In this document: positions 1-64,000 of the stretch, one piece after another
Layout: the number at the start of each line of letters is the position of its first letter
How positions within the stretch are numbered: the stretch's first letter is position 1
NCBI RefSeq assembly: GCF_030160455.1
Contig: NZ_BSOJ01000004.1
Coordinates: 1 to 64,000 of the forward strand
Source of the DNA: Limnobacter litoralis
Lineage (GTDB): Bacteria; Pseudomonadota; Gammaproteobacteria; Burkholderiales; Burkholderiaceae_B
Direction of reading: 5' to 3'
DNA: 64,000 bases
The notes under the pieces: model-generated
Database searches by the model: none
Seen by the model: the letters and a program-made list of their open reading frames with translations, nothing else
Told to the model about the DNA's origin: nothing
Program-made: the position numbers and the translations under genes

Positions 1-69
1 CAGTTTGAGCTGGAATGACTGTCCAGTTTCAGCCAGAATCACTGTCCAATTTGGTCAGAATAGGCATGG
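1..69. repeat. 23-bp imperfect tandem repeats, IS21-like terminus
   Basis: Two copies of a 23-bp unit (1-23 and 24-46) differ at 4 positions; a third, more degraded copy starts at 47. The core reads CTGTCCAGTTT with a flanking GGAAT/AGAAT. Short direct repeats with this core are a hallmark of the multiple terminal repeats at IS21-family element ends in Proteobacteria. No transposase (IstA/IstB) gene is visible, so either the element lies left of the window or this is a remnant. Assignment to IS21 is from memory of such ends, not a search. Confidence 0.5.
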
Positions 70-354
70 AAGGCAGTCAACTGAGCCGTTAAAAGTCTTC
101 TCACGTCGTTACTGATGGCTCTATGCGCATCTTATTTTAGATATCAAGTTAAATAAGTCCCACGTTCATCACAGGGTCGCCAGAAGAAGTCGAGTTCTCA
201 AGGTAATCCGGGCGAGGAAAAGTGCAGGAATAAGCAGGGCAAGCTCCGAGTTTCGCCCTCCCTCCGATTCAGGCAGACCCATCCCTCAATTTCTCACCTT
301 CCGCGCTCTTTGATACGCTTGCGCACTGTTTCCAATACAGGCGCGCAGTGTTCA
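70..354. other. non-coding spacer
   Basis: No convincing reading frame, RNA gene or strong hairpin was found between the terminal repeats and the first gene. A promoter for the gene at 355 is expected here, but no clear -35/-10 pair stands out. Confidence 0.5.
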
Positions 355-921
355 ATGTCTAAAAAAACAATGTGGATCTTCTTCGGTCTGCTTGCTTTCT
401 CTCTTGTCTGGACTTTCGTAATTGCCCCGGCCAGCGTCCATTTGCTGCGTTTTGTGCCCAGCGACGACAAGCCCTTGCTGAAGCAAGTCATCCTGTTCTC
501 TGCCGTTGATGGTCAAATGCTGAACCTCGGCAAACCTGCAGCAGGTTTGAAAATTGAGCGTGTTTACTCTTGGAATGCCGAGGACGATCAACCCAAACCC
601 GGTGATTTGGTGCTTCACAAAGATGTGGTTTTGACAGACAAAGAGGGTCGATTTCACTTTGACGAAGTGAAGGGCGATCCACAGGTTGAGCATGATCATG
701 GCCGAATGGTTCCGGTGGTCATTCAGGATTTGAATTGGCTGTCTGATAAAGACAATGTGCTGATGTTTCACAACGGGCGAACCAGCTACGAGCCCTCTGC
801 GGAAACTGGTTATCCAACCATTCAAATCCGTTGCGACACAGCATCTAAAACGCAGCCGGAGGGTGCTTGGACACCCATGCTCAATTGCGATTTAAAAAAG
901 CCAAATGAAGAGGGAAATTAA
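355..921 (+). CDS. membrane-anchored DUF6795-like protein
   Basis: A 188-residue protein with one N-terminal hydrophobic segment (about residues 5-26) followed by a soluble part, so probably anchored with its body in the periplasm. The stretch from about residue 38 (LFSAVDG, then GKPAAGLKIER, then VLTDKEGRFHF) has the look of a transthyretin/carboxypeptidase-regulatory-like beta fold and resembles DUF6795. ATG 355 is preferred to an in-frame TTG at 310 because the hydrophobic segment then sits right at the N-terminus; no good Shine-Dalgarno supports either. The stop touches the start of the lipase gene with no gap, so the two are co-translated. Function unknown; a role as partner or immunity protein of the lipase is inference. 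Confidence 0.6.
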   Translation: MSKKTMWIFFGLLAFSLVWTFVIAPASVHLLRFVPSDDKPLLKQVILFSAVDGQMLNLGKPAAGLKIERVYSWNAEDDQPKPGDLVLHKDVVLTDKEGRFHFDEVKGDPQVEHDHGRMVPVVIQDLNWLSDKDNVLMFHNGRTSYEPSAETGYPTIQIRCDTASKTQPEGAWTPMLNCDLKKPNEEGN

Positions 922-2154
922 ATGAACCGCCTTTTGACGCCGTCTGAAGTGCATTTTTTTGCGCAAAAAGTGTACACATTGGACGCAGATTTCAGAAAAC
1001 TACAATCCACAAAGCCGAATGCCTCTGCAAGTTCGGTTCGCGCACAATTGGGTCGTCTCGATCAAAGCGTATTAACCAACCCCCAATTCGGCAATTTCTC
1101 TGACTTCACCGTTCTGTCCTCCACCTCTGGCATCAGCAACCTCCAGTTGATGAGTGGCTTTGGTTTCATCGCGCAGGGCACCGGCCCCCGCACGGGCGAA
1201 TGGATTTTGGCAACACGCGGCACCAACGTCCAAGAAAACAAATACGACCTCGCCACCGATGCCAACATCGCGGTGCAAAGCGGGCCGCGGGGCCACACTG
1301 TGCATGCAGGCTTTAACCGAACTTTCAAAGGCTATGAAAATCAACTCATTCGGTATTTGGTGGCGCAGGGCGTTAAGCGCCCCTCGGTGATTCACTGCAT
1401 CGGCCACAGCCTGGGTGGTGCCTTGGCAAACCTGAATGCGGCACTGCTTCAAATGCGGGGTTACAACGTGGCGCTGTACACGCTGGGTAGCCCGCGGGTG
1501 GGCTATCTGTCGTTTGCCCATGACATGACCAAATGCATACCGGAAACCCAAATCAGGCGGATCATGAACCCGGCGGACCCAGTGGCCATGGTCCCGCTGT
1601 TTCCGTTTGTGCACGCCAGTCGCTCGCAGTCCGAGCTGTATGTGCCCGTGGCGCATTCGGGAATGATCCGGGTGGCCAATCACCTACTGGGCGATGGGTA
1701 CAAGCCCGTCGCCAGCATGTCGTCATGGTCGCAGCTTAAAACGGCTGCGCAATACGATTTTGATCGTTCATTGATGAAAAAATACCTGCAAGCCTACGGC
1801 TCAAAAAGCAGCATGAGCGTGCTGGCCATGCTGACGCTCGAGCAAAAATTGCTGGATTTGGGTGACGCGGCCGAACTGGCACCATTCGCTGTCGCGCAAT
1901 CCTTTTTGTCCACTTATATGACGGCGTTCGATCGCCTTAATAGTTTTCTGCCCAAAGTGCCTTACCTGCAAGGCAGGCCGCTGCAGGCCTACAATGAGGT
2001 CATTCACAGTCTGTCGCAGTTTTTGGGGCGCGCCAAGCCATCACCGAATCAGTCCCGGCCCGATGTTGCCTTGCTTCGTGGGTTGCTAGGGCATTTCAAC
2101 ACCGAGGTGGGCGGAATGGCGAGTCTGGCTATCAGAAAGGCGTCGGCGGGTTAG
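922..2154 (+). CDS. class 3 lipase family protein
   Basis: A 410-residue serine hydrolase of the fungal-type class 3 lipase family. The nucleophile elbow GHSLGG puts the catalytic Ser at 163; the likely acid is Asp219 (NPADPV) and the likely base His254 (ANHLLGDGY). The family hydrolyses acylglycerols or phospholipids. There is no signal peptide, so it is cytoplasmic or exported by a dedicated route. The C-terminal 140 residues are outside the lipase core and unrecognised. AGAGGGA upstream is a good ribosome site for ATG 922, which abuts the stop of the anchored protein before it. Its last 4 bases overlap the tail of yoeB on the other strand. Class 3 lipase domains without signal peptide occur among type VI secretion effectors (Tle2/TseL type), but no VgrG or PAAR gene is in view. 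Confidence 0.85.
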   Translation: MNRLLTPSEVHFFAQKVYTLDADFRKLQSTKPNASASSVRAQLGRLDQSVLTNPQFGNFSDFTVLSSTSGISNLQLMSGFGFIAQGTGPRTGEWILATRGTNVQENKYDLATDANIAVQSGPRGHTVHAGFNRTFKGYENQLIRYLVAQGVKRPSVIHCIGHSLGGALANLNAALLQMRGYNVALYTLGSPRVGYLSFAHDMTKCIPETQIRRIMNPADPVAMVPLFPFVHASRSQSELYVPVAHSGMIRVANHLLGDGYKPVASMSSWSQLKTAAQYDFDRSLMKKYLQAYGSKSSMSVLAMLTLEQKLLDLGDAAELAPFAVAQSFLSTYMTAFDRLNSFLPKVPYLQGRPLQAYNEVIHSLSQFLGRAKPSPNQSRPDVALLRGLLGHFNTEVGGMASLAIRKASAG

Positions 2155-2405
2155 TAGTGATACCGAAGTTGGGCGATTAACAAAGCCTCTTCGGTGGCTT
2201 TGTACACCATTCGGTGTTCGTCATTGATTCGTCGTGACCAATATCCGGTGAGGTTGTGTTTTAACGGTTCTGGTTTACCAACGCCGGCAAAAGGTTCTCG
2301 TTTGGTTTGCTCAATCAGTTTGTTGATTCGTTCCAGTGTTTTTTTGTCGGTTTTTTGCCAGTACAAATAGTCGTCCCACGCGTTCTCGGAAAAAAGAAGT
2401 TTCAT
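2151..2405 (-). CDS. yoeB: YoeB toxin, ribosome-dependent mRNA endonuclease
   Basis: An 84-residue RelE-superfamily toxin, the same length as E. coli YoeB. The residues known to matter in E. coli YoeB fall at identical numbers: Glu46 (KPEPLKH), Arg65 (EHRMVY), His83 and Tyr84 (RYHY at the C-terminus). The family cleaves mRNA in the ribosomal A site. The start codon overlaps the yefM stop as ATGA, the usual antitoxin-then-toxin coupling. The toxin looks intact. The gene converges on the lipase with a 4-base tail overlap. Confidence 0.95.
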   Translation of the reverse strand: MKLLFSENAWDDYLYWQKTDKKTLERINKLIEQTKREPFAGVGKPEPLKHNLTGYWSRRINDEHRMVYKATEEALLIAQLRYHY

Positions 2406-2653
2406 TTGCGCAGTTCTTTTTCCTGACCGCCGCCTTGTTCCAGCTCAGCAACTGACTCAAGCAAACGCTTGGCATTCTTGGGCACGCGCAGCAGATAGGC
2501 TGTTTCTTGCAGCGCCTCGTAGTCCTCAAGCGAAATCATGACGACGGACTGAGATTTATTGCGGGTAATGATGACAGGGGCATGGTCTTCGCAAACCTGT
2601 TCCATCGTTTTGGCCAGATTGGTTCTAGCAGCTGTGTAACTAATCGCATCCAT
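2402..2653 (-). CDS. yefM: YefM antitoxin
   Basis: An 83-residue Phd/YefM antitoxin. The N-terminal part (MDAISYTAAR, then APVIITRNKS and VVMISLEDYEAL) is the DNA-binding Phd fold; the C-terminal part (LLRVPKNAKRLLESV) is the toxin-neutralising tail. A longer in-frame extension upstream lacks homology and would run through the operator, so ATG 2653 is the start. It is first in the operon, with yoeB overlapping by 4 bases. The operator just upstream fits known YefM autorepression. Confidence 0.93.
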   Translation of the reverse strand: MDAISYTAARTNLAKTMEQVCEDHAPVIITRNKSQSVVMISLEDYEALQETAYLLRVPKNAKRLLESVAELEQGGGQEKELRK

Positions 2654-2660
2654 GGTATTT

Positions 2661-2699
2661 TTCTGTACAGAAAATTGAACATGTTCATGATACTGTACG
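2661..2699. promoter_or_regulatory. putative YefM operator with TGTACA core
   Basis: Directly upstream of yefM is a perfect 12-bp palindrome (2661-2672) whose centre is TGTACA (2664-2669). A second perfect palindrome, GAACATGTTC, sits at 2677-2686, and a degenerate TGTACG at 2694-2699. In E. coli, YefM and YefM-YoeB bind a long and a short palindrome that share a TGTACA core, so this matches the known operator logic. Confidence 0.7.
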
Positions 2700-2743
2700 A
2701 ATTGGTTTGATGATAGATTCGTATTGCAATTCAAACGGTTGAC

Positions 2744-3202
2744 ATGAAAAAACACGCTCTTACTCTTGCCGCTGCTGCTGCCCTCGCATTCGGAATTAGC
2801 CGCATTGGCTTGCTTGGCGACTTTGCGCCCACGCCCGCCGCACAGACGCAGGCGGTGCAAACCGGTCAGGCCGATGACGCACTTGCAACCGCTTTTGCCG
2901 AGCATCAAAGTGGCATTCACGTCACAGGCGAGGGTGTGGTCATCAAGGTGCTGCCCGACGATGAAGAGGGCAGCCGTCACCAGCGCTTCATTTTAAAACT
3001 GGCCTCGGGGCAAAAGGTTTTGGTGGCGCACAACATCGACTTGGCAGGGCGGCTAAATTCGCTGAGGGCTGGCGACACCGTCGGCTTTAGCGGGCAATAC
3101 GAGTGGAACCCCAAGGGCGGTGTGATCCACTGGACCCACCGCGACCCGCGTGGGCATCACCGGGCAGGTTGGCTTAAACTGGCAGGGCAGACGTACCAGT
3201 AA
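2744..3202 (+). CDS. DUF3465 family secreted protein
   Basis: A 152-residue protein with an N-terminal signal segment (residues 1 to about 20). The mature part has the conserved DUF3465 pattern: GSRHQRFIL, VAHNIDLAGR, GDTVGFSGQYEWN, GGVIHWTHRDP and a C-terminal GWLKLAG. The fold is likely a small OB-like beta barrel; no enzymatic role is established. It is transcribed divergently from yefM. It probably acts in the periplasm. Confidence 0.8.
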   Translation: MKKHALTLAAAAALAFGISRIGLLGDFAPTPAAQTQAVQTGQADDALATAFAEHQSGIHVTGEGVVIKVLPDDEEGSRHQRFILKLASGQKVLVAHNIDLAGRLNSLRAGDTVGFSGQYEWNPKGGVIHWTHRDPRGHHRAGWLKLAGQTYQ

Positions 3203-3231
3203 GCCGGTCAATTCCAACCCAGAGCGCGCCC

Positions 3232-3687
3232 ATGACTCATCCACTTGAAGCGATCAAAAACTACCGTTCTGCGGGCGACAGGCTGGGCACTTCTGGCCAG
3301 CCCTCGGAAAATCAAATCAAACTGATTGCCGACGCGGGCTTCGAGGAGGTCATTAACCTCGCACTGCACGACGATCCGCGTTATTCACTGCCCGACGAAA
3401 CAGCCACCGTTCAGTCACTGGGCATGACCTACATTCACATCCCAGTGCAGTTTGCACAACCTACTTTGGAAAACCTGACTGACTTTTTTCAGGCCATGAA
3501 GGCCCACAGCGATCACAAAATTTGGGTGCACTGCGCCGCCAACTGGCGAGTTACCGTGTTTGTGGGTTTGTACCGCGAAATTGTGCTGGGCTGGCCGCAT
3601 GAAAAGGCGTTCGAGTTGCTGAAAGCCACGTGGGAGCCGAACGAGGTTTGGGCGGCATTCATACAAAGGGCGTTGTCTGACTTCTGA
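3232..3687 (+). CDS. DUF442-type protein tyrosine phosphatase-like protein
   Basis: A 151-residue protein of the beta-lactamase-hydrolase-like (DUF442) branch of the tyrosine phosphatase superfamily. The signature loop reads VHCAANWRVT: the cysteine and arginine are present but spaced CX4R rather than the canonical CX5R, a spacing this branch often shows. An early GTSGQPSENQI segment and the HIPVQF strand also fit. Substrate unknown, and phosphatase activity cannot be assumed. The 3' end overlaps the opposite gene by 29 bases. Confidence 0.75.
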   Translation: MTHPLEAIKNYRSAGDRLGTSGQPSENQIKLIADAGFEEVINLALHDDPRYSLPDETATVQSLGMTYIHIPVQFAQPTLENLTDFFQAMKAHSDHKIWVHCAANWRVTVFVGLYREIVLGWPHEKAFELLKATWEPNEVWAAFIQRALSDF

Positions 3688-4342
3688 CGAACCAAGAACC
3701 GTTCCACTGATACAGAAAATTTCGCTCAATGTGTTTGCTTTGCCATTTGGGGTCTGAATACGGATTTGGTTGCGCAATAAAGGTCCCATCTTCTAACAAA
3801 TAGATCGGCGACTCAGTGTCTTCTGATGACGAAAATTTTGTGTCCTGAGAAGACAGGAAAGCATTGTCTGTCGGGGGGTTCAAGCCAAGATCGTTCGCTG
3901 ATTTTTCAATAATTGGTTGATTGTTGGCAATCGAGTAAAAGTTATACCTCCAAGTTTGACCTGTAACTCCTGATTCCCTGGCAACCACCCAAAGTTGCCC
4001 GCCATCGTTTGATAGATAGCTACGAAGGTGAATCACAGTGTTGGGGGGGCAAGTTGAAAGTTGGATTTCCTTGGACTGTGTGCGAACTTGATGCCATCTA
4101 TTGAATTTGGTTTTACTTGAAGCGCTGGCATTACATGCATTTGCCGATATCGGATGTGTAAGCGCCTCACGTAAGTCTTGCTGAGACAACTCTGCGCCAA
4201 ACAATGGTGATGCATGACGAATTTGTTCAATCGTTTTTAAATTGCACGGGGTGTCTGCAAGGGCGTGCAGGTTCGCCAGAAATATGAACAGCAGCAAGAC
4301 TAAAAACTTCAGGGGAAGTTTCGGGTTAACGTCAGATCTCAT
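3659..4342 (-). CDS. hypothetical secreted protein
   Basis: No family recognised. With ATG 4342 the 227-residue product starts with a basic, then strongly hydrophobic segment (KFLVLLLFIFLANLHALA), a good signal peptide ending near residue 28. The mature part has Cys pairs and Trp/Tyr-rich strands. The frame stays open much further upstream, but that extension would cover the start of the gene on the other strand and has no protein-like character. The gene is visibly more AT-rich than its neighbours, which hints at separate ancestry. Confidence 0.55.
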   Translation of the reverse strand: MRSDVNPKLPLKFLVLLLFIFLANLHALADTPCNLKTIEQIRHASPLFGAELSQQDLREALTHPISANACNASASSKTKFNRWHQVRTQSKEIQLSTCPPNTVIHLRSYLSNDGGQLWVVARESGVTGQTWRYNFYSIANNQPIIEKSANDLGLNPPTDNAFLSSQDTKFSSSEDTESPIYLLEDGTFIAQPNPYSDPKWQSKHIERNFLYQWNGSWFVRSQTTPFV

Positions 4343-4436
4343 GAAATAGGTGAGTATCAAAAAGTAAATGCTAACAGACTTGAATAAAGGGTGAGGTAGC
4401 CACATTGCCCCTGAAAATTGCATACTCGGGCTGTCT

Positions 4437-4847
4437 ATGAGCAACTGGAAATTAATGAACACATTACCCCTCCGCCTTCCCCCCGACGCTGACCTTCGCC
4501 GCGCGCTTGAAGAAGCCGCCAAGTCCAGCGGTGGCTCGGCTTTCGTGGTGTCTGGCATTGGCAGTTTGCAGGGCGCAACACTGCGCTTGGCCGACGCCAA
4601 TTCCGACACACAGTTCTCTGGCCCCTTTGAGCTTCTTTCCCTGTCAGGCTCCGTTTCGCCTGATGGCGCGCACCTTCACATGGCGGTCGCCAACGCGCAG
4701 GGCGAGGTGTTGGGCGGTCATGTCTGTTACGGCAACATTATTCGCACTACGGCAGAAGTGCTGCTGATCAATCTGCCCGATTGGGCACTGGATCGCGAAG
4801 TGGACGAGGCCACTGGTTTTAAAGAACTTGTAGTGCGGAAAGTTTAA
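4437..4847 (+). CDS. PCC/DUF296 domain protein
   Basis: A 136-residue single-domain protein of the PPC/DUF296 family. Recognisable blocks are FVVSGIGSL (about 36-44), LLSLSGSVS (67-75) and AHLHMAVANAQGEVLGGHV (78-96), where the His residues form the metal or ligand site. Plant members bind DNA; bacterial single-domain members have no firm role. ATG 4437 is used, but ATG 4455 (MNTLPLRLPP) with GGAA four bases upstream is an equal alternative. Confidence 0.8.
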   Translation: MSNWKLMNTLPLRLPPDADLRRALEEAAKSSGGSAFVVSGIGSLQGATLRLADANSDTQFSGPFELLSLSGSVSPDGAHLHMAVANAQGEVLGGHVCYGNIIRTTAEVLLINLPDWALDREVDEATGFKELVVRKV

Positions 4848-4904
4848 GCTGAACGTAACTTGCGCATCAAAAGGTGATTGGCTGCGTAAATCTGGAGGTG
4901 GAAC

Positions 4905-5273
4905 ATGAATTCAGAAGATTCGTCGCAGCAAAAAAGCCTGGTGATCAAGTCGATGATTTGGGGTGGTTCCCCGTTTCAATTTTTACTGCTGTTTATGATC
5001 TCAGTCTCTTTTGATGCGGTCTTCAAGCCGCAAATTGTATGCATTGCAGGCAGTGTGTTGGGTGGGCTTGTCTCCAAGTACGCCGATTACGTCAAGGCAG
5101 GCGGTACGCTTCTTTCTCCCAAACTTTTAAGCACGGTGGGTTTTCTAATTTGGCTCTTCGCGGCATTCACCTGTAAATTGCCCATTTATGGTTTACTGGC
5201 AGTCAGTTTTTCCCACTACGCCCTCGGGGGTAGTGCAATGGCGTTGTTGATGAATACGTTTCGGGCAAAGTAA
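4905..5273 (+). CDS. hypothetical inner membrane protein
   Basis: A 122-residue protein with about three or four hydrophobic segments (starting near residues 25, 43, 74 and 93), so an integral membrane protein. A strong GGAGGTGG ribosome site precedes ATG 4905. No family recognised and no catalytic motif seen. It stands alone between the DUF296 gene and the DUF1304 gene. Confidence 0.6.
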   Translation: MNSEDSSQQKSLVIKSMIWGGSPFQFLLLFMISVSFDAVFKPQIVCIAGSVLGGLVSKYADYVKAGGTLLSPKLLSTVGFLIWLFAAFTCKLPIYGLLAVSFSHYALGGSAMALLMNTFRAK

Positions 5274-5331
5274 TTAGGCAATGCATTCTGTCAAACCTGG
5301 CCACTTCCGAGGACAAAGAGGTGTAGGGCGA

Positions 5332-5344
5332 GTGGGTGACCCAC
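5332..5344. promoter_or_regulatory. 13-nt perfect palindrome GTGGGT-G-ACCCAC
   Basis: Six-base arms around one central base in the 133-bp gap before the DUF1304 gene, about 60 bases from its ATG. It could be a repressor operator for the downstream four-gene run; nothing identifies the protein. Confidence 0.3.
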
Positions 5345-5406
5345 GCTCCGTACGGGAAGGTCAAAATCCGGTTTGCTTGAATGAACCATAACAAGGGGTA
5401 TCTCAA

Positions 5407-5784
5407 ATGACGACCAACAGCATGTTATTTGCCGCAAACCTGGTAACCGCGCTGGTTGCGCTGTTGCACATCTATTTTCTGGTTCTCGAAATGTTTCTTT
5501 GGGACAAACCCGCCGGGCTGAAGGCTTTCGGCCAGAAGCCCGACTTCGCCAAAGCCACCAAGGTGTTGGCGGCCAATCAGGGTTTGTACAATGGCTTTCT
5601 GTCTGCCGGTTTGGTGTGGGGCTTGCTGCAAGGCGCGAATGGCTTGCCAGTGAAGGTGTTCTTTCTGACCTGCGTGGTGGTGGCAGGCGTGTTTGGTGCA
5701 GCCACTGCCAGCCGCAAAATTCTGTTTGTGCAGGCCTTGCCAGCAGCCATTGCTCTCGGTTTGCTGTGGGTTGCTCAGCCATGA
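5407..5784 (+). CDS. DUF1304 family membrane protein
   Basis: A 125-residue protein with four hydrophobic segments. The features LHIYFLVLEMFLW near the N-terminus and NQGLYNGFLSAGLVWG in the middle are the DUF1304 hallmarks. The role of the family is unknown. It heads a tightly packed run: its stop overlaps the VOC gene start as ATGA, and the next genes overlap or nearly touch. Confidence 0.88.
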   Translation: MTTNSMLFAANLVTALVALLHIYFLVLEMFLWDKPAGLKAFGQKPDFAKATKVLAANQGLYNGFLSAGLVWGLLQGANGLPVKVFFLTCVVVAGVFGAATASRKILFVQALPAAIALGLLWVAQP

Positions 5785-6212
5785 TCCACCTACGCGAAAT
5801 TGACCATGTGGTGCTGCGGGTCAGCAATCTTGACGCCATGCTGCATTTCTACTGCACAGTGCTGGGCTGCACGGTTCAGCGCCGTGAAGACAACATTGGC
5901 CTGGTGCAGTTGCGGGCAGGGCGTTCACTGCTTGACCTGGTGCCAGTCGACAGCCAATTGGGCCGCGCCGGTGGTGCCGCCCCCGGCAAAGAGGGCCGCA
6001 ACATGGACCACGTCTGCTTTCGGGTAGACCCATTCAATGAGGCGGACATTCGTCAGCACCTGCAAGCGCACAATGTACCGGCGGGTGAAACTGCACAGCG
6101 CTTCGGCGCCGAGGGCAAAGGCCCGTCGATTTATGTCACCGATCCCGAGGGCAATGTGGTGGAGTTGAAAGGCCCTGCAAACCAGGAGGAACCCCATGAA
6201 AATCACCGTTGA
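5781..6212 (+). CDS. VOC (glyoxalase/bleomycin-resistance) family protein
   Basis: A 143-residue vicinal-oxygen-chelate protein with two beta-alpha-beta-beta-beta units. The first begins IDHVVLRVSNLDAMLHFY, the second MDHVCFRV, and the last strand is PEGNVVELKG, so His and Glu metal ligands appear at the usual places. The substrate cannot be read from sequence. ATG 5781 overlaps the DUF1304 stop by 4 bases; a longer frame upstream only reads through that gene out of frame. Confidence 0.88.
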   Translation: MIHLREIDHVVLRVSNLDAMLHFYCTVLGCTVQRREDNIGLVQLRAGRSLLDLVPVDSQLGRAGGAAPGKEGRNMDHVCFRVDPFNEADIRQHLQAHNVPAGETAQRFGAEGKGPSIYVTDPEGNVVELKGPANQEEPHENHR

Positions 6213-6603
6213 AACCACTGTGGCTGCCCCAATTGCAACCGTGTGGAAAGCCTACACAAGCCCTGAAGACATTGTTCAGTGGAACGCCGCTTCAAGCGAC
6301 TGGCACACCACCTCCGCCCAGGTGGACTTGCGCGTGGGCGGGGTGTTTTCTTCCCGGATGGAGGCCAAAGACGGCAGCATGGGCTTCGACTTCGCGGGCA
6401 CCTACACGCAGGTGGTGCCCAACCGGCTGATTGAATATTCATTTGGCGACAGAACTGCCCAAGTTCAGTTTACCGAGGGCCCAAAGGGCGTAACCATCAC
6501 GGTCAGCTTCGACAGCGAAGAAACGCATTCCGTTGAACAACAGCGCGAGGGCTGGCAGGCGATCTTGAACAACTTTGCGCGGCACGTGGCGTCTGGCCGT
6601 TGA
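6196..6603 (+). CDS. SRPBCC/AHSA1-like protein
   Basis: A 135-residue START-like (AHSA1-type) ligand-binding fold. It opens with the typical IT.ET.V.API..VWKAYT pattern, followed by WNAAS...HTT, DLRVGGVF, and a C-terminal helix EGWQAILNNFARHV. Members bind hydrophobic ligands or act as small lyases or co-chaperones. The start overlaps the VOC gene by 17 bases, with an AGGAGGA ribosome site, pointing to translational coupling. Confidence 0.85.
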   Translation: MKITVETTVAAPIATVWKAYTSPEDIVQWNAASSDWHTTSAQVDLRVGGVFSSRMEAKDGSMGFDFAGTYTQVVPNRLIEYSFGDRTAQVQFTEGPKGVTITVSFDSEETHSVEQQREGWQAILNNFARHVASGR

Positions 6604-6609
6604 ACAATC

Positions 6610-7248
6610 ATGCATCAAATTCTTGTGTATTCCGATTCGTTGTCATGGGGCATCATCCCAACCACCCGCAAGCGTCTGGAATTCGACCAAAGGTGGCCTG
6701 GCGTGATGGAATTGGCGCTGGCGCGGGCAGGCATCAAAGCGAGGGTGATCGAAGACTGCCTGAATGGCCGCCGCACAGTGTGGGAAGACCCTTTCAAACC
6801 CGGCCGAAATGGCCTTCAAGGCTTGGCGCAGCGGATCGAGATTCATAGCCCTTTGTCGTTGGTGATTTTGATGCTGGGCACCAACGATTTTCAGTCCATG
6901 CACGATCACAACCCGTGGCATTCCTCTCAGGGAATTGCTGCTTTGGTGGGGGCCATTCGGAATGCACCTGTTGAACCCGGTATGCCTGTGCCACCGGTGT
7001 TGGTGGTTGCACCACCTGCCATGCAAACACCCAAAGGGCCAATCGCGCCGAAGTTTGTGGGTGGAGAATTGAAATCCGTTGGCTTGGCCAAGGCTTACCG
7101 CACGGTGTGTACCGAATTAAATTGCCACTTTCTGGATGCAGCCACAATCACTGAGAGCAGCAAAGTGGATGGCGTGCATCTGGATGCCGATCAGCATTTG
7201 GTCTTAGGTCAAGAAATGGCGAAGGTGGTGCAGGCCCTTTTGACTTGA
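6610..7248 (+). CDS. SGNH/GDSL-family hydrolase (arylesterase-like)
   Basis: A 212-residue esterase of the SGNH clan. Block I is YSDSLSWG, with the nucleophile Ser10 in an SDSL rather than GDSL context; block III is LGTNDF; block V is DGVHLD with the Asp and His of the triad. No signal peptide, so cytoplasmic. It resembles arylesterase/acyl-CoA thioesterase I-like members that act on small esters. It follows the SRPBCC gene after six bases and probably ends the run. Confidence 0.88.
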   Translation: MHQILVYSDSLSWGIIPTTRKRLEFDQRWPGVMELALARAGIKARVIEDCLNGRRTVWEDPFKPGRNGLQGLAQRIEIHSPLSLVILMLGTNDFQSMHDHNPWHSSQGIAALVGAIRNAPVEPGMPVPPVLVVAPPAMQTPKGPIAPKFVGGELKSVGLAKAYRTVCTELNCHFLDAATITESSKVDGVHLDADQHLVLGQEMAKVVQALLT

Positions 7249-7261
7249 ATAAAGGTTTCGC

Positions 7262-8509
7262 TCATCGTCGAAGTGGAAGTCTGTTTCTCAGCAAATAGCC
7301 ACTCATCCCCATCATCAAGATCAGAGTGACCGGCCACCGCAGGCGTTCGCGCGCCCGCGCGCGGGTTTCCTGCATGACGAACTGCTCACCTTTGATCATC
7401 TCGTTGTACGACTGTTGAAACGATGAAATGCGTCGCACGGTTTCATCGTCGTCTGTGCCCATCCAGCGGCTGTTCCGTTCGCGTTCGCTCAGCTTGTCCA
7501 GCTCACCTGCGTAGCGCTTCACATAGGCTTGTGAGTCTGCAATCGCGTCGCGCTCGTCGGTGCGCATGTAGACCGATTGCAAGGCAGGCATCGCTTTTTC
7601 AGCCACGTCCAGCAGGGGTTGGTCTGCACGGGGTTGTGCCGCCAGCCATGCCAGGCTGACACCCACTGCGACTGCAGCAGTTCGTACGCTGAGCCAAACC
7701 GCGTGCCTGCGCACAGCCACTGACATCACCAGCCGGGGCACGACCATCACCAATAGCAACACCACGGCGAACACGGTTACCAGTGTGGCACCGGGTGAGG
7801 TGTCGGCCCACAGCGAAAGTAACAAGCCCCCCAGCGAAGCCAGCCCACCTAACGCGATACCCCAGGCCCATTGACGGCCAAGGCTGTTGGCCAGCAATTT
7901 GCCGCACACAGCCGGAATGATCAAAAAAGAAAATACCAGCAAAACACCAGCCATGGCCACTGACGAAGTGACGACCACCCCAAAGGCGGCGTAAAACAGC
8001 AGGTCGATCAACCACGCGCGCCCACCGTTACCCGCCATCCAGCCCCTGCGGCTGGCCAAGTGAAGCAGTCCGATTATCGGGGTGTAAATCAGGGCGGCTT
8101 TCAGCACTTCCTCGGGTGTCACGGTCAGAATGCTGCCAGTCAGCATTTGCTTCAGGTGCTCTGCGCCCTGTGGGGCAGAATCAATCAACAACACGCCTCC
8201 GGCGGAACAGGCCACATACAGCACGCCCACCAGCGCCTCATGCGGCACATTCTTTGGGGCAAATCGGATCAATGAAAGCGCCAGCGCCCCGGCCCACGCC
8301 AAACCTAGCGACCACGCGTAGGCGCCCAGTGTGCCCGGCAAATGGCCTTGCATGAAAGCCACGGTGGCTCCCAATGCGGCGCACTGGGCCAAGGTCAGGT
8401 CTACAAAAATCACGTTGCGTTGAATCACATGCAAGCCAAACTGGCAGTGCACCACGATCAGCAACAGGCAGGCCATCAAAGGCAGGCCCAGAAAATCAAG
8501 CGGGTTCAT
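7262..8509 (-). CDS. metal ABC transporter permease (ABC-3 family) with C-terminal extension
   Basis: A 415-residue ZnuB/MntB-type permease. The N-terminal part (VVHCQFGLHVIQRNVIFVDLTLAQCAALGA) and the central VVTSSVAMAGVLLVFSFLIIPA are family hallmarks. Known members end near 260-290 residues; here a further ~140 residues follow: a hydrophobic segment (about 275-292), a charged, probably periplasmic stretch rich in Asp, Glu and Arg, then a last hydrophobic segment near the C-terminus. The start overlaps the receptor gene by 4 bases. No ATPase gene of this transporter is in the window. Confidence 0.85.
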   Translation of the reverse strand: MNPLDFLGLPLMACLLLIVVHCQFGLHVIQRNVIFVDLTLAQCAALGATVAFMQGHLPGTLGAYAWSLGLAWAGALALSLIRFAPKNVPHEALVGVLYVACSAGGVLLIDSAPQGAEHLKQMLTGSILTVTPEEVLKAALIYTPIIGLLHLASRRGWMAGNGGRAWLIDLLFYAAFGVVVTSSVAMAGVLLVFSFLIIPAVCGKLLANSLGRQWAWGIALGGLASLGGLLLSLWADTSPGATLVTVFAVVLLLVMVVPRLVMSVAVRRHAVWLSVRTAAVAVGVSLAWLAAQPRADQPLLDVAEKAMPALQSVYMRTDERDAIADSQAYVKRYAGELDKLSERERNSRWMGTDDDETVRRISSFQQSYNEMIKGEQFVMQETRARARERLRWPVTLILMMGMSGYLLRNRLPLRR

Positions 8510-9438
8510 GGTCGGCCTCCAGGGGTGTCTTGCAGGGCTTTGCGAAGCACCTGCACGTTGTAATCAAACAGGTCAATGTAGTTGTTGATGCCCGGTACGT
8601 CGCCCACCGATGCGGCCAGGCTGACAATGCGGGCACCCGTTTTGCGGGCAATGAATTCTAGGTCTCGAGTTGGCTCTGAGGGGTGCCGAAACAGCCAGTG
8701 AATGTGTTGTTGGTCCATCGAGGTAATCAACTTGGCCAGGGCCTGCGGGCTGGGTGCCACGCCGGGCCGTGGTTCAACCGTGCCTGCCACATTCAACCTG
8801 AAGCGACGCGCCAGATAAGGCCAGTTGTTGTGGTACACCACCAGCGGCACGCCGACCCAGGGTTTCAGGGCAACTTGCCATTCAGCGGTTTTTTGCGCCA
8901 GTTTCGCTAGAAAATCGTTGCGCAGCTTTTCGTATTGGTGAGCGTGTTTGGGGTCCAGCCGCGCCAGTGCTTCAGTGATGTTGCCGGTGATCACGGCGGC
9001 GTTGTCTGGGTCTAGCCAGTAATGCGGGTTGCCCGCCCCGTGGGCGTGCCCATCCGATTGAAATCCGCCCTGTTTCACGTCCAGCAGCACAATGTTTCTG
9101 GATGCGTCTACCACGGAATCTCCGCCTCTTTCGAGCTCAGTTCTGCCGCTTTGCCTGATCAGAGGGTTCAGCCAGACATCGTAATCAAGACCCACTCGCA
9201 CCAACAGGCGTGTGTTCTGTAGTCGGTTCAGATCCTGGGGTTTCGGTGTGTACTCTTCCCCGTCGCGTCCTGGTGGCACCAGGGTGTCAACGGTCACCAG
9301 GTTACCTCCCACAGCCTGCACCAGGCTGCGAAGGTCTTCCGTTGTTGTTAAAACGGGCATGGCTGCATGCACCAGGCCAGTCAGGCAAAAGCCCATCAAG
9401 TACGCTGCTGTGTTCAACAATGCCCGTTTAATGACCAT
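8506..9438 (-). CDS. zinc/manganese ABC transporter solute-binding protein (ZnuA-like)
   Basis: A 310-residue cluster A-I metal receptor with a signal peptide ending near residue 26. Metal ligands visible by family alignment: His139 (NPHYWLDP) and His203 (VYHNNWPY), plus a late Asp in IDLFDYN. The first ligand motif, usually DPHxYxP, here reads DGEEYTP, so the expected His at 61 is Glu. A short His-rich loop (GHAHGAG) precedes His139. ATG 9438 has AAGAAGG upstream and overlaps the acetamidase stop by one base (TGATG). Substrate metal is uncertain because of the altered ligand. Confidence 0.85.
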   Translation of the reverse strand: MVIKRALLNTAAYLMGFCLTGLVHAAMPVLTTTEDLRSLVQAVGGNLVTVDTLVPPGRDGEEYTPKPQDLNRLQNTRLLVRVGLDYDVWLNPLIRQSGRTELERGGDSVVDASRNIVLLDVKQGGFQSDGHAHGAGNPHYWLDPDNAAVITGNITEALARLDPKHAHQYEKLRNDFLAKLAQKTAEWQVALKPWVGVPLVVYHNNWPYLARRFRLNVAGTVEPRPGVAPSPQALAKLITSMDQQHIHWLFRHPSEPTRDLEFIARKTGARIVSLAASVGDVPGINNYIDLFDYNVQVLRKALQDTPGGRP

Positions 9439-10730
9439 CACGCCTTCTTTTTGACCCAAAGGCTCTTTGGCACCACGCAGTGAATGGACTTTTTCGTGTC
9501 GGTCATCTCACCCACGCGGCAGTCCATGCCTACAGACACCAAACCATAAGCGTCCAGACGACTCAAGCCTTTCTTGGCCTGCAACTGCTCGATCATGCCC
9601 ATGGACGCCATGTCCATGGCCTTATTGGCATCGGCGTCTGTACCCACAGACACAAACAGGTCCTTGGTCTCGGTCATCGGGCGTGGTTCAATGCCCTTGG
9701 CTTTCAGATCTTTCGGGCTCATGCAGTGAATGCCTTTCTTGATGTTCACCACCTGTGAAACGCGGCAATCGGACACGGTGGGCATCAGCTTGGCGGCCGC
9801 TTCGGGTGTGATCTTGCGCTGTTCTGCCAGGTACTTGATCGTCTGCGCCTTGGCGTTGTCCCAAGCCAGGTTCAGGTCTTTGTCAAAGCCCATGGTGATC
9901 CACTTGGTTGGTGTTTCGATGCGTGGCATGTCCAGCTTCACGTTCTTGAGCACTTCAACCGTCAGGTTCAGTTCCTTGAACGCAGTTTCAATCGCGGTCA
10001 GGTTGACTTCGCCGTTGCCTTGCGCTGCGTGCGAGTCGCCAGACCACAACAATCCACCTTTCACCCACACTGGCAAATACAGGGTTGCACCGGCCTGCAG
10101 TTCTCGAATGTCCATGTTGCCGCCGTATTCACCGGGAGGCACGCTGGAATAGCGGCCTGGCTCAGCGCGGGCTACGCCAATGGTGCCAGGGAATGGCTTC
10201 AACGGAATTTCAATGCCAGGCAGGAACTCGGCCACCTTGCGCTGCATGTCGAGGTACAGGTACTTCACCTGACCGTCCTGGAATTCCTTGGGAAATTCAC
10301 CAAACATGCCGGGAATGTTGAAGTTCGTGCCATAGGCGCGCGGCACAATGCGGTTAACCTTGATTTTAAGCACATCACCGGGTTCTGCGCCGTTGACGAA
10401 AACTGGACCCGTCAGTGTGTGTGGGCCGCGACCGGGGTTGTCGGTGCGCAGCTTTTTGAGCTGCTCAATGGTTGCACCGGGAATGACCTGGTTGTGCGAG
10501 TGCATCATGGTTTCCATGACCACAGTGTCGCCAGAATCGATGGTAAGAACGGGTGCCTGGGCGTTGTCAAACCAGCCCCACTGGGTGGTTTCCATGGTGG
10601 CAGGCAGCAAATAGGTTTTGCCCGGAAATTCGCTGGCGTTGGTCACCGATTGTGAGAAGGCCGGTGCCGCCATTACAGCGCCGGCAAATGCCGTGGCAAT
10701 CGCCCAGCGCGTGCGTGTCATTTTGATCAT
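9438..10730 (-). CDS. periplasmic acetamidase/formamidase family protein
   Basis: A 430-residue FmdA/AmdA-family protein with a clear signal peptide (cleavage near residue 26, AFSQS). Family blocks include MMHSHNQV, TGPVFVNGAEPGDVL, YGGNMDIRELQAGATLYLPV and LLWSGDSHAAQGNGEV. The cytoplasmic enzymes hydrolyse formamide or acetamide; this exported form may have another substrate. The C-terminus carries two related segments (about 277-341 and 359-425), each ending in DCRV...KK.IHC..PK, where family members usually have one. AGGAG lies six bases before ATG 10730. It is the first gene of a minus-strand operon with the metal receptor and permease. Confidence 0.85.
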   Translation of the reverse strand: MIKMTRTRWAIATAFAGAVMAAPAFSQSVTNASEFPGKTYLLPATMETTQWGWFDNAQAPVLTIDSGDTVVMETMMHSHNQVIPGATIEQLKKLRTDNPGRGPHTLTGPVFVNGAEPGDVLKIKVNRIVPRAYGTNFNIPGMFGEFPKEFQDGQVKYLYLDMQRKVAEFLPGIEIPLKPFPGTIGVARAEPGRYSSVPPGEYGGNMDIRELQAGATLYLPVWVKGGLLWSGDSHAAQGNGEVNLTAIETAFKELNLTVEVLKNVKLDMPRIETPTKWITMGFDKDLNLAWDNAKAQTIKYLAEQRKITPEAAAKLMPTVSDCRVSQVVNIKKGIHCMSPKDLKAKGIEPRPMTETKDLFVSVGTDADANKAMDMASMGMIEQLQAKKGLSRLDAYGLVSVGMDCRVGEMTDTKKSIHCVVPKSLWVKKKA

Positions 10731-11031
10731 TGGGTACTCCTGATGGTTACTACAGTTGCGTCAACGGGCTTTCATGAGGTGGGCCCTGTCGTCTCGCTTT
10801 GCAACCTCTGTGCCATGTTGTTTCGGGGGTTATTCGCACATTCAAAGTGCGTAACAACACCTTGCCGGTGCGGTCAATATCAGGGTTTACTCGGATGAAT
10901 TCGGGCTTACCCTAATCCGTTTTGGGGCGTAGCGCACCAGTGCAATGCAGTGATGCTGCGTTTGGTATTGGCCTGGTGTAGTCTGTCTGCCTTGGTGTAC
11001 CTTCATCGAATTTGAAACTGGGAGCAACCAC
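10731..11031. other. 301-bp intergenic region between divergent genes
   Basis: It lies between the acetamidase operon (minus) and the DUF3147 gene (plus), so it should hold both promoters. The inverted repeat CGCAC-N7-GTGCG at 10835-10851 is the only tidy symmetry seen. A GGGAG ribosome site for the DUF3147 gene lies at its right end. No gene was found in it. Confidence 0.5.
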
Positions 11032-11382
11032 ATGGCTTGGATCATCACCAAATATTGCATTACCGCCGCCATGGTGGTGTTCGTCTCTGAAGTGGCCAAG
11101 CGCAGCGACAAGCTCGGCGGCTTCATCGCGGCTTTGCCCCTGATTACGCTGCTGACGCTGGTCTGGCTGTATCTTGAAAAGCAGCCTCAAGTCAAAATTG
11201 CCAACCACGCCTGGTACACCTTCTGGAATGTGTTGCCGACTTTGCCCATGTTTCTGGTGTTTCCCGTGCTGTTGCCCAAGTTGGGCTTCTGGCCCACCTT
11301 GTTGGCTTGCGTGGTGTTGACGGTGGTTTGTTTTGGGTTGTTTGCGGTGGTTTTAAGGCGGTTTGGAATTGGTTTACTGTAG
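11032..11382 (+). CDS. DUF3147 family membrane protein
   Basis: A 116-residue protein with four hydrophobic segments. The N-terminal half contains the family pattern SEVAKRSDKLGGFIAALPLITLLTLVWLY, and the middle has ANHAWYTFWNVLPTLPMFLVFP. The family has no known role. GGGAG is placed well before ATG 11032. Monocistronic; it converges on the large nuclease-helicase gene, whose end is 12 bases away. Confidence 0.85.
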   Translation: MAWIITKYCITAAMVVFVSEVAKRSDKLGGFIAALPLITLLTLVWLYLEKQPQVKIANHAWYTFWNVLPTLPMFLVFPVLLPKLGFWPTLLACVVLTVVCFGLFAVVLRRFGIGLL

Positions 11383-11394
11383 CCCATGGGCAAA

Positions 11395-13800
11395 TCACAG
11401 TACCGTTAAAAACTCCGCAATCACTTTGATCTCCTCGCTTTCTGCAGCATTCAAAACGATTGGTTTGTGAATAGGGTTAGTTGATTCCGGATTCAAAACA
11501 ACTGTAGAGTTTATCCAGCCATCCTGGGCTGCAATTTTTTCACTTTTGTATCGCTTGATGGTGAATTGCCCACCGAGTTCTGCATCTGAAATGGATCGGT
11601 GCTGCACAACCACAATCTTTCCATTTCGCGTGCCCTGCGGATTCAACCTGAATAAGCACCACGCGCCGGATGGTATTCGTTTATTCATTGAATCGCCAAC
11701 AACCTGAGCCACAAAACAGTCGTCACTTGCGCGGATATGATCCGGCAAAACCACCCGATCGAAGTTGTCAATGTCTTGGTGTTCTCCAAACCCCCCTGCT
11801 GCAAAACGCAGATCAAAAACAGGCGCATTGTTGGCGGCTTTTTGGCTGGCATCAACAATGGGTAATTCAAGTCCCTCGTACTTCAACAATACGGGCTTTT
11901 TTTGTGCTGGCGATCGTGTAAGTACACTCATGAGCGAAGTGAAATACGCACGAGTTTCTTCATCTGTAAAGTAAACGTAGCAGCCTTTCATACCCCGTGT
12001 CATTAGGGTTTTATAGGTGTTCTTAATCACTGCATCTGCCAGCGCCAGGTTTTTCGCGCGGTCGGTTTTCAAGCCACTCTTGAATCCTTTGATGCTTTGA
12101 TCCATCCTGCTCCGCCGGGTGGCATCTGTTATTACATTGCCGTCTCGAATCACAAAGTCTGGACCCACAATCACTCCCACATAGTCCAACTCCAACCCTT
12201 GGCAGGTGTGTATGCAGCCCACTTGTTCAACACTGTGCTCGGCAATTATCCAGGCGCTGCCATCGTCACTAAGGTTCCATTGCGCCTGGTAATGAAATTC
12301 CGGAAATTCAATGTCATTTGCTTGAGGGTTCCTCTTGCTTTTCCAGTCCCAGCAATAACCAGCCACCATGCGGGCCTTGTTGTTGATTTTGTTTTTGTTT
12401 CGGATGGCGTCATGCAGCTTGGTGGGACTGTCAAACACCTGAAAATCAAAATCGAGACCGTCTAGGTTCAAGTTTGCACTTGGTTCAATTTGAAGATGAT
12501 GGTTGAGCCAACTAATATAGCTGTCGCTGCCGTTGCATCGGAACTGTGAACGTAGCTTCTGCTCGAATACTCGTGCACCGGCGAGCTCACTCCATTTACA
12601 AATTTCCGCCTTGCTGCCTATGTCCTTAAAAGTGACACGCTGGTCTTCATCCAGAAAGAAAATGCAAAGCTTGCTGGCGTTGATCAATTCCTTGATCTGA
12701 TTCTCGCCCAAGTTTCCGTACAAACCGCTTCTTTCATTAAGTCGGTGAGCTTCATCCACCAATAGGACATCAAATGAATTGAACTCTATATCTGTAAATG
12801 CGCCGGAACCGCGAAACAAGTTTGAAATTCGTGTCTTTTTAAGTGTGCCCGTCAGTTTTGCTTCAAATACAGCGCGAGGTGCTGCGTTTTTTGAAACGTA
12901 TTGACAAACTAGTCCGAGTCGCGTCATTTCATTCAGTAGATTGATCGCCACCACTGACTTGCCAGTGCCTGGGCCGCCTTGAACTACAAGTACCCGCTTC
13001 TGGTCGGGCTTTTTTGCATGGACCAAATTCAGGGCGGTTTCGTAGACCAGCTTCTGGTCGTCGATCATCAAAAATTCAGTGTTACCTTTCAACATGCTTG
13101 CAAGGCTGTCGGCCAGGTTTTTTGAAGGACGAATTCTCCCATGTTCTATACGGTACATCAGGTCGTTTTGATCGCCGTATTTCACATGCTGCTTCAGAAA
13201 GTCCGACAGCTTGCGCGCATCTTTGGAGATAAAAACAGGAGCCTTGGATGTATGGGCTTTGTAAAACTCGTCGTTGATTACCCGCCCATCATTCAAATTG
13301 TGGAGGTAGGCGCAAGCACTCAACCGGATATTTTCATTCTGCACCACCTCCGAGTAATCTTCGATAAGTGCCGCATAGGTCCAAGCCTGGTAAGAGGGGT
13401 GCGGTGTGTTGATCAGACCATTACCGATCCAGGTGTTCACGATTGCATCCTGTGTCGTGGCCTGAACTTCGCTCCATTGCTTCAGCTCAATAATGACAGC
13501 GCAGTCTTGAAACTGGGCATTTCGCCCGGTGAGAATAAAGTCAATGCGTTTTCCGGTCAGTGGAATGTTGTATTCAATTGAAACCAGAGAGTCGACTGGA
13601 ATGTCTGAATCACTCAAAACCTGCCGCATTTCCTTCATTGAATTTCGCCAAGCGTTGACCTCCGATTGTGCGGCCTTTCTGAACAATCGTCGTTGAAACT
13701 CCCGGTGAATGATCTCGTGGATCTGGTCGTCCAAAACATCATCCAGAAATCGAGACTTGCTGGCGCTGTAAACAAGCATGGTGTCAAACTCGTAATTCAC
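11395..13800 (-). CDS. RecB-like nuclease / DUF2075 helicase / S24 autoprotease fusion
   Basis: An 801-residue three-part protein. (1) Residues ~25-150: a PD-(D/E)XK nuclease-like domain with Asp87 (KRIDF), Glu105-Leu-Lys107 and a RecB-type QxxxY at Gln138-Tyr142. (2) Residues ~245-625: superfamily 1, DUF2075/Schlafen group 3-type helicase with Walker A GGPGTGKS (275-282), VDEAH (348-352), LDEDQ (383-387), LRSQFRC (416-422), CIHTCQGLELDYVGV and TRGMKG. (3) Residues ~655-801: a LexA/UmuD-like S24 domain with Ser704 (VGDSM) and Lys749 (FTIKRY), and a possible cleavage site Ala668-Gly669 (RFAAGGFG) 36 residues before the serine. The start is GTG 13800; ATG 13779 is possible. The gene stands alone and is more AT-rich than its surroundings. 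Likely genome defence or DNA repair, by inference. Confidence 0.85.
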   Translation of the reverse strand: MNYEFDTMLVYSASKSRFLDDVLDDQIHEIIHREFQRRLFRKAAQSEVNAWRNSMKEMRQVLSDSDIPVDSLVSIEYNIPLTGKRIDFILTGRNAQFQDCAVIIELKQWSEVQATTQDAIVNTWIGNGLINTPHPSYQAWTYAALIEDYSEVVQNENIRLSACAYLHNLNDGRVINDEFYKAHTSKAPVFISKDARKLSDFLKQHVKYGDQNDLMYRIEHGRIRPSKNLADSLASMLKGNTEFLMIDDQKLVYETALNLVHAKKPDQKRVLVVQGGPGTGKSVVAINLLNEMTRLGLVCQYVSKNAAPRAVFEAKLTGTLKKTRISNLFRGSGAFTDIEFNSFDVLLVDEAHRLNERSGLYGNLGENQIKELINASKLCIFFLDEDQRVTFKDIGSKAEICKWSELAGARVFEQKLRSQFRCNGSDSYISWLNHHLQIEPSANLNLDGLDFDFQVFDSPTKLHDAIRNKNKINNKARMVAGYCWDWKSKRNPQANDIEFPEFHYQAQWNLSDDGSAWIIAEHSVEQVGCIHTCQGLELDYVGVIVGPDFVIRDGNVITDATRRSRMDQSIKGFKSGLKTDRAKNLALADAVIKNTYKTLMTRGMKGCYVYFTDEETRAYFTSLMSVLTRSPAQKKPVLLKYEGLELPIVDASQKAANNAPVFDLRFAAGGFGEHQDIDNFDRVVLPDHIRASDDCFVAQVVGDSMNKRIPSGAWCLFRLNPQGTRNGKIVVVQHRSISDAELGGQFTIKRYKSEKIAAQDGWINSTVVLNPESTNPIHKPIVLNAAESEEIKVIAEFLTVL

Positions 13801-13802
13801 AT

Positions 13803-13818
13803 CTGATGAATGTATCAG
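13803..13818. promoter_or_regulatory. inverted repeat CTGAT-N6-ATCAG upstream of the nuclease-helicase gene
   Basis: A five-base dyad three bases upstream of the GTG start, in the position of an operator or ribosome-site cover. It is not a canonical LexA box (CTGT-N8-ACAG), and none of those was seen in the 274-bp gap to the next gene. Confidence 0.3.
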
Positions 13819-14013
13819 GAAATGTGGATATAAATCCCTGCTCTCTAGTCCCGAGAATCACCCGGAGTCCTAACCTGCGGTATCCCTGAACCCGAGGTTT
13901 TTAGTCGTTTATTCAGGCAATAGCCGGATGAAATCCGTTCAAGTGAAAGTAACATCACCTCTCTGAAGTCTTTCTTCCACCCGGTTTAAGCCCCAACAAA
14001 AGCGAAGGCAAGT

Positions 14014-14064
14014 TTTCAGTGTGTAATATGTTGGTAACCTAGCCAACGTCAACACACACTGAAA
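14014..14064. promoter_or_regulatory. nested inverted repeat before the crotonase gene
   Basis: Perfect 11-bp arms (14014-14024, TTTCAGTGTGT, and 14054-14064) enclose a second dyad, GTTGG (14030-14034) and CCAAC (14043-14047). The structure ends ten bases before ATG 14075, where no clear Shine-Dalgarno is seen. It could be a paired operator for a fatty-acid regulator or an mRNA leader hairpin that limits translation. Confidence 0.45.
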
Positions 14065-14074
14065 GCAGCCGAAC

Positions 14075-14863
14075 ATGGACATTCAAACCAGCCTGAACGA
14101 CGGGCTTTACACCATCACCATCAACCGGCCCGCCCGGAAGAACTCATTCACCAACGCCATGTACACCGCAATTGGCGACGCCTTTCAAGAAGCCATGCAC
14201 CACGCCGGTGTGAAAGTCATATTGCTGAAAGGCCACGAGGGCTGTTTTTCTGCGGGCAATGACTTGGGCGACTTTTTGAATGACCCTCCCCGCGACTTGA
14301 ATGCGCCCGTGTTCCGTTTCTTGCGACTGATCAGCGTGTGCCACAAGCCGATCGTGGCGCAGGTTGAGGGTGTGGCGGTGGGCATTGGCACCACCATGCT
14401 GCTGCACTGCGATCTGGTGTATGCCTCGACCACGGCCAAATTCTCTTTGCCGTTTACCAAGCTGGGGCTTTGCCCCGAGGCGGCGTCCAGCCTGCTGTTG
14501 CCCCGTTTGGCTGGTTATCAGAAGGCCGCCGAACTGCTGCTGTTGGGCGACATGTTCAGCGCGCAAAAGGCCAGCGAATGCGGCATCGTCAGTGACGTAC
14601 TTGAACCTGAAAAACTGCAGGCCCACGTGGATGCGCAAGTGGCCAAGCTGTTGGCCCTGCCGGTGCCCAGCCTGCAAATCACCAAGCGCTTCATGAAAAG
14701 CGACACCCGTCAGGCCGTGATGGACAAACTGGGCGAAGAAGGCCTGGTGTTCATCGACCTGATTCCCGAACCGCAGGCGCAAGAGGCCTTCAAGGCTTTT
14801 GGCGAAAAGCGGGCACCCGATTTTCGACAGTTTGAATTGTTCCAAACCAAGGCCAAAGCATGA
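14075..14863 (+). CDS. enoyl-CoA hydratase/isomerase family protein
   Basis: A 262-residue crotonase-fold protein acting on acyl-CoA. The oxyanion-hole segments are CFSAGNDLGDF (about 58-68) and EGVAVGIGTTMLLHCD (98-113). The position of the second catalytic glutamate is kept (CPEAASS), while the segment that carries the first one in hydratases (Glu144 of rat crotonase) has Thr/Met instead, a pattern more like delta3-delta2 enoyl-CoA isomerases. It is coupled to the thioesterase gene by an ATGA overlap. Confidence 0.88.
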   Translation: MDIQTSLNDGLYTITINRPARKNSFTNAMYTAIGDAFQEAMHHAGVKVILLKGHEGCFSAGNDLGDFLNDPPRDLNAPVFRFLRLISVCHKPIVAQVEGVAVGIGTTMLLHCDLVYASTTAKFSLPFTKLGLCPEAASSLLLPRLAGYQKAAELLLLGDMFSAQKASECGIVSDVLEPEKLQAHVDAQVAKLLALPVPSLQITKRFMKSDTRQAVMDKLGEEGLVFIDLIPEPQAQEAFKAFGEKRAPDFRQFELFQTKAKA

Positions 14864-15660
14864 CAATAGCCCTTTCTGAAATTCTCGCCAGCCGCAGGCT
14901 GGAGGGCGACACCGTCACGTTCAATGCGACCGAGGACTGGATGCAGGGCCGAACCATGTTTGGCGGCTTTCTGTCTGCCTTGGCCGTGGTGGCCATGCGC
15001 GACACCTTGTCGCTCGACATTCCGCTGCGCGCTTTGCAGACCAACTTTGTGGGGCCGGTGGCCATGGGTGAGGTGCTGTACCGCACACGCCTTTTGCGCC
15101 AGGGCAAGAACATCACCCAGGTGCACTGCGAGATCTGGAGCCAAGACGCCTTCGCTGGCTTGGTGGTTGGTGTATTCGGCACAGGCCGAGAAACCGCTTT
15201 GCCCGCCAAAACCGCCGTACACACGCCGCTGCCCAAAGGGCCAGACGAGGTCATGGCTTTGCCATTCATCCCGAAGGTGACGCCCAATTTCACCCAGCAT
15301 GTGGACATGCGCTGGGCCATCGGTGGCGTGCCTTACACAGGCCTGCAAAGCACGCAAAGCGGCATCCACATTCGCGCCAAAGACGCCAATTTGAGCCCGG
15401 AAATTCTGGTGGTGATGCTCAGTGACGGGCCGCCCACGCCCGTGCTCAGTTGCTTCAAAGGGCCGGTTATGGCCAGTTCCGTGTCGTGGTCGCTTGAATT
15501 GCCGCCATTGCCGCTGCAGCTCGACAGCACAGCCTGGTACCAAATCGACATGGACACGATTGCCATGTCCGAGGGCTACGTCAACCAGAGCGCCAGGCTG
15601 TGGACTGCGGACGGCAGATTGCTGTCCTTGGGTTATCAGGTGGTGGCTGTTTACGGCTGA
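14860..15660 (+). CDS. TesB-like acyl-CoA thioesterase family protein
   Basis: A 266-residue double hot-dog protein of the thioesterase-like/TesB superfamily. The N-terminal hot-dog contains MQGRTMFGGFLSALAVVAM and LQTNFVGPVAMGEVLYRTRLLRQGKN; the second half ends with SEGYVNQSARLWTADGRLLSLGYQ. It would hydrolyse an acyl-CoA made or rearranged by the preceding crotonase. The start overlaps that gene by 4 bases, and the end overlaps the opposite AraC gene by 10. Confidence 0.85.
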   Translation: MTIALSEILASRRLEGDTVTFNATEDWMQGRTMFGGFLSALAVVAMRDTLSLDIPLRALQTNFVGPVAMGEVLYRTRLLRQGKNITQVHCEIWSQDAFAGLVVGVFGTGRETALPAKTAVHTPLPKGPDEVMALPFIPKVTPNFTQHVDMRWAIGGVPYTGLQSTQSGIHIRAKDANLSPEILVVMLSDGPPTPVLSCFKGPVMASSVSWSLELPPLPLQLDSTAWYQIDMDTIAMSEGYVNQSARLWTADGRLLSLGYQVVAVYG

Positions 15661-16538
15661 AGCCTGGTCTGTTCTCGCGCCGCGCGCCGCCATTGGCTGG
15701 GCGTGGTGGCGTGATGGGCCTTGAAACGCCTTACAAACGACTCAATTTCGGCATAGCCCAGCCGCGCCGCAATGTCAGAGACAGATTCTGCCGTGTTACC
15801 CAACATGCGCCGCGCTTCAATCATTTTGCGCTCGATGACCCAATCCCCAAAGGTTTTGCCGGTCAGTTCGCGCAGTTTGGTTGTGAGATAGCTGGCGTTC
15901 AGGCCAAGTCGCTCGCTGGCTGTTTTCAGTGTGCATTCACCTGCAAAATGCGTGTCGATGTCACTGAACACGGCATTAATCCAGTCCTGATCAGCCCCTT
16001 TGGCCGCTGAGGGCAGCCCCGCGTTGTCAAAACAGGCCGCAGCGCGCGCAATTTGTACAAGCAGCAATTGCAAATGGGCCTTCACGACGATGTCATATCC
16101 AGCCCGCTTCTGTGCCAGTTCCTCCGCCATTTTGCCGATCACATCGTCGGTGTGTCTGAAATCGGTCTGCAGCAGCGAAACCGGACGTGTCATGCGCAAC
16201 ACGGGTTGCTGGAACAGGCGCTCAAGCACGCTGCCCAGCGTTGAAACCTCTTCAAGGCATTCCGCCAAAAACAGAATGACCCACGCATCCACATCACCCA
16301 GATTGCGGGCATCGTGCTGAACGCCCGGTGCAATCAGAAACACCATGCCCGGTTCAGCTTTAAACACAGTGTCACCAATGGTGTGAAACCCAGTGCCCGA
16401 GCGTATGGCCAGCAGTTCATGAAAAGTGTGCCCGTGGGGCGGCATCTTGTGCATGGGGTGCTCGTGACTGATCCGCTGTATTTCCACAGGCACGGCACTG
16501 GGTGCCTGCGGCACATACGGAAGCACATTCACACCCAT
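15651..16538 (-). CDS. AraC family transcriptional regulator
   Basis: A 295-residue regulator. An N-terminal cupin-type sensor (MPPHGHTFHELLAIRSGTG, about 32-50) is followed by two helix-turn-helix motifs in the last 100 residues (CTLKTASERLGLNASYLTTKLREL, then SVSDIAARLGYAEIESFVRRFKAHHATTPSQWRR in two parts). It lies 48 bases downstream of the flavoprotein gene in the same direction, with an inverted repeat between them. Targets unknown; self-control and control of the flavoprotein are the simplest guesses. Confidence 0.9.
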   Translation of the reverse strand: MGVNVLPYVPQAPSAVPVEIQRISHEHPMHKMPPHGHTFHELLAIRSGTGFHTIGDTVFKAEPGMVFLIAPGVQHDARNLGDVDAWVILFLAECLEEVSTLGSVLERLFQQPVLRMTRPVSLLQTDFRHTDDVIGKMAEELAQKRAGYDIVVKAHLQLLLVQIARAAACFDNAGLPSAAKGADQDWINAVFSDIDTHFAGECTLKTASERLGLNASYLTTKLRELTGKTFGDWVIERKMIEARRMLGNTAESVSDIAARLGYAEIESFVRRFKAHHATTPSQWRRAAREQTRLQP

Positions 16539-16540
16539 GC

Positions 16541-16576
16541 CAATCCTTTTGCTTGAAGATTCATGTGAAAGGATTG
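16541..16576. promoter_or_regulatory. inverted repeat CAATCCTTT-N18-AAAGGATTG
   Basis: Perfect 9-bp arms (16541-16549 and 16568-16576) fill the gap between the WrbA-like gene and the AraC gene, ending two bases before the AraC start. There is no run of T after it in the minus direction, so an operator or leader hairpin is more likely than a terminator. Confidence 0.45.
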
Positions 16577-16586
16577 TACGCCTGCT

Positions 16587-17165
16587 TTATTTCCAGCGCT
16601 TTGCCGCTTCAGCCAGCCTTGCACCGTAAAGCTTTGCCGTGGCCAGATCGCCAGAGCGTGGCGCCTCTTCGGCACTGGCGTCGGCGGGTGACTGCGCCAT
16701 CAACCCTGAAAATGCTCCCAGGTGGTTGATGTCCGCAGGCGTGGAGTCTTTTTTGTTGGCGGGCATCAGGCCGGTGCCCACCCACACCATGCCGTGTTGC
16801 ATGGCAAAGGTCATGAGGTAGGCGATGGTGGAGTGTTTGTCGCCGTTCAGCGATCCCGAATTGGTGAAGCCGCCCGCCAATTTGTCTTTCCAGGCCGAGG
16901 CAGCCCACATCTTGCTGGATGCGTCTGCAAATTTCTTGAATTGCCAAGCGACGGTGCCCATGTAAGTGGGTGAGCCCAGCAGCATGGCGTCCGCCTGGTT
17001 CAGCAATTCCCAGCCTTCGTCTGTCACGTCGCCGGCCGCATTGATTTCCACCAATGAAGCTTCGGTGCCAGCGACACCTTGTGCACCCGCCAGCACCGCC
17101 TCGGCCAGTTTGCGCGTGTGGCCGTAACCACTGAAATACACCACCACCACTTTTACATTGCTCAT
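16587..17165 (-). CDS. flavodoxin family protein (WrbA-like)
   Basis: A 192-residue flavodoxin-fold protein. The FMN phosphate loop is YFSGYGHTRKLAEAV (about 9-23), the second FMN loop is GSPTYMGTVAWQFKKF (64-79), and FTNSGSLNGDK follows. This resembles the WrbA NAD(P)H:quinone oxidoreductase branch, which reduces quinones by two electrons. ATG 17165 has AGGA upstream; a longer frame from 17207 has no support. It is transcribed divergently from tspO. Confidence 0.85.
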   Translation of the reverse strand: MSNVKVVVVYFSGYGHTRKLAEAVLAGAQGVAGTEASLVEINAAGDVTDEGWELLNQADAMLLGSPTYMGTVAWQFKKFADASSKMWAASAWKDKLAGGFTNSGSLNGDKHSTIAYLMTFAMQHGMVWVGTGLMPANKKDSTPADINHLGAFSGLMAQSPADASAEEAPRSGDLATAKLYGARLAEAAKRWK

Positions 17166-17333
17166 GTTGTGTTCCTGTCCTTTGATTGATTGGGGCGAAA
17201 GGCCCATTGCAGGTTAAACGGGTCGATGTGCGGTTAGTAAGGTCACACTTCCAGAATTCCCTGATCTCGATTTCGATTCCTTCGCCCATCCTGTTATTCT
17301 TGGCGCTTGTCCATCGACCTGCCGGAGATCACT

Positions 17334-17807
17334 TTGCGCTTTGCTTCCCTTTTTGCCTGGTTGATCCTCTGTTTTTTTGTGGCCGGCATGGGGGCCACAG
17401 CGTCGATTGATGCGGCGGCCTTTTACGCCCAGCTCAACCAGCCGGGATGGGCACCACCGGCGGGCGCATTTGGCCCGGTTTGGACCACGCTCTACACCCT
17501 GATGGCCTTTGCCATGTGGCAAGTGTGGCTGACTCCGGCGTCGCCTTTGCGCAAAGCCGCCGCCATTGTTTTTGTTGTGCAGTTGTTCTTCAACGGGCTG
17601 TGGTCCTGGTTGTTCTTTCACTGGCACTTGGGGGCCTGGGCCTTTGCAGACTCGGCCTTGATGTGGGCGCTGATTCTGGTTTGTGTGGTGCTTTTTTGGC
17701 GCTTGAAGCGAAGCGCCGGTTTGTTGATGCTGCCTTATCTGGCCTGGGTTACACTGGCCACGGCGCTGAGCTGGTATGTTTGGCAGCACAACCCAACCCT
17801 TCTGTAA
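17334..17807 (+). CDS. tspO: TspO/MBR family protein
   Basis: A 157-residue five-helix membrane protein of the translocator family, which binds porphyrins and related tetrapyrroles. Recognisable are QPGWAPPAGAFGPVWTTLYTLMAFA and LFFNGLWSWLFFHWHLGAWAFADSALMW in pieces, and a late LPYLAWVTLATALSWYVW. There is no ATG at the N-terminus. TTG 17334 is preferred because GGAG lies six bases before it; an in-frame TTG at 17307 has no ribosome site. Confidence 0.88.
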   Translation: MRFASLFAWLILCFFVAGMGATASIDAAAFYAQLNQPGWAPPAGAFGPVWTTLYTLMAFAMWQVWLTPASPLRKAAAIVFVVQLFFNGLWSWLFFHWHLGAWAFADSALMWALILVCVVLFWRLKRSAGLLMLPYLAWVTLATALSWYVWQHNPTLL

Positions 17808-17825
17808 GTTCGCAAGGAATTGCCC

Positions 17826-18638
17826 ATGCAACAGATTCGTTTGACCCGCGGTTTGACCCATTATGAATTGACCGGTCCTGAAAACGGCCCGCTGATCGTA
17901 CTTCTGCACGGCAGCACCATTCCCGCCTGGGTTTGGGACTGCCAGGTGCCTGCGCTGGTGGCTGCAGGCTATCGCGTGCTGCGTTACGACCAATACGGCA
18001 AAGGGCGTTCGCAAAGTCCGCGCGCAATTTACAACCGAACCCTGTACATCCAGCAGCTGCATGACTTGCTAAACGCTTTGAACCTCACAGAGCCGTTTCA
18101 CTTGGCCGGTTTTTCCTTTGGCGGTGCGTTTGCTGCCCAGTTTTGCCTTCAGTACCCCGAGCGCGTGCGCAAGCTCATCCTGATTGCGCCGGTGCTCAAC
18201 ATGGCCTCGCGCAACAAGCTGCTCAAGTACATTCGCATGCCCATCGTGGGCCCTTTGTTTTTGGGCAAAGTCGTGTTGCCCCGCTTGACCGACCGTGCCG
18301 CAGGTTTGTGGGCTGGGTCGCCTCAAAGCGAGGCATACCGTCAGCAGTTTCAGTCGCATCTTCAAACCGAGGGTTTTTTACGCGCTTTCCGGTCATTTTT
18401 GACCAACAACGCGCTGACTGATTACAGCGAGACTTACAAGGCCTTGGGGCTGGAAGGCAAAACTGCATTGCTGATTTGGGGCAACAAGGACCAAGACATT
18501 CCAGGGGAAGACATGGCCCGAATTCGTCAATGGATGCCCGGAACGGACTATCTTGAAATCGACGGTATCGGCCACGGCACCGTGTTGCAGTCCCCGACAC
18601 TCGTGAACGACAAAATGCTGGCTTACCTGGCCAGCTGA
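17826..18638 (+). CDS. alpha/beta fold hydrolase
   Basis: A 270-residue serine hydrolase. HGSTIPAWVWD holds the oxyanion strand, GFSFGG the nucleophile Ser, NKDQDIP the acid and GIGHGT the base His. It resembles the 2-hydroxy-6-oxo-dienoate hydrolase/esterase group; the substrate cannot be told. ATG 17826 is placed seven bases after AAGGA, 18 bases downstream of tspO, so the two are probably co-transcribed. Confidence 0.85.
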   Translation: MQQIRLTRGLTHYELTGPENGPLIVLLHGSTIPAWVWDCQVPALVAAGYRVLRYDQYGKGRSQSPRAIYNRTLYIQQLHDLLNALNLTEPFHLAGFSFGGAFAAQFCLQYPERVRKLILIAPVLNMASRNKLLKYIRMPIVGPLFLGKVVLPRLTDRAAGLWAGSPQSEAYRQQFQSHLQTEGFLRAFRSFLTNNALTDYSETYKALGLEGKTALLIWGNKDQDIPGEDMARIRQWMPGTDYLEIDGIGHGTVLQSPTLVNDKMLAYLAS

Positions 18639-18664
18639 TTTGCAACCAGTCACAGGCAATCTAC

Positions 18665-19180
18665 ATGCGTAATACAATTTTGATCACTTTGCTGGGTGCG
18701 GGTTTGGCTTTTGCGGCCGCTTCAACCCTGGCAGCAACCACACCTGCGCAAACGGCGCCGCGCCAGCTCATGCTGGACAAAACACGGGCCAAGTTCAGTG
18801 CTGCCTGCGAAAAGGCCAAGGGTGATCGCGATTCCATCGACCGCCAATACATCAACTGCGAATGCATGCCGACGCAAATCTATTTGCTGGAGTCGGACTT
18901 TCCGGACGGCAAAGACGTGCCTGTGGACCCATTCATTGACCGTGTGAATTATTACGTCGACATTTGCACCGCCAAGCTGATGAAGAAAACGGTGGCCAGC
19001 AGTTGTTTGAAAGGGGGTGGAGATGACAAGCCGAACGCGGATCGTCAGGCGTATTGCGCCTGCGTAGAAAAGCAGGTTCGAAGTTTGAGTGATCAGGAAA
19101 TCGCGAAAGACCTGGAGACCCAAGGCAATTCAGACAAGCAGGGCAGGGTGCAGCAAGCTTTGTCAGCTTGCCGCCCCTGA
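18665..19180 (+). CDS. hypothetical cysteine-rich periplasmic protein
   Basis: A 171-residue protein with a good signal peptide (cleavage near residue 23, TLAAT). The mature part has eight cysteines, including two CxC pairs (NCECM and YCACV), spaced as in small disulphide-stabilised or metal-binding domains. The two halves have a similar layout of Cys-x-Cys within helices, so an internal duplication is possible. Not recognised as a named family. Confidence 0.6.
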   Translation: MRNTILITLLGAGLAFAAASTLAATTPAQTAPRQLMLDKTRAKFSAACEKAKGDRDSIDRQYINCECMPTQIYLLESDFPDGKDVPVDPFIDRVNYYVDICTAKLMKKTVASSCLKGGGDDKPNADRQAYCACVEKQVRSLSDQEIAKDLETQGNSDKQGRVQQALSACRP

Positions 19181-19187
19181 GTGGTGT

Positions 19188-20534
19188 TTAGTCTTTGTTT
19201 TCCAGCGCCTTGTTGACACCGATGGCCGCCAGTGAGCCCAGTGCGCCAGACAGCAGGTAAAGGCCAACGTATTCCAGACCGTAGTGCGCCGACAGGCCCA
19301 AGGCGATCAGCGGCGCGAAGGCAGCACCCACCAGCCAGGCCAGGTCAGCCGTTAGCGCCGCACCGGTGTAACGGTACTTGGTCTTGAAGTTGGCTGTTAC
19401 AGCGCCCGCGGCCTGACCATACGACAAGCCCAGCAAGAAACTGCCCACAAGAATAAAGATGTTCTGACCTGTGTCGCCGCCGTCCATCAGCTTGGGTACA
19501 AACCAGCTGAACACGCCAATCAGCGCGGCCAGCGTACCCAAGGTGTTGCGCCGACCGAAGCGGTCAGCCACAAAGCCCGAGGTCACAATGCCGATGGCAA
19601 TCACGAAACCGCCGATGATCTCGATGGACAGGAACTCACCCACGGGTCGCTTGGAATACAGCGTGATCCAGGACAGTGGGAAAACCGTCACCAGGTGAAA
19701 CAGCGCATAGCTGGCCAGCGCTGCCAAAGCACCGATGATGATGTTGCGGCTTTGCGACTGGCGCATTTCAAGCACAGGCGTGGGTTGCAACTCTTTCGCT
19801 TCCAGCAGGCGGGCGTACTCGGTTGTGGCCACCAGGCGAAGGCGTGAAAACAGCGCCACCACGTTGACCGCAAAAGCCACATAGAACGGGTATCTCCAGC
19901 CCCAGTCGAGAAAATCTTCGCGGGGCAGGCTGCTAATTAAGTAAGAGAACACGGACGCCGCCAAAATCAGGCCAATTGGCGCACCCAGTTGGCCAAGGCT
20001 GGCGTACCAGCCACGGCGGTTGGCTGGCGCGTTCAAGGCCAACAAAGAAGGCAGCCCGTCCCAGGAACCACCGAGGGCGATGCCTTGTCCAACACGCAAA
20101 AGCGACAGCAGCACAATGGCAGCAAATCCAATGTGCTCATAAGTGGGCAGGAAGGCCATGCCGGCTGTGCAAATGCCCAGCAGGAAAAGTGCGGCGGTCA
20201 GTTTGGTTTCACGGCCGAAGTAACGTTGAATGGCCATGAAGCCCATGGTGCCAAAGGGGCGGGCAATAAACGCAAACGAGAAGATCAGAAAGGCGTACAA
20301 TGTGCCCTCCAGTCCTTTCTCAAATGGAAAGAACACTGCTGGAAAAACCAGCACAGAGGCGATGGCGTATACAAAAAAGTCAAAGTACTCCGATGCGCGC
20401 CCAATCACCACGCCCACCGCAATTTCACCTGGTGAAATTTGGGCGTGATGGTGCCCACTGGGTGTTGCGTGTTCTGGTTGGTGTGCAGGGAAGGTGTCGT
20501 TTAGCTGCCCATCGGCCGTGTGTGTGCCTGACAT
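19188..20534 (-). CDS. MFS transporter, metabolite:H+ symporter type
   Basis: A 448-residue, 12-helix transporter of the MHS branch (relatives carry carboxylates, proline-betaine or citrate). Marks are GRASEYFDFFVYAIASVLVFPAVFF at helix 1 and the loop 2-3 motif GTMGFMAIQRYFGR; DRFGRRNTL is the repeat motif in the second half. The N-terminal ~30 residues are His-rich (PSGHHHAQ). The ribosome site AAGAGGAG touches one ATG (20540) and lies six bases from the next in-frame ATG, 20534, which is therefore chosen. Substrate unknown. Confidence 0.85.
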   Translation of the reverse strand: MSGTHTADGQLNDTFPAHQPEHATPSGHHHAQISPGEIAVGVVIGRASEYFDFFVYAIASVLVFPAVFFPFEKGLEGTLYAFLIFSFAFIARPFGTMGFMAIQRYFGRETKLTAALFLLGICTAGMAFLPTYEHIGFAAIVLLSLLRVGQGIALGGSWDGLPSLLALNAPANRRGWYASLGQLGAPIGLILAASVFSYLISSLPREDFLDWGWRYPFYVAFAVNVVALFSRLRLVATTEYARLLEAKELQPTPVLEMRQSQSRNIIIGALAALASYALFHLVTVFPLSWITLYSKRPVGEFLSIEIIGGFVIAIGIVTSGFVADRFGRRNTLGTLAALIGVFSWFVPKLMDGGDTGQNIFILVGSFLLGLSYGQAAGAVTANFKTKYRYTGAALTADLAWLVGAAFAPLIALGLSAHYGLEYVGLYLLSGALGSLAAIGVNKALENKD

Positions 20535-20581
20535 ACTCATCTCCTCTTTAAAGGTACTCGTGTTGCGCTTTTGCCAAGGTG

Positions 20582-20594
20582 GGACAAAATGTCC
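20582..20594. promoter_or_regulatory. palindrome GGACA-AAA-TGTCC in the cyo upstream region
   Basis: A perfect 5-3-5 dyad between the divergent MFS gene (start 20534) and cyoA (start 20659). It is well placed to control either one. It does not match the FNR/ANR consensus (TTGAT-N4-ATCAA). Confidence 0.35.
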
Positions 20595-20658
20595 AATACC
20601 CTTAAAGCGTCTATGTGAGTAAATTAACACAGTCCGAATCTGTTTTCTGGGTTTTTAA

Positions 20659-21666
20659 ATGATTTCATTATCTCCCCGTCGATTGACACTGCTACTGCCC
20701 GCGCTCTTCCTGGCAGGCTGTAAAACAGTGGTGATGAACCCATCAGGTGATGTGGCCCGTCAACAAGCCAGTCTTATTGAAGTGTCCACTGGTCTGATGC
20801 TGCTGATCATCGTCCCCGTGATCTTCCTGACCCTGTTTTTTGCCTGGCGCTACCGCAGGAACAACACCAAGGCCAAATACGATCCGGAATGGGATCACTC
20901 CACCCAGCTCGAGCTGGTGATCTGGGGTGCCCCCCTGCTGATTATTATTGCTTTGGGCGCCATCACCTGGATCAGCACCCACCTGCTAGACCCCTACCGC
21001 CCACTGGCACGCATTGACAAAGACCGCCCCGTCGCGGCCGACGTCAAGCCGCTGACCGTGGAAGTGGTCGCGCTGGACTGGAAATGGCTGTTCATTTACC
21101 CAGAGCAAGGCATTGCCACGGTGAACGAGTTGTACACGCCCACCGACATGCCGATTCGGTTCAAGATCACGTCTTCCGCAGTCATGAACTCTTTCTATAT
21201 TCCAGCATTGGCCGGTCAGATTTACGCCATGCCGGGTATGGAAACCAAGCTGCACGCCGTCATGAACAAGGAAGGCGTCTACGACGGTTTCTCAGCCAAT
21301 TACAGTGGTGCGGGCTTCTCTCACATGCGCTTTAAATATTACGGCGTCAGCGAGCAAGGCTTTAACGACTGGGTTGCCAAGGTGAAGGCCAGCGGCACCG
21401 AGTTGAACAAGGCCACTTACCTCGACCTCGAAAAGCCCAGCGAGAAAGAGCCTGTGCGTTATTACGCCAGCGTAGAACCCACGCTTTACCACGACATTTT
21501 GAACATCTGCGTCAACCCAGGGCAGATGTGCATGGACAAGATGATGGCTGTTGACCACAACCGCATCAATGCGGCCTTCGCTGAACGCAATGGCGAAGGT
21601 TCCGGTCAAAACGTGGCTGAACATGCCAACCATGGTGACATGGTCGGTATGGGCTCCAAGAATTGA
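20659..21666 (+). CDS. cyoA: cytochrome o ubiquinol oxidase subunit II
   Basis: A 335-residue lipoprotein subunit of the bo3-type quinol oxidase. The lipobox LAGC puts the modified Cys at 21. Two membrane helices follow (about 42-62 and 88-110), then a periplasmic cupredoxin domain (ITSSAVMNSFYIPALAGQIYAMPGM) that lacks the copper A cysteines, as expected of quinol rather than cytochrome c oxidases. First gene of cyoABCD. Confidence 0.96.
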   Translation: MISLSPRRLTLLLPALFLAGCKTVVMNPSGDVARQQASLIEVSTGLMLLIIVPVIFLTLFFAWRYRRNNTKAKYDPEWDHSTQLELVIWGAPLLIIIALGAITWISTHLLDPYRPLARIDKDRPVAADVKPLTVEVVALDWKWLFIYPEQGIATVNELYTPTDMPIRFKITSSAVMNSFYIPALAGQIYAMPGMETKLHAVMNKEGVYDGFSANYSGAGFSHMRFKYYGVSEQGFNDWVAKVKASGTELNKATYLDLEKPSEKEPVRYYASVEPTLYHDILNICVNPGQMCMDKMMAVDHNRINAAFAERNGEGSGQNVAEHANHGDMVGMGSKN

Positions 21667-21685
21667 AGATTGAAGGTGTAGAACT

Positions 21686-23677
21686 ATGGACTTGACTCAA
21701 TTAGTATTTGGTCGACTCAGTCTGGATGCAATTCCATACCACGAGCCGATTCTTGTCGCTACCTTCATCATGGTTGCCATCGGTGGTGCCACGGTGTTGG
21801 GCCTGATCACCAAATTCCGTCTGTGGGGCCCGCTTTGGCGCGACTGGTTCACCAGCATTGACCACAAAAAGATCGGCATTATGTACATCGTGCTGGGCTT
21901 GGTCATGTTTCTGCGGGGTTTTGCAGATGCGTTGATGATGCGCGCCCAGCAGGCCATTTCGTTTGGTGACAACATGGGCTTTTTGCCCCCGCACCACTAC
22001 GACCAGGTGTTTACTGCCCACGGCGTGATCATGATTTTCTTCGTGGCCATGCCTTTGGTAACCGGTCTGATGAACTACGTGGTGCCACTGCAGATTGGTG
22101 CACGCGACGTGGCGTTTCCCTTCCTGAACAACTACAGCTTCTGGATGACCACTTTCGGCGCCGCTTTGATCATGGTGTCCCTGTTCGTGGGTGAATTTGC
22201 CCGCACAGGCTGGTTGGCCTATCCGCCGCTGTCCGGCATCTTGTACAGCCCAGACGTCGGGGTGGACTACTACATCTGGGGTCTGCAGATCGCCGGTGTG
22301 GGTACGCTGTTGTCGGGTGTGAACCTGATTGTCACCATCGTGAAAATGCGTGCCCCAGGCATGACCATGATGAAGATGCCCGTGTTCACCTGGACTGCCT
22401 TGTGTACCAACGTGCTGATCGTGGCTGCATTCCCGATCCTGACCGCCGTGTTGGCCATGCTGTCACTCGACCGTTTGGTGGGTACCCACTTCTTCACGAA
22501 TGAACTGGGCGGCAACGCCATGATGTACGTGAACCTGATCTGGATCTGGGGTCACCCCGAGGTATACATTCTGGTTCTGCCCGTGTTTGGTGTGTTCTCC
22601 GAGGTGGTTTCAACCTTCTCAGGCAAGCGCCTGTTTGGTTACACCTCCATGGTTTACGCCACTGTGGTGATCACCATCCTGTCTTACCTGGTTTGGCTGC
22701 ACCACTTCTTCACCATGGGTTCAGGTGCCAGCGTGAACTCGTTCTTCGGCATTACGACGATGATCATCTCGATCCCGACCGGTGCCAAGATCTTCAACTG
22801 GCTGTTCACCATGTACCGTGGCCGCATCCGTTTCGAGCTGCCCATGATGTGGTCAATTGCCTTTATGGTCACTTTTGTGATCGGCGGCATGACCGGCGTT
22901 CTGCTGGCCGTTCCTCCAGCTGACTTTGTGTTGCACAACAGCCTGTTCCTGATCGCTCACTTCCACAACGTGATTATCGGTGGCGTGTTGTTCGGCGGCT
23001 TTGCAGCCATCAACTACTGGTTCCCCAAGGCCTTCGGCTTCAAGCTGGACCAGTTCTGGGGCAAAGTGTCCTTCTGGTTGTGGGTGCCTGGCTTCTACTT
23101 CGCCTTCATGCCCCTGTACGTGCTGGGTCTGATGGGTGTTACGCGCCGCATGAGCCACTTTGACGATCCCTCATTGCAAATCTGGTTCATCATTGCCGCC
23201 TTTGGCGCCCTGATGATTGCCGGTGGTATTGGCGCCATGTTGCTGCAGTTCTACGTCAGCTTCAGAAAGCGCGAGCAGAACCGCGACGTCACTGGCGACC
23301 CATGGGATGGTCGTACGCTGGAGTGGTCTACTTCATCGCCACCCCCAGACTACAACTTTGCATTCACCCCCAAGGTGTATGACAACGATGCATGGGCCCA
23401 AATGAAGAAAGAAGGCTACAAGCGCCCCACTCAGGAATTCGTGGACATTCACATGCCCAAGAACACCGCAGCCGGTTTCGTGATTTCTGCCTTCGCAGCA
23501 GTCATCGGCTTCGCAGTGATCTGGCACATGTGGCTGGTCGCCGGCCTCGGGTTCGTGGGCATGATGGCCTCAATCATCATTCACACCTTTAACTACAAAC
23601 GCGACTATTACATTCCGGTTGATCAAGTTGTAAAAACCGAAAATATTCGCACACGTCTGTTGGAAAGCCATGTCTGA
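21686..23677 (+). CDS. cyoB: cytochrome o ubiquinol oxidase subunit I
   Basis: A 663-residue haem-copper oxidase core, the same length as E. coli CyoB. The quinone-site Arg77 and Asp81 ([12 protein letters not shown]) match Arg71 and Asp75 of E. coli. Low-spin haem ligands are His112 and the later HFHN histidine; copper B ligands are His290 (cross-linked Tyr294 in WGHPEVY), His339 and His340. It reduces oxygen and pumps protons across the inner membrane. The stop overlaps cyoC by 8 bases. Confidence 0.98.
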
Positions 23678-24305
23678 GATCTCTGCAACCCTGAACAGCG
23701 CCACGGGCGCTGACACAAGCTCGCGCTTTTACGTGCGCGAGCACCATCCGGAAAACGGCACACTGCTGGGCTTCTGGCTCTACCTGATGAGCGACTGTCT
23801 GGTGTTTGCCAGCCTGTTTGCAACCTACGCGGTGTTGGGCCGCAACTACGCAGGTGGCCCCACAGGTGCCGAGCTGTTCGAGCTGCCTCTGGTGGCCCTG
23901 AACACCACGTTCCTGCTGTTGTCTTCCATCACCTATGGCTTCGCCATGCTGGAGTCACAGCGCAACCGCGTGAACGCCACCATGGTGTGGCTGGTCGTTA
24001 CCGGCCTGTTTGGTCTGGCCTTCCTGAGTCTGGAAATGTATGAATTCGTACACCTGATTCACGAGGGTGCCGGCCCGCAGCGCAGTGGTTTCCTGACTTC
24101 GTTCTTTGCGTTGGTGGCGACACACGGTCTGCACGTTACTTTTGGTATCGTTTGGCTGGTTACGCTGCTCTTCCAACTGAAAAAGCACGGCCTCATTCAT
24201 GAAAACCGTCGCCGCTTGATGTGCCTGTCCATGTTCTGGCACTTCCTGGACGTTGTCTGGATCGGCGTGTTCACCTTTGTCTACCTGATGGGAGTACTGC
24301 CATGA
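23670..24305 (+). CDS. cyoC: cytochrome o ubiquinol oxidase subunit III
   Basis: A 211-residue, five-helix membrane subunit. Typical blocks are [24 protein letters not shown] and a late [13 protein letters not shown], ending in [19 protein letters not shown]. It has no redox centre and stabilises the oxidase. The start overlaps cyoB by 8 bases and the end overlaps cyoD as ATGA, so the four genes are translationally linked. Confidence 0.96.
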
Positions 24306-24688
24306 GCGACCAACATCATCACGATCATCACCACGATGACCACGCCAATCACGGCACGCTGAAGAGCTACGCCATTGGCTTTATCCTTTCAGTTGTCCTG
24401 ACCGCCATTCCATTCTGGATTGTCATGGGCAACGTGATTCGTCAGCCCCATGTGGCGGGTATCGTTCTGCTGGCCTTCGCAGCCATCCAGATCGTGGTTC
24501 ACATGATCTACTTCCTGCACATCAACACCAGTGTTGAGGGCGGTTGGTCCATGCTGGGCTTGATCTTCACAGCCATGCTGGTGTTTATCATGCTGAGCGG
24601 TTCATTGTGGGTGATGTACCACCTGAATACCAACATGATGCCAGGCATGATGATGGATCCAAACCACGTCATGCATCAGATGCCCTGA
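24302..24688 (+). CDS. cyoD: cytochrome o ubiquinol oxidase subunit IV
   Basis: A 128-residue, three-helix subunit with a His/Asp-rich N-terminus (HHHDHHHDDHANHG). The helices start near residues 25, 50 and 80, with the family pattern QIVVHMIYFLHI in the middle. It assists assembly of the copper site in E. coli. ATG 24302 overlaps the cyoC stop; a longer frame from 24221 only reads cyoC out of phase. Confidence 0.94.
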   Translation: MSDQHHHDHHHDDHANHGTLKSYAIGFILSVVLTAIPFWIVMGNVIRQPHVAGIVLLAFAAIQIVVHMIYFLHINTSVEGGWSMLGLIFTAMLVFIMLSGSLWVMYHLNTNMMPGMMMDPNHVMHQMP

Positions 24689-24701
24689 GCCTTTCAGGGC
24701 A
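24681..24701 (+). other. hairpin over the cyoD stop codon
   Basis: An 8-bp perfect stem (TGCCCTGA at 24681-24688 with TCAGGGCA at 24694-24701) and a five-base loop include the cyoD stop. No T run follows, so it is not a standard terminator; it could protect the cyoABCD message or reduce read-through to the SURF1 gene. Confidence 0.4.
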
Positions 24702-24709
24702 GCACAGCA

Positions 24710-25417
24710 ATGACACGCAGTACCGTCAAAACAGTAGCGCTTTCACTCAGTGGGGCGCTATTGTTTTTTGCATTTGTGGCTTTGGGCACGTGGCAGGTCT
24801 ACCGCCTTCAGTGGAAGCTCGACCTGATCGCCCGTGTAAACGCCCGTGTGCATGCGCCAGTGCAACCCGCACCGGGGCCAGCTCAGTGGCCCGCCATTTC
24901 CGCAAAAAGCGATGAATACCTGCATGTGCAAGCCAAAGGCGTGTTGCTGGCTGACAAATCGGTTCGGGTTCAGGCCTCCACCAACCTGGGGCCAGGTTTT
25001 TGGTTGGTCACGCCCTTGAAGCAGGCTGACAATACAATCATTCTGGTGAATCGGGGTTTTGTGCCGCCAGCCAGCGACAAACCGTTGGTTGAAACACCCA
25101 GTGGCGAGGTCATCGTGACCGGATTGGTTCGCATGACTGAACCCAAAGGCGGCTTTTTGCGAAGCAACGACCCTGCCCACAACCGTTGGTATTCACGCGA
25201 TGTGCAAGCGATTGCCAAAGCAAAGCAACTTGACCACGTTGCACCGTACTTCATTGATGAAGACGCCGCCAACAATCGCCCCGACATCTACCCCGTCGGC
25301 GGCCTCACCATAGTTCATTTTCACAACAGTCATTTGGTCTACGCCATCACTTGGTATACTTTGGCACTGATGGTGCTTTGGGCTGCCTGGGTGGTTCGCA
25401 AAAAGCAGGGCGCGTAA
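24710..25417 (+). CDS. SURF1 family oxidase assembly protein
   Basis: A 235-residue SURF1 (Shy1) protein: two membrane helices, near residues 10-30 and 205-228, flank a large periplasmic domain. Family marks are LGTWQVYRLQWKLDLI near the N-terminus, VNRGFVPP in the centre and HLVYAITWYTLALM at the end. SURF1 proteins help insert haem into haem-copper oxidases. It follows cyoD after 21 bases and so probably serves this quinol oxidase. No haem O synthase (cyoE) gene is present in this cluster. Confidence 0.93.
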   Translation: MTRSTVKTVALSLSGALLFFAFVALGTWQVYRLQWKLDLIARVNARVHAPVQPAPGPAQWPAISAKSDEYLHVQAKGVLLADKSVRVQASTNLGPGFWLVTPLKQADNTIILVNRGFVPPASDKPLVETPSGEVIVTGLVRMTEPKGGFLRSNDPAHNRWYSRDVQAIAKAKQLDHVAPYFIDEDAANNRPDIYPVGGLTIVHFHNSHLVYAITWYTLALMVLWAAWVVRKKQGA

Positions 25418-25433
25418 CTTGACCAAATGATGC

Positions 25434-26741
25434 ATGGAAAATCTTCTAGCCGCTGAAGCGAAGATCGGCCACGACGCCGGTCACCGCAACATGCTGCACC
25501 TCATTCAACTGCGTTGGCTTGCCGCGCTGGGGCAAATTGCAACCATTGCGTTTGCCAAGCTGGTCATGGGTATTGATTTGCCCATGCTCCAGATGCTCAC
25601 CGTGCTGGCCTTTCTGGTGGCATTCAACATTGGCAGCCATCTGCTTTGGCACGAGCAGCCCATCGTCACCAACCAAGAACTCAGCTTTGCGCTGCTGGTC
25701 GACATTGCGGTGTTGACCGCCCAGCTGTATTTCAGCGGTGGTGCAACCAACCCGTTTGCTTTTTTGTATCTGTTGCAAGTGGTTCTGGGGGTCATTCTGC
25801 TTGAGACAGGCTCCGCCTGGGCCATCATGATCATCACCAGCCTGTGCATGGTCGGGCTCACTTTGTTTTCTGAACCTTTGCAACTGCCGCCGCGCACAGG
25901 GCACAGCTTTTCGCCGCTGTACACCCAGGGGCTTTTGCTGTGCTTCATTTTGAATGCAACCTTGCTGGTGGTGTTTATTGCCCGAATCATCCGCAACGTG
26001 CGCAAGGGCGACGCGGAGTTGGCCAAGGTCAACCAGCGTGCTGCAGAAGAGGAACACATCGTCCGAATGGGCTTGCTGGCCACGGGGGCTGCCCATGAGT
26101 TGGGAACGCCGCTGGCCACGCTGTCCGTGATTCTCAACGATTGGCAGCATTTACCGGAATTTGCAGAAAATCGCGAGCTGCAAGAAGAACTGACTGACAT
26201 GCAAACCGAGATCAAGCGTTGCAAGAAAATTGTCAGTGGCATTCTGTTGGCGGCTGGTGAAGCCCGAGGTGAATCGTCGGCCCGCACCACCTTGCTGACC
26301 TTTGTCAATGACGTGGCGCGTGAATGGCAAACCATCAAGCCAGTGGCGCATTTCGAATACAGCAATGAAATTTCAGAAGACTGCGAGGTGGTGTTCGATT
26401 CCACTCTGAAGCAGATGATGTTCAATTTGCTGGACAATGCCTTTGAGGCCTCGCCCAAGTGGGTGGGGTTGCGCGTGGCTGCCCGTGAAGGCACCTTGAT
26501 TTTTACGGTCACCGATCAGGGGCCCGGTTTTCCGGCCTACATGCTTCGGCAATTGGGCAAGCCGTATCAATCCACCAAGGGGCGGGCTGGCGGTGGGCTT
26601 GGGCTGTTTCTGGTGGTGAATGTGGCGCGTACGCTGGGCGGGGCCGTTCAGGCTGAAAACCTGCCTGACAAGGGTGCCAAAATTGAGGTGACGCTGCCCT
26701 TGTCGTCCATTTTGTTTGAAGGAGAAACCCGCAGTGAGTGA
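25434..26741 (+). CDS. regB: redox-sensing histidine kinase, RegB/PrrB/ActS family
   Basis: A 435-residue membrane kinase. Six hydrophobic segments fill residues ~25-185; the loop holds GGATNPF (102-108), the quinone-binding 'redox box' of RegB. The H box is AAHELGTP with phospho-acceptor His221. ATP-site marks are NLLDNAFEAS, DQGPGF and GGGLGLF. RegB senses the oxidised/reduced quinone pool and phosphorylates RegA. The linker lacks the redox cysteine known from Rhodobacter RegB just before the dimer helix. It is downstream of cyo-SURF1 by 17 bases and overlaps regA by 8. Confidence 0.92.
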   Translation: MENLLAAEAKIGHDAGHRNMLHLIQLRWLAALGQIATIAFAKLVMGIDLPMLQMLTVLAFLVAFNIGSHLLWHEQPIVTNQELSFALLVDIAVLTAQLYFSGGATNPFAFLYLLQVVLGVILLETGSAWAIMIITSLCMVGLTLFSEPLQLPPRTGHSFSPLYTQGLLLCFILNATLLVVFIARIIRNVRKGDAELAKVNQRAAEEEHIVRMGLLATGAAHELGTPLATLSVILNDWQHLPEFAENRELQEELTDMQTEIKRCKKIVSGILLAAGEARGESSARTTLLTFVNDVAREWQTIKPVAHFEYSNEISEDCEVVFDSTLKQMMFNLLDNAFEASPKWVGLRVAAREGTLIFTVTDQGPGFPAYMLRQLGKPYQSTKGRAGGGLGLFLVVNVARTLGGAVQAENLPDKGAKIEVTLPLSSILFEGETRSE

Positions 26742-27270
26742 AAAGCCCGTGTTGATGATCGTGGAAGACGACACGGCGTTTGCCAAGGCGCTGGGGCGTT
26801 CGTTCGAGCGCCGTGGCTATGAAGTACACCTGGCCACCAATCTGGATGAAACCACGCAAGCCCTGCAACAGATCAATCCGAGCCATGCAGTGGTGGATCT
26901 CAAACTGAATGACAACTCTTCAGGTCTGGACTGTGTTCAGGCGCTTCACGCCCACAATGAAGACATGCTGATTGTCGTGTTGACGGGTTACGCCAGCATC
27001 AATACGGCAGTCGAGGCGATCAAGCTGGGCGCTTGCCAGTACCTGGCCAAACCGTCCAACACAGACGACATCGAGGCCGCTTTTGGTCACGTGGCAGGCA
27101 CCGAGACGGTGTCGTTCACGAATCGGTCTACCTCCATCAAAACGCTGGAGTGGGAACGCATTCACGAGGTGTTGGCCGAGACCAACTTCAACATTTCAGA
27201 AACGGCAAGGCGGCTGGGCATGCACCGACGCACGCTGGCCCGAAAACTCGAAAAGCAACGCGTGAAATAA
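26734..27270 (+). CDS. regA: response regulator, RegA/PrrA/ActR family
   Basis: A 178-residue regulator. The receiver has acidic pocket Glu11-Asp12-Asp13, phospho-acceptor Asp55 (VVDLKLND), Thr84 and Lys106 (YLAKPS). A linker leads to a C-terminal Fis-type helix-turn-helix (about 140-178: ISETARRLGMHRRTLARKL). RegA is a global redox regulator of respiration and fixation genes in other Proteobacteria. The start is GTG 26734, nine bases after GAAGGAG and overlapping the regB end, so the pair is translationally coupled. Confidence 0.92.
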   Translation: MSEKPVLMIVEDDTAFAKALGRSFERRGYEVHLATNLDETTQALQQINPSHAVVDLKLNDNSSGLDCVQALHAHNEDMLIVVLTGYASINTAVEAIKLGACQYLAKPSNTDDIEAAFGHVAGTETVSFTNRSTSIKTLEWERIHEVLAETNFNISETARRLGMHRRTLARKLEKQRVK

Positions 27271-27297
27271 AACAGTTGCGAGTAATTGTGTTGAAAT

Positions 27298-27319
27298 GTT
27301 TTGCAATGTGTTGTAAAAC
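27298..27319. promoter_or_regulatory. putative GntR-family operator
   Basis: GTTTTGCAA-TGTG-TTGTAAAAC is a 22-bp dyad with 8 of 9 matching arm positions. It ends six bases before ATG 27326 of the GntR/UTRA gene. Position and symmetry fit autoregulation by a HutC-type regulator. Confidence 0.5.
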
Positions 27320-27325
27320 TTAAGC

Positions 27326-28186
27326 ATGGCAGTTTCAAGCAGCAGCAGTATGGAAACCACACAAGAACTCAAACTCGACCCGAATCAGGTTGTTCCGCTT
27401 TACCACCAAATCTATCTCATTCTCCGCGAAAAAATACTGGAAGGTCATTACGACACCCATCCTTTGCCTGGTGAATTGGTGCTGGCCGAGCAGTTCAATG
27501 TGTCGCGGGTGACCATGCGGCGGGCCTTGCAAGACCTCGTCAAAGAGGGCTTGGTGGCGCGAGGGCGTGGCAAAGGCACTTTCGTCAAGCCCCGCGTGGA
27601 AGACCCGGGCACGGGTCAGTATCAAACCCTCAGCGCGTCAGCCATGCGCCTGCAAGCCAGCGGCGATTCATCCGATCTGCAGTTGATTACTTCCAAGCGA
27701 ATCATTCCCTCCGCCGATGTGGCCACATTGCTACATTTGCCGAGCGATGCCGTGGTTGAAAAGCTGATCCGGGTGCGGCAGCTGAACAAACAGCCGATTG
27801 CCCACCTCACGAGCTACATTCCCGAAGATTTGTCGGGCAGGTTGTGCCGCAGGCGCTTGCGTGAATTTCCGATTTTGATGTTGCTCGAAGAAGCCGGCGT
27901 CAAAGTCACCAAGGCTCGTCAAACCATCTCGGCCCGCTTGGCCGATTCTGCCGTGGCGTTTGCTTTGGGCGTGCCGGTCGGCGCGCCATTGCTGTCGATT
28001 ACAAGGGTGGCTTACGACGAAAAGGGCAGGCCGGTGCAATTGCTGCGCGGCCTGTATCGTCCCGATCGCTACGATTACCGCATCGAGCTGTCCAGAAAAG
28101 AGGTCAAGGGCCAATCTTCCTGGCAGCACGTCAACGAGGTTGAGTTTGCCTTTGAGAAACACCAGTCTGCGCTGGATTCCCTGTAG
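27326..28186 (+). CDS. GntR family transcriptional regulator with UTRA domain
   Basis: A 286-residue HutC-subfamily regulator. The winged helix-turn-helix covers residues ~22-90 (PLYHQIYLILREKI, LAEQFNVSRVTMRRALQDLV, GRGKGTFV), followed by a UTRA effector domain (FPILMLLEEAG, then LLSITRVAYDEKGRPVQLLRGLY in part). An alternative start is ATG 27350. The ligand is unknown. The dyad just upstream suggests autoregulation; the gene points away from regA and toward a convergent thioesterase. Confidence 0.9.
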   Translation: MAVSSSSSMETTQELKLDPNQVVPLYHQIYLILREKILEGHYDTHPLPGELVLAEQFNVSRVTMRRALQDLVKEGLVARGRGKGTFVKPRVEDPGTGQYQTLSASAMRLQASGDSSDLQLITSKRIIPSADVATLLHLPSDAVVEKLIRVRQLNKQPIAHLTSYIPEDLSGRLCRRRLREFPILMLLEEAGVKVTKARQTISARLADSAVAFALGVPVGAPLLSITRVAYDEKGRPVQLLRGLYRPDRYDYRIELSRKEVKGQSSWQHVNEVEFAFEKHQSALDSL

Positions 28187-28195
28187 GCCGGTTTC

Positions 28196-28603
28196 TTATT
28201 TCAAAGGGTCAACCGGGCGTGGCTTGCGGTCATTGTCTACGGCCACGTAAGTGACGTAGGCCTCAGTAACCTTGGCCACCTGGTCGGGCTGCAGGCGACG
28301 CTGTGCATACACTTCCACATAGATCTGAATGGAAGTTCGGCCCACTTTCGTGATTTCGGCGTAAAAACTGCACAAGTCACCCACAAAAACCGGTTCTTTG
28401 AACACGAACGAATTCACCGCTACGGTTGCAATGCGGCCCTTGGCATGGGCTGTGGCAGGCACCGAGCCGGCCAGGTCAACCTGCGACATGATCCAGCCGC
28501 CAAACACGTCACCCGCAGCGTTGGAGTCTTTGGGCATCGGGATGACGCGAATCACAGGTTCACGGTCGACGGGCAGCAATACGGGTTCAATCTGGGTGTT
28601 CAT
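28196..28603 (-). CDS. YciA-type acyl-CoA thioesterase
   Basis: A 135-residue single hot-dog thioesterase. The signature SNAAGDVFGGWIMSQVDLAG closely follows E. coli YciA, with the catalytic Asp at residue 43. YciA hydrolyses a broad range of acyl-CoAs, including butyryl and longer chains. Monocistronic, convergent with the GntR gene ten bases away. Confidence 0.92.
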   Translation of the reverse strand: MNTQIEPVLLPVDREPVIRVIPMPKDSNAAGDVFGGWIMSQVDLAGSVPATAHAKGRIATVAVNSFVFKEPVFVGDLCSFYAEITKVGRTSIQIYVEVYAQRRLQPDQVAKVTEAYVTYVAVDNDRKPRPVDPLK

Positions 28604-28664
28604 GACAAGGTGTTTTTCAGTTTTTCAAGGCCTTATTGTACCTTGCCGCCCCCTTTGAGCCGCG

Positions 28665-29483
28665 TTATTCCGACTGTTTTCCGCCGTGTTCCTTGTCAAG
28701 AGCCTTGCGCGCCATGTTGTCGATGACTTGCGGAATGAAGGGTTTGAGTTTCAGGCCCAGTCGACCCTGTGCCGTCATGACCCACTCGCGTTTGCGGCTT
28801 TCCATTGCGGCTACCATTTCTTCCACGCACTGTTCAACCGACATGGCGCCGGTCTCACTCAGGCCCGACACATTGGCTTTCTGCCCCTTGGCATTCAGGC
28901 CGTTGCGGCGAATCTCGGTGTCCACCACGCCCGGAAAAATGGCGCACACGTCCACGCCCGTGCCCATGAGCTCGATACGCAGCGCTTCCATAAAGCCGCT
29001 CATGGCAAACTTGCTGGTGCAGTAGGTGGTTCGGGCGGGTACGCCGGTTTTTCCGGCCAGGCTCGACACGCCCACGATCAACCCCTTGGATTCTTTGATG
29101 GCGGGCAGAATGCGTTTGGTAATCCAGATCATGCTCATCACATTGATGCGGAACAGGCGCTCAAAGGTGCCCAAGTCTTCAATGTCTTCAAACCAGGCGT
29201 GCATGGAAACGCCAGCGTTGTTGATCACCACGTCCATGCGCCCATAGGCTTGAACCGCCTGATCAACCATGCGTTCGCACTGGTCTTGTTCGCTCACGTC
29301 ACAGGCGATGCACAGGGCTTTGCCGCCTGCGTCTTCCACCTGCAGTGCCACTTCACGCAACTTGTCCAGGCGCCTGGCCACCAGCACGAGTTTATTGCCC
29401 GGTGCAAGTCGAATGGCCAACGCCGCACCAATGCCCTCTGAGGCACCTGTGACCAAAATCACCTTGTTTCGAATACCGCTCAT
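28665..29483 (-). CDS. SDR family NAD(P)-dependent oxidoreductase
   Basis: A 272-residue classical short-chain dehydrogenase. The cofactor loop is TGASEGIG (12-19), with Arg residues after the second strand (VARRLDKL) suggesting NADP. NNAG follows near 88, and the catalytic pattern Ser (VSSLAG), Tyr-x-x-x-Lys (YCTSK) is complete. The last 50 residues (WVMTAQGRLGLKLKPFIPQVID) are typical of SDRs that act on lipid or membrane-near substrates. Divergent from the ABC exporter. Confidence 0.9.
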   Translation of the reverse strand: MSGIRNKVILVTGASEGIGAALAIRLAPGNKLVLVARRLDKLREVALQVEDAGGKALCIACDVSEQDQCERMVDQAVQAYGRMDVVINNAGVSMHAWFEDIEDLGTFERLFRINVMSMIWITKRILPAIKESKGLIVGVSSLAGKTGVPARTTYCTSKFAMSGFMEALRIELMGTGVDVCAIFPGVVDTEIRRNGLNAKGQKANVSGLSETGAMSVEQCVEEMVAAMESRKREWVMTAQGRLGLKLKPFIPQVIDNMARKALDKEHGGKQSE

Positions 29484-29560
29484 TTGTCTGTCTCCTGTCT
29501 ACGCCCTTGGTGGCGTGGTGATAGCATGGGTTTTTGTTGTTTTTGAAGCAGAAGTATCGC

Positions 29561-31399
29561 ATGCGCAGACACGGCACAACCGAACCCGAAGCAGGCAGAC
29601 CCCGAAACCGAAGTGATTGGGAAACCGTGGGCCTGCTCTTTCCTTATTTGTGGCGCTACAAATGGCGTGTCATGCTGGCCATTGCGTGCCTGGTGTCGGC
29701 CAAAGGGGCCAACCTGGGTGTGCCACTGCTGCTTAAAAAGCTGATTGATTATTTCGAGCCACTGCTGAAAAACGACGCACTGTTGACAGCAGCGGCCATG
29801 CCCGCCGCACTGTTGCTGGCCTACGGCGCTTTGCGCCTGTCCACGACTGTATTCACTGAATTGCGAGAGTTGCTGTTTGCACGCGTCACCCAAAGTGCCG
29901 TGCGCTCGATTGCCATACAGGTTTTTGATTATCTGCATGCCCTCTCGATGCGTTTTCACCTGGACCGGCAAACTGGCGGTGTCACGCGTGACATCGAGCG
30001 TGGTTCAAGGGCCATTTCAAGCCTGGTCAGCTACACCCTGTACAGCATTTTGCCCACGCTGGTTGAAATCACGTTGGTGGTGGGGTACCTGTTTATTCAC
30101 TATGAAATCTGGTTTTCGGCCATCACTGGCGTGGCGCTGGTCAGCTACATCGTGTTCACAGTGAAGGTCACCGAATGGCGCACCCATTTCCGCCGCACCA
30201 TGAACGACCTCGATTCAAAAGCCAACGTGCGGGCGGTGGACTCGCTGATTAATTTTGAGACCGTGAAGTATTTTGGCAATGAACGGTTTGAATCCGAACG
30301 GTACGGCAAAAGCATGAAAGCCTGGCAAGAGGCCGCCATCGATTCCCAACGTTCGCTGACCCTTCTAAACACGGGGCAAAGTGCCATCATCGCCGTGGCG
30401 GTCACCGCTGTGCTGTGGCGCGCGGCGCTGGGGGTACTCGACAAATCAATGACGCTGGGCGATCTGGTGCTGGTCAATGCCTTCATGATTCAGTTGTACA
30501 TTCCACTTAATTTTTTGGGTGTCATTTACCGTGAAATCAAGCAGGCACTGGCAGACATCGAGCGCATGTTCAGTCTGCTGGACCAGAATCAAGAGGTGGT
30601 GGACAAGCCCGGTGCGCCCGCGTTGCAAGTGCAGGGCGCACGCATTGAATTCAGGCAGGTGGGCTTTGCCTACGACAAACGGCGAGAAGTCATTCGCAAC
30701 CTCAGTTTTGATGTGCCCGCCGGACACACTGTGGCCGTGGTTGGGCACAGTGGCGCTGGCAAATCCACCCTGTCAAGGTTGCTGTACCGCTTTTACGATG
30801 TCACTTCCGGGGCCATTCTGATCGACGGGCAGGACATTCGCGAGGTGTCGCAAAGCTCGCTCCGATCCAGCATCGGCATCGTTCCGCAAGACACTGTGCT
30901 TTTCAATGACACCATTGCCTACAACATTGCGTACGGTCGCCCGTCGGCCAGCCGTGAAGAGGTTGAGCAAGCTGCCCGGGCGGCGCACATTCACGATTTT
31001 GTGCTGACCCTGCCCGATGGGTATGACACGCGCGTGGGTGAACGCGGTCTGAAGCTTTCGGGGGGTGAAAAGCAGCGGGTGGCCATTGCACGAACCATTT
31101 TGAAAAATCCGTCCATCCTGATTTTTGACGAGGCCACTTCGGCGCTGGATTCCCGTTCCGAGCGGGCGATTCAGCAGGAACTGAACGCGCTGTCCCGCAA
31201 CCGCACCACCTTGATCGTTGCCCACAGGTTGTCCACAATTGTGCATGCCCACCGCATTCTGGTGATGGGGCAGGGTGAGTTGATCGAGCAGGGCACCCAT
31301 CGGGAGTTGCTAGAAAAGAACGGCGAATACGCTCGCATGTGGGCGATTCAGCTGCACAGCCAGCAGGAAAAGGACACCTATGGAAACCAAATGGCTTGA
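29561..31399 (+). CDS. Atm1/HMT1-type ABC exporter (fused permease-ATPase)
   Basis: A 612-residue half-transporter: six membrane helices (about residues 30-315), then an ATPase with Walker A GHSGAGKST, Q-loop VPQDTVLF, signature LSGGEKQR, Walker B ILIFDEATSAL and H-loop AHRLST. The segment LINFETVKYFGNE is a mark of the Atm1/HMT1 group, which exports glutathione-linked sulphur or metal species. ATG 29561 is used over an upstream in-frame TTG (29534); neither has a strong ribosome site. The end overlaps the LysR gene by 20 bases. Confidence 0.92.
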   Translation: MRRHGTTEPEAGRPRNRSDWETVGLLFPYLWRYKWRVMLAIACLVSAKGANLGVPLLLKKLIDYFEPLLKNDALLTAAAMPAALLLAYGALRLSTTVFTELRELLFARVTQSAVRSIAIQVFDYLHALSMRFHLDRQTGGVTRDIERGSRAISSLVSYTLYSILPTLVEITLVVGYLFIHYEIWFSAITGVALVSYIVFTVKVTEWRTHFRRTMNDLDSKANVRAVDSLINFETVKYFGNERFESERYGKSMKAWQEAAIDSQRSLTLLNTGQSAIIAVAVTAVLWRAALGVLDKSMTLGDLVLVNAFMIQLYIPLNFLGVIYREIKQALADIERMFSLLDQNQEVVDKPGAPALQVQGARIEFRQVGFAYDKRREVIRNLSFDVPAGHTVAVVGHSGAGKSTLSRLLYRFYDVTSGAILIDGQDIREVSQSSLRSSIGIVPQDTVLFNDTIAYNIAYGRPSASREEVEQAARAAHIHDFVLTLPDGYDTRVGERGLKLSGGEKQRVAIARTILKNPSILIFDEATSALDSRSERAIQQELNALSRNRTTLIVAHRLSTIVHAHRILVMGQGELIEQGTHRELLEKNGEYARMWAIQLHSQQEKDTYGNQMA

Positions 31400-32297
31400 A
31401 GATTTTGTTGCGCTCGCACAGACGCGCAACTTTTCAAAAGCTGCCAACATGCGCTGTGTCACTCAGCCCGCATTCTCAAGGCGGATTCAGTCCCTTGAGG
31501 CCTGGCTGGGGTGCGAATTGATTGACCGCAGTGCCTACCCAACCCGCTTGAGCAACCAGGGTGAGGTCTTTTACGAGCAGGCGCTGGAGATGCTGGAGCG
31601 GATTCGAGAAACCCGCACCTTGTTGCAGGGCGGTGTTTCCAACACTCGGCAGGTCATCCGGCTGGTGGTGCCACACACCTTGGCTTACAGCATGACACCC
31701 TTCTGGGTGCGCAGTCTTCGGGACTCGTTGAAGACGCAACATCCGGAAGTGTCGTTCCAGCTGACTGCCAAAAACATCCACGATGCTGTGCTGCATTTCA
31801 CGGACGGCGCTTGCGACTTTCTGGTGTGCTACCACCACAGCCGCGAGCCCATTGATCTCGACAGCAGCAAGTACGAAGTCAAACTGCTCGGGGTTGAAGA
31901 GTTCAAGCCCTTCAGTCTGCCGGGTCCGGATGGCAAACCCCTTTACACGCTGGATGCGCTGGCACCGCTGGCTGTGCCGGTGTTGACCTATTCCAGGCAC
32001 GCCTATTTGTCCCGCATGACTGACCTTGCATTGGAGCAGGGGCCCCGGTTTCTTAAAAAGAGTTTGTTTGAAACGGACATGTCCGAAAGTTTGAAGGCCA
32101 TGTGCGAGTCGGGTCTTGGGGTGGCGTGGTTGCCCAGCAGTGCGGTGGCTTCCGACGTGCAGTCAAGGCTGGTGCCGCTGGATGGTCCTTACAAAATCGA
32201 GATGGAAATGCGCCTTTTTAGGCGGATACCGAGGGGCAAAGAGCACAATCAGATGGCGGATCTGCTCGATCAGGCCTGGCGCAGTTGGCCAGACTAA
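31380..32297 (+). CDS. LysR family transcriptional regulator
   Basis: A 305-residue LysR-type regulator. The N-terminal winged helix (FVALAQTRNFSKAANMRCVTQPAFSRRIQSLE in parts, residues ~9-40) is followed by a periplasmic-binding-protein-like effector domain. It lies directly before aspA and the glt transport genes, and a T-N11-A box sits between it and aspA, so it probably controls aspartate/glutamate use. It overlaps the ABC exporter end by 20 bases. Confidence 0.9.
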   Translation: METKWLEDFVALAQTRNFSKAANMRCVTQPAFSRRIQSLEAWLGCELIDRSAYPTRLSNQGEVFYEQALEMLERIRETRTLLQGGVSNTRQVIRLVVPHTLAYSMTPFWVRSLRDSLKTQHPEVSFQLTAKNIHDAVLHFTDGACDFLVCYHHSREPIDLDSSKYEVKLLGVEEFKPFSLPGPDGKPLYTLDALAPLAVPVLTYSRHAYLSRMTDLALEQGPRFLKKSLFETDMSESLKAMCESGLGVAWLPSSAVASDVQSRLVPLDGPYKIEMEMRLFRRIPRGKEHNQMADLLDQAWRSWPD

Positions 32298-32337
32298 CCC
32301 CCGGACTAGTGATGCAAGGCAGGGGTGGTTTTGGATT

Positions 32338-32352
32338 ATGCAATTCATGCAT
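32338..32352. promoter_or_regulatory. putative LysR-type box ATGCA-N5-TGCAT
   Basis: The dyad contains T32339-N11-A32351, the classical LysR regulator motif. It lies 41 bases after the lysR stop and about 80 bases before the aspA start, the usual distance for a LysR site upstream of an activated promoter. Confidence 0.5.
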
Positions 32353-32430
32353 GATCTAATGCCGAGAATGAATTGGGAAGAATTCTAATTCAGTTTTAGG
32401 ATTACTTCCTTTCTGTATCAAGGGATGCAC

Positions 32431-33849
32431 ATGGCCAAGGCAAATTCAGAATACCGTGTTGAGAAAGACCTGCTCGGTGAGAAGAAAATTCCTGCCAACG
32501 CCTACTGGGGGGTGCACACCAGCCGGGCCATCGAAAACTACCAGATCTCCGGTTTCCATCTCTCCAACGCGCCCGATCTCATCAATGCCCTGGCGGCGGT
32601 CAAAATGGCAGCAGTCAAGGCCAACGCTGATCTGGATGTCATTCCGCGCAACATTGCCGACGCCATTGTCAAAGCCTGCCGTGAAATTCGCAGTGGTCAA
32701 CTGCACGATCAGTTCGTGGTCGATGTCATTCAGGGTGGGGCTGGCACGTCCACCAACATGAATGCCAATGAAGTGATCGCCAACCGGGCCATTGAAATTC
32801 TGGGAGGCGTCAAGGGCGATTACAAGCTGGTGCATCCGATTGAACATGTCAACGCCTCGCAAAGCACCAACGACGTGTACCCAACCGCCGTCAAGATTGG
32901 GCTGATCAGCGCCATCTCCGGTTTGCTGGAGGCGATGGAAAATCTCAAAGAAGCCTTCGGTGAAAAAGCCTTCGAGTTTCGAAAAATCCTGAAAATCGGG
33001 CGCACCCAGCTGCAAGACGCAGTGCCCATGACCTTGGGGCAAGAGTTTTCGACCTACTCCGTCATGATTGGCGAAGACATTCAACGGGTTAAAGAAGCCA
33101 TCAATCTGATTCTTGAAATCAACCTGGGTGCCACTGCAATCGGCACCGGCATCAACACCGATCCGGAATACGCCGCCCGGGCGCGTCATTACCTTGAAGA
33201 CATCACTCAACTGGGCTTGGTCACTGCGGCCGACCTCGTTGAGGCCACACAAGACACGGGCTCTTTTGTGCAACTTTCCGGGGTGTTGAAGCGGGTGGCG
33301 GTCAAGCTCTCCAAAATCTGCAATGACCTTCGCTTGTTGTCTTCCGGGCCGCAGGCCGGCTTGAACGAGATCAACCTGCCACCCCGCGCCGCAGGTTCAT
33401 CCATCATGCCCGGCAAGGTCAACCCCGTCATTCCCGAGGTCGTCAATCAAGTGGCCTTTGAAGTGATCGGCAACGACATGACGGTGACCATGGCCGCAGA
33501 GGCCGGGCAGCTACAGTTGAATGCGTTTGAACCCATCATTGCGTGGAGTTTGTTCAAAAGCATTTTCCACCTGACGGCCGCTTGCAAAACCCTGACCAAA
33601 AATTGCGTATTAGGGATTACCGCAAATGAGGCGCTTTTGAACCAAAGAGTGCAGGAATCCGCCAGTTTGGCCACATCACTCAATCCCTATATAGGCTATG
33701 ATCAAGCATCGGAGATTGCCAAGACAGCCCTCAAAACCGGTCGACGTGTGTCAGATCTGGTTCTCGAGAAAGGCTTACTGTCAGAGCAGCAGCTGTCTGA
33801 AATACTCCGGCCCGAGGTTCTCACCATGCCTCGGAGGATAAAACTCTGA
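32431..33849 (+). CDS. aspA: aspartate ammonia-lyase
   Basis: A 472-residue fumarase/aspartase superfamily enzyme converting L-aspartate to fumarate and ammonia. The signature loop GSSIMPGKVNP carries the catalytic Ser; NMNANEVIANRA and HVNASQSTNDVYPTA bind substrate. Residue choices fit aspartase rather than fumarase C. The ribosome site AAGGG touches ATG 32425 and lies six bases from ATG 32431, so the second is chosen. The following glt genes import its substrate. Confidence 0.94.
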   Translation: MAKANSEYRVEKDLLGEKKIPANAYWGVHTSRAIENYQISGFHLSNAPDLINALAAVKMAAVKANADLDVIPRNIADAIVKACREIRSGQLHDQFVVDVIQGGAGTSTNMNANEVIANRAIEILGGVKGDYKLVHPIEHVNASQSTNDVYPTAVKIGLISAISGLLEAMENLKEAFGEKAFEFRKILKIGRTQLQDAVPMTLGQEFSTYSVMIGEDIQRVKEAINLILEINLGATAIGTGINTDPEYAARARHYLEDITQLGLVTAADLVEATQDTGSFVQLSGVLKRVAVKLSKICNDLRLLSSGPQAGLNEINLPPRAAGSSIMPGKVNPVIPEVVNQVAFEVIGNDMTVTMAAEAGQLQLNAFEPIIAWSLFKSIFHLTAACKTLTKNCVLGITANEALLNQRVQESASLATSLNPYIGYDQASEIAKTALKTGRRVSDLVLEKGLLSEQQLSEILRPEVLTMPRRIKL

Positions 33850-33887
33850 ATTCCGGTATGTGAAGTTGTCGCATTTCGGGGGTGTGT

Positions 33888-33900
33888 GCACATTTTGTGC
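33888..33900. promoter_or_regulatory. palindrome GCACA-TTT-TGTGC upstream of gltI
   Basis: A perfect 5-3-5 dyad, 23 bases before the gltI start and inside the 73-bp gap after aspA. It could be a regulator site or a small hairpin separating aspA from the transporter. Confidence 0.3.
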
Positions 33901-33922
33901 GTTTATTTTTTAAGGAGCAAAA

Positions 33923-34822
33923 ATGAAACGTAATCTCCTCTTGGCCGCTATGGCGTGCGTTGGCCTCTCTGCCATCCATCCAGCGCAGGCAGAAGACCTG
34001 ACCGGTACATTAAAAAAAATCAAGGAAACCAACACGATCACCATCGGTTATCGTGAGTCGTCCGTTCCATTTTCTTATTTGGACGACAAACAAAAGCCAA
34101 TCGGCTACGCGCTAGACCTCTGTTACAAGGTGGTTGACGCTGTAAAGGCCAAGCTGAATCTGCCGAACCTGAAAGTGGGCATGCAGCCTGTCACGTCCGC
34201 AAACCGTATTCCATTGATGCAAAACGGCACCATCGACATGGAATGTGGTTCAACCACCAATTCTGTCAAGCGCCAGGAACAGGTATCCTTCGGTGACAAC
34301 TACTTCGTCACCAGTGTGAAAGTGGTTGTGAAGAAAAACAGCGGCATTAACAGCCTGGCAGACCTGAACGGTCAGCCCATTGCCACCACATCAGGCACCA
34401 CATCCGTGCAATTGATCAAGGAAAACGAAAAAGGCTCCAAGATCGATTTCAAAACCATCTATGGCAAAGACCACGCTGAAAGCTTCTTGTTGGTGGCCAA
34501 TGACCGCGCAAAAGCATTCGTGATGGATGACATTCTGATTGCTGGCCTGGTTGCCAACAGCAAAGACCCTCAGGATTACAAATTCCTGCCTGAAGTACTG
34601 CACACCGAGCCTTACGCCATCATGCTGCGCAAAGACGACCCTGAATTCAAGAAAGTGGTGGACGACACCATGGTCAAGGTCATGAAGTCTGGCGAAGCCG
34701 AGAAACTGTACAACAAGTGGTTCATGTCACCCATTCCACCCAAAGGCGTGAATTTGAACTTCCCGATGTCACCCGAGTTGAAAGAGGCGTTTGCCCATCC
34801 AACTGACGCTGGTTCAAAATAA
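33923..34822 (+). CDS. gltI: glutamate/aspartate ABC transporter solute-binding protein
   Basis: A 299-residue periplasmic receptor with a signal peptide ending at AQA-ED (about residue 23). It has the polar amino acid-binding fold: TITIGYRESSVPFSYLDD at the start, IDMECGSTTNSVKRQ in the middle and a late EPYAIMLRKDDPEF. Strong AAGGAG precedes ATG. It feeds aspartate and glutamate to GltJKL, in line with aspA upstream. Confidence 0.92.
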   Translation: MKRNLLLAAMACVGLSAIHPAQAEDLTGTLKKIKETNTITIGYRESSVPFSYLDDKQKPIGYALDLCYKVVDAVKAKLNLPNLKVGMQPVTSANRIPLMQNGTIDMECGSTTNSVKRQEQVSFGDNYFVTSVKVVVKKNSGINSLADLNGQPIATTSGTTSVQLIKENEKGSKIDFKTIYGKDHAESFLLVANDRAKAFVMDDILIAGLVANSKDPQDYKFLPEVLHTEPYAIMLRKDDPEFKKVVDDTMVKVMKSGEAEKLYNKWFMSPIPPKGVNLNFPMSPELKEAFAHPTDAGSK

Positions 34823-34840
34823 GTTAGTCGTGTCGTGATG

Positions 34841-34876
34841 AAGGCCGGCCCTACGCAACAATCGTAAGCCGGCCTT
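34841..34876 (+). terminator. intercistronic hairpin between gltI and gltJ
   Basis: A perfect 9-bp stem (AAGGCCGGC, 34841-34849, with its complement at 34868-34876), an 18-base loop and a short T run after it. Placed 18 bases after gltI, it probably stops part of the transcripts and stabilises the receptor message, giving more receptor than permease. Confidence 0.7.
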
Positions 34877-34918
34877 TTCCTTGAATTTGTCCGAGACGAT
34901 CACTAGGGAGAAAACAAA

Positions 34919-35659
34919 ATGAATAGCGGTCTGAATTGGGCAGTCTTTTTTCAGCCGGTAGTCGATGGTGAGCCACTGCTGTGGTACCAAACCTTGATCT
35001 CCGGCTTGTATTTCACCCTGGCCTTGTCGATAGTGGCCGGCATTATTGCCTTTGTGGTGGGGTCGCTGATTGGTGTGTTCAGAACCACCAGCAGCAAAAA
35101 ACTCGTATTCATAGGCAATGCCTATGTGGAAATTTTTCGAAACATACCTTTGATTGTCCAGTTCTTTCTCTGGTACTTCGTGGTGCCCGAATTTATTCCG
35201 CCACTCAAAGAATGGTCCATCAGACAAGATCCTACACTGGTTCAGTTTGTGGCGTCAGTGGTGTGTTTGGGTCTGTTCACAGCCTCTCGCGTGGCCGAGC
35301 AGGTCAAGTCAGGCATTCAGTCCCTCTCACGCGGACAGCGTGCAGCGGGTTATGCGCTGGGTTTGACTGAATTCCAGACCTACAGGCATGTGCTTTTGCC
35401 AATGGCTTATCGAATCATTGTTCCACCCCTCACTTCCGAGGCAATGAACCTGATCAAGAACTCGTCGGTTGCGCTGACCATTGGTCTGACTGAACTGACA
35501 TTCCAGACCAAGGAAATGGGTGAAAACACGTTTCGTTTCATTGAGGTTTACATCGTAGCGACCGTGATCTACGTCACTGTGGCCATGACTGTAAACCGGG
35601 TGATGGTGTACATCGAGAAGAAGACCTCAGTACCCGGCTACATCTCGGGAGGCAAATAA
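34919..35659 (+). CDS. gltJ: glutamate/aspartate ABC transporter permease
   Basis: A 246-residue HisM-type permease with about five membrane helices. The coupling EAA loop reads EQVKSGIQSLSRGQRAAGYALGLTEFQTYRHVLLP (split across 298-residue scale positions ~125-160), standard for polar amino acid permeases. GltJ and GltK form the heterodimeric channel. The start ATG 34919 follows the attenuating hairpin; gltK begins two bases after its stop. Confidence 0.92.
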   Translation: MNSGLNWAVFFQPVVDGEPLLWYQTLISGLYFTLALSIVAGIIAFVVGSLIGVFRTTSSKKLVFIGNAYVEIFRNIPLIVQFFLWYFVVPEFIPPLKEWSIRQDPTLVQFVASVVCLGLFTASRVAEQVKSGIQSLSRGQRAAGYALGLTEFQTYRHVLLPMAYRIIVPPLTSEAMNLIKNSSVALTIGLTELTFQTKEMGENTFRFIEVYIVATVIYVTVAMTVNRVMVYIEKKTSVPGYISGGK

Positions 35660-35661
35660 TC

Positions 35662-36345
35662 ATGAATTTTGACGTCAGCGCAATTATGCGCTCCATGCCC
35701 TACCTGATGGGCGGGCTGGGTTACACGGTTCAGCTCACGGTCATTGCCTGTTTGGGCGGCATTTTTTTCGGCACTTTGTTGGCCATGGCTCGCCTGTCCA
35801 GCATTAAACCCTTGTACATGATCGCCTCCGGTTACGTGAACCTGATGCGCTCTATTCCCCTGATCCTTGTGATTCTGTGGTTTTACCTGCTGGTGCCAAT
35901 CGTGATCCAGAAGGTAACCCATTCCGATTTTCCACCGCGCATTGGGCCGGACCGTTCGGCTTACATCACCTTCATCATGTTTGAGGCTGCGTTTTTCTGT
36001 GAAATCATGCGGGCGGGTATTCAGAGTATTCCGAGGGGGCAGGTGGGTGCGGCCTATGCACTGGGGCTCACCTACGGACAGTCGATGCGTCTGATCATAT
36101 TGCCGCAGGCCTTCCGCAACATGCTGCCCGTGCTGTTGACCCAAACCATCATTCTCTTCCAGGACACTTCACTGGTGTATGTGTTGTCCGTCACCGACTT
36201 TTTGGGTGCGGCGTCCAAGGTGGCCCAGCGGGATGGCCGACTGGTAGAAATGTATTCTTTCGTGGCCATTGTTTATCTGGCCTTGTGCTTCTCGCTGTCC
36301 ATGTGCGTGAAAGCATTGAACAAACGAACCCAAATTATTCGATAG
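35662..36345 (+). CDS. gltK: glutamate/aspartate ABC transporter permease
   Basis: A 227-residue permease paired with gltJ. It has the His/Glu/Gln/Arg/opine family pattern, with the coupling loop MRAGIQSIPRGQVGAAYALGL and the later LPQAFRNMLP. About five membrane helices. It sits between gltJ (2-base gap) and gltL (12-base gap, with an AGGAGAG ribosome site). Confidence 0.92.
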   Translation: MNFDVSAIMRSMPYLMGGLGYTVQLTVIACLGGIFFGTLLAMARLSSIKPLYMIASGYVNLMRSIPLILVILWFYLLVPIVIQKVTHSDFPPRIGPDRSAYITFIMFEAAFFCEIMRAGIQSIPRGQVGAAYALGLTYGQSMRLIILPQAFRNMLPVLLTQTIILFQDTSLVYVLSVTDFLGAASKVAQRDGRLVEMYSFVAIVYLALCFSLSMCVKALNKRTQIIR

Positions 36346-36357
36346 CAGGAGAGCGCT

Positions 36358-37086
36358 GTGATTGATATCAAGAATTTAAGCAAGTGGTACGGCAGCTTTC
36401 AGGTGCTTACCGATTGCACAACGTCCGTCAAGAAAGGCGAAGTTGTGGTTGTTTGTGGTCCTTCCGGCTCAGGCAAGTCCACGCTGATCAAGTGCGTGAA
36501 CATGCTGGAGCCATTCCAGCAGGGCACGGTCACGGTGGACGGCATTTCTGTGGGAGACCCCAAAACCAATCTGCCCAAGTTGCGTTCACGCGTGGGCATG
36601 GTGTTTCAACACTTTGAGTTGTTCCCACACCTCACCATTACCCAAAACCTGACACTGGCCCAAATGAAAGTACTGGGTCGGTCACGTGAAGAAGCGGAGA
36701 CCAAGGGCTTGGGCCTGCTGGAACGAGTTGGCTTGAAGGCGCAGGCCAAAAAGTTTCCGGGTCAGTTGTCGGGCGGTCAGCAGCAACGTGTGGCCATTGC
36801 TCGCGCTTTGTCGATGGACCCGATTTGCATGCTGTTCGACGAACCCACGTCAGCCCTTGACCCAGAGATGATCAACGAGGTACTGGATGTGATGGTCGAG
36901 CTGGCGCAAGAAGGCATGACGATGATGTGCGTCACCCATGAAATGGGCTTTGCCCGCAAGGTGGCCGATCGCGTTATTTTCATGGATCAGGGCAAAATTG
37001 TCGAAGACTGCAAGAAGGACGACTTCTTTGGTTCGCCCCGTTCCGACAGAGCTCAGCTGTTTCTCTCAAAAATCCTGAATCACTGA
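36358..37086 (+). CDS. gltL: glutamate/aspartate ABC transporter ATP-binding protein
   Basis: A 242-residue ABC ATPase. Walker A is GPSGSGKST (about 36-44), Q-loop FQHFELFPH, signature LSGGQQQR, Walker [16 protein letters not shown]-loop THEMGFA. It powers GltJK. The start is GTG 36358, after AGGAGAG. It ends the glt operon and converges on a glycosyltransferase gene one base away. Confidence 0.94.
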
Positions 37087-37087
37087 T

Positions 37088-37948
37088 TCACGAGAGGTCG
37101 CCACCTCTCGGGGTGGTGGCCTTGTCGGCCTGTTCACTTTTGGATATTTCAATCGCCTTGGCGTACTTCACGAAACTGTTGAAGCAGCCGATCGCAATGT
37201 GGACCAAGCCAGGCAATCCATCCAGAAAACCCCGCCTGATCAGATAAAACTTGATGAACCGCGTGAGCGGTGAAAGCACCACTTTGCCCCAACCCGGAAT
37301 CTGCCGACGTTCAACCAGATGCCTGGCCTGAATGCTGGTGTACCGGTTTTGCTTATTCAGGTAGGTCTGAAGGCTTTCTGCGGAATGGTGCAACAGGTCA
37401 CCGTTTATGCGTTGAAAGCCCGCTTCTGGCAAACGGGCTTCCACTTTTTCATGCACCTCGTCCAGACTCCACTGCGCCCGCATTCGGTGAAACAACCGCC
37501 TTGAATAGTCTGGGTAGCCTTCCCCGTGGCGCAGGTACTTGCCGAGAAAGAAGTTGCTGCGGGGAAATTCGAATCCGGCCAAAAGGGGATCATTCTCCAA
37601 GGCGATGCATTGCGCTTGAAAGGCCTGTCGAATGGATTGCTCAAGGTCTGGGCTGACCCGCTCATCGGCGTCCAGGCACAACACCCAGTCGTGGCGGGCT
37701 TGCTCAACTGCCCAACGCTTTTGTGGCCCAAATCCGAGCCAGTCTTTGTGCAACACCCGTGCACCGTGCTGTCGCGCCACGGTCGGGGTGTCGTCGGTGC
37801 TGCCTGAATCGACAATCAGGATGTCTTCGCAGAACTGAACGCTTTGCAGGGCCTCTGGAAGCTCAGAAGCGGCGTTCATGGCGATGAAAACCGCAGAAAG
37901 CGGCAGTTTTTCTGATGGCATCGTGGTCAATTTGGTTGGGGCGTTCAA
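37088..37948 (-). CDS. glycosyltransferase family 2 (WaaE-like)
   Basis: A 286-residue GT-A enzyme. DSGSTDDT binds the nucleotide, and LCLDADERV is the DxD metal motif. The C-terminal part, with VHEKVE and GDLLHHSAESLQTYLNKQNRYT, matches WaaE/KdtX-type transferases that add glucose or a related sugar to the LPS inner core. It is divergent from waaC, which supports a role in LPS. ATG 37921 is an alternative start. Confidence 0.88.
   Translation of the reverse strand: MNAPTKLTTMPSEKLPLSAVFIAMNAASELPEALQSVQFCEDILIVDSGSTDDTPTVARQHGARVLHKDWLGFGPQKRWAVEQARHDWVLCLDADERVSPDLEQSIRQAFQAQCIALENDPLLAGFEFPRSNFFLGKYLRHGEGYPDYSRRLFHRMRAQWSLDEVHEKVEARLPEAGFQRINGDLLHHSAESLQTYLNKQNRYTSIQARHLVERRQIPGWGKVVLSPLTRFIKFYLIRRGFLDGLPGLVHIAIGCFNSFVKYAKAIEISKSEQADKATTPRGGDLS
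37091..37110. other. 8-bp perfect hairpin at a convergent gene end
   Basis: CGAGAGGT (37091-37098) pairs with 37103-37110 around a four-base CGCC loop, within the last codons of the glycosyltransferase gene and just after gltL. No T run follows on either strand; it may still act as a transcription or RNA-stability element for the gltL message. Confidence 0.35.
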
Positions 37949-38001
37949 GCTCGGCCGTGGCCTGTGCGTAAAATAGGGCGTCGATTACTCATCCACGCTA
38001 C

Positions 38002-38964
38002 ATGAAGCGTATCTTAATTGTTAAAACCACTTCCATGGGCGATGTCATTCACGCATTGCCGGTTCTCGATGACATCCATCGTTATGATCCATCCATCCTG
38101 ATTGACTGGATGGTGGAAGAGCCGTTCTCGGATTTGGTGCGGGTCAATTCTCACGTCAATCAGGTGGTTTTGGTGAATTTGCGGAAATGGCGTCGGATGG
38201 GGCTTGCCTACACATGGCGCGAATGGAAACGCCTGAAGGCGTTTTTGTCAGATCGACAATACGACGTGGTCATTGACTTGCAGGGTTTGATTAAAAGTGC
38301 CTGGCTGGCCAGCGCAGCGAAAGGACCCCGGGCCGGGGCGCGACTGGGGTTGGCCAAAGAAGCGTTGGCCTGTCTGTTTTATCAGCGTCGCGCCGGCTTT
38401 GATCCGCAAGCGCACGCGGTGGAGCGACTACGCGTGTTAACCGCTGAACTCTTGGGCTTTCGATTGCAAGGGCCCCCGGTTTTTTACCCGGAAATGAATC
38501 CCAAGCAGGCACTTCACATTCACACGCGTGACGTTTGGTTCTTGCACGCCACTGCGCGGGATGAAAAAAAGTGGGATCTGGTGGCGTGGCGCGAAATGGC
38601 ACACCGCCTGACCGATTTGGGCTATCAAGTGAAATTGCCTTGGGGCAGCGATTCGGAACGCAAGCAGGCCGAGGCCATTGCCCTGGGGATTGATCATGTT
38701 GAAGTGCTTCCCCGAATGTCCTTGGCGCTGTTGCGGGAAAAAATGAGCCAGGCATGCCTGGTCGTTGGCGTAGACACGGGTATTACCCACCTTGCGGCAG
38801 CCCTGTATCTGCCGATGGTGGCTCTGTTTTTTGCAACCCCAGCCTGGCGTTATGGTCCCCGGTTCAATCCGCGTGCCATTAGTCTTGGCGATGTGGGCAG
38901 GGTGCCTGCCGTGGGTGAGGTGTTCGAGGCGGCGTCCAGGCTATTGAGAGGAAACAAGGTTTGA
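38002..38964 (+). CDS. waaC: lipopolysaccharide heptosyltransferase I
   Basis: A 320-residue family 9 glycosyltransferase adding the first heptose to Kdo of lipid A. N-terminal MKRILIVKTTSMGDVIHALP is the WaaC hallmark; the C-terminal VVGVDTGITHLAAAL binds ADP-heptose. Cytoplasmic, membrane-associated. The stop overlaps waaA as TTGA. Confidence 0.94.
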   Translation: MKRILIVKTTSMGDVIHALPVLDDIHRYDPSILIDWMVEEPFSDLVRVNSHVNQVVLVNLRKWRRMGLAYTWREWKRLKAFLSDRQYDVVIDLQGLIKSAWLASAAKGPRAGARLGLAKEALACLFYQRRAGFDPQAHAVERLRVLTAELLGFRLQGPPVFYPEMNPKQALHIHTRDVWFLHATARDEKKWDLVAWREMAHRLTDLGYQVKLPWGSDSERKQAEAIALGIDHVEVLPRMSLALLREKMSQACLVVGVDTGITHLAAALYLPMVALFFATPAWRYGPRFNPRAISLGDVGRVPAVGEVFEAASRLLRGNKV

Positions 38965-40265
38965 GAAAGCTGCAGTTTGTGCTGGCCTTGGCGCTGTATT
39001 CGCTGGTGTTGTTGCTGGCCCAGCCTTTTTTGGCGATTTATCTGCTCAAGCGGGGCCGCAAACAACCCGAGTATCTGGCCAACTGGTCTCAGCGTTTTCT
39101 GGCCAATGTGCCTCGGGGTTTTCAGGGTTTGTCCGGCTCCAAAAGAATCTGGGTGCATGTGGTGTCCGTCGGTGAAACCCACGCTGTGTCACCGTTGGTC
39201 AAGCTTTGGGCTGCTAGCCATCCAGAGCACGTCTGGTTGTTTACTTCAACAACGCCGACCGGTCAGGCAACCGCGCGGCAGCTGTTCTCTGACTTGAAGG
39301 GCGTTCAGTTCAGTTATTTGCCGTACGATCTGCCCTGGTTGATCCGCCGTGCCATTCGCCGATTCAATGCGAGCCAGCTTTGGCTGGTGGAAACCGAGCT
39401 TTGGCCCAATTTGATATTGCAGGCCAAGCGCGCGGGTGTGCCTGCCAGTCTGGTCAACGCCCGAATTTCTCCACGATCCGGGCGCCGATTGTTGAAGCTG
39501 AGTTTCCTGGCTACCCCGGTGTTGCGGTCCTTGCATCGCATTGTTTGCCAAACCCATGAAGACGGTCAGGTGTTTAGCCAACTGGGCCGTCCAGCGGACG
39601 CCATTTGTGGAAATCTGAAGTTTGATGTTTCACGACGCGAAGATTTGATCAAACTGGGTGGTCAGTGGCGTTCTGCCTTTTCCGGGCCTGTGCTGCTGTT
39701 TGCCAGCAGTCGCGAAGGCGAAGAGGCCATTTTTCTCGATGCCCTGATTCGTCAGCAGTTTTTCAAACGACTGCCCCAAGCCAGTGTCTGGATCGTACCT
39801 CGTCATCCACAACGGTTCGACGAGGTGTTTGCCGCCATGGACGCTGCAGCTTCACGAATGGGCATAGCCAGGCCGCAGCGGCGTTCTCGATGGAGTGGGC
39901 AGCCTTCTGAGGGCCCAACTGGGCTGGTACTGGGCGATTCCATGGGTGAGATGCCCGCTTATTACAGCGCTGCCGACCTTTGTTTGTTGGGTGGTTCTTG
40001 GCTGCCCTTCGGCGGTCAGAACCTGATTGAGGCTTGTGCCTATGGCTGCCCGGTCTGGATGGGCCCCAACACCTTTAATTTCTCGAAGGCCGCCGACGAT
40101 GCCCTGCTGGCCGGTGCCGCTCGCCGGTTTGACATGCTGAGTGCTGCGTGTGCAAGTTTTCTGGAGGAATATGAGCTGGTGTCTGGTGCCAAAAGCCGGG
40201 CACTGGAATTCGCAGCCCTCCATGCGGGCGCTGCCCAAGCAACGTTGGCCGTGTTGGCCGCTTAG
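38961..40265 (+). CDS. waaA: 3-deoxy-D-manno-octulosonic acid transferase
   Basis: A 434-residue Kdo transferase (KdtA), adding Kdo to lipid IVA. It has an N-terminal membrane anchor (about 3-28), VSVGETHAVSPLV with the catalytic Glu, WLVETELWPN, and the nucleotide-site GGSWLPFGGQNLIEACAYGCPVWMGP in parts. The start codon is TTG, overlapping the waaC stop by 4 bases. It converges on tolC with a 4-base overlap. Confidence 0.94.
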   Translation: MRKLQFVLALALYSLVLLLAQPFLAIYLLKRGRKQPEYLANWSQRFLANVPRGFQGLSGSKRIWVHVVSVGETHAVSPLVKLWAASHPEHVWLFTSTTPTGQATARQLFSDLKGVQFSYLPYDLPWLIRRAIRRFNASQLWLVETELWPNLILQAKRAGVPASLVNARISPRSGRRLLKLSFLATPVLRSLHRIVCQTHEDGQVFSQLGRPADAICGNLKFDVSRREDLIKLGGQWRSAFSGPVLLFASSREGEEAIFLDALIRQQFFKRLPQASVWIVPRHPQRFDEVFAAMDAAASRMGIARPQRRSRWSGQPSEGPTGLVLGDSMGEMPAYYSAADLCLLGGSWLPFGGQNLIEACAYGCPVWMGPNTFNFSKAADDALLAGAARRFDMLSAACASFLEEYELVSGAKSRALEFAALHAGAAQATLAVLAA

Positions 40266-41626
40266 GGTTTGCTGCCCAGCAAGTCATTCACCTTGGTCAG
40301 GGCGTTTTCATCCAATTGCCCAACGGCCGACTGCAGTTCCAGCATGCTGACCAGCGCGTCGTACTTCGCCTTGTAAAGGTCGCGTTCGGCGCTACTGAGC
40401 TGTTGCTGGGCGTTCAGTACGTCAATGTTGATTCGAACCCCCACCTCGTAACCGGTTTTGTTGGCTTTAAGCGCGAGTTCGCTGGATTGAACTGCTGTTT
40501 GGAGCGCTTGCACTTGAGACAATCCACCCGTGACTTTTAAAAGTGCAGATTTGGCAGCTTGCGAGGCATTGATCACCGCGCTGTCATAGTCGTATTGGGC
40601 TTTGTTGAGTAAAGCAGCCTGTTGCCGAACCTTGCTTTGCGTGGCGCCCCCCGAGTAAAGGGGCACGGCCAGCGTCAGGCCCAGGGTTCTATTGGTGGAC
40701 GACACGTCAAAGGGGCGGCCGGTACTGGGGTCAAAAATTTGCTGGTTGCCGTCGCTGTATTGGGCGGTCAGATCCAGCGTGGGCAGGTGACCTTCCTTGG
40801 CTTTGCTGACTTCACGCTTGGCAATGAGTTGGGCAAGTTGGGCCTGTTGAGCCATCAAATTGCTGCTTTTTGCCAGGTCGGCCCATTTGGCGGGGTCGGT
40901 GCTGTCCGGATTGTTCAACTTGGCCTGAGTCTGCAGGTCTGCAAGGCGTTGAGGTGCTGTGCCGGTAATGGCTTCAAGTTCCAGGCGTTTGACCGCAAGC
41001 GTGTTGCTGGCGCCCACTTCTTGCGCAATGATCAGATCGTACTTGGCCTGGGCCTCTTGTTGATCCGTCACCGTGGCGTTGCCCACCTCAAAGTTTTGCT
41101 TGGCCGACTTCAGTTGTTCAACCGTGGCGGCCTTCTGGGCCTCCAGTGTGTCGAAGTCTTTTTGCGCAGCAAGTACAGCAAAGTAGGCCTTGCTAAGCCT
41201 CAACATCAGATCCTGGCGGGCTTGTTGAAGCGTCAGTTTTGCAATTTGAGCCTTCAGTTGACTTTGCTTGTAGGTTTCCCAGGCTTGAAGCCTGAACAGT
41301 GGTTGGGTCAGCTGAACTGTGTAGCCGCGTGGCCTGCTCGTGCTGCTGGTGCTGAAGCCCAGGGCTGACTGGGTGCTTTCAACTTTTTGGGTTTGTGCGG
41401 TGAGTCCCAGATTGGGCAGCAAGCTGCCCAGGGCTTGTTTGGGCACTTCTTGATCAGCCTGAAACTGCGCTTCAGCGGCCAGGTAGGTTTTGTCGAACCG
41501 GCCGGCTTGTTGGTACAGACTCAGCAAATCGGTTTGGGGCCCGGTTTCTTGGCACTGCGCAGTCGAGTGAAGCGCTGCCAGACATGCAACGCCCACTGTG
41601 AGGATGGCTTTGAATTGGATCGGCAC
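40262..41626 (-). CDS. tolC: TolC family outer membrane channel
   Basis: A 454-residue outer membrane efflux protein with a signal peptide (about 1-25). It shows the tandem TolC repeat: long helices rich in Gln/Ala/Leu separated by beta strands (YTVQLTQPLFR in the first half, LGLTLAVPLYSGG in the second). It is the last gene of a minus-strand operon with TetR, MFP, RND, pcm and rhodanese, so it likely completes that pump. The start is GTG 41626, eight bases after GAGGAG. Confidence 0.9.
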   Translation of the reverse strand: MPIQFKAILTVGVACLAALHSTAQCQETGPQTDLLSLYQQAGRFDKTYLAAEAQFQADQEVPKQALGSLLPNLGLTAQTQKVESTQSALGFSTSSTSRPRGYTVQLTQPLFRLQAWETYKQSQLKAQIAKLTLQQARQDLMLRLSKAYFAVLAAQKDFDTLEAQKAATVEQLKSAKQNFEVGNATVTDQQEAQAKYDLIIAQEVGASNTLAVKRLELEAITGTAPQRLADLQTQAKLNNPDSTDPAKWADLAKSSNLMAQQAQLAQLIAKREVSKAKEGHLPTLDLTAQYSDGNQQIFDPSTGRPFDVSSTNRTLGLTLAVPLYSGGATQSKVRQQAALLNKAQYDYDSAVINASQAAKSALLKVTGGLSQVQALQTAVQSSELALKANKTGYEVGVRINIDVLNAQQQLSSAERDLYKAKYDALVSMLELQSAVGQLDENALTKVNDLLGSKP

Positions 41627-41668
41627 TGCTTGATCTCCTCAATACGGCGTGTTGCACCAAGCCGGTCT

Positions 41669-42007
41669 TCAATAAGTTGCGCAGCTGGGGTCTACTTGTC
41701 TTGACCAGGCGTCAATGCCGCCTTCTACGTTGTAAACGTGTGTGAAGTCCTGCTTTTTCAAATACATGGCGACCTGATAACTGCGCACGCCGTGGTGGCA
41801 CAGGCAGGCCACGGGTTGATCAGGGTCGAGTTCATTCAGGCGGGAGGGGATTTCTCCCATGGGAATGTGAATACTGCCTGGCAAGTGGCAAAGCTCATAT
41901 TCCCAGGTCTCCCGGACGTCTACGATCTGAAGCGCGGACCCGCTGCTGTCCGTCCGCAGACGGGCCAGCTCGGGTGTGCTCAGGAATTCAATGCCGGCAC
42001 TGTTCAT
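41669..42007 (-). CDS. single-domain rhodanese
   Basis: A 112-residue sulphurtransferase domain. The active loop CHHGVRS carries Cys70; LQIVDVRETWEYELCHLPGSIHIP is the family's N-terminal signature. Cytoplasmic. The ATG overlaps the pcm stop by one base (TGATG). The pcm-rhodanese-tolC order recurs in Burkholderiales, but the physiological role of this rhodanese is unknown. Confidence 0.9.
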   Translation of the reverse strand: MNSAGIEFLSTPELARLRTDSSGSALQIVDVRETWEYELCHLPGSIHIPMGEIPSRLNELDPDQPVACLCHHGVRSYQVAMYLKKQDFTHVYNVEGGIDAWSRQVDPSCATY

Positions 42008-42678
42008 CAAAATACAAAGTGATTCAGTTCAGGCGCATTTTTCAGTGGTTTCGTCAGTGTTTCGAACAGCGGCGTGGTCACAATGTTGCCTTCCGCCGTT
42101 TTGCGAGCCAGCACTGCCTGCATGACGGGCTCTTCACCGATGATGCCGATAAACAGGCCCTTGGGGCTCAGGCAGCTTTGAATCAGCGCTGTTGGAAGCG
42201 CAGGGCTGGAGCCAGACATGACGATGGTGTCGAACTGACCCAGTCGACCTGCCATTTCAAATGCGCAACCCTGAACCACTTTGACGCGCCCGATGCCTTC
42301 CTTCTTGAGATTGAAGGAGGCATTTTCTGCGATTTCCGGGTTGATTTCCACGGTGGTTACCTGCTGGGCATGCTGAGCCAGCAGCGCGGCCAGATAACCG
42401 TAGCCGGTTCCGATTTCGAGAACGTTTTGCGCATGGTTGGCCAATGCTTCCTGCAAGAATTTCCCCTGGATCTTGGGTGCCAGCATCACCTCACCCGTGT
42501 CTTTGCCGTTGACCTTGATTGGCAGCTCGCAGTCTGTAAAGGCCAGCTTCTGGAGTGCTTCGGGCACAAAACGCTCGCGCTTGATGACGCTCAGCAAGTC
42601 CAGCGCGACCTGATTGAGGACGTTCCATGGGCGAATCTGTTGCTCAATCATGTTAAAGCGGGCTTTTTCAAAGTCCAT
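42007..42678 (-). CDS. pcm: protein-L-isoaspartate O-methyltransferase
   Basis: A 223-residue SAM-dependent methyltransferase repairing isoaspartyl residues. N-terminal RFNMIEQQIRPWNV is typical of the betaproteobacterial enzyme; LEIGTGYGYLAALLA is SAM motif I and VTTVEINPEI motif II. ATG 42678 is chosen because the 10-residue extension upstream has no family support. It lies 34 bases after the RND gene and overlaps the rhodanese start by one base. Confidence 0.85.
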   Translation of the reverse strand: MDFEKARFNMIEQQIRPWNVLNQVALDLLSVIKRERFVPEALQKLAFTDCELPIKVNGKDTGEVMLAPKIQGKFLQEALANHAQNVLEIGTGYGYLAALLAQHAQQVTTVEINPEIAENASFNLKKEGIGRVKVVQGCAFEMAGRLGQFDTIVMSGSSPALPTALIQSCLSPKGLFIGIIGEEPVMQAVLARKTAEGNIVTTPLFETLTKPLKNAPELNHFVF

Positions 42679-42712
42679 GAAATTTCTCACTAAAATGGTT
42701 CTGGTCAACTTT

Positions 42713-45700
42713 CTATTTTAACAAATCCGGCGTGTTTCCCGCTTGTTTTTCGTTGCGTTTTGCCAATTTGCGCAGTTTGTGGTTTTCAAGAAGCGAAATC
42801 AGGACGGGAACGACCAGCAGAGTCAGCAGGGTGGAGGTGATTACCCCGCCGATGACCGCATGGGCCATGGGCGATCGCTGTTCACTGCCTTCCCCTTGCG
42901 CCAGTGCCAGCGGCAGCATGCCGAACACCATTGCCAGCGTGGTCATCAAGATCGGGCGAAGCCGGGTTTCGGCGGCTTTGACCAGGCTGTCATGAATGGT
43001 TACACCCTTTTTCAGCGACTGATTGACAAAATCGACCAGCAAGATTGCATTTTTGGTCACGAGCCCCATCAGCATGACAAAGCCGATGATCGAGAAAATG
43101 TTCAGCGTGCTGCCAAACACCAGCAGCGAAAGAATGACCCCAATCAAAGAAAGCGGCAGCGACATCATAATGACCAGTGGCTGGGCGAACGACGCGAACT
43201 GTGAAGCCAGTATCAGGTAAATGAAGATGATCGCCAATGCCAGCGCCTGCAGTGCGAAGCTGAGGGTGTCTTGAATGTCTTTGGTGGATCCACCATAGGT
43301 GATGCGATAGCCGGGCGGAAGCGTGAGCTTTGCAATTTTGGCTTGAAGCGTGTTGGACACGGTGCCTGCTGCCGCGTTTTGAACGTTGGCGCTGAGCAAA
43401 ACTTCTCGGCTGAGGTATTTCCGGTTGATTTGCGCAGCAGCGTAGGTGGTTTGCAGATCGGCCACGTCTTTCAGCGCCAGCAAAGCCCCTGGTTTTCCGT
43501 CGACCCCTCGGGCGTTGCCAATGGGCAGGTTTGCAAGTTGATTGACGCTTTGCCGGTCCGAATCGGGCAGTTGAACCACCACGTCATAATTTTCATCGTT
43601 TGGTGCCCGCCAGGTGCTAACGGTCTGGCCCGCCAGCAATGGGCGGATTGCGTTGTTCACTGCTTGCACGTCCAGTCCGTAGTCCGCGAGTTTGTTTCGG
43701 TCAAGATTGATGCGAACGGTGGGCTTAGTGGGTTTAAGCGAGCTTTCGAGATCCACCAGATGAGGGTCTTCTTTCATCAGGGCCATGACTTTGTTCGACA
43801 GCCTGGCCAGTTCATCCAGCTTGGGGCCAAGAATGCTGACCTGGATGGGTTTGCCCGAGCTGACGGACATTTGCTGGCCCACCTGCGTGATTTCAACCCC
43901 TGCGATTTGCTTCAACTTGGGGCGCAATTCGGCGGACATCTGTGACACTGACAAGGGGCGGTCTTTGCGTGGTACCAGTCGAACATAAACCGTGGCCGTA
44001 TTTTTTCCCCCTGAAAATCCGGTGTTGACGGTGGTGTAAATGTAGTCGATGCCGGGCAGGGTGCGTACAGCCTGCTCCACCTGCAAGGCCTTGCTTCGTG
44101 TCAGGTCCAGCGAAGAGCCCTCAGGCGTGTTGAACTGGATATTGAATTCGCTGTTGTCGACCTGCGGAGTAAACTCGACCCCCACAAATTTGAGCAGACC
44201 GAACGACCCCACAAAAGTCAGCAGGGCCATCAAAAGTACGGTTTTTGGCCAGCGCAAGCCCCATTTCAACAGGCGCACGTACTGGTTCTCAAGGCGCAGC
44301 ATCAAGGTTTGAAAGGCGTCCAGCAGCCGACCCAGTGGCCCTTTGATTTTTTGGCCATGCGCCTGTGGGTCGTACCACACCGCAGACAGCATGGGGTCCA
44401 GCGTGAAACTGACAAACATCGACAGCAGCACTGCGCTGGCGACTGTAATCCCAAACTGGTGAAAAAACTGGCCAATGATGCCACCCATAAAACCGACTGG
44501 TAAAAACACGGCCACAATCGAGAACGTGGTTGCCAACACGGCGAGACCAATTTCCCGGGTGCCGTCCAGTGCAGCTTGCCGATGGGGCTTGCCCATGTTC
44601 AGGTGCCTGACGATGTTTTCTCGCACGACAATGGCGTCGTCGATCAGCAGCCCCACGCAAATGGACATTGCCAGCAAGGTGAGCAGGTTGATGGTAAAGC
44701 CCATGGCATAAATCACGCTGAAGGTGCCGATCAATGAAATGGGCAGTGTCAGGCCTGTGATGACGGTGCTTCGCCAAGAGCCCAAAAACAGGAAAACAAT
44801 GACCACCGTCAGCAGTGCGCCTTCAATCAACGTCTTTTTCACGTCGTTGAGCGAATTCCGGATGGGCTTGGATTGGTCTCGGGCAAGGCTGAGTTTGACC
44901 TGTCCCTGAAGCTCCTTTTCGATGTCTGGCAAGCTTGCACGAAGGTCGTCCACCACCTGAACGGAGTTGGCGTCCTGCCCTTTCAGAATGTCGACTGAAA
45001 TGACGGGTTTGCCATTGACCAGCGCAATCGAGTCCAGGTCCTTCTCGCCATCCCGTATGTCTGCGACTTCGCCAAGCCTGACCGGGCGGCCATTTGAGTT
45101 TGCGACGATCAAATTGTTGAAGTCATTGACGTTGTGAAGTCGCGAGTTCAGTTCGACCACAAATTCGGATTGCGTGGTTTTCAAATTGCCCATGGGCAGG
45201 GTCTGGTTGTCGCGCTGCAGCACGGAGAGCACTTGGCCCACGGTCACGCCGGTGCGTTCCAGCGCGGCTGGCCTCACTTGAATCAACAGTTGGCGGGTTG
45301 ACCCGCCGACCACATTGGCTGCCCCCACGCCGTGCACGATTTCAAGACGCTTTTTGATGGTCTGCTCGGTCAGTAGCGTCAACTCGCGCAGACTTTTGTT
45401 GCCCACTGGTTCGACCAATACCGAGGCGATGGGAAAGTCATCGGGGTTAAATCGGGTGATTACCGGGTCTTTGATTTCATCCCGCAGGGTGGGGCGTATG
45501 GAGGCCACTTTTTCGCGCACCTCGGTGGCCGCCGTCACGGAGTTGGTCAGCAGGTCGAACTCGGCGATGACCAGAACCCTTCCCTCGAAGGAGCGAGAAC
45601 TCAGCGTCTTTAATCCTGAAATGGTGTTGATGACTTCTTCCAGTGGGCGTGCCAGTTCGCTCTCCACAATTTCCGGAGACGCGCCGGGGTATTCGGCGGT

Positions 45701-45841
45701 GACCACTACGACTGGAAAGTTGAGTTCAGGAAACTGATCCACTGGCAGCCTGTTGTAGGCGAACAGGCCCAGCACCAGCAGGGCTGCCATCATCATGGTG
45801 GCCATGACCGGATTGCCAATTGAAATGCGAGTGAACCACAT
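42713..45841 (-). CDS. RND efflux transporter permease, HAE1 family
   Basis: A 1042-residue inner membrane pump with 12 helices and two large periplasmic loops. Helix 4 has the proton-relay pair in GLLIDDAIVVRENI. LTLPISLIGTF and a late LRPILMTTLAMVFGMLPLA are HAE1 marks. With the MFP and TolC of the same operon it would form a tripartite multidrug pump. It starts two bases after the MFP stop. Confidence 0.95.
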   Translation of the reverse strand: MWFTRISIGNPVMATMMMAALLVLGLFAYNRLPVDQFPELNFPVVVVTAEYPGASPEIVESELARPLEEVINTISGLKTLSSRSFEGRVLVIAEFDLLTNSVTAATEVREKVASIRPTLRDEIKDPVITRFNPDDFPIASVLVEPVGNKSLRELTLLTEQTIKKRLEIVHGVGAANVVGGSTRQLLIQVRPAALERTGVTVGQVLSVLQRDNQTLPMGNLKTTQSEFVVELNSRLHNVNDFNNLIVANSNGRPVRLGEVADIRDGEKDLDSIALVNGKPVISVDILKGQDANSVQVVDDLRASLPDIEKELQGQVKLSLARDQSKPIRNSLNDVKKTLIEGALLTVVIVFLFLGSWRSTVITGLTLPISLIGTFSVIYAMGFTINLLTLLAMSICVGLLIDDAIVVRENIVRHLNMGKPHRQAALDGTREIGLAVLATTFSIVAVFLPVGFMGGIIGQFFHQFGITVASAVLLSMFVSFTLDPMLSAVWYDPQAHGQKIKGPLGRLLDAFQTLMLRLENQYVRLLKWGLRWPKTVLLMALLTFVGSFGLLKFVGVEFTPQVDNSEFNIQFNTPEGSSLDLTRSKALQVEQAVRTLPGIDYIYTTVNTGFSGGKNTATVYVRLVPRKDRPLSVSQMSAELRPKLKQIAGVEITQVGQQMSVSSGKPIQVSILGPKLDELARLSNKVMALMKEDPHLVDLESSLKPTKPTVRINLDRNKLADYGLDVQAVNNAIRPLLAGQTVSTWRAPNDENYDVVVQLPDSDRQSVNQLANLPIGNARGVDGKPGALLALKDVADLQTTYAAAQINRKYLSREVLLSANVQNAAAGTVSNTLQAKIAKLTLPPGYRITYGGSTKDIQDTLSFALQALALAIIFIYLILASQFASFAQPLVIMMSLPLSLIGVILSLLVFGSTLNIFSIIGFVMLMGLVTKNAILLVDFVNQSLKKGVTIHDSLVKAAETRLRPILMTTLAMVFGMLPLALAQGEGSEQRSPMAHAVIGGVITSTLLTLLVVPVLISLLENHKLRKLAKRNEKQAGNTPDLLK

Positions 45842-45843
45842 GG

Positions 45844-46956
45844 TCAGCGCGCCAGCGTTTGAAGCGTGACCGGCACACCCGTGGCCAGGGGCCCAAGATT
45901 GACTCCGACGATTTGTTCGCCAGGGCTCAGACCCTTGACGATTTCGATCTGACTGGGGCCTTTGTCCTGCAGCGTGGTGGTTTCACCCGTTTTGACCTTT
46001 CTGGCCTCCAGGGTTTTGTTCTTGAGCACGTAAACAATCGAGTTGCCCTGGTCCTCACGAACGGCTCCTTGTGCCACCAAGATGCCCTTGTGAACTTGGC
46101 CAGTCTCTAGCGCGGCTTGTGCGAATTGTCCAGCCTTCAAGGCGTGGGTCGGGTTTTTAACTTCCAGAAAAACTGACACGGAACGATCGCTGTTGAGGTT
46201 GCCCGGGCTGATGCGGACCAGTTTGGCCTCGTAGGTGTGCCCCGCAGCTTCAACGGTGGCCGTTTGTCCAATCGACAGTTTGGACAGTTCGTCGGGTGTG
46301 ACCTCGGCCTGCAAGTCCATGATGTCAAGATTGATCAATTGAAACACTGGGCCGTCGGTGCTGACCTTGCTGCCAGCTTGGGTCTGTACCTCGCCCACAC
46401 TGCCAGAGAATGGCGCTGCGATCAGGCGATCTGCCAGTGCTTGTTTGGCAATGGCAAGTTGTGCCTGTTGCACCGCAACTTGCGCTTTGGCGGACTCGTA
46501 AGTGGCTCTTGCCTTGATCAGTGCAGCGTTCGACACAAAGCCCTGATCGGCCAGTTTCTGGTTGTTGTCAAGCTGGTCCTCAGCCTCGCGGAGCTGGGCT
46601 TTTTGGCTGTCCAGGCTCGCCTGTTTTTCTGCAAGCTGCAATCGGGTTTCAGTGTCGTCGAGGCGGGCAAATACCTGCCCGGCGCGAATGGTGTCACCTT
46701 CCCGAAAGAATTGAGCGGCAATAACACCACCCGCCTTGGCGCGAATTTGGGCGCTTTGGCGGGGTATCAGCGTGCCGGTTAGATGAAGTGTGCTGCCAAT
46801 GTCCCGCAACTCAACGGTTTCAATGTCGGATTGAAGCAGCGAGAGCCCTGGACCAGGCTGGGCTGGCGTAGATGGCTTGCCGGGCTCAGTGCGGTTGCAG
46901 CCCGCCAGCACCAGCAATATTGCGAACAGCGGAACCAGTGTTGTGCGGGGTGTCAT
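45844..46956 (-). CDS. RND efflux periplasmic adaptor (MFP), lipoprotein
   Basis: A 370-residue adaptor with lipobox VLAGC, Cys20. The order is: barrel-sandwich lipoyl half (IRAKAGGVIAAQFFREGD), coiled-coil hairpin (about 95-165, QKAQLREAEDQLDNNQK), second lipoyl half (LIAAPFSGSVGEVQTQAG), beta barrel, and membrane-proximal domain. Its first 71 bases overlap the 3' end of the tetR gene in another frame. Confidence 0.93.
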   Translation of the reverse strand: MTPRTTLVPLFAILLVLAGCNRTEPGKPSTPAQPGPGLSLLQSDIETVELRDIGSTLHLTGTLIPRQSAQIRAKAGGVIAAQFFREGDTIRAGQVFARLDDTETRLQLAEKQASLDSQKAQLREAEDQLDNNQKLADQGFVSNAALIKARATYESAKAQVAVQQAQLAIAKQALADRLIAAPFSGSVGEVQTQAGSKVSTDGPVFQLINLDIMDLQAEVTPDELSKLSIGQTATVEAAGHTYEAKLVRISPGNLNSDRSVSVFLEVKNPTHALKAGQFAQAALETGQVHKGILVAQGAVREDQGNSIVYVLKNKTLEARKVKTGETTTLQDKGPSQIEIVKGLSPGEQIVGVNLGPLATGVPVTLQTLAR

Positions 46957-47593
46957 GTTGTTTGATGCTCAAGCCGTTTAAAACCATTTGAACGTGGCTG
47001 TCAATATAACGCATCGGGTCTGTGTTCAAGTTGCAGCAAGCGTCCATTGTGTGCTTCCACAGACCCAATGTGACAAGCGGTGCGCACAGCACCTTGGCTG
47101 CGTATTCGGTGTCTTGGCAGCGAAACTCGCCTGATGCAACGCCTTGTTTAAGCAGTGATTCCAGATAGTCCCACCACGGCTTGATGACCTCGTCGTAGAA
47201 GAAATGTCCGAGTTCGGGAAAGGCATTGGCCTCGCTGAGGATGAGTTTTGTGATGGCCGAAAGTTCGGTCGAGCCGTATCTGTCCCACCACAAATGAAGC
47301 GCATCCGAGATCATTTGGGCTGATGTTGCCTTTTCATCCTTCAGGTTGGCTGCCTCTCCGACGATCGGCGAAATGTGTTCGGTGACCACCGCCTTGAGGA
47401 GCTCCTCCTTGTTGGAGTAGTAGAGATAAACGGTGCCTTTGCTGACCCCAGCCCGTTTGGCCACATCTTCAAGTCGCGCTGCCGCATACCCCTTTTCACC
47501 AAAGACGTGCAAGGCTGCGCACAACAATTCTTGGGGGCGATCTTCCTTGCGCCGGGCCCAGCGAGGCTTTAGTTTTTCACTGCATGATTTCAT
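46886..47593 (-). CDS. TetR family transcriptional regulator
   Basis: A 235-residue regulator with the helix-turn-helix LEDVAKRAGVSKGTVYLYYSNKEELL near residues 40-65 and a ligand-binding helical domain. It is first in the efflux operon and probably represses it. ATG 47593 is preferred over GTG 47620 because the likely promoter at 47632-47661 would start transcription only a few bases from 47620. The last ~25 residues are coded within the MFP leader region, an unusually long overlap. Confidence 0.88.
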   Translation of the reverse strand: MKSCSEKLKPRWARRKEDRPQELLCAALHVFGEKGYAAARLEDVAKRAGVSKGTVYLYYSNKEELLKAVVTEHISPIVGEAANLKDEKATSAQMISDALHLWWDRYGSTELSAITKLILSEANAFPELGHFFYDEVIKPWWDYLESLLKQGVASGEFRCQDTEYAAKVLCAPLVTLGLWKHTMDACCNLNTDPMRYIDSHVQMVLNGLSIKQHDTPHNTGSAVRNIAGAGGLQPH

Positions 47594-47631
47594 GATGATA
47601 CTGACATTGTGTTTTTTCACATCCTTGTCGC

Positions 47632-47661
47632 ACTATAGTGGTTCATTCTTGTCCGAGTCAA
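47632..47661 (-). promoter_or_regulatory. putative promoter and TetR operator of the efflux operon
   Basis: On the minus strand, TTGACT (47661-47656) and TATAGT (47637-47632) are 18 bases apart, a good sigma-70 pair. The -10 lies inside a perfect 10-bp palindrome CACTATAGTG (47631-47640), a natural site for the TetR repressor coded just downstream. Confidence 0.6.
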
Positions 47662-47741
47662 CGTGGATTCCTCAACAAAGCGTGCCAATGGGTTGTAGAA
47701 TATGACGTTTTGAAAATGTCTGATATTTCGGAGAATTAAGC

Positions 47742-48662
47742 ATGTCTATGGCTGACCGCGATGGCTTTATTTGGTTCAATGGCAAACTGGTGCCCTGGCG
47801 CGAAGCCCAAATCCACGTGCTGACGCACAGCCTGCACTACGGCCTGTCCGTGTTCGAAGGTGAGCGTGCCTACAAGACCGACAAGGGTCCAGCCATTTTC
47901 CGTCTGAAAGAACACACGGACCGCATGTTCAATTCGGCCCATATTTATCGCATGAAAATGCCTTTCACCCGTGAAGAGGTGATGCAGGGCACCGCTGAAG
48001 TCGTTCGCGCCAACAAGCTTGACTCGTGCTACATCCGCCCAATCGCTTTCTATGGCTCCGAAAAAATGGGTGTGTCCCCCAAGGGCGCGGCCGTGCATGT
48101 GGCCATCGCCGCCTGGCCATGGGGTGCCTACCTCGGTGAAGAGGGCATGCAAAAGGGCATTCGGGTCAAAACATCTTCTTATGCCCGCCATCACGTCAAC
48201 GTCACCATGGCACGCGCCAAGTTTGCCGCCACTTACGCCAACTCCATTCTGGCCAACATGGAAGCCACTCAAGACGGTTACGATGAGGCTTTGTTGCTGG
48301 ACGTAGACGGCTTTGTGGCCGAAGGCGCCGGTGAAAACCTGTTCATCGTCAAAGACGGTTGCATTTACGAACCAGAAATCGCATCTGCGCTGGTTGGCAT
48401 TACCCGTTCGACCATCATCAGCCTGGCCAAAGACATGGGCCTGCAGGTGGTGTCCAAGCGCCTCACGCGTGACGACATATACATCGCCGATGAAGCCTTC
48501 TTTACCGGCACTGCTGCAGAGGTTACGCCCATCCGTGAACTGGACAACCGTGTGATTGGTACAGGTAGCCGCGGCCCCATTACCGAGGAATTGCAGCGCC
48601 GCTACTTCGACGTGGTGTACGGTCGCAATGAAAAATACGAACACTGGTTAACTCGCATTTAA
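47742..48662 (+). CDS. ilvE: branched-chain amino acid aminotransferase
   Basis: A 306-residue fold-type IV PLP enzyme for the last step of Leu, Ile and Val synthesis. The PLP lysine is Lys160 (TMARAKFAA), the same number as in E. coli. [16 protein letters not shown] and the phosphate site GVTRSTII-like GITRSTII are present, with [12 protein letters not shown] between. It is divergent from the efflux operon; zinc-finger and waaF genes follow. Confidence 0.95.
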
Positions 48663-48679
48663 AAAAGGCTGGTACAGCA

Positions 48680-48883
48680 ATGATCATTGACAAGAAAGCC
48701 CACCCTGAGAAAGTAGAACTGGACGGGGACCAACTGCCCGCTTTTTGCCCCAACCCAGCCATGCCTGTCTGGAATCATCACCCACGCGTGTTTCTGGATG
48801 TTGCCAAAACAGGCAAGGCGGCGTGTCCTTACTGCGGCACTGTCTACACCCTGAAGCCAGGTGCCAAGGTTCACGCGCATTGA
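48680..48883 (+). CDS. CHCC-type zinc-finger domain protein
   Basis: A 67-residue protein. Cys23, His33 or 34, Cys49 and Cys52 (FCPNPAM, WNHHP, CPYCGT) form the zf-CHCC site also found in the mitochondrial complex I subunit NDUFS6. It is often placed between ilvE and waaF in Burkholderiales, as here. The molecular role in bacteria is unclear. Confidence 0.9.
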   Translation: MIIDKKAHPEKVELDGDQLPAFCPNPAMPVWNHHPRVFLDVAKTGKAACPYCGTVYTLKPGAKVHAH

Positions 48884-48916
48884 TTCAGCCAGTCAACAGT
48901 CCAGCGAGGGGTTGAC

Positions 48917-49954
48917 TTGAGGATTCTGGTCGTGGCCCCCAACTGGATCGGCGACGCGGTGATGAGCCTGTCTTTGCTTCAGGCTTTACATCGCGATGAC
49001 CGGCTTGCCAGCGCAGGGGGCGAACCCTGCGAAATTCATGTCCTTGCACCCCCGGTGACTGCTCCTGTGTACCGGTGCTCGCCGGTGGTCAAGGCGGTGC
49101 ATGTTGAACCCTTCAAACACGGCGAACTTCAACTGACCCTTCGACGCAAAGTGGGGCAGGCGCTGCGGGCTGAAGGCTTCAACCGTGCCTACATTCTTCC
49201 CAATTCGCTGAAATCGGCCTTGGTTCCCTGGTTTGCCGACATCGCTTGGCGAACAGGCTATTCAGGCGAGCTTCGCAGTTTGATTTTGACTCCAGTTTTG
49301 CCGAAGCCTTCCAAATACGCGAAGCCACCCATGCTGGAATGGTATGGGGCTTTGAATGGATACACCGCCGCTGATCTGGAATATCCCCGAATGCAGGTGG
49401 AGGGTGACGCCAGTGCCAAGGCACTTCGAGACTTTGACTTGAATGCCGGGTTTCTGGCGGTTGCGCCCGGTGCCGAGTACGGCCCGGCAAAGCGTTGGCC
49501 AGCCGAGCATGTGGCGGCCACCGTGTCGGGTTGGTTGGCTGCGCATCCTGCCAGGGCGGCGGTGTTGCTGGGCGGGCCTCAAGATCTGGAGTTTGCACAA
49601 TCCATCGAACAGCAGGTCGATCCTGAGCATCGGCAAAGGGTGCGAGTGTTGTGCGGCCAAACCTCGCTTGAGCAGGCGTTTGGCCTGATCGCCTCAGCAA
49701 CCGCCCTGTTGACCAACGATTCGGGTTTGATGCACGTGGCGGCAGCGCTTGATGTCAAAGTACACGCGGTGTTCGGTTCCAGCAGTCCGCACCACACGCC
49801 TCCGCTTAATACAAACGCATCGGTGTACTACCTCGCATTGTCCTGTAGTCCCTGTTACCAACGCACCTGCCCCCTGGGGCACCTGGATTGTTTGAATCAG
49901 TTGAAGCCCAAATTGGTGCTGGATCAACTGGTGCCGCCAGGTCAAGGGGTATGA
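48917..49954 (+). CDS. waaF: lipopolysaccharide heptosyltransferase II
   Basis: A 345-residue family 9 glycosyltransferase adding the second heptose of the LPS inner core. N-terminal RILVVAPNWIGDAVMS is diagnostic, with PNSLKSALVPW and a C-terminal LLTNDSGLMHVAAAL and FGSSSPHHTPP. The start is TTG 48917, five bases after GAGGGG. Confidence 0.94.
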   Translation: MRILVVAPNWIGDAVMSLSLLQALHRDDRLASAGGEPCEIHVLAPPVTAPVYRCSPVVKAVHVEPFKHGELQLTLRRKVGQALRAEGFNRAYILPNSLKSALVPWFADIAWRTGYSGELRSLILTPVLPKPSKYAKPPMLEWYGALNGYTAADLEYPRMQVEGDASAKALRDFDLNAGFLAVAPGAEYGPAKRWPAEHVAATVSGWLAAHPARAAVLLGGPQDLEFAQSIEQQVDPEHRQRVRVLCGQTSLEQAFGLIASATALLTNDSGLMHVAAALDVKVHAVFGSSSPHHTPPLNTNASVYYLALSCSPCYQRTCPLGHLDCLNQLKPKLVLDQLVPPGQGV

Positions 49955-49996
49955 TGTGTACTCATTCGATCCAATCAGCAGTTCAACAGTTCAAAC

Positions 49997-50851
49997 ATGC
50001 GCGATTTCATTCTGAAAATATCGTGTCCTGACAGCACGGGTATTGTTTACAACGTCAGTAAATTCCTGTTTGATCAGGGTTGCAACATTCTGGACTCCGC
50101 CCAGTTCGGCGACGAGTCCACCAATCTTTTTTTCCTGCGCGTGCATTTCTCCCTCGCTGAGGGTGACGAGCAGGGCTTGACCGATTTAACCCAAGGCTTC
50201 GCGCCGATCGCCGCCCGCTACAAAATGCAGTTTGATTTTTTTGATCCTGCCCGTAAAAAGCGTCTGTTGCTGATGGTGTCCAAGTTCGGGCATTGCCTGA
50301 ACGATTTGCTGTTCCGATGGAAAAGCGGGCAGCTTGATTGTGAGATACCGGCGATCGTGTCCAATCACCAGGATTTTGCCTTGTTGGCAGCCTCCAATGG
50401 CGTGCCTTTTTATCATTTGCCAGTTGACCCAGCCGACAAAGGCCGGCAGGAAACACAAATCCGGCAGATCATCGAGCGGGAAAAAATTGATCTGGTGGTT
50501 CTTGCGCGTTACATGCAGATCCTGTCGCCCGATTTCTGCAAAGACATGCATGGGCGTATCATCAATATTCATCACAGTTTTCTGCCCAGCTTCAAGGGCG
50601 CCAAGCCTTATCAGCAGGCGCATGACCGTGGCGTCAAGCTGATTGGTGCAACAGCACACTACGTGACTTCTGATCTGGATGAGGGGCCGATTATCGAGCA
50701 GGACGTGACCCGTGTTGACCATTCGCTGACTCCTGATGAGTTGACGGCCAGAGGTCGAGACACCGAGTGCCTGGTTTTGGCCCGCGCCGTTAAATGGCAC
50801 TGCGAGCACCGAGTGGTGTTGAATGGCCACAAAACCGTGGTGTTTCAGTGA
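49997..50851 (+). CDS. purU: formyltetrahydrofolate deformylase
   Basis: A 284-residue enzyme: an N-terminal ACT domain (about 1-80, ILKISCPDSTGIVYNVSKFL) and a formyltransferase-like domain with the catalytic HHSFLPSFKGAKPY region and GATAHYVTSDLDEGPII. It releases formate from 10-formyl-tetrahydrofolate for purine synthesis and one-carbon balance. It lies 42 bases after waaF and 25 before the NTF2-like gene. Confidence 0.95.
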   Translation: MRDFILKISCPDSTGIVYNVSKFLFDQGCNILDSAQFGDESTNLFFLRVHFSLAEGDEQGLTDLTQGFAPIAARYKMQFDFFDPARKKRLLLMVSKFGHCLNDLLFRWKSGQLDCEIPAIVSNHQDFALLAASNGVPFYHLPVDPADKGRQETQIRQIIEREKIDLVVLARYMQILSPDFCKDMHGRIINIHHSFLPSFKGAKPYQQAHDRGVKLIGATAHYVTSDLDEGPIIEQDVTRVDHSLTPDELTARGRDTECLVLARAVKWHCEHRVVLNGHKTVVFQ

Positions 50852-50876
50852 ACACAAGCTTTCGTGAGACTTTGCC

Positions 50877-51332
50877 ATGCCCAGAAATCGTGTGATTCAT
50901 TCGTCGCCCCAGGACATCGAGCAGGCCTTTTATGAGGCCCTGGAGTCGGCCGATCTTGAGGCCCTGATGGATTTGTGGGCCGATGACGAGCAAGTGGTTT
51001 GTATTCACCCTGGTGGTCCCCGGGTGGAGGGTTATCACGATGTGCGTGAGTCCTGGAAGGAAATATTGTCCGCCGGCGCCCTCCAGATTCGGATTGTTCC
51101 ACTTCACCGGGTGGAAGGCGTGGTGATGTCTGTGCACAATATTATCGAACAGGTGGTCATGAGCGGTGGTCGTGGTGAGCCCCAGATTATTCAGGTCAAC
51201 GCGACCAATGTGTATCGCAAAGGGCCCAATGGCTGGCGCATGGTGTTGCATCACGCCAGCCCGGCACTGGATTCCGAAGAAATGGCTGAGGACGATCTTT
51301 CCGAGTTCGATTCTCCGCCCACCTTGCACTGA
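50877..51332 (+). CDS. NTF2/SnoaL-like protein
   Basis: A 151-residue cone-shaped NTF2-fold protein. Marks are FYEALESADLEALMDLWADDEQVVCIHPGGPRVEG in pieces and the C-terminal strand GWRMVLHHASPA. Proteins of this YybH/SnoaL group bind small ligands or act as isomerases; no substrate is evident. It forms a compact run with purU and the YheT hydrolase. Confidence 0.85.
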   Translation: MPRNRVIHSSPQDIEQAFYEALESADLEALMDLWADDEQVVCIHPGGPRVEGYHDVRESWKEILSAGALQIRIVPLHRVEGVVMSVHNIIEQVVMSGGRGEPQIIQVNATNVYRKGPNGWRMVLHHASPALDSEEMAEDDLSEFDSPPTLH

Positions 51333-51340
51333 TCGGGCCG

Positions 51341-52312
51341 ATGCAATACCAAGCGCCCTGGTGGCTGCCGGATGGCCACAGTCAAACCATCGTTGCAGCC
51401 AAACTGGCCCGAAAACCGCAAGTTGCCTATTTCAGGCAGCGCTGGTTGACGCCTGATCACGATTTCATCGACCTGGATTTCACAGAACCCCCTGAACAGT
51501 TTGCCCAATTCAAAACGCTGTGGGTTTTGTTTCACGGGCTGGAGGGCTCATCCGAAAGTCACTACAGCCTGGCCTTGATGGAGAAAGCCAAGGCGGTGGG
51601 CGCCCTGGGCGTGGTGGTGCATTTCCGGGGCTGCTCGGGCGAGAACAACTGGCAACCCAGGGCTTACCATTCAGGTGATTCTGCAGAGCTGGATTGGGTC
51701 TTGCCCCGGTTGCGCCAAACCATTCCAACCCTTGAGCGCATGCACGTGATGGGTGTGTCCTTGGGCGGCAATGTGTTGTTGAAATGGCTGGGTGAGCAGG
51801 GCTCCCAAGCCTCCAGATGGGTTCACAGCGCGGTCGCCATTAGCGCGCCAGTTGATCTGTTGGCGGGGGCTCACTCACTCGCAAAAGGCTTCAACCGGGT
51901 GTACACCCGGATGTTCTTGTCCACCTTGGTGCCCAAGTCTGTTGACAAGATTCTGAAATATCCCGAACTCGGTGACCTTGAGAAAGTAAAGGCCTGCAAA
52001 GATTTCTTTGATTTTGACAATCTGGTCACTGCACCCTGGCATGGATTCAAAAACGCGCTCGACTACTATGAAAAGTCGTCGGCCAAGCGCTTTTTACTGG
52101 ATATCAAGACCCCCACGTTGATGGTCAACGCACGCAATGACCCCTTCATGTCTGGGCAATATCTTCCGACACGTCGAGAGGCATCGGCGGCTGTCCAGCA
52201 AATGTTTCCGAATCAGGGGGGGCATGTGGGGTTTGCCCGGGCGAACGGTCTCGCGCTGGGTTTGGACTGGTTGCCCAAAGTGTGCCACTATTTCTTTGAA
52301 CAACATGTTTGA
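51341..52312 (+). CDS. YheT family alpha/beta hydrolase
   Basis: A 323-residue hydrolase. The entry motif PWWLPDGHSQTI, LFHGLEGSSESHY and VVHFRGCSGENN are YheT hallmarks; the nucleophile is Ser140 (GVSLGG). E. coli YheT is an uncharacterised esterase-like protein. It follows the NTF2-like gene after eight bases and precedes the next hypothetical by 11. Confidence 0.92.
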   Translation: MQYQAPWWLPDGHSQTIVAAKLARKPQVAYFRQRWLTPDHDFIDLDFTEPPEQFAQFKTLWVLFHGLEGSSESHYSLALMEKAKAVGALGVVVHFRGCSGENNWQPRAYHSGDSAELDWVLPRLRQTIPTLERMHVMGVSLGGNVLLKWLGEQGSQASRWVHSAVAISAPVDLLAGAHSLAKGFNRVYTRMFLSTLVPKSVDKILKYPELGDLEKVKACKDFFDFDNLVTAPWHGFKNALDYYEKSSAKRFLLDIKTPTLMVNARNDPFMSGQYLPTRREASAAVQQMFPNQGGHVGFARANGLALGLDWLPKVCHYFFEQHV

Positions 52313-52323
52313 CGAACCGCACC

Positions 52324-52941
52324 ATGGATGATCTGGTACACAAGGCGCTTGCACGTTGGCCCAATGTGCCTGCAATTGCGGGCTGGTTGCGCCTGACTGC
52401 CCAGGGCGAATGGTTGTTGACCGGGCCGGTTCCGCAGGGCTTGACCATCAGCAACGCCCGAATCCTGAATTTCATTGCCCGAAATTACGCCGCTGAAGAC
52501 GATGGCCGCTATTATTTTCAGAATGGTCCGCAAAAAGCGTATGTATCACTTGAATGCACACCCTGGATTTACCGAGTGTATCCTCTGGACGATGGCTCTG
52601 ACGTGCTGGTCACCCACACCGGCCTGATCTGTCTGCCCGATGCCATGTACACCGACGAACAGGGAAGGGCGTTGATTCACACGTCAGTGGGCATCGGTCT
52701 GTTGCACAGCACTGACATGGCCCGGTTTTCAGATGGCTTGGTCGGTGACGATGGTGCGTTCATCCACAAGGGGGTTTGGACGGTGCCGGAAAACCCGGCT
52801 GAGCTGCTGAATACCCGCATTGCGCTGAGAAAGAACCCGTCTCTGACTTCAGGTCGATACAGTCGTGAGTGCGGGATAGAAGAACTGGATTCTGCCAGCT
52901 TGCCGAACCGGTTTCATTTTCAACCTGACCCGGAAGTTTGA
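52324..52941 (+). CDS. conserved hypothetical protein
   Basis: A 205-residue soluble protein without signal or membrane segment. It has a beta-rich central part (GRYYFQNGPQKAYVSLECTPWIYRVYPL in pieces) and no catalytic motif I can name. ATG 52324 is chosen; upstream frame only reads the hydrolase tail. Its position between yheT and an HtrA-like protease seems to be conserved in related bacteria, from memory. Confidence 0.7.
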   Translation: MDDLVHKALARWPNVPAIAGWLRLTAQGEWLLTGPVPQGLTISNARILNFIARNYAAEDDGRYYFQNGPQKAYVSLECTPWIYRVYPLDDGSDVLVTHTGLICLPDAMYTDEQGRALIHTSVGIGLLHSTDMARFSDGLVGDDGAFIHKGVWTVPENPAELLNTRIALRKNPSLTSGRYSRECGIEELDSASLPNRFHFQPDPEV

Positions 52942-52944
52942 TCC

Positions 52945-54063
52945 GTGAAAACATTGAAACAGAAAGGGGCGTCTGCCTCGTCGCTGATTGCGTTTGTGCT
53001 GATCGTCGGTGTGCTTTATCTGCTGTACCACAACTTCAGTGGTGGGCAATTTGGCGGTAGCCCGCAGCAGCCCGCAAAACCCAGGCTGGTCGAGCCGCGA
53101 GGCGACCTGTCTTCCACTGAAAAAAGTGTCATTGAACTGTTCAACACTTCCAAGGCCTCTGTCGCCTACATTTTTACCGAGAGCGTGCAGGGGCAACTCT
53201 TCTTTCGCCGGGTGTCTGAGGGGGCAGGGTCGGGTTTTATCTGGGACGACAAAGGCCACATTGTGACCAATGCGCACGTGGTGCGGGGAGCCAATAAAAT
53301 TCGGGTTCAGCTTGATGATTCCGACCCCCTGCCTGCGCGTTTGGTGGGTATTGCACCCTCTTACGATCTGGCTGTGGTTCAACTACTGGACAAGCCCAAG
53401 TCGGCACTGCGTCCCATTCCTGTGGGCACTTCACACGATCTTCAGGTTGGGCAATCTGTGTTCGCCATTGGCAATCCGTTTGGACTTTCCAAGACACTGA
53501 CTTCCGGCATCGTCAGTGCGCTCGGTCGCACCTTGCCTGTGGACAACGGTCGTGAAATTCCCAATGTCATTCAAACCGATGCTGCCATTAATCCGGGCAA
53601 TTCGGGCGGTCCATTGCTGGATTCAGCAGGACGGCTGATCGGTGTCAACACCGCCATTTTGTCGGGTAGTGGTTCGTCAGCGGGAGTGGGGTTTGCCATT
53701 CCGGTCGATCTGGTGAACAAGGTGGTGCCGCAGCTGATCGAGCGGGGTGCCTTGCCAAGGCCAGGCATTGGCATTGCCGTGGCCGATGAGTCTTTGGCCA
53801 TGCGCCTCGGGGTTCGCGGGGTGGCTGTCATGGGTGTTGAGCCCGGTTCTCCCGCAGAAAAGGCCGGCTTGGTGCCATTCGATTTGCAGAATGGCCGTCT
53901 GGGCGACATCATCATTGCGGTAAATCGCCATCCTGTTGCCAATTCGGGTCAATTGAGCAGCGAGCTTGAAAAGGCAGGTGTTGGTGCCACAGTGAAGTTG
54001 CTGGTCATCCATGGCGATGAAACGCGCGAGGTTGAAATCCAGGTGGTGGATCTGGATGGATGA
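52945..54063 (+). CDS. membrane-anchored HtrA/DegS-like serine protease
   Basis: A 372-residue trypsin-fold protease with an uncleaved N-terminal anchor (about 11-29) and one C-terminal PDZ domain (about 275-370), the DegS-like layout. The triad is His111 (TNAHVV), Asp141 (SYDLAVV) and Ser220 (NPGNSGG). It acts in the periplasm on misfolded proteins or in stress signalling. GTG start. It overlaps tcdA by 8 bases. Confidence 0.92.
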   Translation: MKTLKQKGASASSLIAFVLIVGVLYLLYHNFSGGQFGGSPQQPAKPRLVEPRGDLSSTEKSVIELFNTSKASVAYIFTESVQGQLFFRRVSEGAGSGFIWDDKGHIVTNAHVVRGANKIRVQLDDSDPLPARLVGIAPSYDLAVVQLLDKPKSALRPIPVGTSHDLQVGQSVFAIGNPFGLSKTLTSGIVSALGRTLPVDNGREIPNVIQTDAAINPGNSGGPLLDSAGRLIGVNTAILSGSGSSAGVGFAIPVDLVNKVVPQLIERGALPRPGIGIAVADESLAMRLGVRGVAVMGVEPGSPAEKAGLVPFDLQNGRLGDIIIAVNRHPVANSGQLSSELEKAGVGATVKLLVIHGDETREVEIQVVDLDG

Positions 54064-54871
54064 ACTTGAAATGGACGCCGCACGCCGTTTCGGTGGCCTG
54101 AATCGACTCTACGGCCCAGGTGCTGTGGATTGGTTGCAAGGCCAGGCTGCGGTCATGGTGGTGGGTGTGGGTGGAGTCGGTTCCTGGGCGGCCGAGGCAC
54201 TGGCCCGAAGTGCGGTGGGGCATCTGCTGCTGCTTGATCTGGATCAAGTGTCCGAGTCCAACATAAACCGGCAGATTCAGGCCGACTCTCGCACCCTTGG
54301 ATTGGCCAAAGTGCAGGCACTGGCGCAGCGCATCGCCACGTACGCACCACAATGTCGGGTCGAACAGCTTGAAGACTTTCTGGATGAAAACAACGTTGCG
54401 CAGCTGATGCAGACGATGCTTGACCTGCAAAACCAAGGCAAGTGGGTTGCCGTGCTGGATTGCTGTGACAACGCGTCGGCCAAAACCTTGATCGCCCAGC
54501 ATTGCCGCCGCCTGAAGCTACCCTTTGCCCTGGCGGGCAGTGCGGGTGGTAAACAGCAACCCTGGCTTGTTCAGCCAGCCGACCTGCGCGACACCACGCA
54601 TGACCCTTTGTTGGCCAAAGTGCGTTACCAATTGCGTAAGGCGGGGCGGTTTGACGAGAAGCGAAAAATGGGTGTGCCTGTGTTTTACTCGCCCGAACAG
54701 ATTCAGCGCGATGCCAGTGGCAAAACCCCGCAGGGTGGCCTGAATTGCGCAGGCTATGGTTCGCTTGTGTCAGTGACTGCCACCATGGGTATGCAAATGG
54801 CCGCTTGGGCCATCACAGCCAGTCTGCAGCAGCGCCGGGCTCATTCAGATCGGGCTGCGCTTAGCGTTTGA
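54056..54871 (+). CDS. tcdA: tRNA threonylcarbamoyladenosine dehydratase
   Basis: A 271-residue E1-like (ThiF/MoeB superfamily) enzyme that cyclises t6A to ct6A on tRNA. The ATP-binding loop is VVGVGGVGS (35-43), with DLDQVSESNINRQ following, and the family's RFGGLNRLYG at the N-terminus. ATG 54056 overlaps the protease stop; ATG 54071 is an alternative. The tail overlaps msrA by 11 bases. Confidence 0.9.
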   Translation: MDELEMDAARRFGGLNRLYGPGAVDWLQGQAAVMVVGVGGVGSWAAEALARSAVGHLLLLDLDQVSESNINRQIQADSRTLGLAKVQALAQRIATYAPQCRVEQLEDFLDENNVAQLMQTMLDLQNQGKWVAVLDCCDNASAKTLIAQHCRRLKLPFALAGSAGGKQQPWLVQPADLRDTTHDPLLAKVRYQLRKAGRFDEKRKMGVPVFYSPEQIQRDASGKTPQGGLNCAGYGSLVSVTATMGMQMAAWAITASLQQRRAHSDRAALSV

Positions 54872-55403
54872 ACAAGTCGCCAAACAGGTCTTCGGCTTTT
54901 TCGAGCTTGGGCGCCACCACGTAGGCACAATAGGGCTGCATCGGGTTGTTTTCGAAATACTGCTGGTGGTAGGTCTCGCCCGGAAAGTAGGTTTCAGCAG
55001 GCTTGAGTTCGGTCACCAACGGCGCATTGAAGATTTTTCGGTTGACCAGTTCTTGCATGAACTGCTCGGCCGCCTCCCGCTGTTCTTCCGAGTGATAAAA
55101 AATGACTGAGCGATATTGTGTGCCGATGTCATTGCCCTGCCTGTTTAAAGTGGTGGGGTCGTGAATGGCGAAAAACACCGCCAGAATTTTTCGGAAGTTG
55201 ATGACTTCAGGATCGAAATGAAGCCGCACGACCTCAGCGTGTCCGGTTTTGCCAGAGCACACCTTGTCGTAGTTGGGGTTGGGGTCGGAGCCGCCACTGT
55301 ATCCGGATTCGCAAATTTCAATGCCCTTGAGCTGGCTAAAAACCGCCTCAAGACACCAGAAGCAGCCTCCTCCCAGAGTTGCCAGTTCCAGCTTGCTTGT
55401 CAT
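54861..55403 (-). CDS. msrA: peptide-methionine (S)-S-oxide reductase A
   Basis: A 180-residue MsrA repairing oxidised methionine. The active loop GGGCFWC has catalytic Cys14 and Cys17; GYSGGSDPNPNY, EVVRLHFDPEVI and YRSVIFYHSEEQ follow the family. No signal peptide, so cytoplasmic. Its end overlaps tcdA; it is divergent from yajC. Confidence 0.95.
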   Translation of the reverse strand: MTSKLELATLGGGCFWCLEAVFSQLKGIEICESGYSGGSDPNPNYDKVCSGKTGHAEVVRLHFDPEVINFRKILAVFFAIHDPTTLNRQGNDIGTQYRSVIFYHSEEQREAAEQFMQELVNRKIFNAPLVTELKPAETYFPGETYHQQYFENNPMQPYCAYVVAPKLEKAEDLFGDLFKR

Positions 55404-55502
55404 GCTTAAAAACCCTTTTATTTTTTCAATAGATTATAGGAGTCAACCGCTTAGTGGAACCCAAGTCGGCCTTTTCGGTCTGATTTTCTCGACTGGGCGT
55501 TG

Positions 55503-55508
55503 TATACT
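55503..55508 (+). promoter_or_regulatory. putative -10 element of the yajC-secDF operon
   Basis: TATACT lies 37 bases before the yajC start. The matching -35 (TGATTT around 55481) is weak, so this is tentative. Confidence 0.35.
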
Positions 55509-55545
55509 CGGCGCGAGCTTACTATAACTTGAATGGAGAACAGCG

Positions 55546-55899
55546 GTGATTTCTTTTGATGTGATTTCTTCGGCTTATGCCCAGTCTGCTGGCCCAGCGG
55601 GCGCTGCGGGCGGATTGATGAGCTTTCTGCCCCTTATCCTGATGTTCGGCGTGCTGTACTTTTTGGCCATTCGCCCACAGATGAAGCGTCAGAAAGAACA
55701 CAAAGCCATGATCGAAGCCATTCAGAAGGGGGATGAAGTAATTACCACCGGCGGTTTGCTGGGCAAAATTTCCAAGCTGGACGATGCCTACCTCACGCTG
55801 GACGTTGCAACGCTGGGTGACAAGCCAGTGGAGGTGCTTGTTCAGCGCGCCTCCGTGCAGACCGTATTGCCTCGCGGAACCATCAAAGACTCACGTTAA
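55546..55899 (+). CDS. yajC: preprotein translocase subunit YajC
   Basis: A 117-residue single-helix membrane protein (helix about 25-43, LPLILMFGVLYFLAIRPQMKRQKEH) with a cytoplasmic tail (GDEVITTGGLLGKI). It associates with SecDF. Start GTG 55546 with GGAGAA upstream. The usual upstream tgt is absent here; msrA points the other way. Confidence 0.94.
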   Translation: MISFDVISSAYAQSAGPAGAAGGLMSFLPLILMFGVLYFLAIRPQMKRQKEHKAMIEAIQKGDEVITTGGLLGKISKLDDAYLTLDVATLGDKPVEVLVQRASVQTVLPRGTIKDSR

Positions 55900-55908
55900 T
55901 TCCCCGTC

Positions 55909-57801
55909 ATGAATCGATACCCCCTCTGGAAGTACATCCTCATTGCCGTGGTGTTGTGCCTCGGCGTGCTCTACACCTTGCCTAACTTTTTTGGTGAAGC
56001 GCCTGCCGTTCAGGTCTCCAGTGCCAAGGCCACCCAAAAGGTCAGTTCTGACCTGGTCCAGTCTCTGGCGGACACACTCACCAAAGACGGTGTAAGCCCC
56101 GATGGCGTGTTTTATGAAAACACCCTCGGCGGGGGTACGGTCAAATTGCGTTTCAAGTCGCCAGATGAGCAATTGAAGGCCCGCGATCTTATTCAGCAGA
56201 CCCTCAACAAGGACCCTTCAGATCCGTCCTACGTGGTTGCCTTGAACCTGATGTCGCGCTCACCTTCCTGGTTGACGGCCATTCACGCGCTGCCGATGTA
56301 TCTGGGTCTTGACCTGCGCGGAGGCGTCCATTTCATGCTGAAAGTTGACATGGATGCGGCGCTGGAAAAGCGCAAGGATTCGCTGTTGGCCGATGCGAAG
56401 CAAAGCATGCGGGACGAAGACATTCGTTACGCGGCTGCCGCTCGCACGCCCGAGGGCTTCTTCATGCAGTTCCGCGATCAGGCAGCACTGGACAAGGCGA
56501 AGTCTGCCCTGTCCTCCAGCCTGCCCGAAGTGCAATTACTGAGCCCCGAGCCGAATCCCAACTTTGAAGTGCGGGCATCTCTCTCGCCTGCGATCGAGCA
56601 ACAGGCGCGCGAAAACGCACTGAAGCAGAACATGACCACGCTGCACAACCGGATCAATGAGCTGGGTGTGGCTGAGCCGATTATTCAGCGTCAGGGCGCA
56701 GACCGCATTGTGGTTCAGTTGCCAGGTGTTCAGGACACGGCCAAGGCCAAGGAAATTCTGGGCCGCACGGCCACCCTCGAAATTCACATGGTGGACGACA
56801 GTCCTGAAGCCATCACAGCCCTTGAAAGCGGCGTGGTGCCATTCGGTCTTGAGAAATACACTGAGCGGGGTGGTCGCCCTCTGTTGATCAAGAAAGAAGT
56901 GATTTTGACTGGCGACAATTTGACCGATGCGCAAGCCGGCTTTGATCCACAAACCCATGAACCGGCCGTTCACCTGACCCTGGACAACAAAGGTGCTCGC
57001 ATCTTCCGTGACATTACCAGAGACAACGTCGGCAAGCGCATGGCGATCCTGCTGATTGAGAAGGGCAAGGGCGAGGTGCTTACCGCCCCGGTTATCCGTG
57101 GCGAAATTGGCGGTGGCCGCGTACAGATCTCTGGCAGCATGAACACCACCGAATCGGCTGATCTTGCGCTGTTGTTGCGGGCCGGCTCTCTGGCGGCACC
57201 CATGGACATCATTGAAGAGCGAACCATCGGACCAAGCCTGGGCGCTGAGAACATCACCAAGGGCATTGATTCAACGCTGTACGGCTTTATCGCGCTGTCC
57301 ATTTTCATTGTTTGTTACTACCTGATGTTTGGTGTGTTTTCGGTATTCGCGCTGATGGTCAACGTGATGCTGTTGTTTGCGCTGTTGTCCGTGCTGCAGG
57401 CCACGTTGACGCTTCCGGGCCTGGCGGCCGTTGCTCTAACACTGGGTATGGCGATTGACGCGAACGTGCTGATCAACGAGCGCATTCGTGAGGAATTGCG
57501 TGAAGGGGCCTTACCACAGCAAGCGATTTCAACCGGTTACGAGCGGGCTTGGGCAACCATTCTTGACTCCAACATCACCACGTTGATTGCGGGCTTGTCT
57601 TTGCTGATCTTCGGGTCTGGCCCTGTTCGCGGTTTTGCCGTGGTTCACTGTTTGGGCATTGTGACCTCCATCTTCAGTTCCGTGGTGGTGTCCCGCGGTG
57701 CCGTTAATCTTTGGTACGGCGGCAAGAAGCGCCTGGACAAAGTCAGCATTGGGCAAGTTTGGCGAGCCAAGACTGCCGGCACTGCCGTGAAAAAAGCGTA
57801 A
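55909..57801 (+). CDS. secD: protein translocase subunit SecD
   Basis: A 630-residue SecD. Helix 1 (about 7-25) is followed by a large periplasmic domain with LPMYLGLDLRGGVHFMLKVD and LHNRINELGVAEPIIQRQG, then five helices with GLAAVALTLGMAIDANVLINERIREELR in parts. It uses the proton gradient to complete protein export. It starts nine bases after yajC. Confidence 0.97.
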   Translation: MNRYPLWKYILIAVVLCLGVLYTLPNFFGEAPAVQVSSAKATQKVSSDLVQSLADTLTKDGVSPDGVFYENTLGGGTVKLRFKSPDEQLKARDLIQQTLNKDPSDPSYVVALNLMSRSPSWLTAIHALPMYLGLDLRGGVHFMLKVDMDAALEKRKDSLLADAKQSMRDEDIRYAAAARTPEGFFMQFRDQAALDKAKSALSSSLPEVQLLSPEPNPNFEVRASLSPAIEQQARENALKQNMTTLHNRINELGVAEPIIQRQGADRIVVQLPGVQDTAKAKEILGRTATLEIHMVDDSPEAITALESGVVPFGLEKYTERGGRPLLIKKEVILTGDNLTDAQAGFDPQTHEPAVHLTLDNKGARIFRDITRDNVGKRMAILLIEKGKGEVLTAPVIRGEIGGGRVQISGSMNTTESADLALLLRAGSLAAPMDIIEERTIGPSLGAENITKGIDSTLYGFIALSIFIVCYYLMFGVFSVFALMVNVMLLFALLSVLQATLTLPGLAAVALTLGMAIDANVLINERIREELREGALPQQAISTGYERAWATILDSNITTLIAGLSLLIFGSGPVRGFAVVHCLGIVTSIFSSVVVSRGAVNLWYGGKKRLDKVSIGQVWRAKTAGTAVKKA

Positions 57802-57812
57802 GGAAGACAGAC

Positions 57813-58766
57813 ATGGAATTTTTCAGAATCCAGAAAGACATCCCGTTCATGAAACGGGCCAAGCTCTTCAACGTTATTTCGGCGCTGACATTTGTTGCTG
57901 CTGTGTTTTTCCTTGTTACCAAAGGTTTGAATTTCAGTGTGGAGTTCACCGGTGGTGTGGTCATTGAAGCCAATTACACGCAGGCCGCCAATCTGGACGG
58001 CATTCGTGGAGGCTTGCGAGCACTCGGCATTGAAGATCCGCAGGTTCAAAACTTCGGAACTTCCCGCGACACCATGATCCGTCTGGCGACGAAAGACCTA
58101 CAAAATGGGGCGATTGGAAGCAACGGCAAACTCGACAAAGACGCATTTACAGACAAGGTATTGTCCAAGGGTGGTGCAGGTGTCACGGTGACCCGCATTG
58201 AGTTTGTCGGCCCCCAGGTTGGTAAAGAACTTGCGCAAAACGGCTTGATTGCACTCTTGATTGTGGTCACGGGCATCATGATTTACCTGGCCCTTCGGTT
58301 CGAGTGGAAGTTTGCGGTGGCGGCTATTATTGCCAACTTGCACGACGTCGTCATTATTCTTGGCTTCTTTGCCTTCTTTCAGTGGGAGTTCTCACTGTCT
58401 GTACTGGCTGCGGTGTTGGCTGTTCTCGGCTATTCCGTCAACGAATCTGTGGTGGTGTTTGACCGGATTCGCGAAACCTTCCGCAAGGTACGGGGCCTGT
58501 CAGTGACCGAAGTTATCGACCATTCGATTACCAGCACGATTTCACGAACTGTGATTACACACGGTTCTACGCAGTTGATGGTGTGTTCCATGTTGTTTTT
58601 TGGTGGTCCTACACTTCATTATTTTGCGCTGGCACTGACGATTGGCATTTGCTTTGGTATTTACTCCTCAGTGCTGGTGGCCAGTCCGATCGTGAAGTGG
58701 TTGGGTGTCACGCGCGAAGACCTAGTCAAGCCCGTCAAGAAGGAGGGGTCTTTCGAGACCCCATGA
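57813..58766 (+). CDS. secF: protein translocase subunit SecF
   Basis: A 317-residue SecF partner of SecD with six helices. Marks are FSVEFTGGVVIEANY after helix 1 and VLGYSVNESVVVFDRIRETFR in the helix 4-5 region. ATG 57813 has AGGAAG upstream, 11 bases after secD; the longer frame only reads secD out of phase. A UUCG hairpin covers its last codons. Confidence 0.96.
   Translation: MEFFRIQKDIPFMKRAKLFNVISALTFVAAVFFLVTKGLNFSVEFTGGVVIEANYTQAANLDGIRGGLRALGIEDPQVQNFGTSRDTMIRLATKDLQNGAIGSNGKLDKDAFTDKVLSKGGAGVTVTRIEFVGPQVGKELAQNGLIALLIVVTGIMIYLALRFEWKFAVAAIIANLHDVVIILGFFAFFQWEFSLSVLAAVLAVLGYSVNESVVVFDRIRETFRKVRGLSVTEVIDHSITSTISRTVITHGSTQLMVCSMLFFGGPTLHYFALALTIGICFGIYSSVLVASPIVKWLGVTREDLVKPVKKEGSFETP
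58745..58762 (+). other. UUCG-tetraloop hairpin at the secF end
   Basis: GGGGTCT (58745-58751), loop TTCG, AGACCCC (58756-58762): a perfect 7-bp stem closed by an extra-stable tetraloop, one base before the secF stop codon. No T run follows, so RNA protection or pausing is more likely than termination. Confidence 0.5.
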
Positions 58767-58844
58767 TGGGGCTGGCAGTTTGCGATGTTTTGTGTATATA
58801 TTTCGTGTATGTGAAATCAAGGTCCGTTTTTTGAAAGAGGGCAT

Positions 58845-59783
58845 GTGAGCAATTCGTCCGATTTATCCCCGCTGCCGGTGGCTGATATCAAGTTGGGGGA
58901 AGCGCTTCCTTTTGCCATCTTTGATCGCCAGGGGCAGTTGCTGCTTGCGGCGGGCCAAAGTGTACACAGTCAAAAGCAACTGGATGAATTGGCGCAAAAG
59001 GGGTTGTTTCACAACCCGCGCTGGATGAGTGATACCTTTGTCAATCCGAAGGCGCGAGGTACGGTCAAGCCAGAAACCGAGTCGCGGGTCGTTGCAAAAA
59101 AGGCAGCGGCTGTTGATCCTTCGGAAACAGGCTCTACCTTGAAAATGAGTGTCGAAGGAGCTGACGAAGCCTTTGTGGTTAGATTGATAGGCACGCTCGA
59201 CAAAGAGGCATTCATCGTTAGCCACCCCATGCGTGACAAAGCTTTTGTGTTTGTCAAAGAGGGGCAAATCTGGGAATTTCGCTCTTTCTATGGGCGCAGT
59301 GTTTATCGATTTACGGCCCAGGTTGAAAAGGTGTTGCTGTCTCCAATTCCCTTGGTGATCGTATCCTGGCCGCAAGAAACCCATGTTGAATCCAAGGTGA
59401 TTCGCGCAGCACGCCGTGTTTCCACGACACTGCCTGCCTCAATGCGTCGTTTCAAAGACCAGGTCAAAGACGTCTATCTCAACGGAATCATCGAAAACCT
59501 CTCGACGGGGGGGCTTGAATTTTCGACGTCTCATGAAGCAACCATCCAAAAGGGCGAACTGGTTCAGCTCGCTTTTCAGCTTAATTTCGGTGAGCGTAAA
59601 TTCATTCTGGAACCCAATGCACAGGTGATGTCGGTCTCATCTCCCGATGATCGAGGACAATCTCGATACGGTATTGCATTCCAGGATTTGAGCGATCAGA
59701 ATTTTGCAAGCATCCACGCCTATGTCTCTGATCGTTTGATTCAGCGGATTGAATCCCCGCTTTATTCTAGAGAGGGTGTCTAA
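58845..59783 (+). CDS. PilZ domain protein (YcgR-like)
   Basis: A 312-residue protein. An N-terminal YcgR-like flagellar-brake domain (about 105-180) precedes a PilZ domain with the full c-di-GMP motif: Arg187-xxx-Arg191 (RAARR) and Asn218-x-Ser-xx-Gly (NLSTGG). Such proteins translate c-di-GMP into control of motility or pili. Start GTG 58845 after AGAGG. The convergent minor pilin operon ends 15 bases beyond it. Confidence 0.88.
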   Translation: MSNSSDLSPLPVADIKLGEALPFAIFDRQGQLLLAAGQSVHSQKQLDELAQKGLFHNPRWMSDTFVNPKARGTVKPETESRVVAKKAAAVDPSETGSTLKMSVEGADEAFVVRLIGTLDKEAFIVSHPMRDKAFVFVKEGQIWEFRSFYGRSVYRFTAQVEKVLLSPIPLVIVSWPQETHVESKVIRAARRVSTTLPASMRRFKDQVKDVYLNGIIENLSTGGLEFSTSHEATIQKGELVQLAFQLNFGERKFILEPNAQVMSVSSPDDRGQSRYGIAFQDLSDQNFASIHAYVSDRLIQRIESPLYSREGV

Positions 59784-59798
59784 GCCATCAACCTTGCC

Positions 59799-60392
59799 TT
59801 AGTAAGGTTCAGGGTAGGCAATAATGAGCTGCAGGTTCAAGGTCAAAGGCGCCTGTGAGGTGTCGCCTGTGAGCGTAAGCCAGTTTGCCTGAGTGCTCCA
59901 TCTGCGGTAATGGGTAAATTTGCCATCTTCTGCCTGCACTTTGAAATCTTGTGGGTCGGTATTCACCGTTATGCAGACCGCATTGGCCTGGCCAATGACA
60001 TTGAACAAAGTAGATGAGTTGCTCCATGCGTTTGTCTCGGTATTTTCCGTGGGTACAGGTATTCCTTTTTTGCACGTGTACAGACCTTTGGCGCTGATGC
60101 TCGCGTTTACTTGGTTGGCTAGCTGCTTGGCGAAGCCTGAAACATTTTGAAAGTACTCATTGGCAGACATTGTGCCCTCCAATTCGCTGGCATGCGCCTG
60201 AATACTCATGTTCAGATTGCCAACGAGACTGTTGATTCTGGATGCTGAGGCAGAGTCAACATTGCTGCTCATGACCAGGTTCCATTGCTTGGCAAAGCCA
60301 GCAATGCCAATTGAAAGCACGAGCGCTGCAACCACCGCTTCAATGATGGAAATGCCGGATTGCCGCAAGTGCTTGGTTTGAAGTCGATTCAT
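59799..60392 (-). CDS. type IV pilus minor pilin, PilV-like
   Basis: A 197-residue prepilin. The cleavage site is in QSGISIIEAVVAAL: Gly, then Ile1 with Glu5 retained. One hydrophobic helix and a soluble head with two cysteines follow. ATG 60392 has GGGA upstream; a longer frame begins inside the previous gene. It is the last gene of the minor pilin operon. Confidence 0.8.
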   Translation of the reverse strand: MNRLQTKHLRQSGISIIEAVVAALVLSIGIAGFAKQWNLVMSSNVDSASASRINSLVGNLNMSIQAHASELEGTMSANEYFQNVSGFAKQLANQVNASISAKGLYTCKKGIPVPTENTETNAWSNSSTLFNVIGQANAVCITVNTDPQDFKVQAEDGKFTHYRRWSTQANWLTLTGDTSQAPLTLNLQLIIAYPEPY

Positions 60393-60409
60393 CTCAATTC
60401 CCGCGAAAT

Positions 60410-61135
60410 TCAAATGCCCACATCCCAATGCCCTTTGCCGCCGATTTTGTGCCCGTGATTTCCTGGGCTAGGTTCCGGCGGCGGAGTAACTGGCCCAGGG
60501 GATTGCGTGGGGGGCGGCTCAATCACAACAACTGGCGGGGGTGGTGGGGGGGGCGGCAACGAAGGAAGCGGGCCAGGATTGAAATCTGTATCCGTTAGAT
60601 CGGATGGCACTTGTCTCAGGCCAATCTTGATTGTTCTGCTGACACATTGATCAATACTGTCCTGACCCTTGCAGTTCACGTTTGCAGTGATTTCCATCAA
60701 CATCCGGAAGTTGTCCTGATTCATGTTTCTGTGAGTCATGTCGCAGGCAAATGGGGAGAATGCGACCTTGATGAGGACTTCCTGCTTGGGGTCACTCAGA
60801 CTTGGGCTGGATGGAATCGGTTTTTCTGCAGTTTCCATATTTTGCGGAACAACGTAGTTTTCGCTGCAATCGGGCGTGCTCCGACCGTTATTCCAGGTGT
60901 TGAAAAACGAGTGTCTGTGGGTTTCATCGGATAATCTGGGATAGATGAATTGCATGGTGGATTGCAGCAGTTGGTCGGCCTGTGCAATTCGGTCTCCGTT
61001 GGGTGCCAAGTACATGGCAAGATTGCTTTCAGACACCGCTGAAACAGACACGATGACCAAACCGACACATAGAAGCAGTGCCAGGAGAATGCCGGCCATG
61101 CCTCGCTGACGATAGAGTGTGTAAGCGCTTTTCAT
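60410..61135 (-). CDS. PilX-like minor pilin with proline-rich tail
   Basis: A 241-residue protein. The N-terminus RQRGMAGILLALLLCVGLV is a PilX-type leader and helix without Glu5, as is usual in PilX/GspK-type pilins. The head has four to six cysteines (FACDM, NCKGQDSIDQC). The last ~55 residues are a proline-rich, low-complexity tail including eight consecutive prolines, uncommon in PilX. It precedes the PilV-like gene by 17 bases. Confidence 0.72.
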   Translation of the reverse strand: MKSAYTLYRQRGMAGILLALLLCVGLVIVSVSAVSESNLAMYLAPNGDRIAQADQLLQSTMQFIYPRLSDETHRHSFFNTWNNGRSTPDCSENYVVPQNMETAEKPIPSSPSLSDPKQEVLIKVAFSPFACDMTHRNMNQDNFRMLMEITANVNCKGQDSIDQCVSRTIKIGLRQVPSDLTDTDFNPGPLPSLPPPPPPPPVVVIEPPPTQSPGPVTPPPEPSPGNHGHKIGGKGHWDVGI

Positions 61136-61148
61136 GTTGTCCGTCCTG

Positions 61149-61874
61149 TCAGAGGCTGCCTACCACGGGCCAGTTGTAAAGTCGGGTTACAAATGGGCGA
61201 CTAAATCGAGTTGCTCCGCCATTCATGGCAACGTCCAAGGTAACAATCCAAGTGCTGTTGGTGCTTGCCGGGTTGGGCGTCAGGATGCTTGGGCAGTTGT
61301 TGAGATAATCGCCCAGCACCTGGTTTGAGGTCTCACTGTTGAATTTGCACAATCTCAAACGTTCAATTTTGAAGTCTCTCGATTCGTGTAGTGCCAACCA
61401 GTCGCTGTCACTTTCACAGAACTGCTGGACGTTAAAATTAGACCATCCTGAGGGGGCGCTGACCTGTTTTTGATACAGGGTTTGATCAACCAGCCTGAAC
61501 CCTTGAACTTCTGTGGATGGGTTGGTACTTGGATCTTTGACAATTGGCAGAACGAGGCACATGTTTTGTGCGCTGTCCTGATAGCTTTGGCAGTGCCAGC
61601 CACCACTGTTTCCCACCAGGCTGCAGAGTTGTATCCCCCGGTTTCGATCGTCATCTGTGACTCCGCCGCCACCGCGGTTCAACGCATAGGTTAAAAATCT
61701 CGACAATTGAGTCAAATGATCTTCGACATTGCTCTGCGCCGAGTTGCCTGATGCAGTCATGCCGGATGCATACAACTTGAGGGTGGCTGCCAGAACAACA
61801 CTGAAGATGGCAGCGCCGATGATCAGGCTGATCAAGGAAAATCCCGCCTGGTGTTTAGTAGCTGGCAATGCCAT
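61149..61874 (-). CDS. PilW-like minor pilin
   Basis: A 241-residue prepilin-like protein. In HQAGFSLISLIIGAAIF the predicted mature chain begins at Phe after Gly, but position 5 is Ser in place of the conserved Glu. The head domain is large with several cysteines (LCSLVG, HCQSY, MCLVL, LCKFN). PilW is the large minor pilin of the FimU-PilV-PilW-PilX group. It overlaps the FimT-like gene by 20 bases. Confidence 0.78.
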   Translation of the reverse strand: MALPATKHQAGFSLISLIIGAAIFSVVLAATLKLYASGMTASGNSAQSNVEDHLTQLSRFLTYALNRGGGGVTDDDRNRGIQLCSLVGNSGGWHCQSYQDSAQNMCLVLPIVKDPSTNPSTEVQGFRLVDQTLYQKQVSAPSGWSNFNVQQFCESDSDWLALHESRDFKIERLRLCKFNSETSNQVLGDYLNNCPSILTPNPASTNSTWIVTLDVAMNGGATRFSRPFVTRLYNWPVVGSL

Positions 61875-62358
61875 TGCCGATTCCTCCGAAGCTCAGCGTG
61901 AGGTGCTGGCTGCCGTTTTTGAGTTGCAGGTTTTGGTTGACGGTGTTCAGACTGCTCGTCATTTCGTCAAAATCCAGATTCAGTGCATTTGTGATGGATG
62001 CGCCTGACAATGTTGCGGAATAGGCTGAAATACTGCCGCTGGTATTTTGTCCTACTGTAGATCGCCAGTTGTTGCATCCGCCCATGTCGCCGTTTTGAGG
62101 TTGGATGATGACCTGGACGTGGATACCGGAACTGCCTGCAGGAAGAAGACCGACTTGGGTGGGGCATTCGGTTCTACTCGCAATCTTTCTGGCTATTTCA
62201 ACAGCGTGGGATATGCCCTTGGCGGTGCTTTTCAAGCGCACGCGGTCTACGTATTGCAGCATATTGGGTAAGGCTGTACCGATGCCCACAGCGCCGATGG
62301 CGATGACAATCACCAGCTCAAGGGTTGAAATTCCTTTCTGGATAGACAACTTATTCAT
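61855..62358 (-). CDS. FimT/FimU-like minor pilin (GspH family)
   Basis: A 167-residue prepilin. The leader is short, with KGISTLELVIVIAIGAVGIG giving Ile1 and Glu5 after the Gly. The head matches the GspH/FimT pattern (KSTAKGISHAVEIARKIA). ATG 62358 overlaps the preceding pilin stop by 8 bases; upstream extension only reads that gene in another frame. Confidence 0.8.
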   Translation of the reverse strand: MNKLSIQKGISTLELVIVIAIGAVGIGTALPNMLQYVDRVRLKSTAKGISHAVEIARKIASRTECPTQVGLLPAGSSGIHVQVIIQPQNGDMGGCNNWRSTVGQNTSGSISAYSATLSGASITNALNLDFDEMTSSLNTVNQNLQLKNGSQHLTLSFGGIGNGIASY

Positions 62359-62800
62359 GAGGCAGGCACTGCGAGGTGGTGTCGCCACCGGTTTGACTGA
62401 TTGCGCGATAAGAAAGAACACCTTGTTCGCTGGTCACGCGTATGCTGCGGCATTGCTGCTGAAAGCTGGAATGGGCTGGAGCAATGGGCGTGACGGTGGC
62501 AACGAATTGCTGGATGTTGGTCTGGTTTTTATCGACTTTGAATTTGTATTGGTCTGCGTCTGGGAATATCAGGGTGTTGTTGTTCTCTTGACCCGTGGCA
62601 TCGACCTTGGATGCATAGGTTGAAAACCCCATTCGATGTCTTTGTTGGTTGAGTGCGAATCGGGATGCGACTTCGAGCATGCTTTGAAAGTCGCTCTTCT
62701 CGATGTGGCTTTGATAAGACGAATAAGCGAGGGTGGCCAATATGGCTGAGATCGCCAAGGCCACCACTGTGTCTAGTACGCTAAACCCTTTGAATTGCAT
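62351..62800 (-). CDS. PilE-like type IV pilin
   Basis: A 149-residue prepilin with a very short leader: MQFKG then FSVLDTVVALAISAILA, so position 5 is Asp, not Glu. The rest fits PilE-type minor pilins: a long helix, then a head with a C-terminal disulphide pair (QQCRSIRV, SQCLPHE). It is the first gene of the five-gene pilin operon. Confidence 0.8.
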   Translation of the reverse strand: MQFKGFSVLDTVVALAISAILATLAYSSYQSHIEKSDFQSMLEVASRFALNQQRHRMGFSTYASKVDATGQENNNTLIFPDADQYKFKVDKNQTNIQQFVATVTPIAPAHSSFQQQCRSIRVTSEQGVLSYRAISQTGGDTTSQCLPHE

Positions 62801-62894
62801 CGCATTTTCACACTGTCAAGTGAAAGACAGTATGAGAGTGCGATGCAAGAAGCGCGATACCTGAGATTGGTGGAAGATGAAGTAACCCGTTTGA

Positions 62895-64000
<1,106 letters not shown>

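Follow-up and report, generated by a model that had tools for sequence, protein, structure and literature searches.

LexA-like proteins, as described in parts of three reports, cut themselves between an Ala and a Gly, which exposes degrons for Clp, Lon and FtsH, and a C-terminal degron for ClpXP lies beside the cleavage site (PMC7101444, PMC5742171, PMC10584840). In restriction alleviation, as treated in passages of two other papers, ClpXP removes HsdR, also under DNA-damage stress, and in the case of EcoKI the process needs no SOS response and acts on translocating complexes (PMC4231737, PMC11109961). In the part of PMC4231737 that deals with EcoKI, the signal recognized by ClpXP is still called unidentified. 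How cells spare their own damaged or new DNA from restriction motors is an open question, and a self-cleaving tail acquired by different restriction enzymes would be a visible control device, testable by changing single residues.

Here we analyze a gene within a 64,000-nucleotide stretch of Limnobacter litoralis DNA (the window), the product of which carries a LexA-like S24 tail behind a nuclease-helicase, and we show that this tail is a single portable module that occurs on restriction or defence enzymes of seven kinds. Our search of the open-licence PMC literature found no description of S24 tails fused to defence nucleases, although one may exist, and LexA/S24-type terms gave no result in PMC12839542, PMC3710099 and PMC7159879.

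A nuclease-helicase gene with an S24 tail

The open reading frame at 11395-13800 on the reverse strand encodes 801 aa when read from its GTG. The true protein is probably 794 aa long, starting at the ATG at 13777-13779, because an ATG aligns with residue 8 of the longer reading in 65 of the 73 relatives with usable ORFs (the start nearest aligned residue 8 being picked for each relative). Residues are therefore numbered from this ATG, seven lower than in an earlier sequence-only reading of the locus, and the corresponding codons were checked (Table 1).

Table 1. Features of the nuclease-helicase gene and its upstream region, in window coordinates.
Feature	Position	Strand	Basis or remark
Whole gene, 794 aa from ATG (probable start)	11395..13779	(-)	GTG at 13800 as alternative
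PD-(D/E)XK-like nuclease domain, residues 1-235	13075..13779	(-)	conserved motif, model, weak Foldseek, PADLOC PDC-S41
D80	13540-13542	(-)	nuclease motif residue
E98	13486-13488	(-)	nuclease motif residue
K100	13480-13482	(-)	nuclease motif residue
Q131	13387-13389	(-)	QxxxY motif
Y135	13375-13377	(-)	QxxxY motif
Schlafen group 3 helicase domain, residues 261-606	11962..12999	(-)	PF09848 7e-101; Foldseek
Walker A Lys274	12958-12960	(-)	
Walker B Asp342-Glu343	12751-12756	(-)	
Variable linker, residues 614-645	11845..11940	(-)	pLDDT, same-genus identity 43-47%
S24 self-cleaving tail (predicted), residues 646-794	11398..11844	(-)	PF00717; LexA PDB matches
Candidate scissile bond Ala661-Gly662 (GCA GGG)	11794..11799	(-)	conservation, codons
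Ser697, predicted nucleophile	11689..11691	(-)	conservation, codons
Lys742, predicted general base	11554..11556	(-)	conservation, codons
Upstream block TTTCCTGATACATTC	13808..13822	(-)	also present (to TTTCCTGATACATT) in 6 same-genus copies

The N-terminal part is a probable PD-(D/E)XK nuclease of RecB-like type, a prediction based on conserved residues and on the structural model. E98, K100, Q131 and Y135 are invariant in all 33 full-length rows of the alignment (the window plus 32 of 80 kept loci) and D80 is present in 32, the remaining row starting later. In the model of this part (pLDDT 87.0), the motif residues occupy those strands and that helix where a PD-(D/E)XK core would have them. 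No Pfam family was matched over the N-terminal 245 residues, and Foldseek against the PDB gave weak matches (best E 0.073, none at E<=0.001), of which nine of the top ten are what we take to be PD-(D/E)XK enzymes (BsoBI, EndoMS, EcoO109I, MspJI, Card1, Cap4 and repeats) and one is not. The RecB-type nuclease named by the sequence-only reading therefore stands as regards its D80, E98-x-K100 and Q131xxxY135 residues, whereas its fold is weakly supported.

The SF1/DUF2075 helicase noted in that reading was borne out, with Walker A and B motifs that are invariant among aligned relatives. Pfam SLFN-g3_helicase PF09848 (formerly DUF2075) is matched above its cut-off over positions 1-354 of 354, and the best Foldseek matches of the full model are human SLFN11, RecD of RecBCD, RecD2 and Dna2, all helicase-driven. 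The whole-protein model (mean pLDDT 85.3) is disordered at residues 621-631, between helicase and tail (pLDDT <50). In the C-terminal part, Pfam Peptidase_S24 PF00717 is matched above its cut-off (E 5.6e-9; 36.1 bits against 23.3), and a profile of the tail found LexA only among PDB sequences (8gms, E 0.0038; 1jhe, E 0.0046). No Pfam match to LexA_DNA_bind or an HTH domain was found in the protein, which thus has no winged helix of the kind that defines LexA repressors.

The gene has a G+C content of 0.46-0.50 against mostly 0.55-0.60 in its flanks. Its neighbors in the window encode ZnuA, ABC transporter, FmdA, enoyl-CoA hydratase, thioesterase, AraC and flavodoxin-type proteins, and a defence island at this locus was rejected on that account. 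The enoyl-CoA hydratase/thioesterase pair occurs in 13 other genomes of the genus, in all 13 without an adjoining nuclease-helicase gene, indicating that the latter moves. Full-length copies were found in 8 of 16 genomes of the genus, with remnants only in one more, and identity between the window protein and same-genus copies amounts to 84-85% in the nuclease part, 79-81% in the helicase, 43-47% in the linker and 68-70% in the tail.

The same tail on seven kinds of enzyme

The three parts described by the sequence-only reading were supported, and the protein proved to be more than an isolated fusion, the tail being a mobile module present on seven kinds of enzyme. Sorting 85 distinct tails by best match gave 44 PD-(D/E)XK-SLFN proteins (the window's kind), 22 GIY-YIG-like-SLFN, 3 DruE-like, 6 PLD-ResIII-DUF3427, 5 HsdR, 1 Res, 1 HNH and 3 unassigned (two from contig ends, one from a frame-broken gene); a second tail type (L022, L030, L058) and the broken fragments L089/L091 and L254 were kept out of this set. 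On all seven kinds the tail is C-terminal, and those distinct tails that have so far been seen on long ORFs belong to enzymes of restriction or defence type.

These assignments rest on matches of differing strength. The GIY-YIG-like fronts of SLFN helicases reach 20.7 and 19.4 bits with Pfam GIY-YIG, just below the cut-off of 22.6. A tailed 1994-aa DEAD helicase matches PADLOC DruE3 at 4.6e-121, tailed PLD-ResIII-DUF3427 proteins match mREase_IV at 6.7e-230, a tailed Type I HsdR matches REase_I at 5.6e-30, with HsdM and HsdS genes adjoining in a viral contig, and a tailed Type III Res matches at 2.2e-143, with an adjoining Mod gene. The tail is also found on an HNH_4 nuclease.

Several loci have further features. 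One operon (L128:1303-14985) consists of an Eco57I-type methylase, an S24-tailed DruE-like helicase, and McrB-like and McrC-like genes. At L163:320-7070, HsdS, AAA (AAA_21), HNH and tailed HsdR genes stand in a row, an arrangement reminiscent of a Septu-like pair embedded in a Type I system. A methyltransferase-PLD-ResIII protein (L009:8508-12371), the neighbor of a tailed SLFN nuclease-helicase, has an internal S24 domain before the end of its DUF3427 match.

Counted at E <= 1e-12, the tail occurs in 5 of the 398 genomes examined from the window's phylum, in 9 of 369 from its class and in 41 of 268 from its family, the window's own genome being included each time, and in 18 of 395 genomes of the phylum of a Bacteroides locus (L020). 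Among 72,556 plasmid records only one, from Halomonas, carried it, and in phages the search reached no more than distant matches, namely, repressors of 20 Paenibacillus phages. A scan of viral contigs with A1 yielded two relatives (35% and 32% identity) that cover only residues 1-617 and 1-613, and six further P-loop matches.

Conservation of the candidate cleavage site and dyad

The sequence-only reading had pointed to an S24 Ser-Lys dyad and to an Ala-Gly site 36 residues before the Ser, with a spacing as in LexA and UmuD. Both proposals held: Ser697 and Lys742 are intact under a Pfam match above cut-off, and the distance from scissile bond to Ser is 35 in same-genus LexA and 36 in UmuD-like proteins. 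Among the 33 full-length rows, the scissile-bond Gly and the Ser are invariant, this distance is 36 in 31 rows and 37 in 2, and the Lys is aligned in 31, being one column off in the other 2. P1 is Ala in 13 rows and Cys in 20; both residues occurring, a Cys-only or Ala-only site was rejected.

Furthermore, homologues keep the site together with the dyad, as that reading had asked: [AC]-G, Ser and Lys are all retained in 83 of the 84 distinct tails that cover the site. P2-P1 is Ala-Ala in 64 of these tails, Ala-Cys in 18, Thr-Ala in 1 and Val-Ala in 1, the Ala-Cys tails all being of the PD-(D/E)XK type and coming from a Bacteroidales clade and one relative. Since the tail family is of one origin, such conserved letters are non-independent tests. 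The dN/dS of the tail against same-genus copies (0.05 and 0.09, where dS is unsaturated) indicates that it is maintained. Self-cleavage competence is the natural reading of dyad and site, and is predicted on that basis.

Controls from related proteins bear on the residue at P2. All 15 LexA-type proteins of relatives have Ala-Ala at P2-P1, while Ala stands at P2 in 1 of 7 UmuD/CI-type proteins of relatives and in 4 of 6 distinct phage-type HTH-S24 repressors of viral contigs. The latter weaken P2 Ala as a mark of LexA alone; given all three controls, it is LexA-like but not LexA-only.

The lone exception among the 84 tails, on a Type III Res (L137:5271-8453), has Ala-Thr in place of Ala-Gly with the dyad kept, and may be uncleavable. 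Such a tail would suit a role in which S24 mainly recruits the enzyme to RecA-coated single-stranded DNA or dimerizes it, cleavage being slow turnover or incidental, and S24 domains do dimerize and bind RecA filaments. We consider this quite unlikely, as the joint conservation of Gly, Ser and Lys in 83 of 84 diverged tails is hard to explain without cleavage. Separately, in one same-genus genome (G006), tail remnants lie at two contig ends (L132:5318-5614 and L133:3-167) without the nuclease-helicase, and the scissile Gly of a remnant has become Glu (Ala-Glu at the site), a single case.

The distance from Ser to Lys is 45 residues in the window protein and 37 in the second, LexA-like tail type, suggesting that the domain is a subfamily of its own. 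Its self-cleavage might thus depend not on host RecA but on, for example, a phage recombinase or the ssDNA-binding state, or might be constitutive and slow and so set the dose of enzyme. A RecA-independent S24 protein, IrvR, is on record, but members of the family as a rule cleave in a RecA-linked manner, as stated in parts of PMC7101444, and we regard a different trigger as very unlikely. RecA-triggered self-cleavage is the reading developed below.

The core enzyme with and without the tail

The tree of the nuclease-helicase core contains 92 rows, namely, 39 tailed, 3 with the second LexA-like tail type and 50 untailed. Six of the 80 kept loci had short ORFs at first, of which L013 and L015 were restored for tree building; L078 and L080 (contig end) were omitted, and the long-branch row L115 was dropped from the core tree. 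Tailed rows need five changes on this tree, of which well-supported branches force four, and constraining the tailed SLFN-helicase rows to one clade was rejected (p-AU 1.5e-5), indicating that the tail was repeatedly gained or lost. Untailed relatives are frequent, at 50 of the 92 rows, so that retention of the core does not depend on the tail. The second tail type on the same core, which is shorter and LexA-like with a Cys-Gly site, and which occurs in Patescibacteria-associated bacteria among others, was added separately, on the same principle. In the tail tree, a quick one with many open branches, enzyme kinds need six changes, the minimum, and PD-(D/E)XK tails do not all group together, one set of them standing beside HsdR, DruE and Res tails (99% SH-aLRT).

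A MazG-like partner gene

Among PD-(D/E)XK-SLFN loci with 400 bp of upstream sequence, 20 of 27 tailed and 35 of 38 untailed ones have a MazG-like ORF (PF12643) directly before the gene, as do 18 of 20 GIY-type loci and 3 of 3 loci with the second tail type; such an ORF was found directly upstream in none of the 15 loci of other tailed enzyme kinds examined. Based on these counts, the usual system is a MazG-like protein plus the nuclease-helicase, the tail being optional, and the pair is apparently a two-gene defence candidate. Examples of this pyrophosphohydrolase gene include L178:5610-6005 and L185:7294-7638, among others. No such ORF precedes the window gene or its 6 same-genus neighbors directly, so that the 'single-gene' system of the sequence-only reading is accurate locally, for the window and these six copies, whereas most SLFN relatives stand behind a MazG-like gene. 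An unlinked MazG-like homologue, 52% identical, is present in the window's own genome (L249:1495-1827). A NUDIX gene, at L160:2532-2927 (by Pfam) and at L158:7935-8369 (by eye), directly precedes the tailed PLD-ResIII-DUF3427 gene, as a candidate second nucleotide hydrolase partner for this kind of enzyme.

Upstream region

The best upstream match to the LexA box CTGT-N8-ACAG has 2 mismatches, the commonest value, as seen in 179 of 300 random stretches, while the same scan found LexA's own box with 0-1 mismatches in 5 of 5 same-genus lexA genes. SOS transcription of the gene, or its membership in the SOS regulon, was accordingly rejected as unsupported, and control would therefore be post-translational. 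The window's own genome has a LexA and one more S24 repressor in addition to the nuclease-helicase gene. Upstream of the gene, TTTCCTGATACATT is kept in 7 of 7 copies compared, the rest of the region having diverged, and the block at 13808-13822 is possibly a promoter element, judging from its retention. A promoter scan did not call this block and found sites no more frequently than in shuffles; operator and terminator scans near the gene remained at chance level, and repeats gave nothing usable.

Predicted consequences of self-cleavage

We propose, at slightly under even confidence, that RecA-triggered self-cleavage would create an ...Ala-Ala end and lead to destruction of the enzyme, making the tail a built-in restriction-alleviation fuse that turns the activity off. 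In an undamaged cell, the whole ATP-driven nuclease-helicase would patrol foreign DNA. Upon damage or fork stalling, RecA filaments on single-stranded DNA would dock on the S24 domain as on LexA, to judge from the family, and Ser697 and Lys742, both present in the sequence, would cut the protein's own Ala661-Gly662 bond. The resulting fragment would end in ...Arg-Phe-Ala-Ala, where LexA has its latent ClpXP signal, and would be degraded, ridding the cell of a nuclease that would attack its own repair intermediates, by analogy with the action of ClpXP on HsdR.

The sequence-only reading had left the direction open ('held in check or stabilised'), its leading idea being the opposite outcome, in which the S24 tail keeps the nuclease-helicase inactive until self-cleavage triggered by damage or phage frees an active enzyme. 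The predicted product would indeed resemble naturally tail-less homologues, which stop shortly behind the helicase and presumably have activity; the same self-cut activates UmuD, and keeping an enzyme ready yet silent would be sensible with no LexA box over the gene. However, to set a nuclease free while host DNA is damaged carries a risk, an ...Ala-Ala end is well suited to degradation, and the tail is set off by a variable, low-confidence linker. Moreover, the same tail is present on HsdR and Res, the cutting of which is already licensed by site recognition, which argues for a general limiter. We rate activation as unlikely and favor inactivation on three grounds, namely, the presence of the same tail on HsdR and Res, which require no licence from SOS, the commonness of untailed cores and the Ala-Ala end. 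The degron argument for inactivation is weakened by the Ala-Cys clade (18 of 84 tails) and by the P2 control with viral repressors. Restriction alleviation of EcoKI, which is independent of SOS, and the possibility of RecA-independent cleavage, as in IrvR, also speak against it. Overall, the earlier observation was right and its interpretation right in kind, but too narrow in scope.

Taken together, the distribution of the tail hints at a shared way to shut dangerous defence enzymes off (or on) upon host DNA damage. More broadly, one S24 subfamily might act as a general autoimmunity fuse, in which a RecA damage signal would lead to the self-cut, a degron and the lifting of restriction during repair, a tentative reading that we hold to be somewhat less likely than not. 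It would span Type I, Type III and Type IV-like motors, Druantia-like helicases and SLFN nuclease-helicases alike, and, if true, would represent post-translational SOS control of immunity in which transcription is not involved. The tail would then link SOS directly to immunity by a LexA-like damage sensor placed on a Schlafen helicase, a class that includes human SLFN11, and it gives a sequence marker for unknown defence nucleases.

Comparison with known systems

The tail resembles LexA, UmuD and CI in its Ser-Lys dyad, its [AC]-G site and its spacing of 36, with LexA as the closest PDB sequence, but differs from them by the absence of a repressor DNA-binding domain, its location behind a nuclease-helicase, its Ser-Lys distance of 45 and its weak sequence similarity. 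The helicase is like the Schlafen group 3 helicases, with a full-length Pfam domain and SLFN11 as top Foldseek match, yet it has a PD-(D/E)XK-like domain in front and an S24 tail behind. PADLOC PDC-S41 (657-aa model) matches the nuclease and helicase parts partially (4.4e-15), in three separate stretches of which the best covers positions 5-94 of 657, and Nhi (8.1e-12) and AbiO (3.4e-12) are likewise partial, their models (470 and 468 positions) being matched in the helicase only. PLD-ResIII-DUF3427 proteins (mREase_IV, Type IV-like), DruE, Type III Res and HNH enzymes carry a close relative of the tail in some genomes, on unrelated bodies. Finally, EcoKI alleviation, as described in parts of the literature cited above, differs from what is proposed for the window protein in having no S24 tail, no need for SOS and an action on translocating complexes, whereas the proposed outcome is shared, a restriction motor being lost once host DNA is in danger, and the tail is found on HsdR itself.
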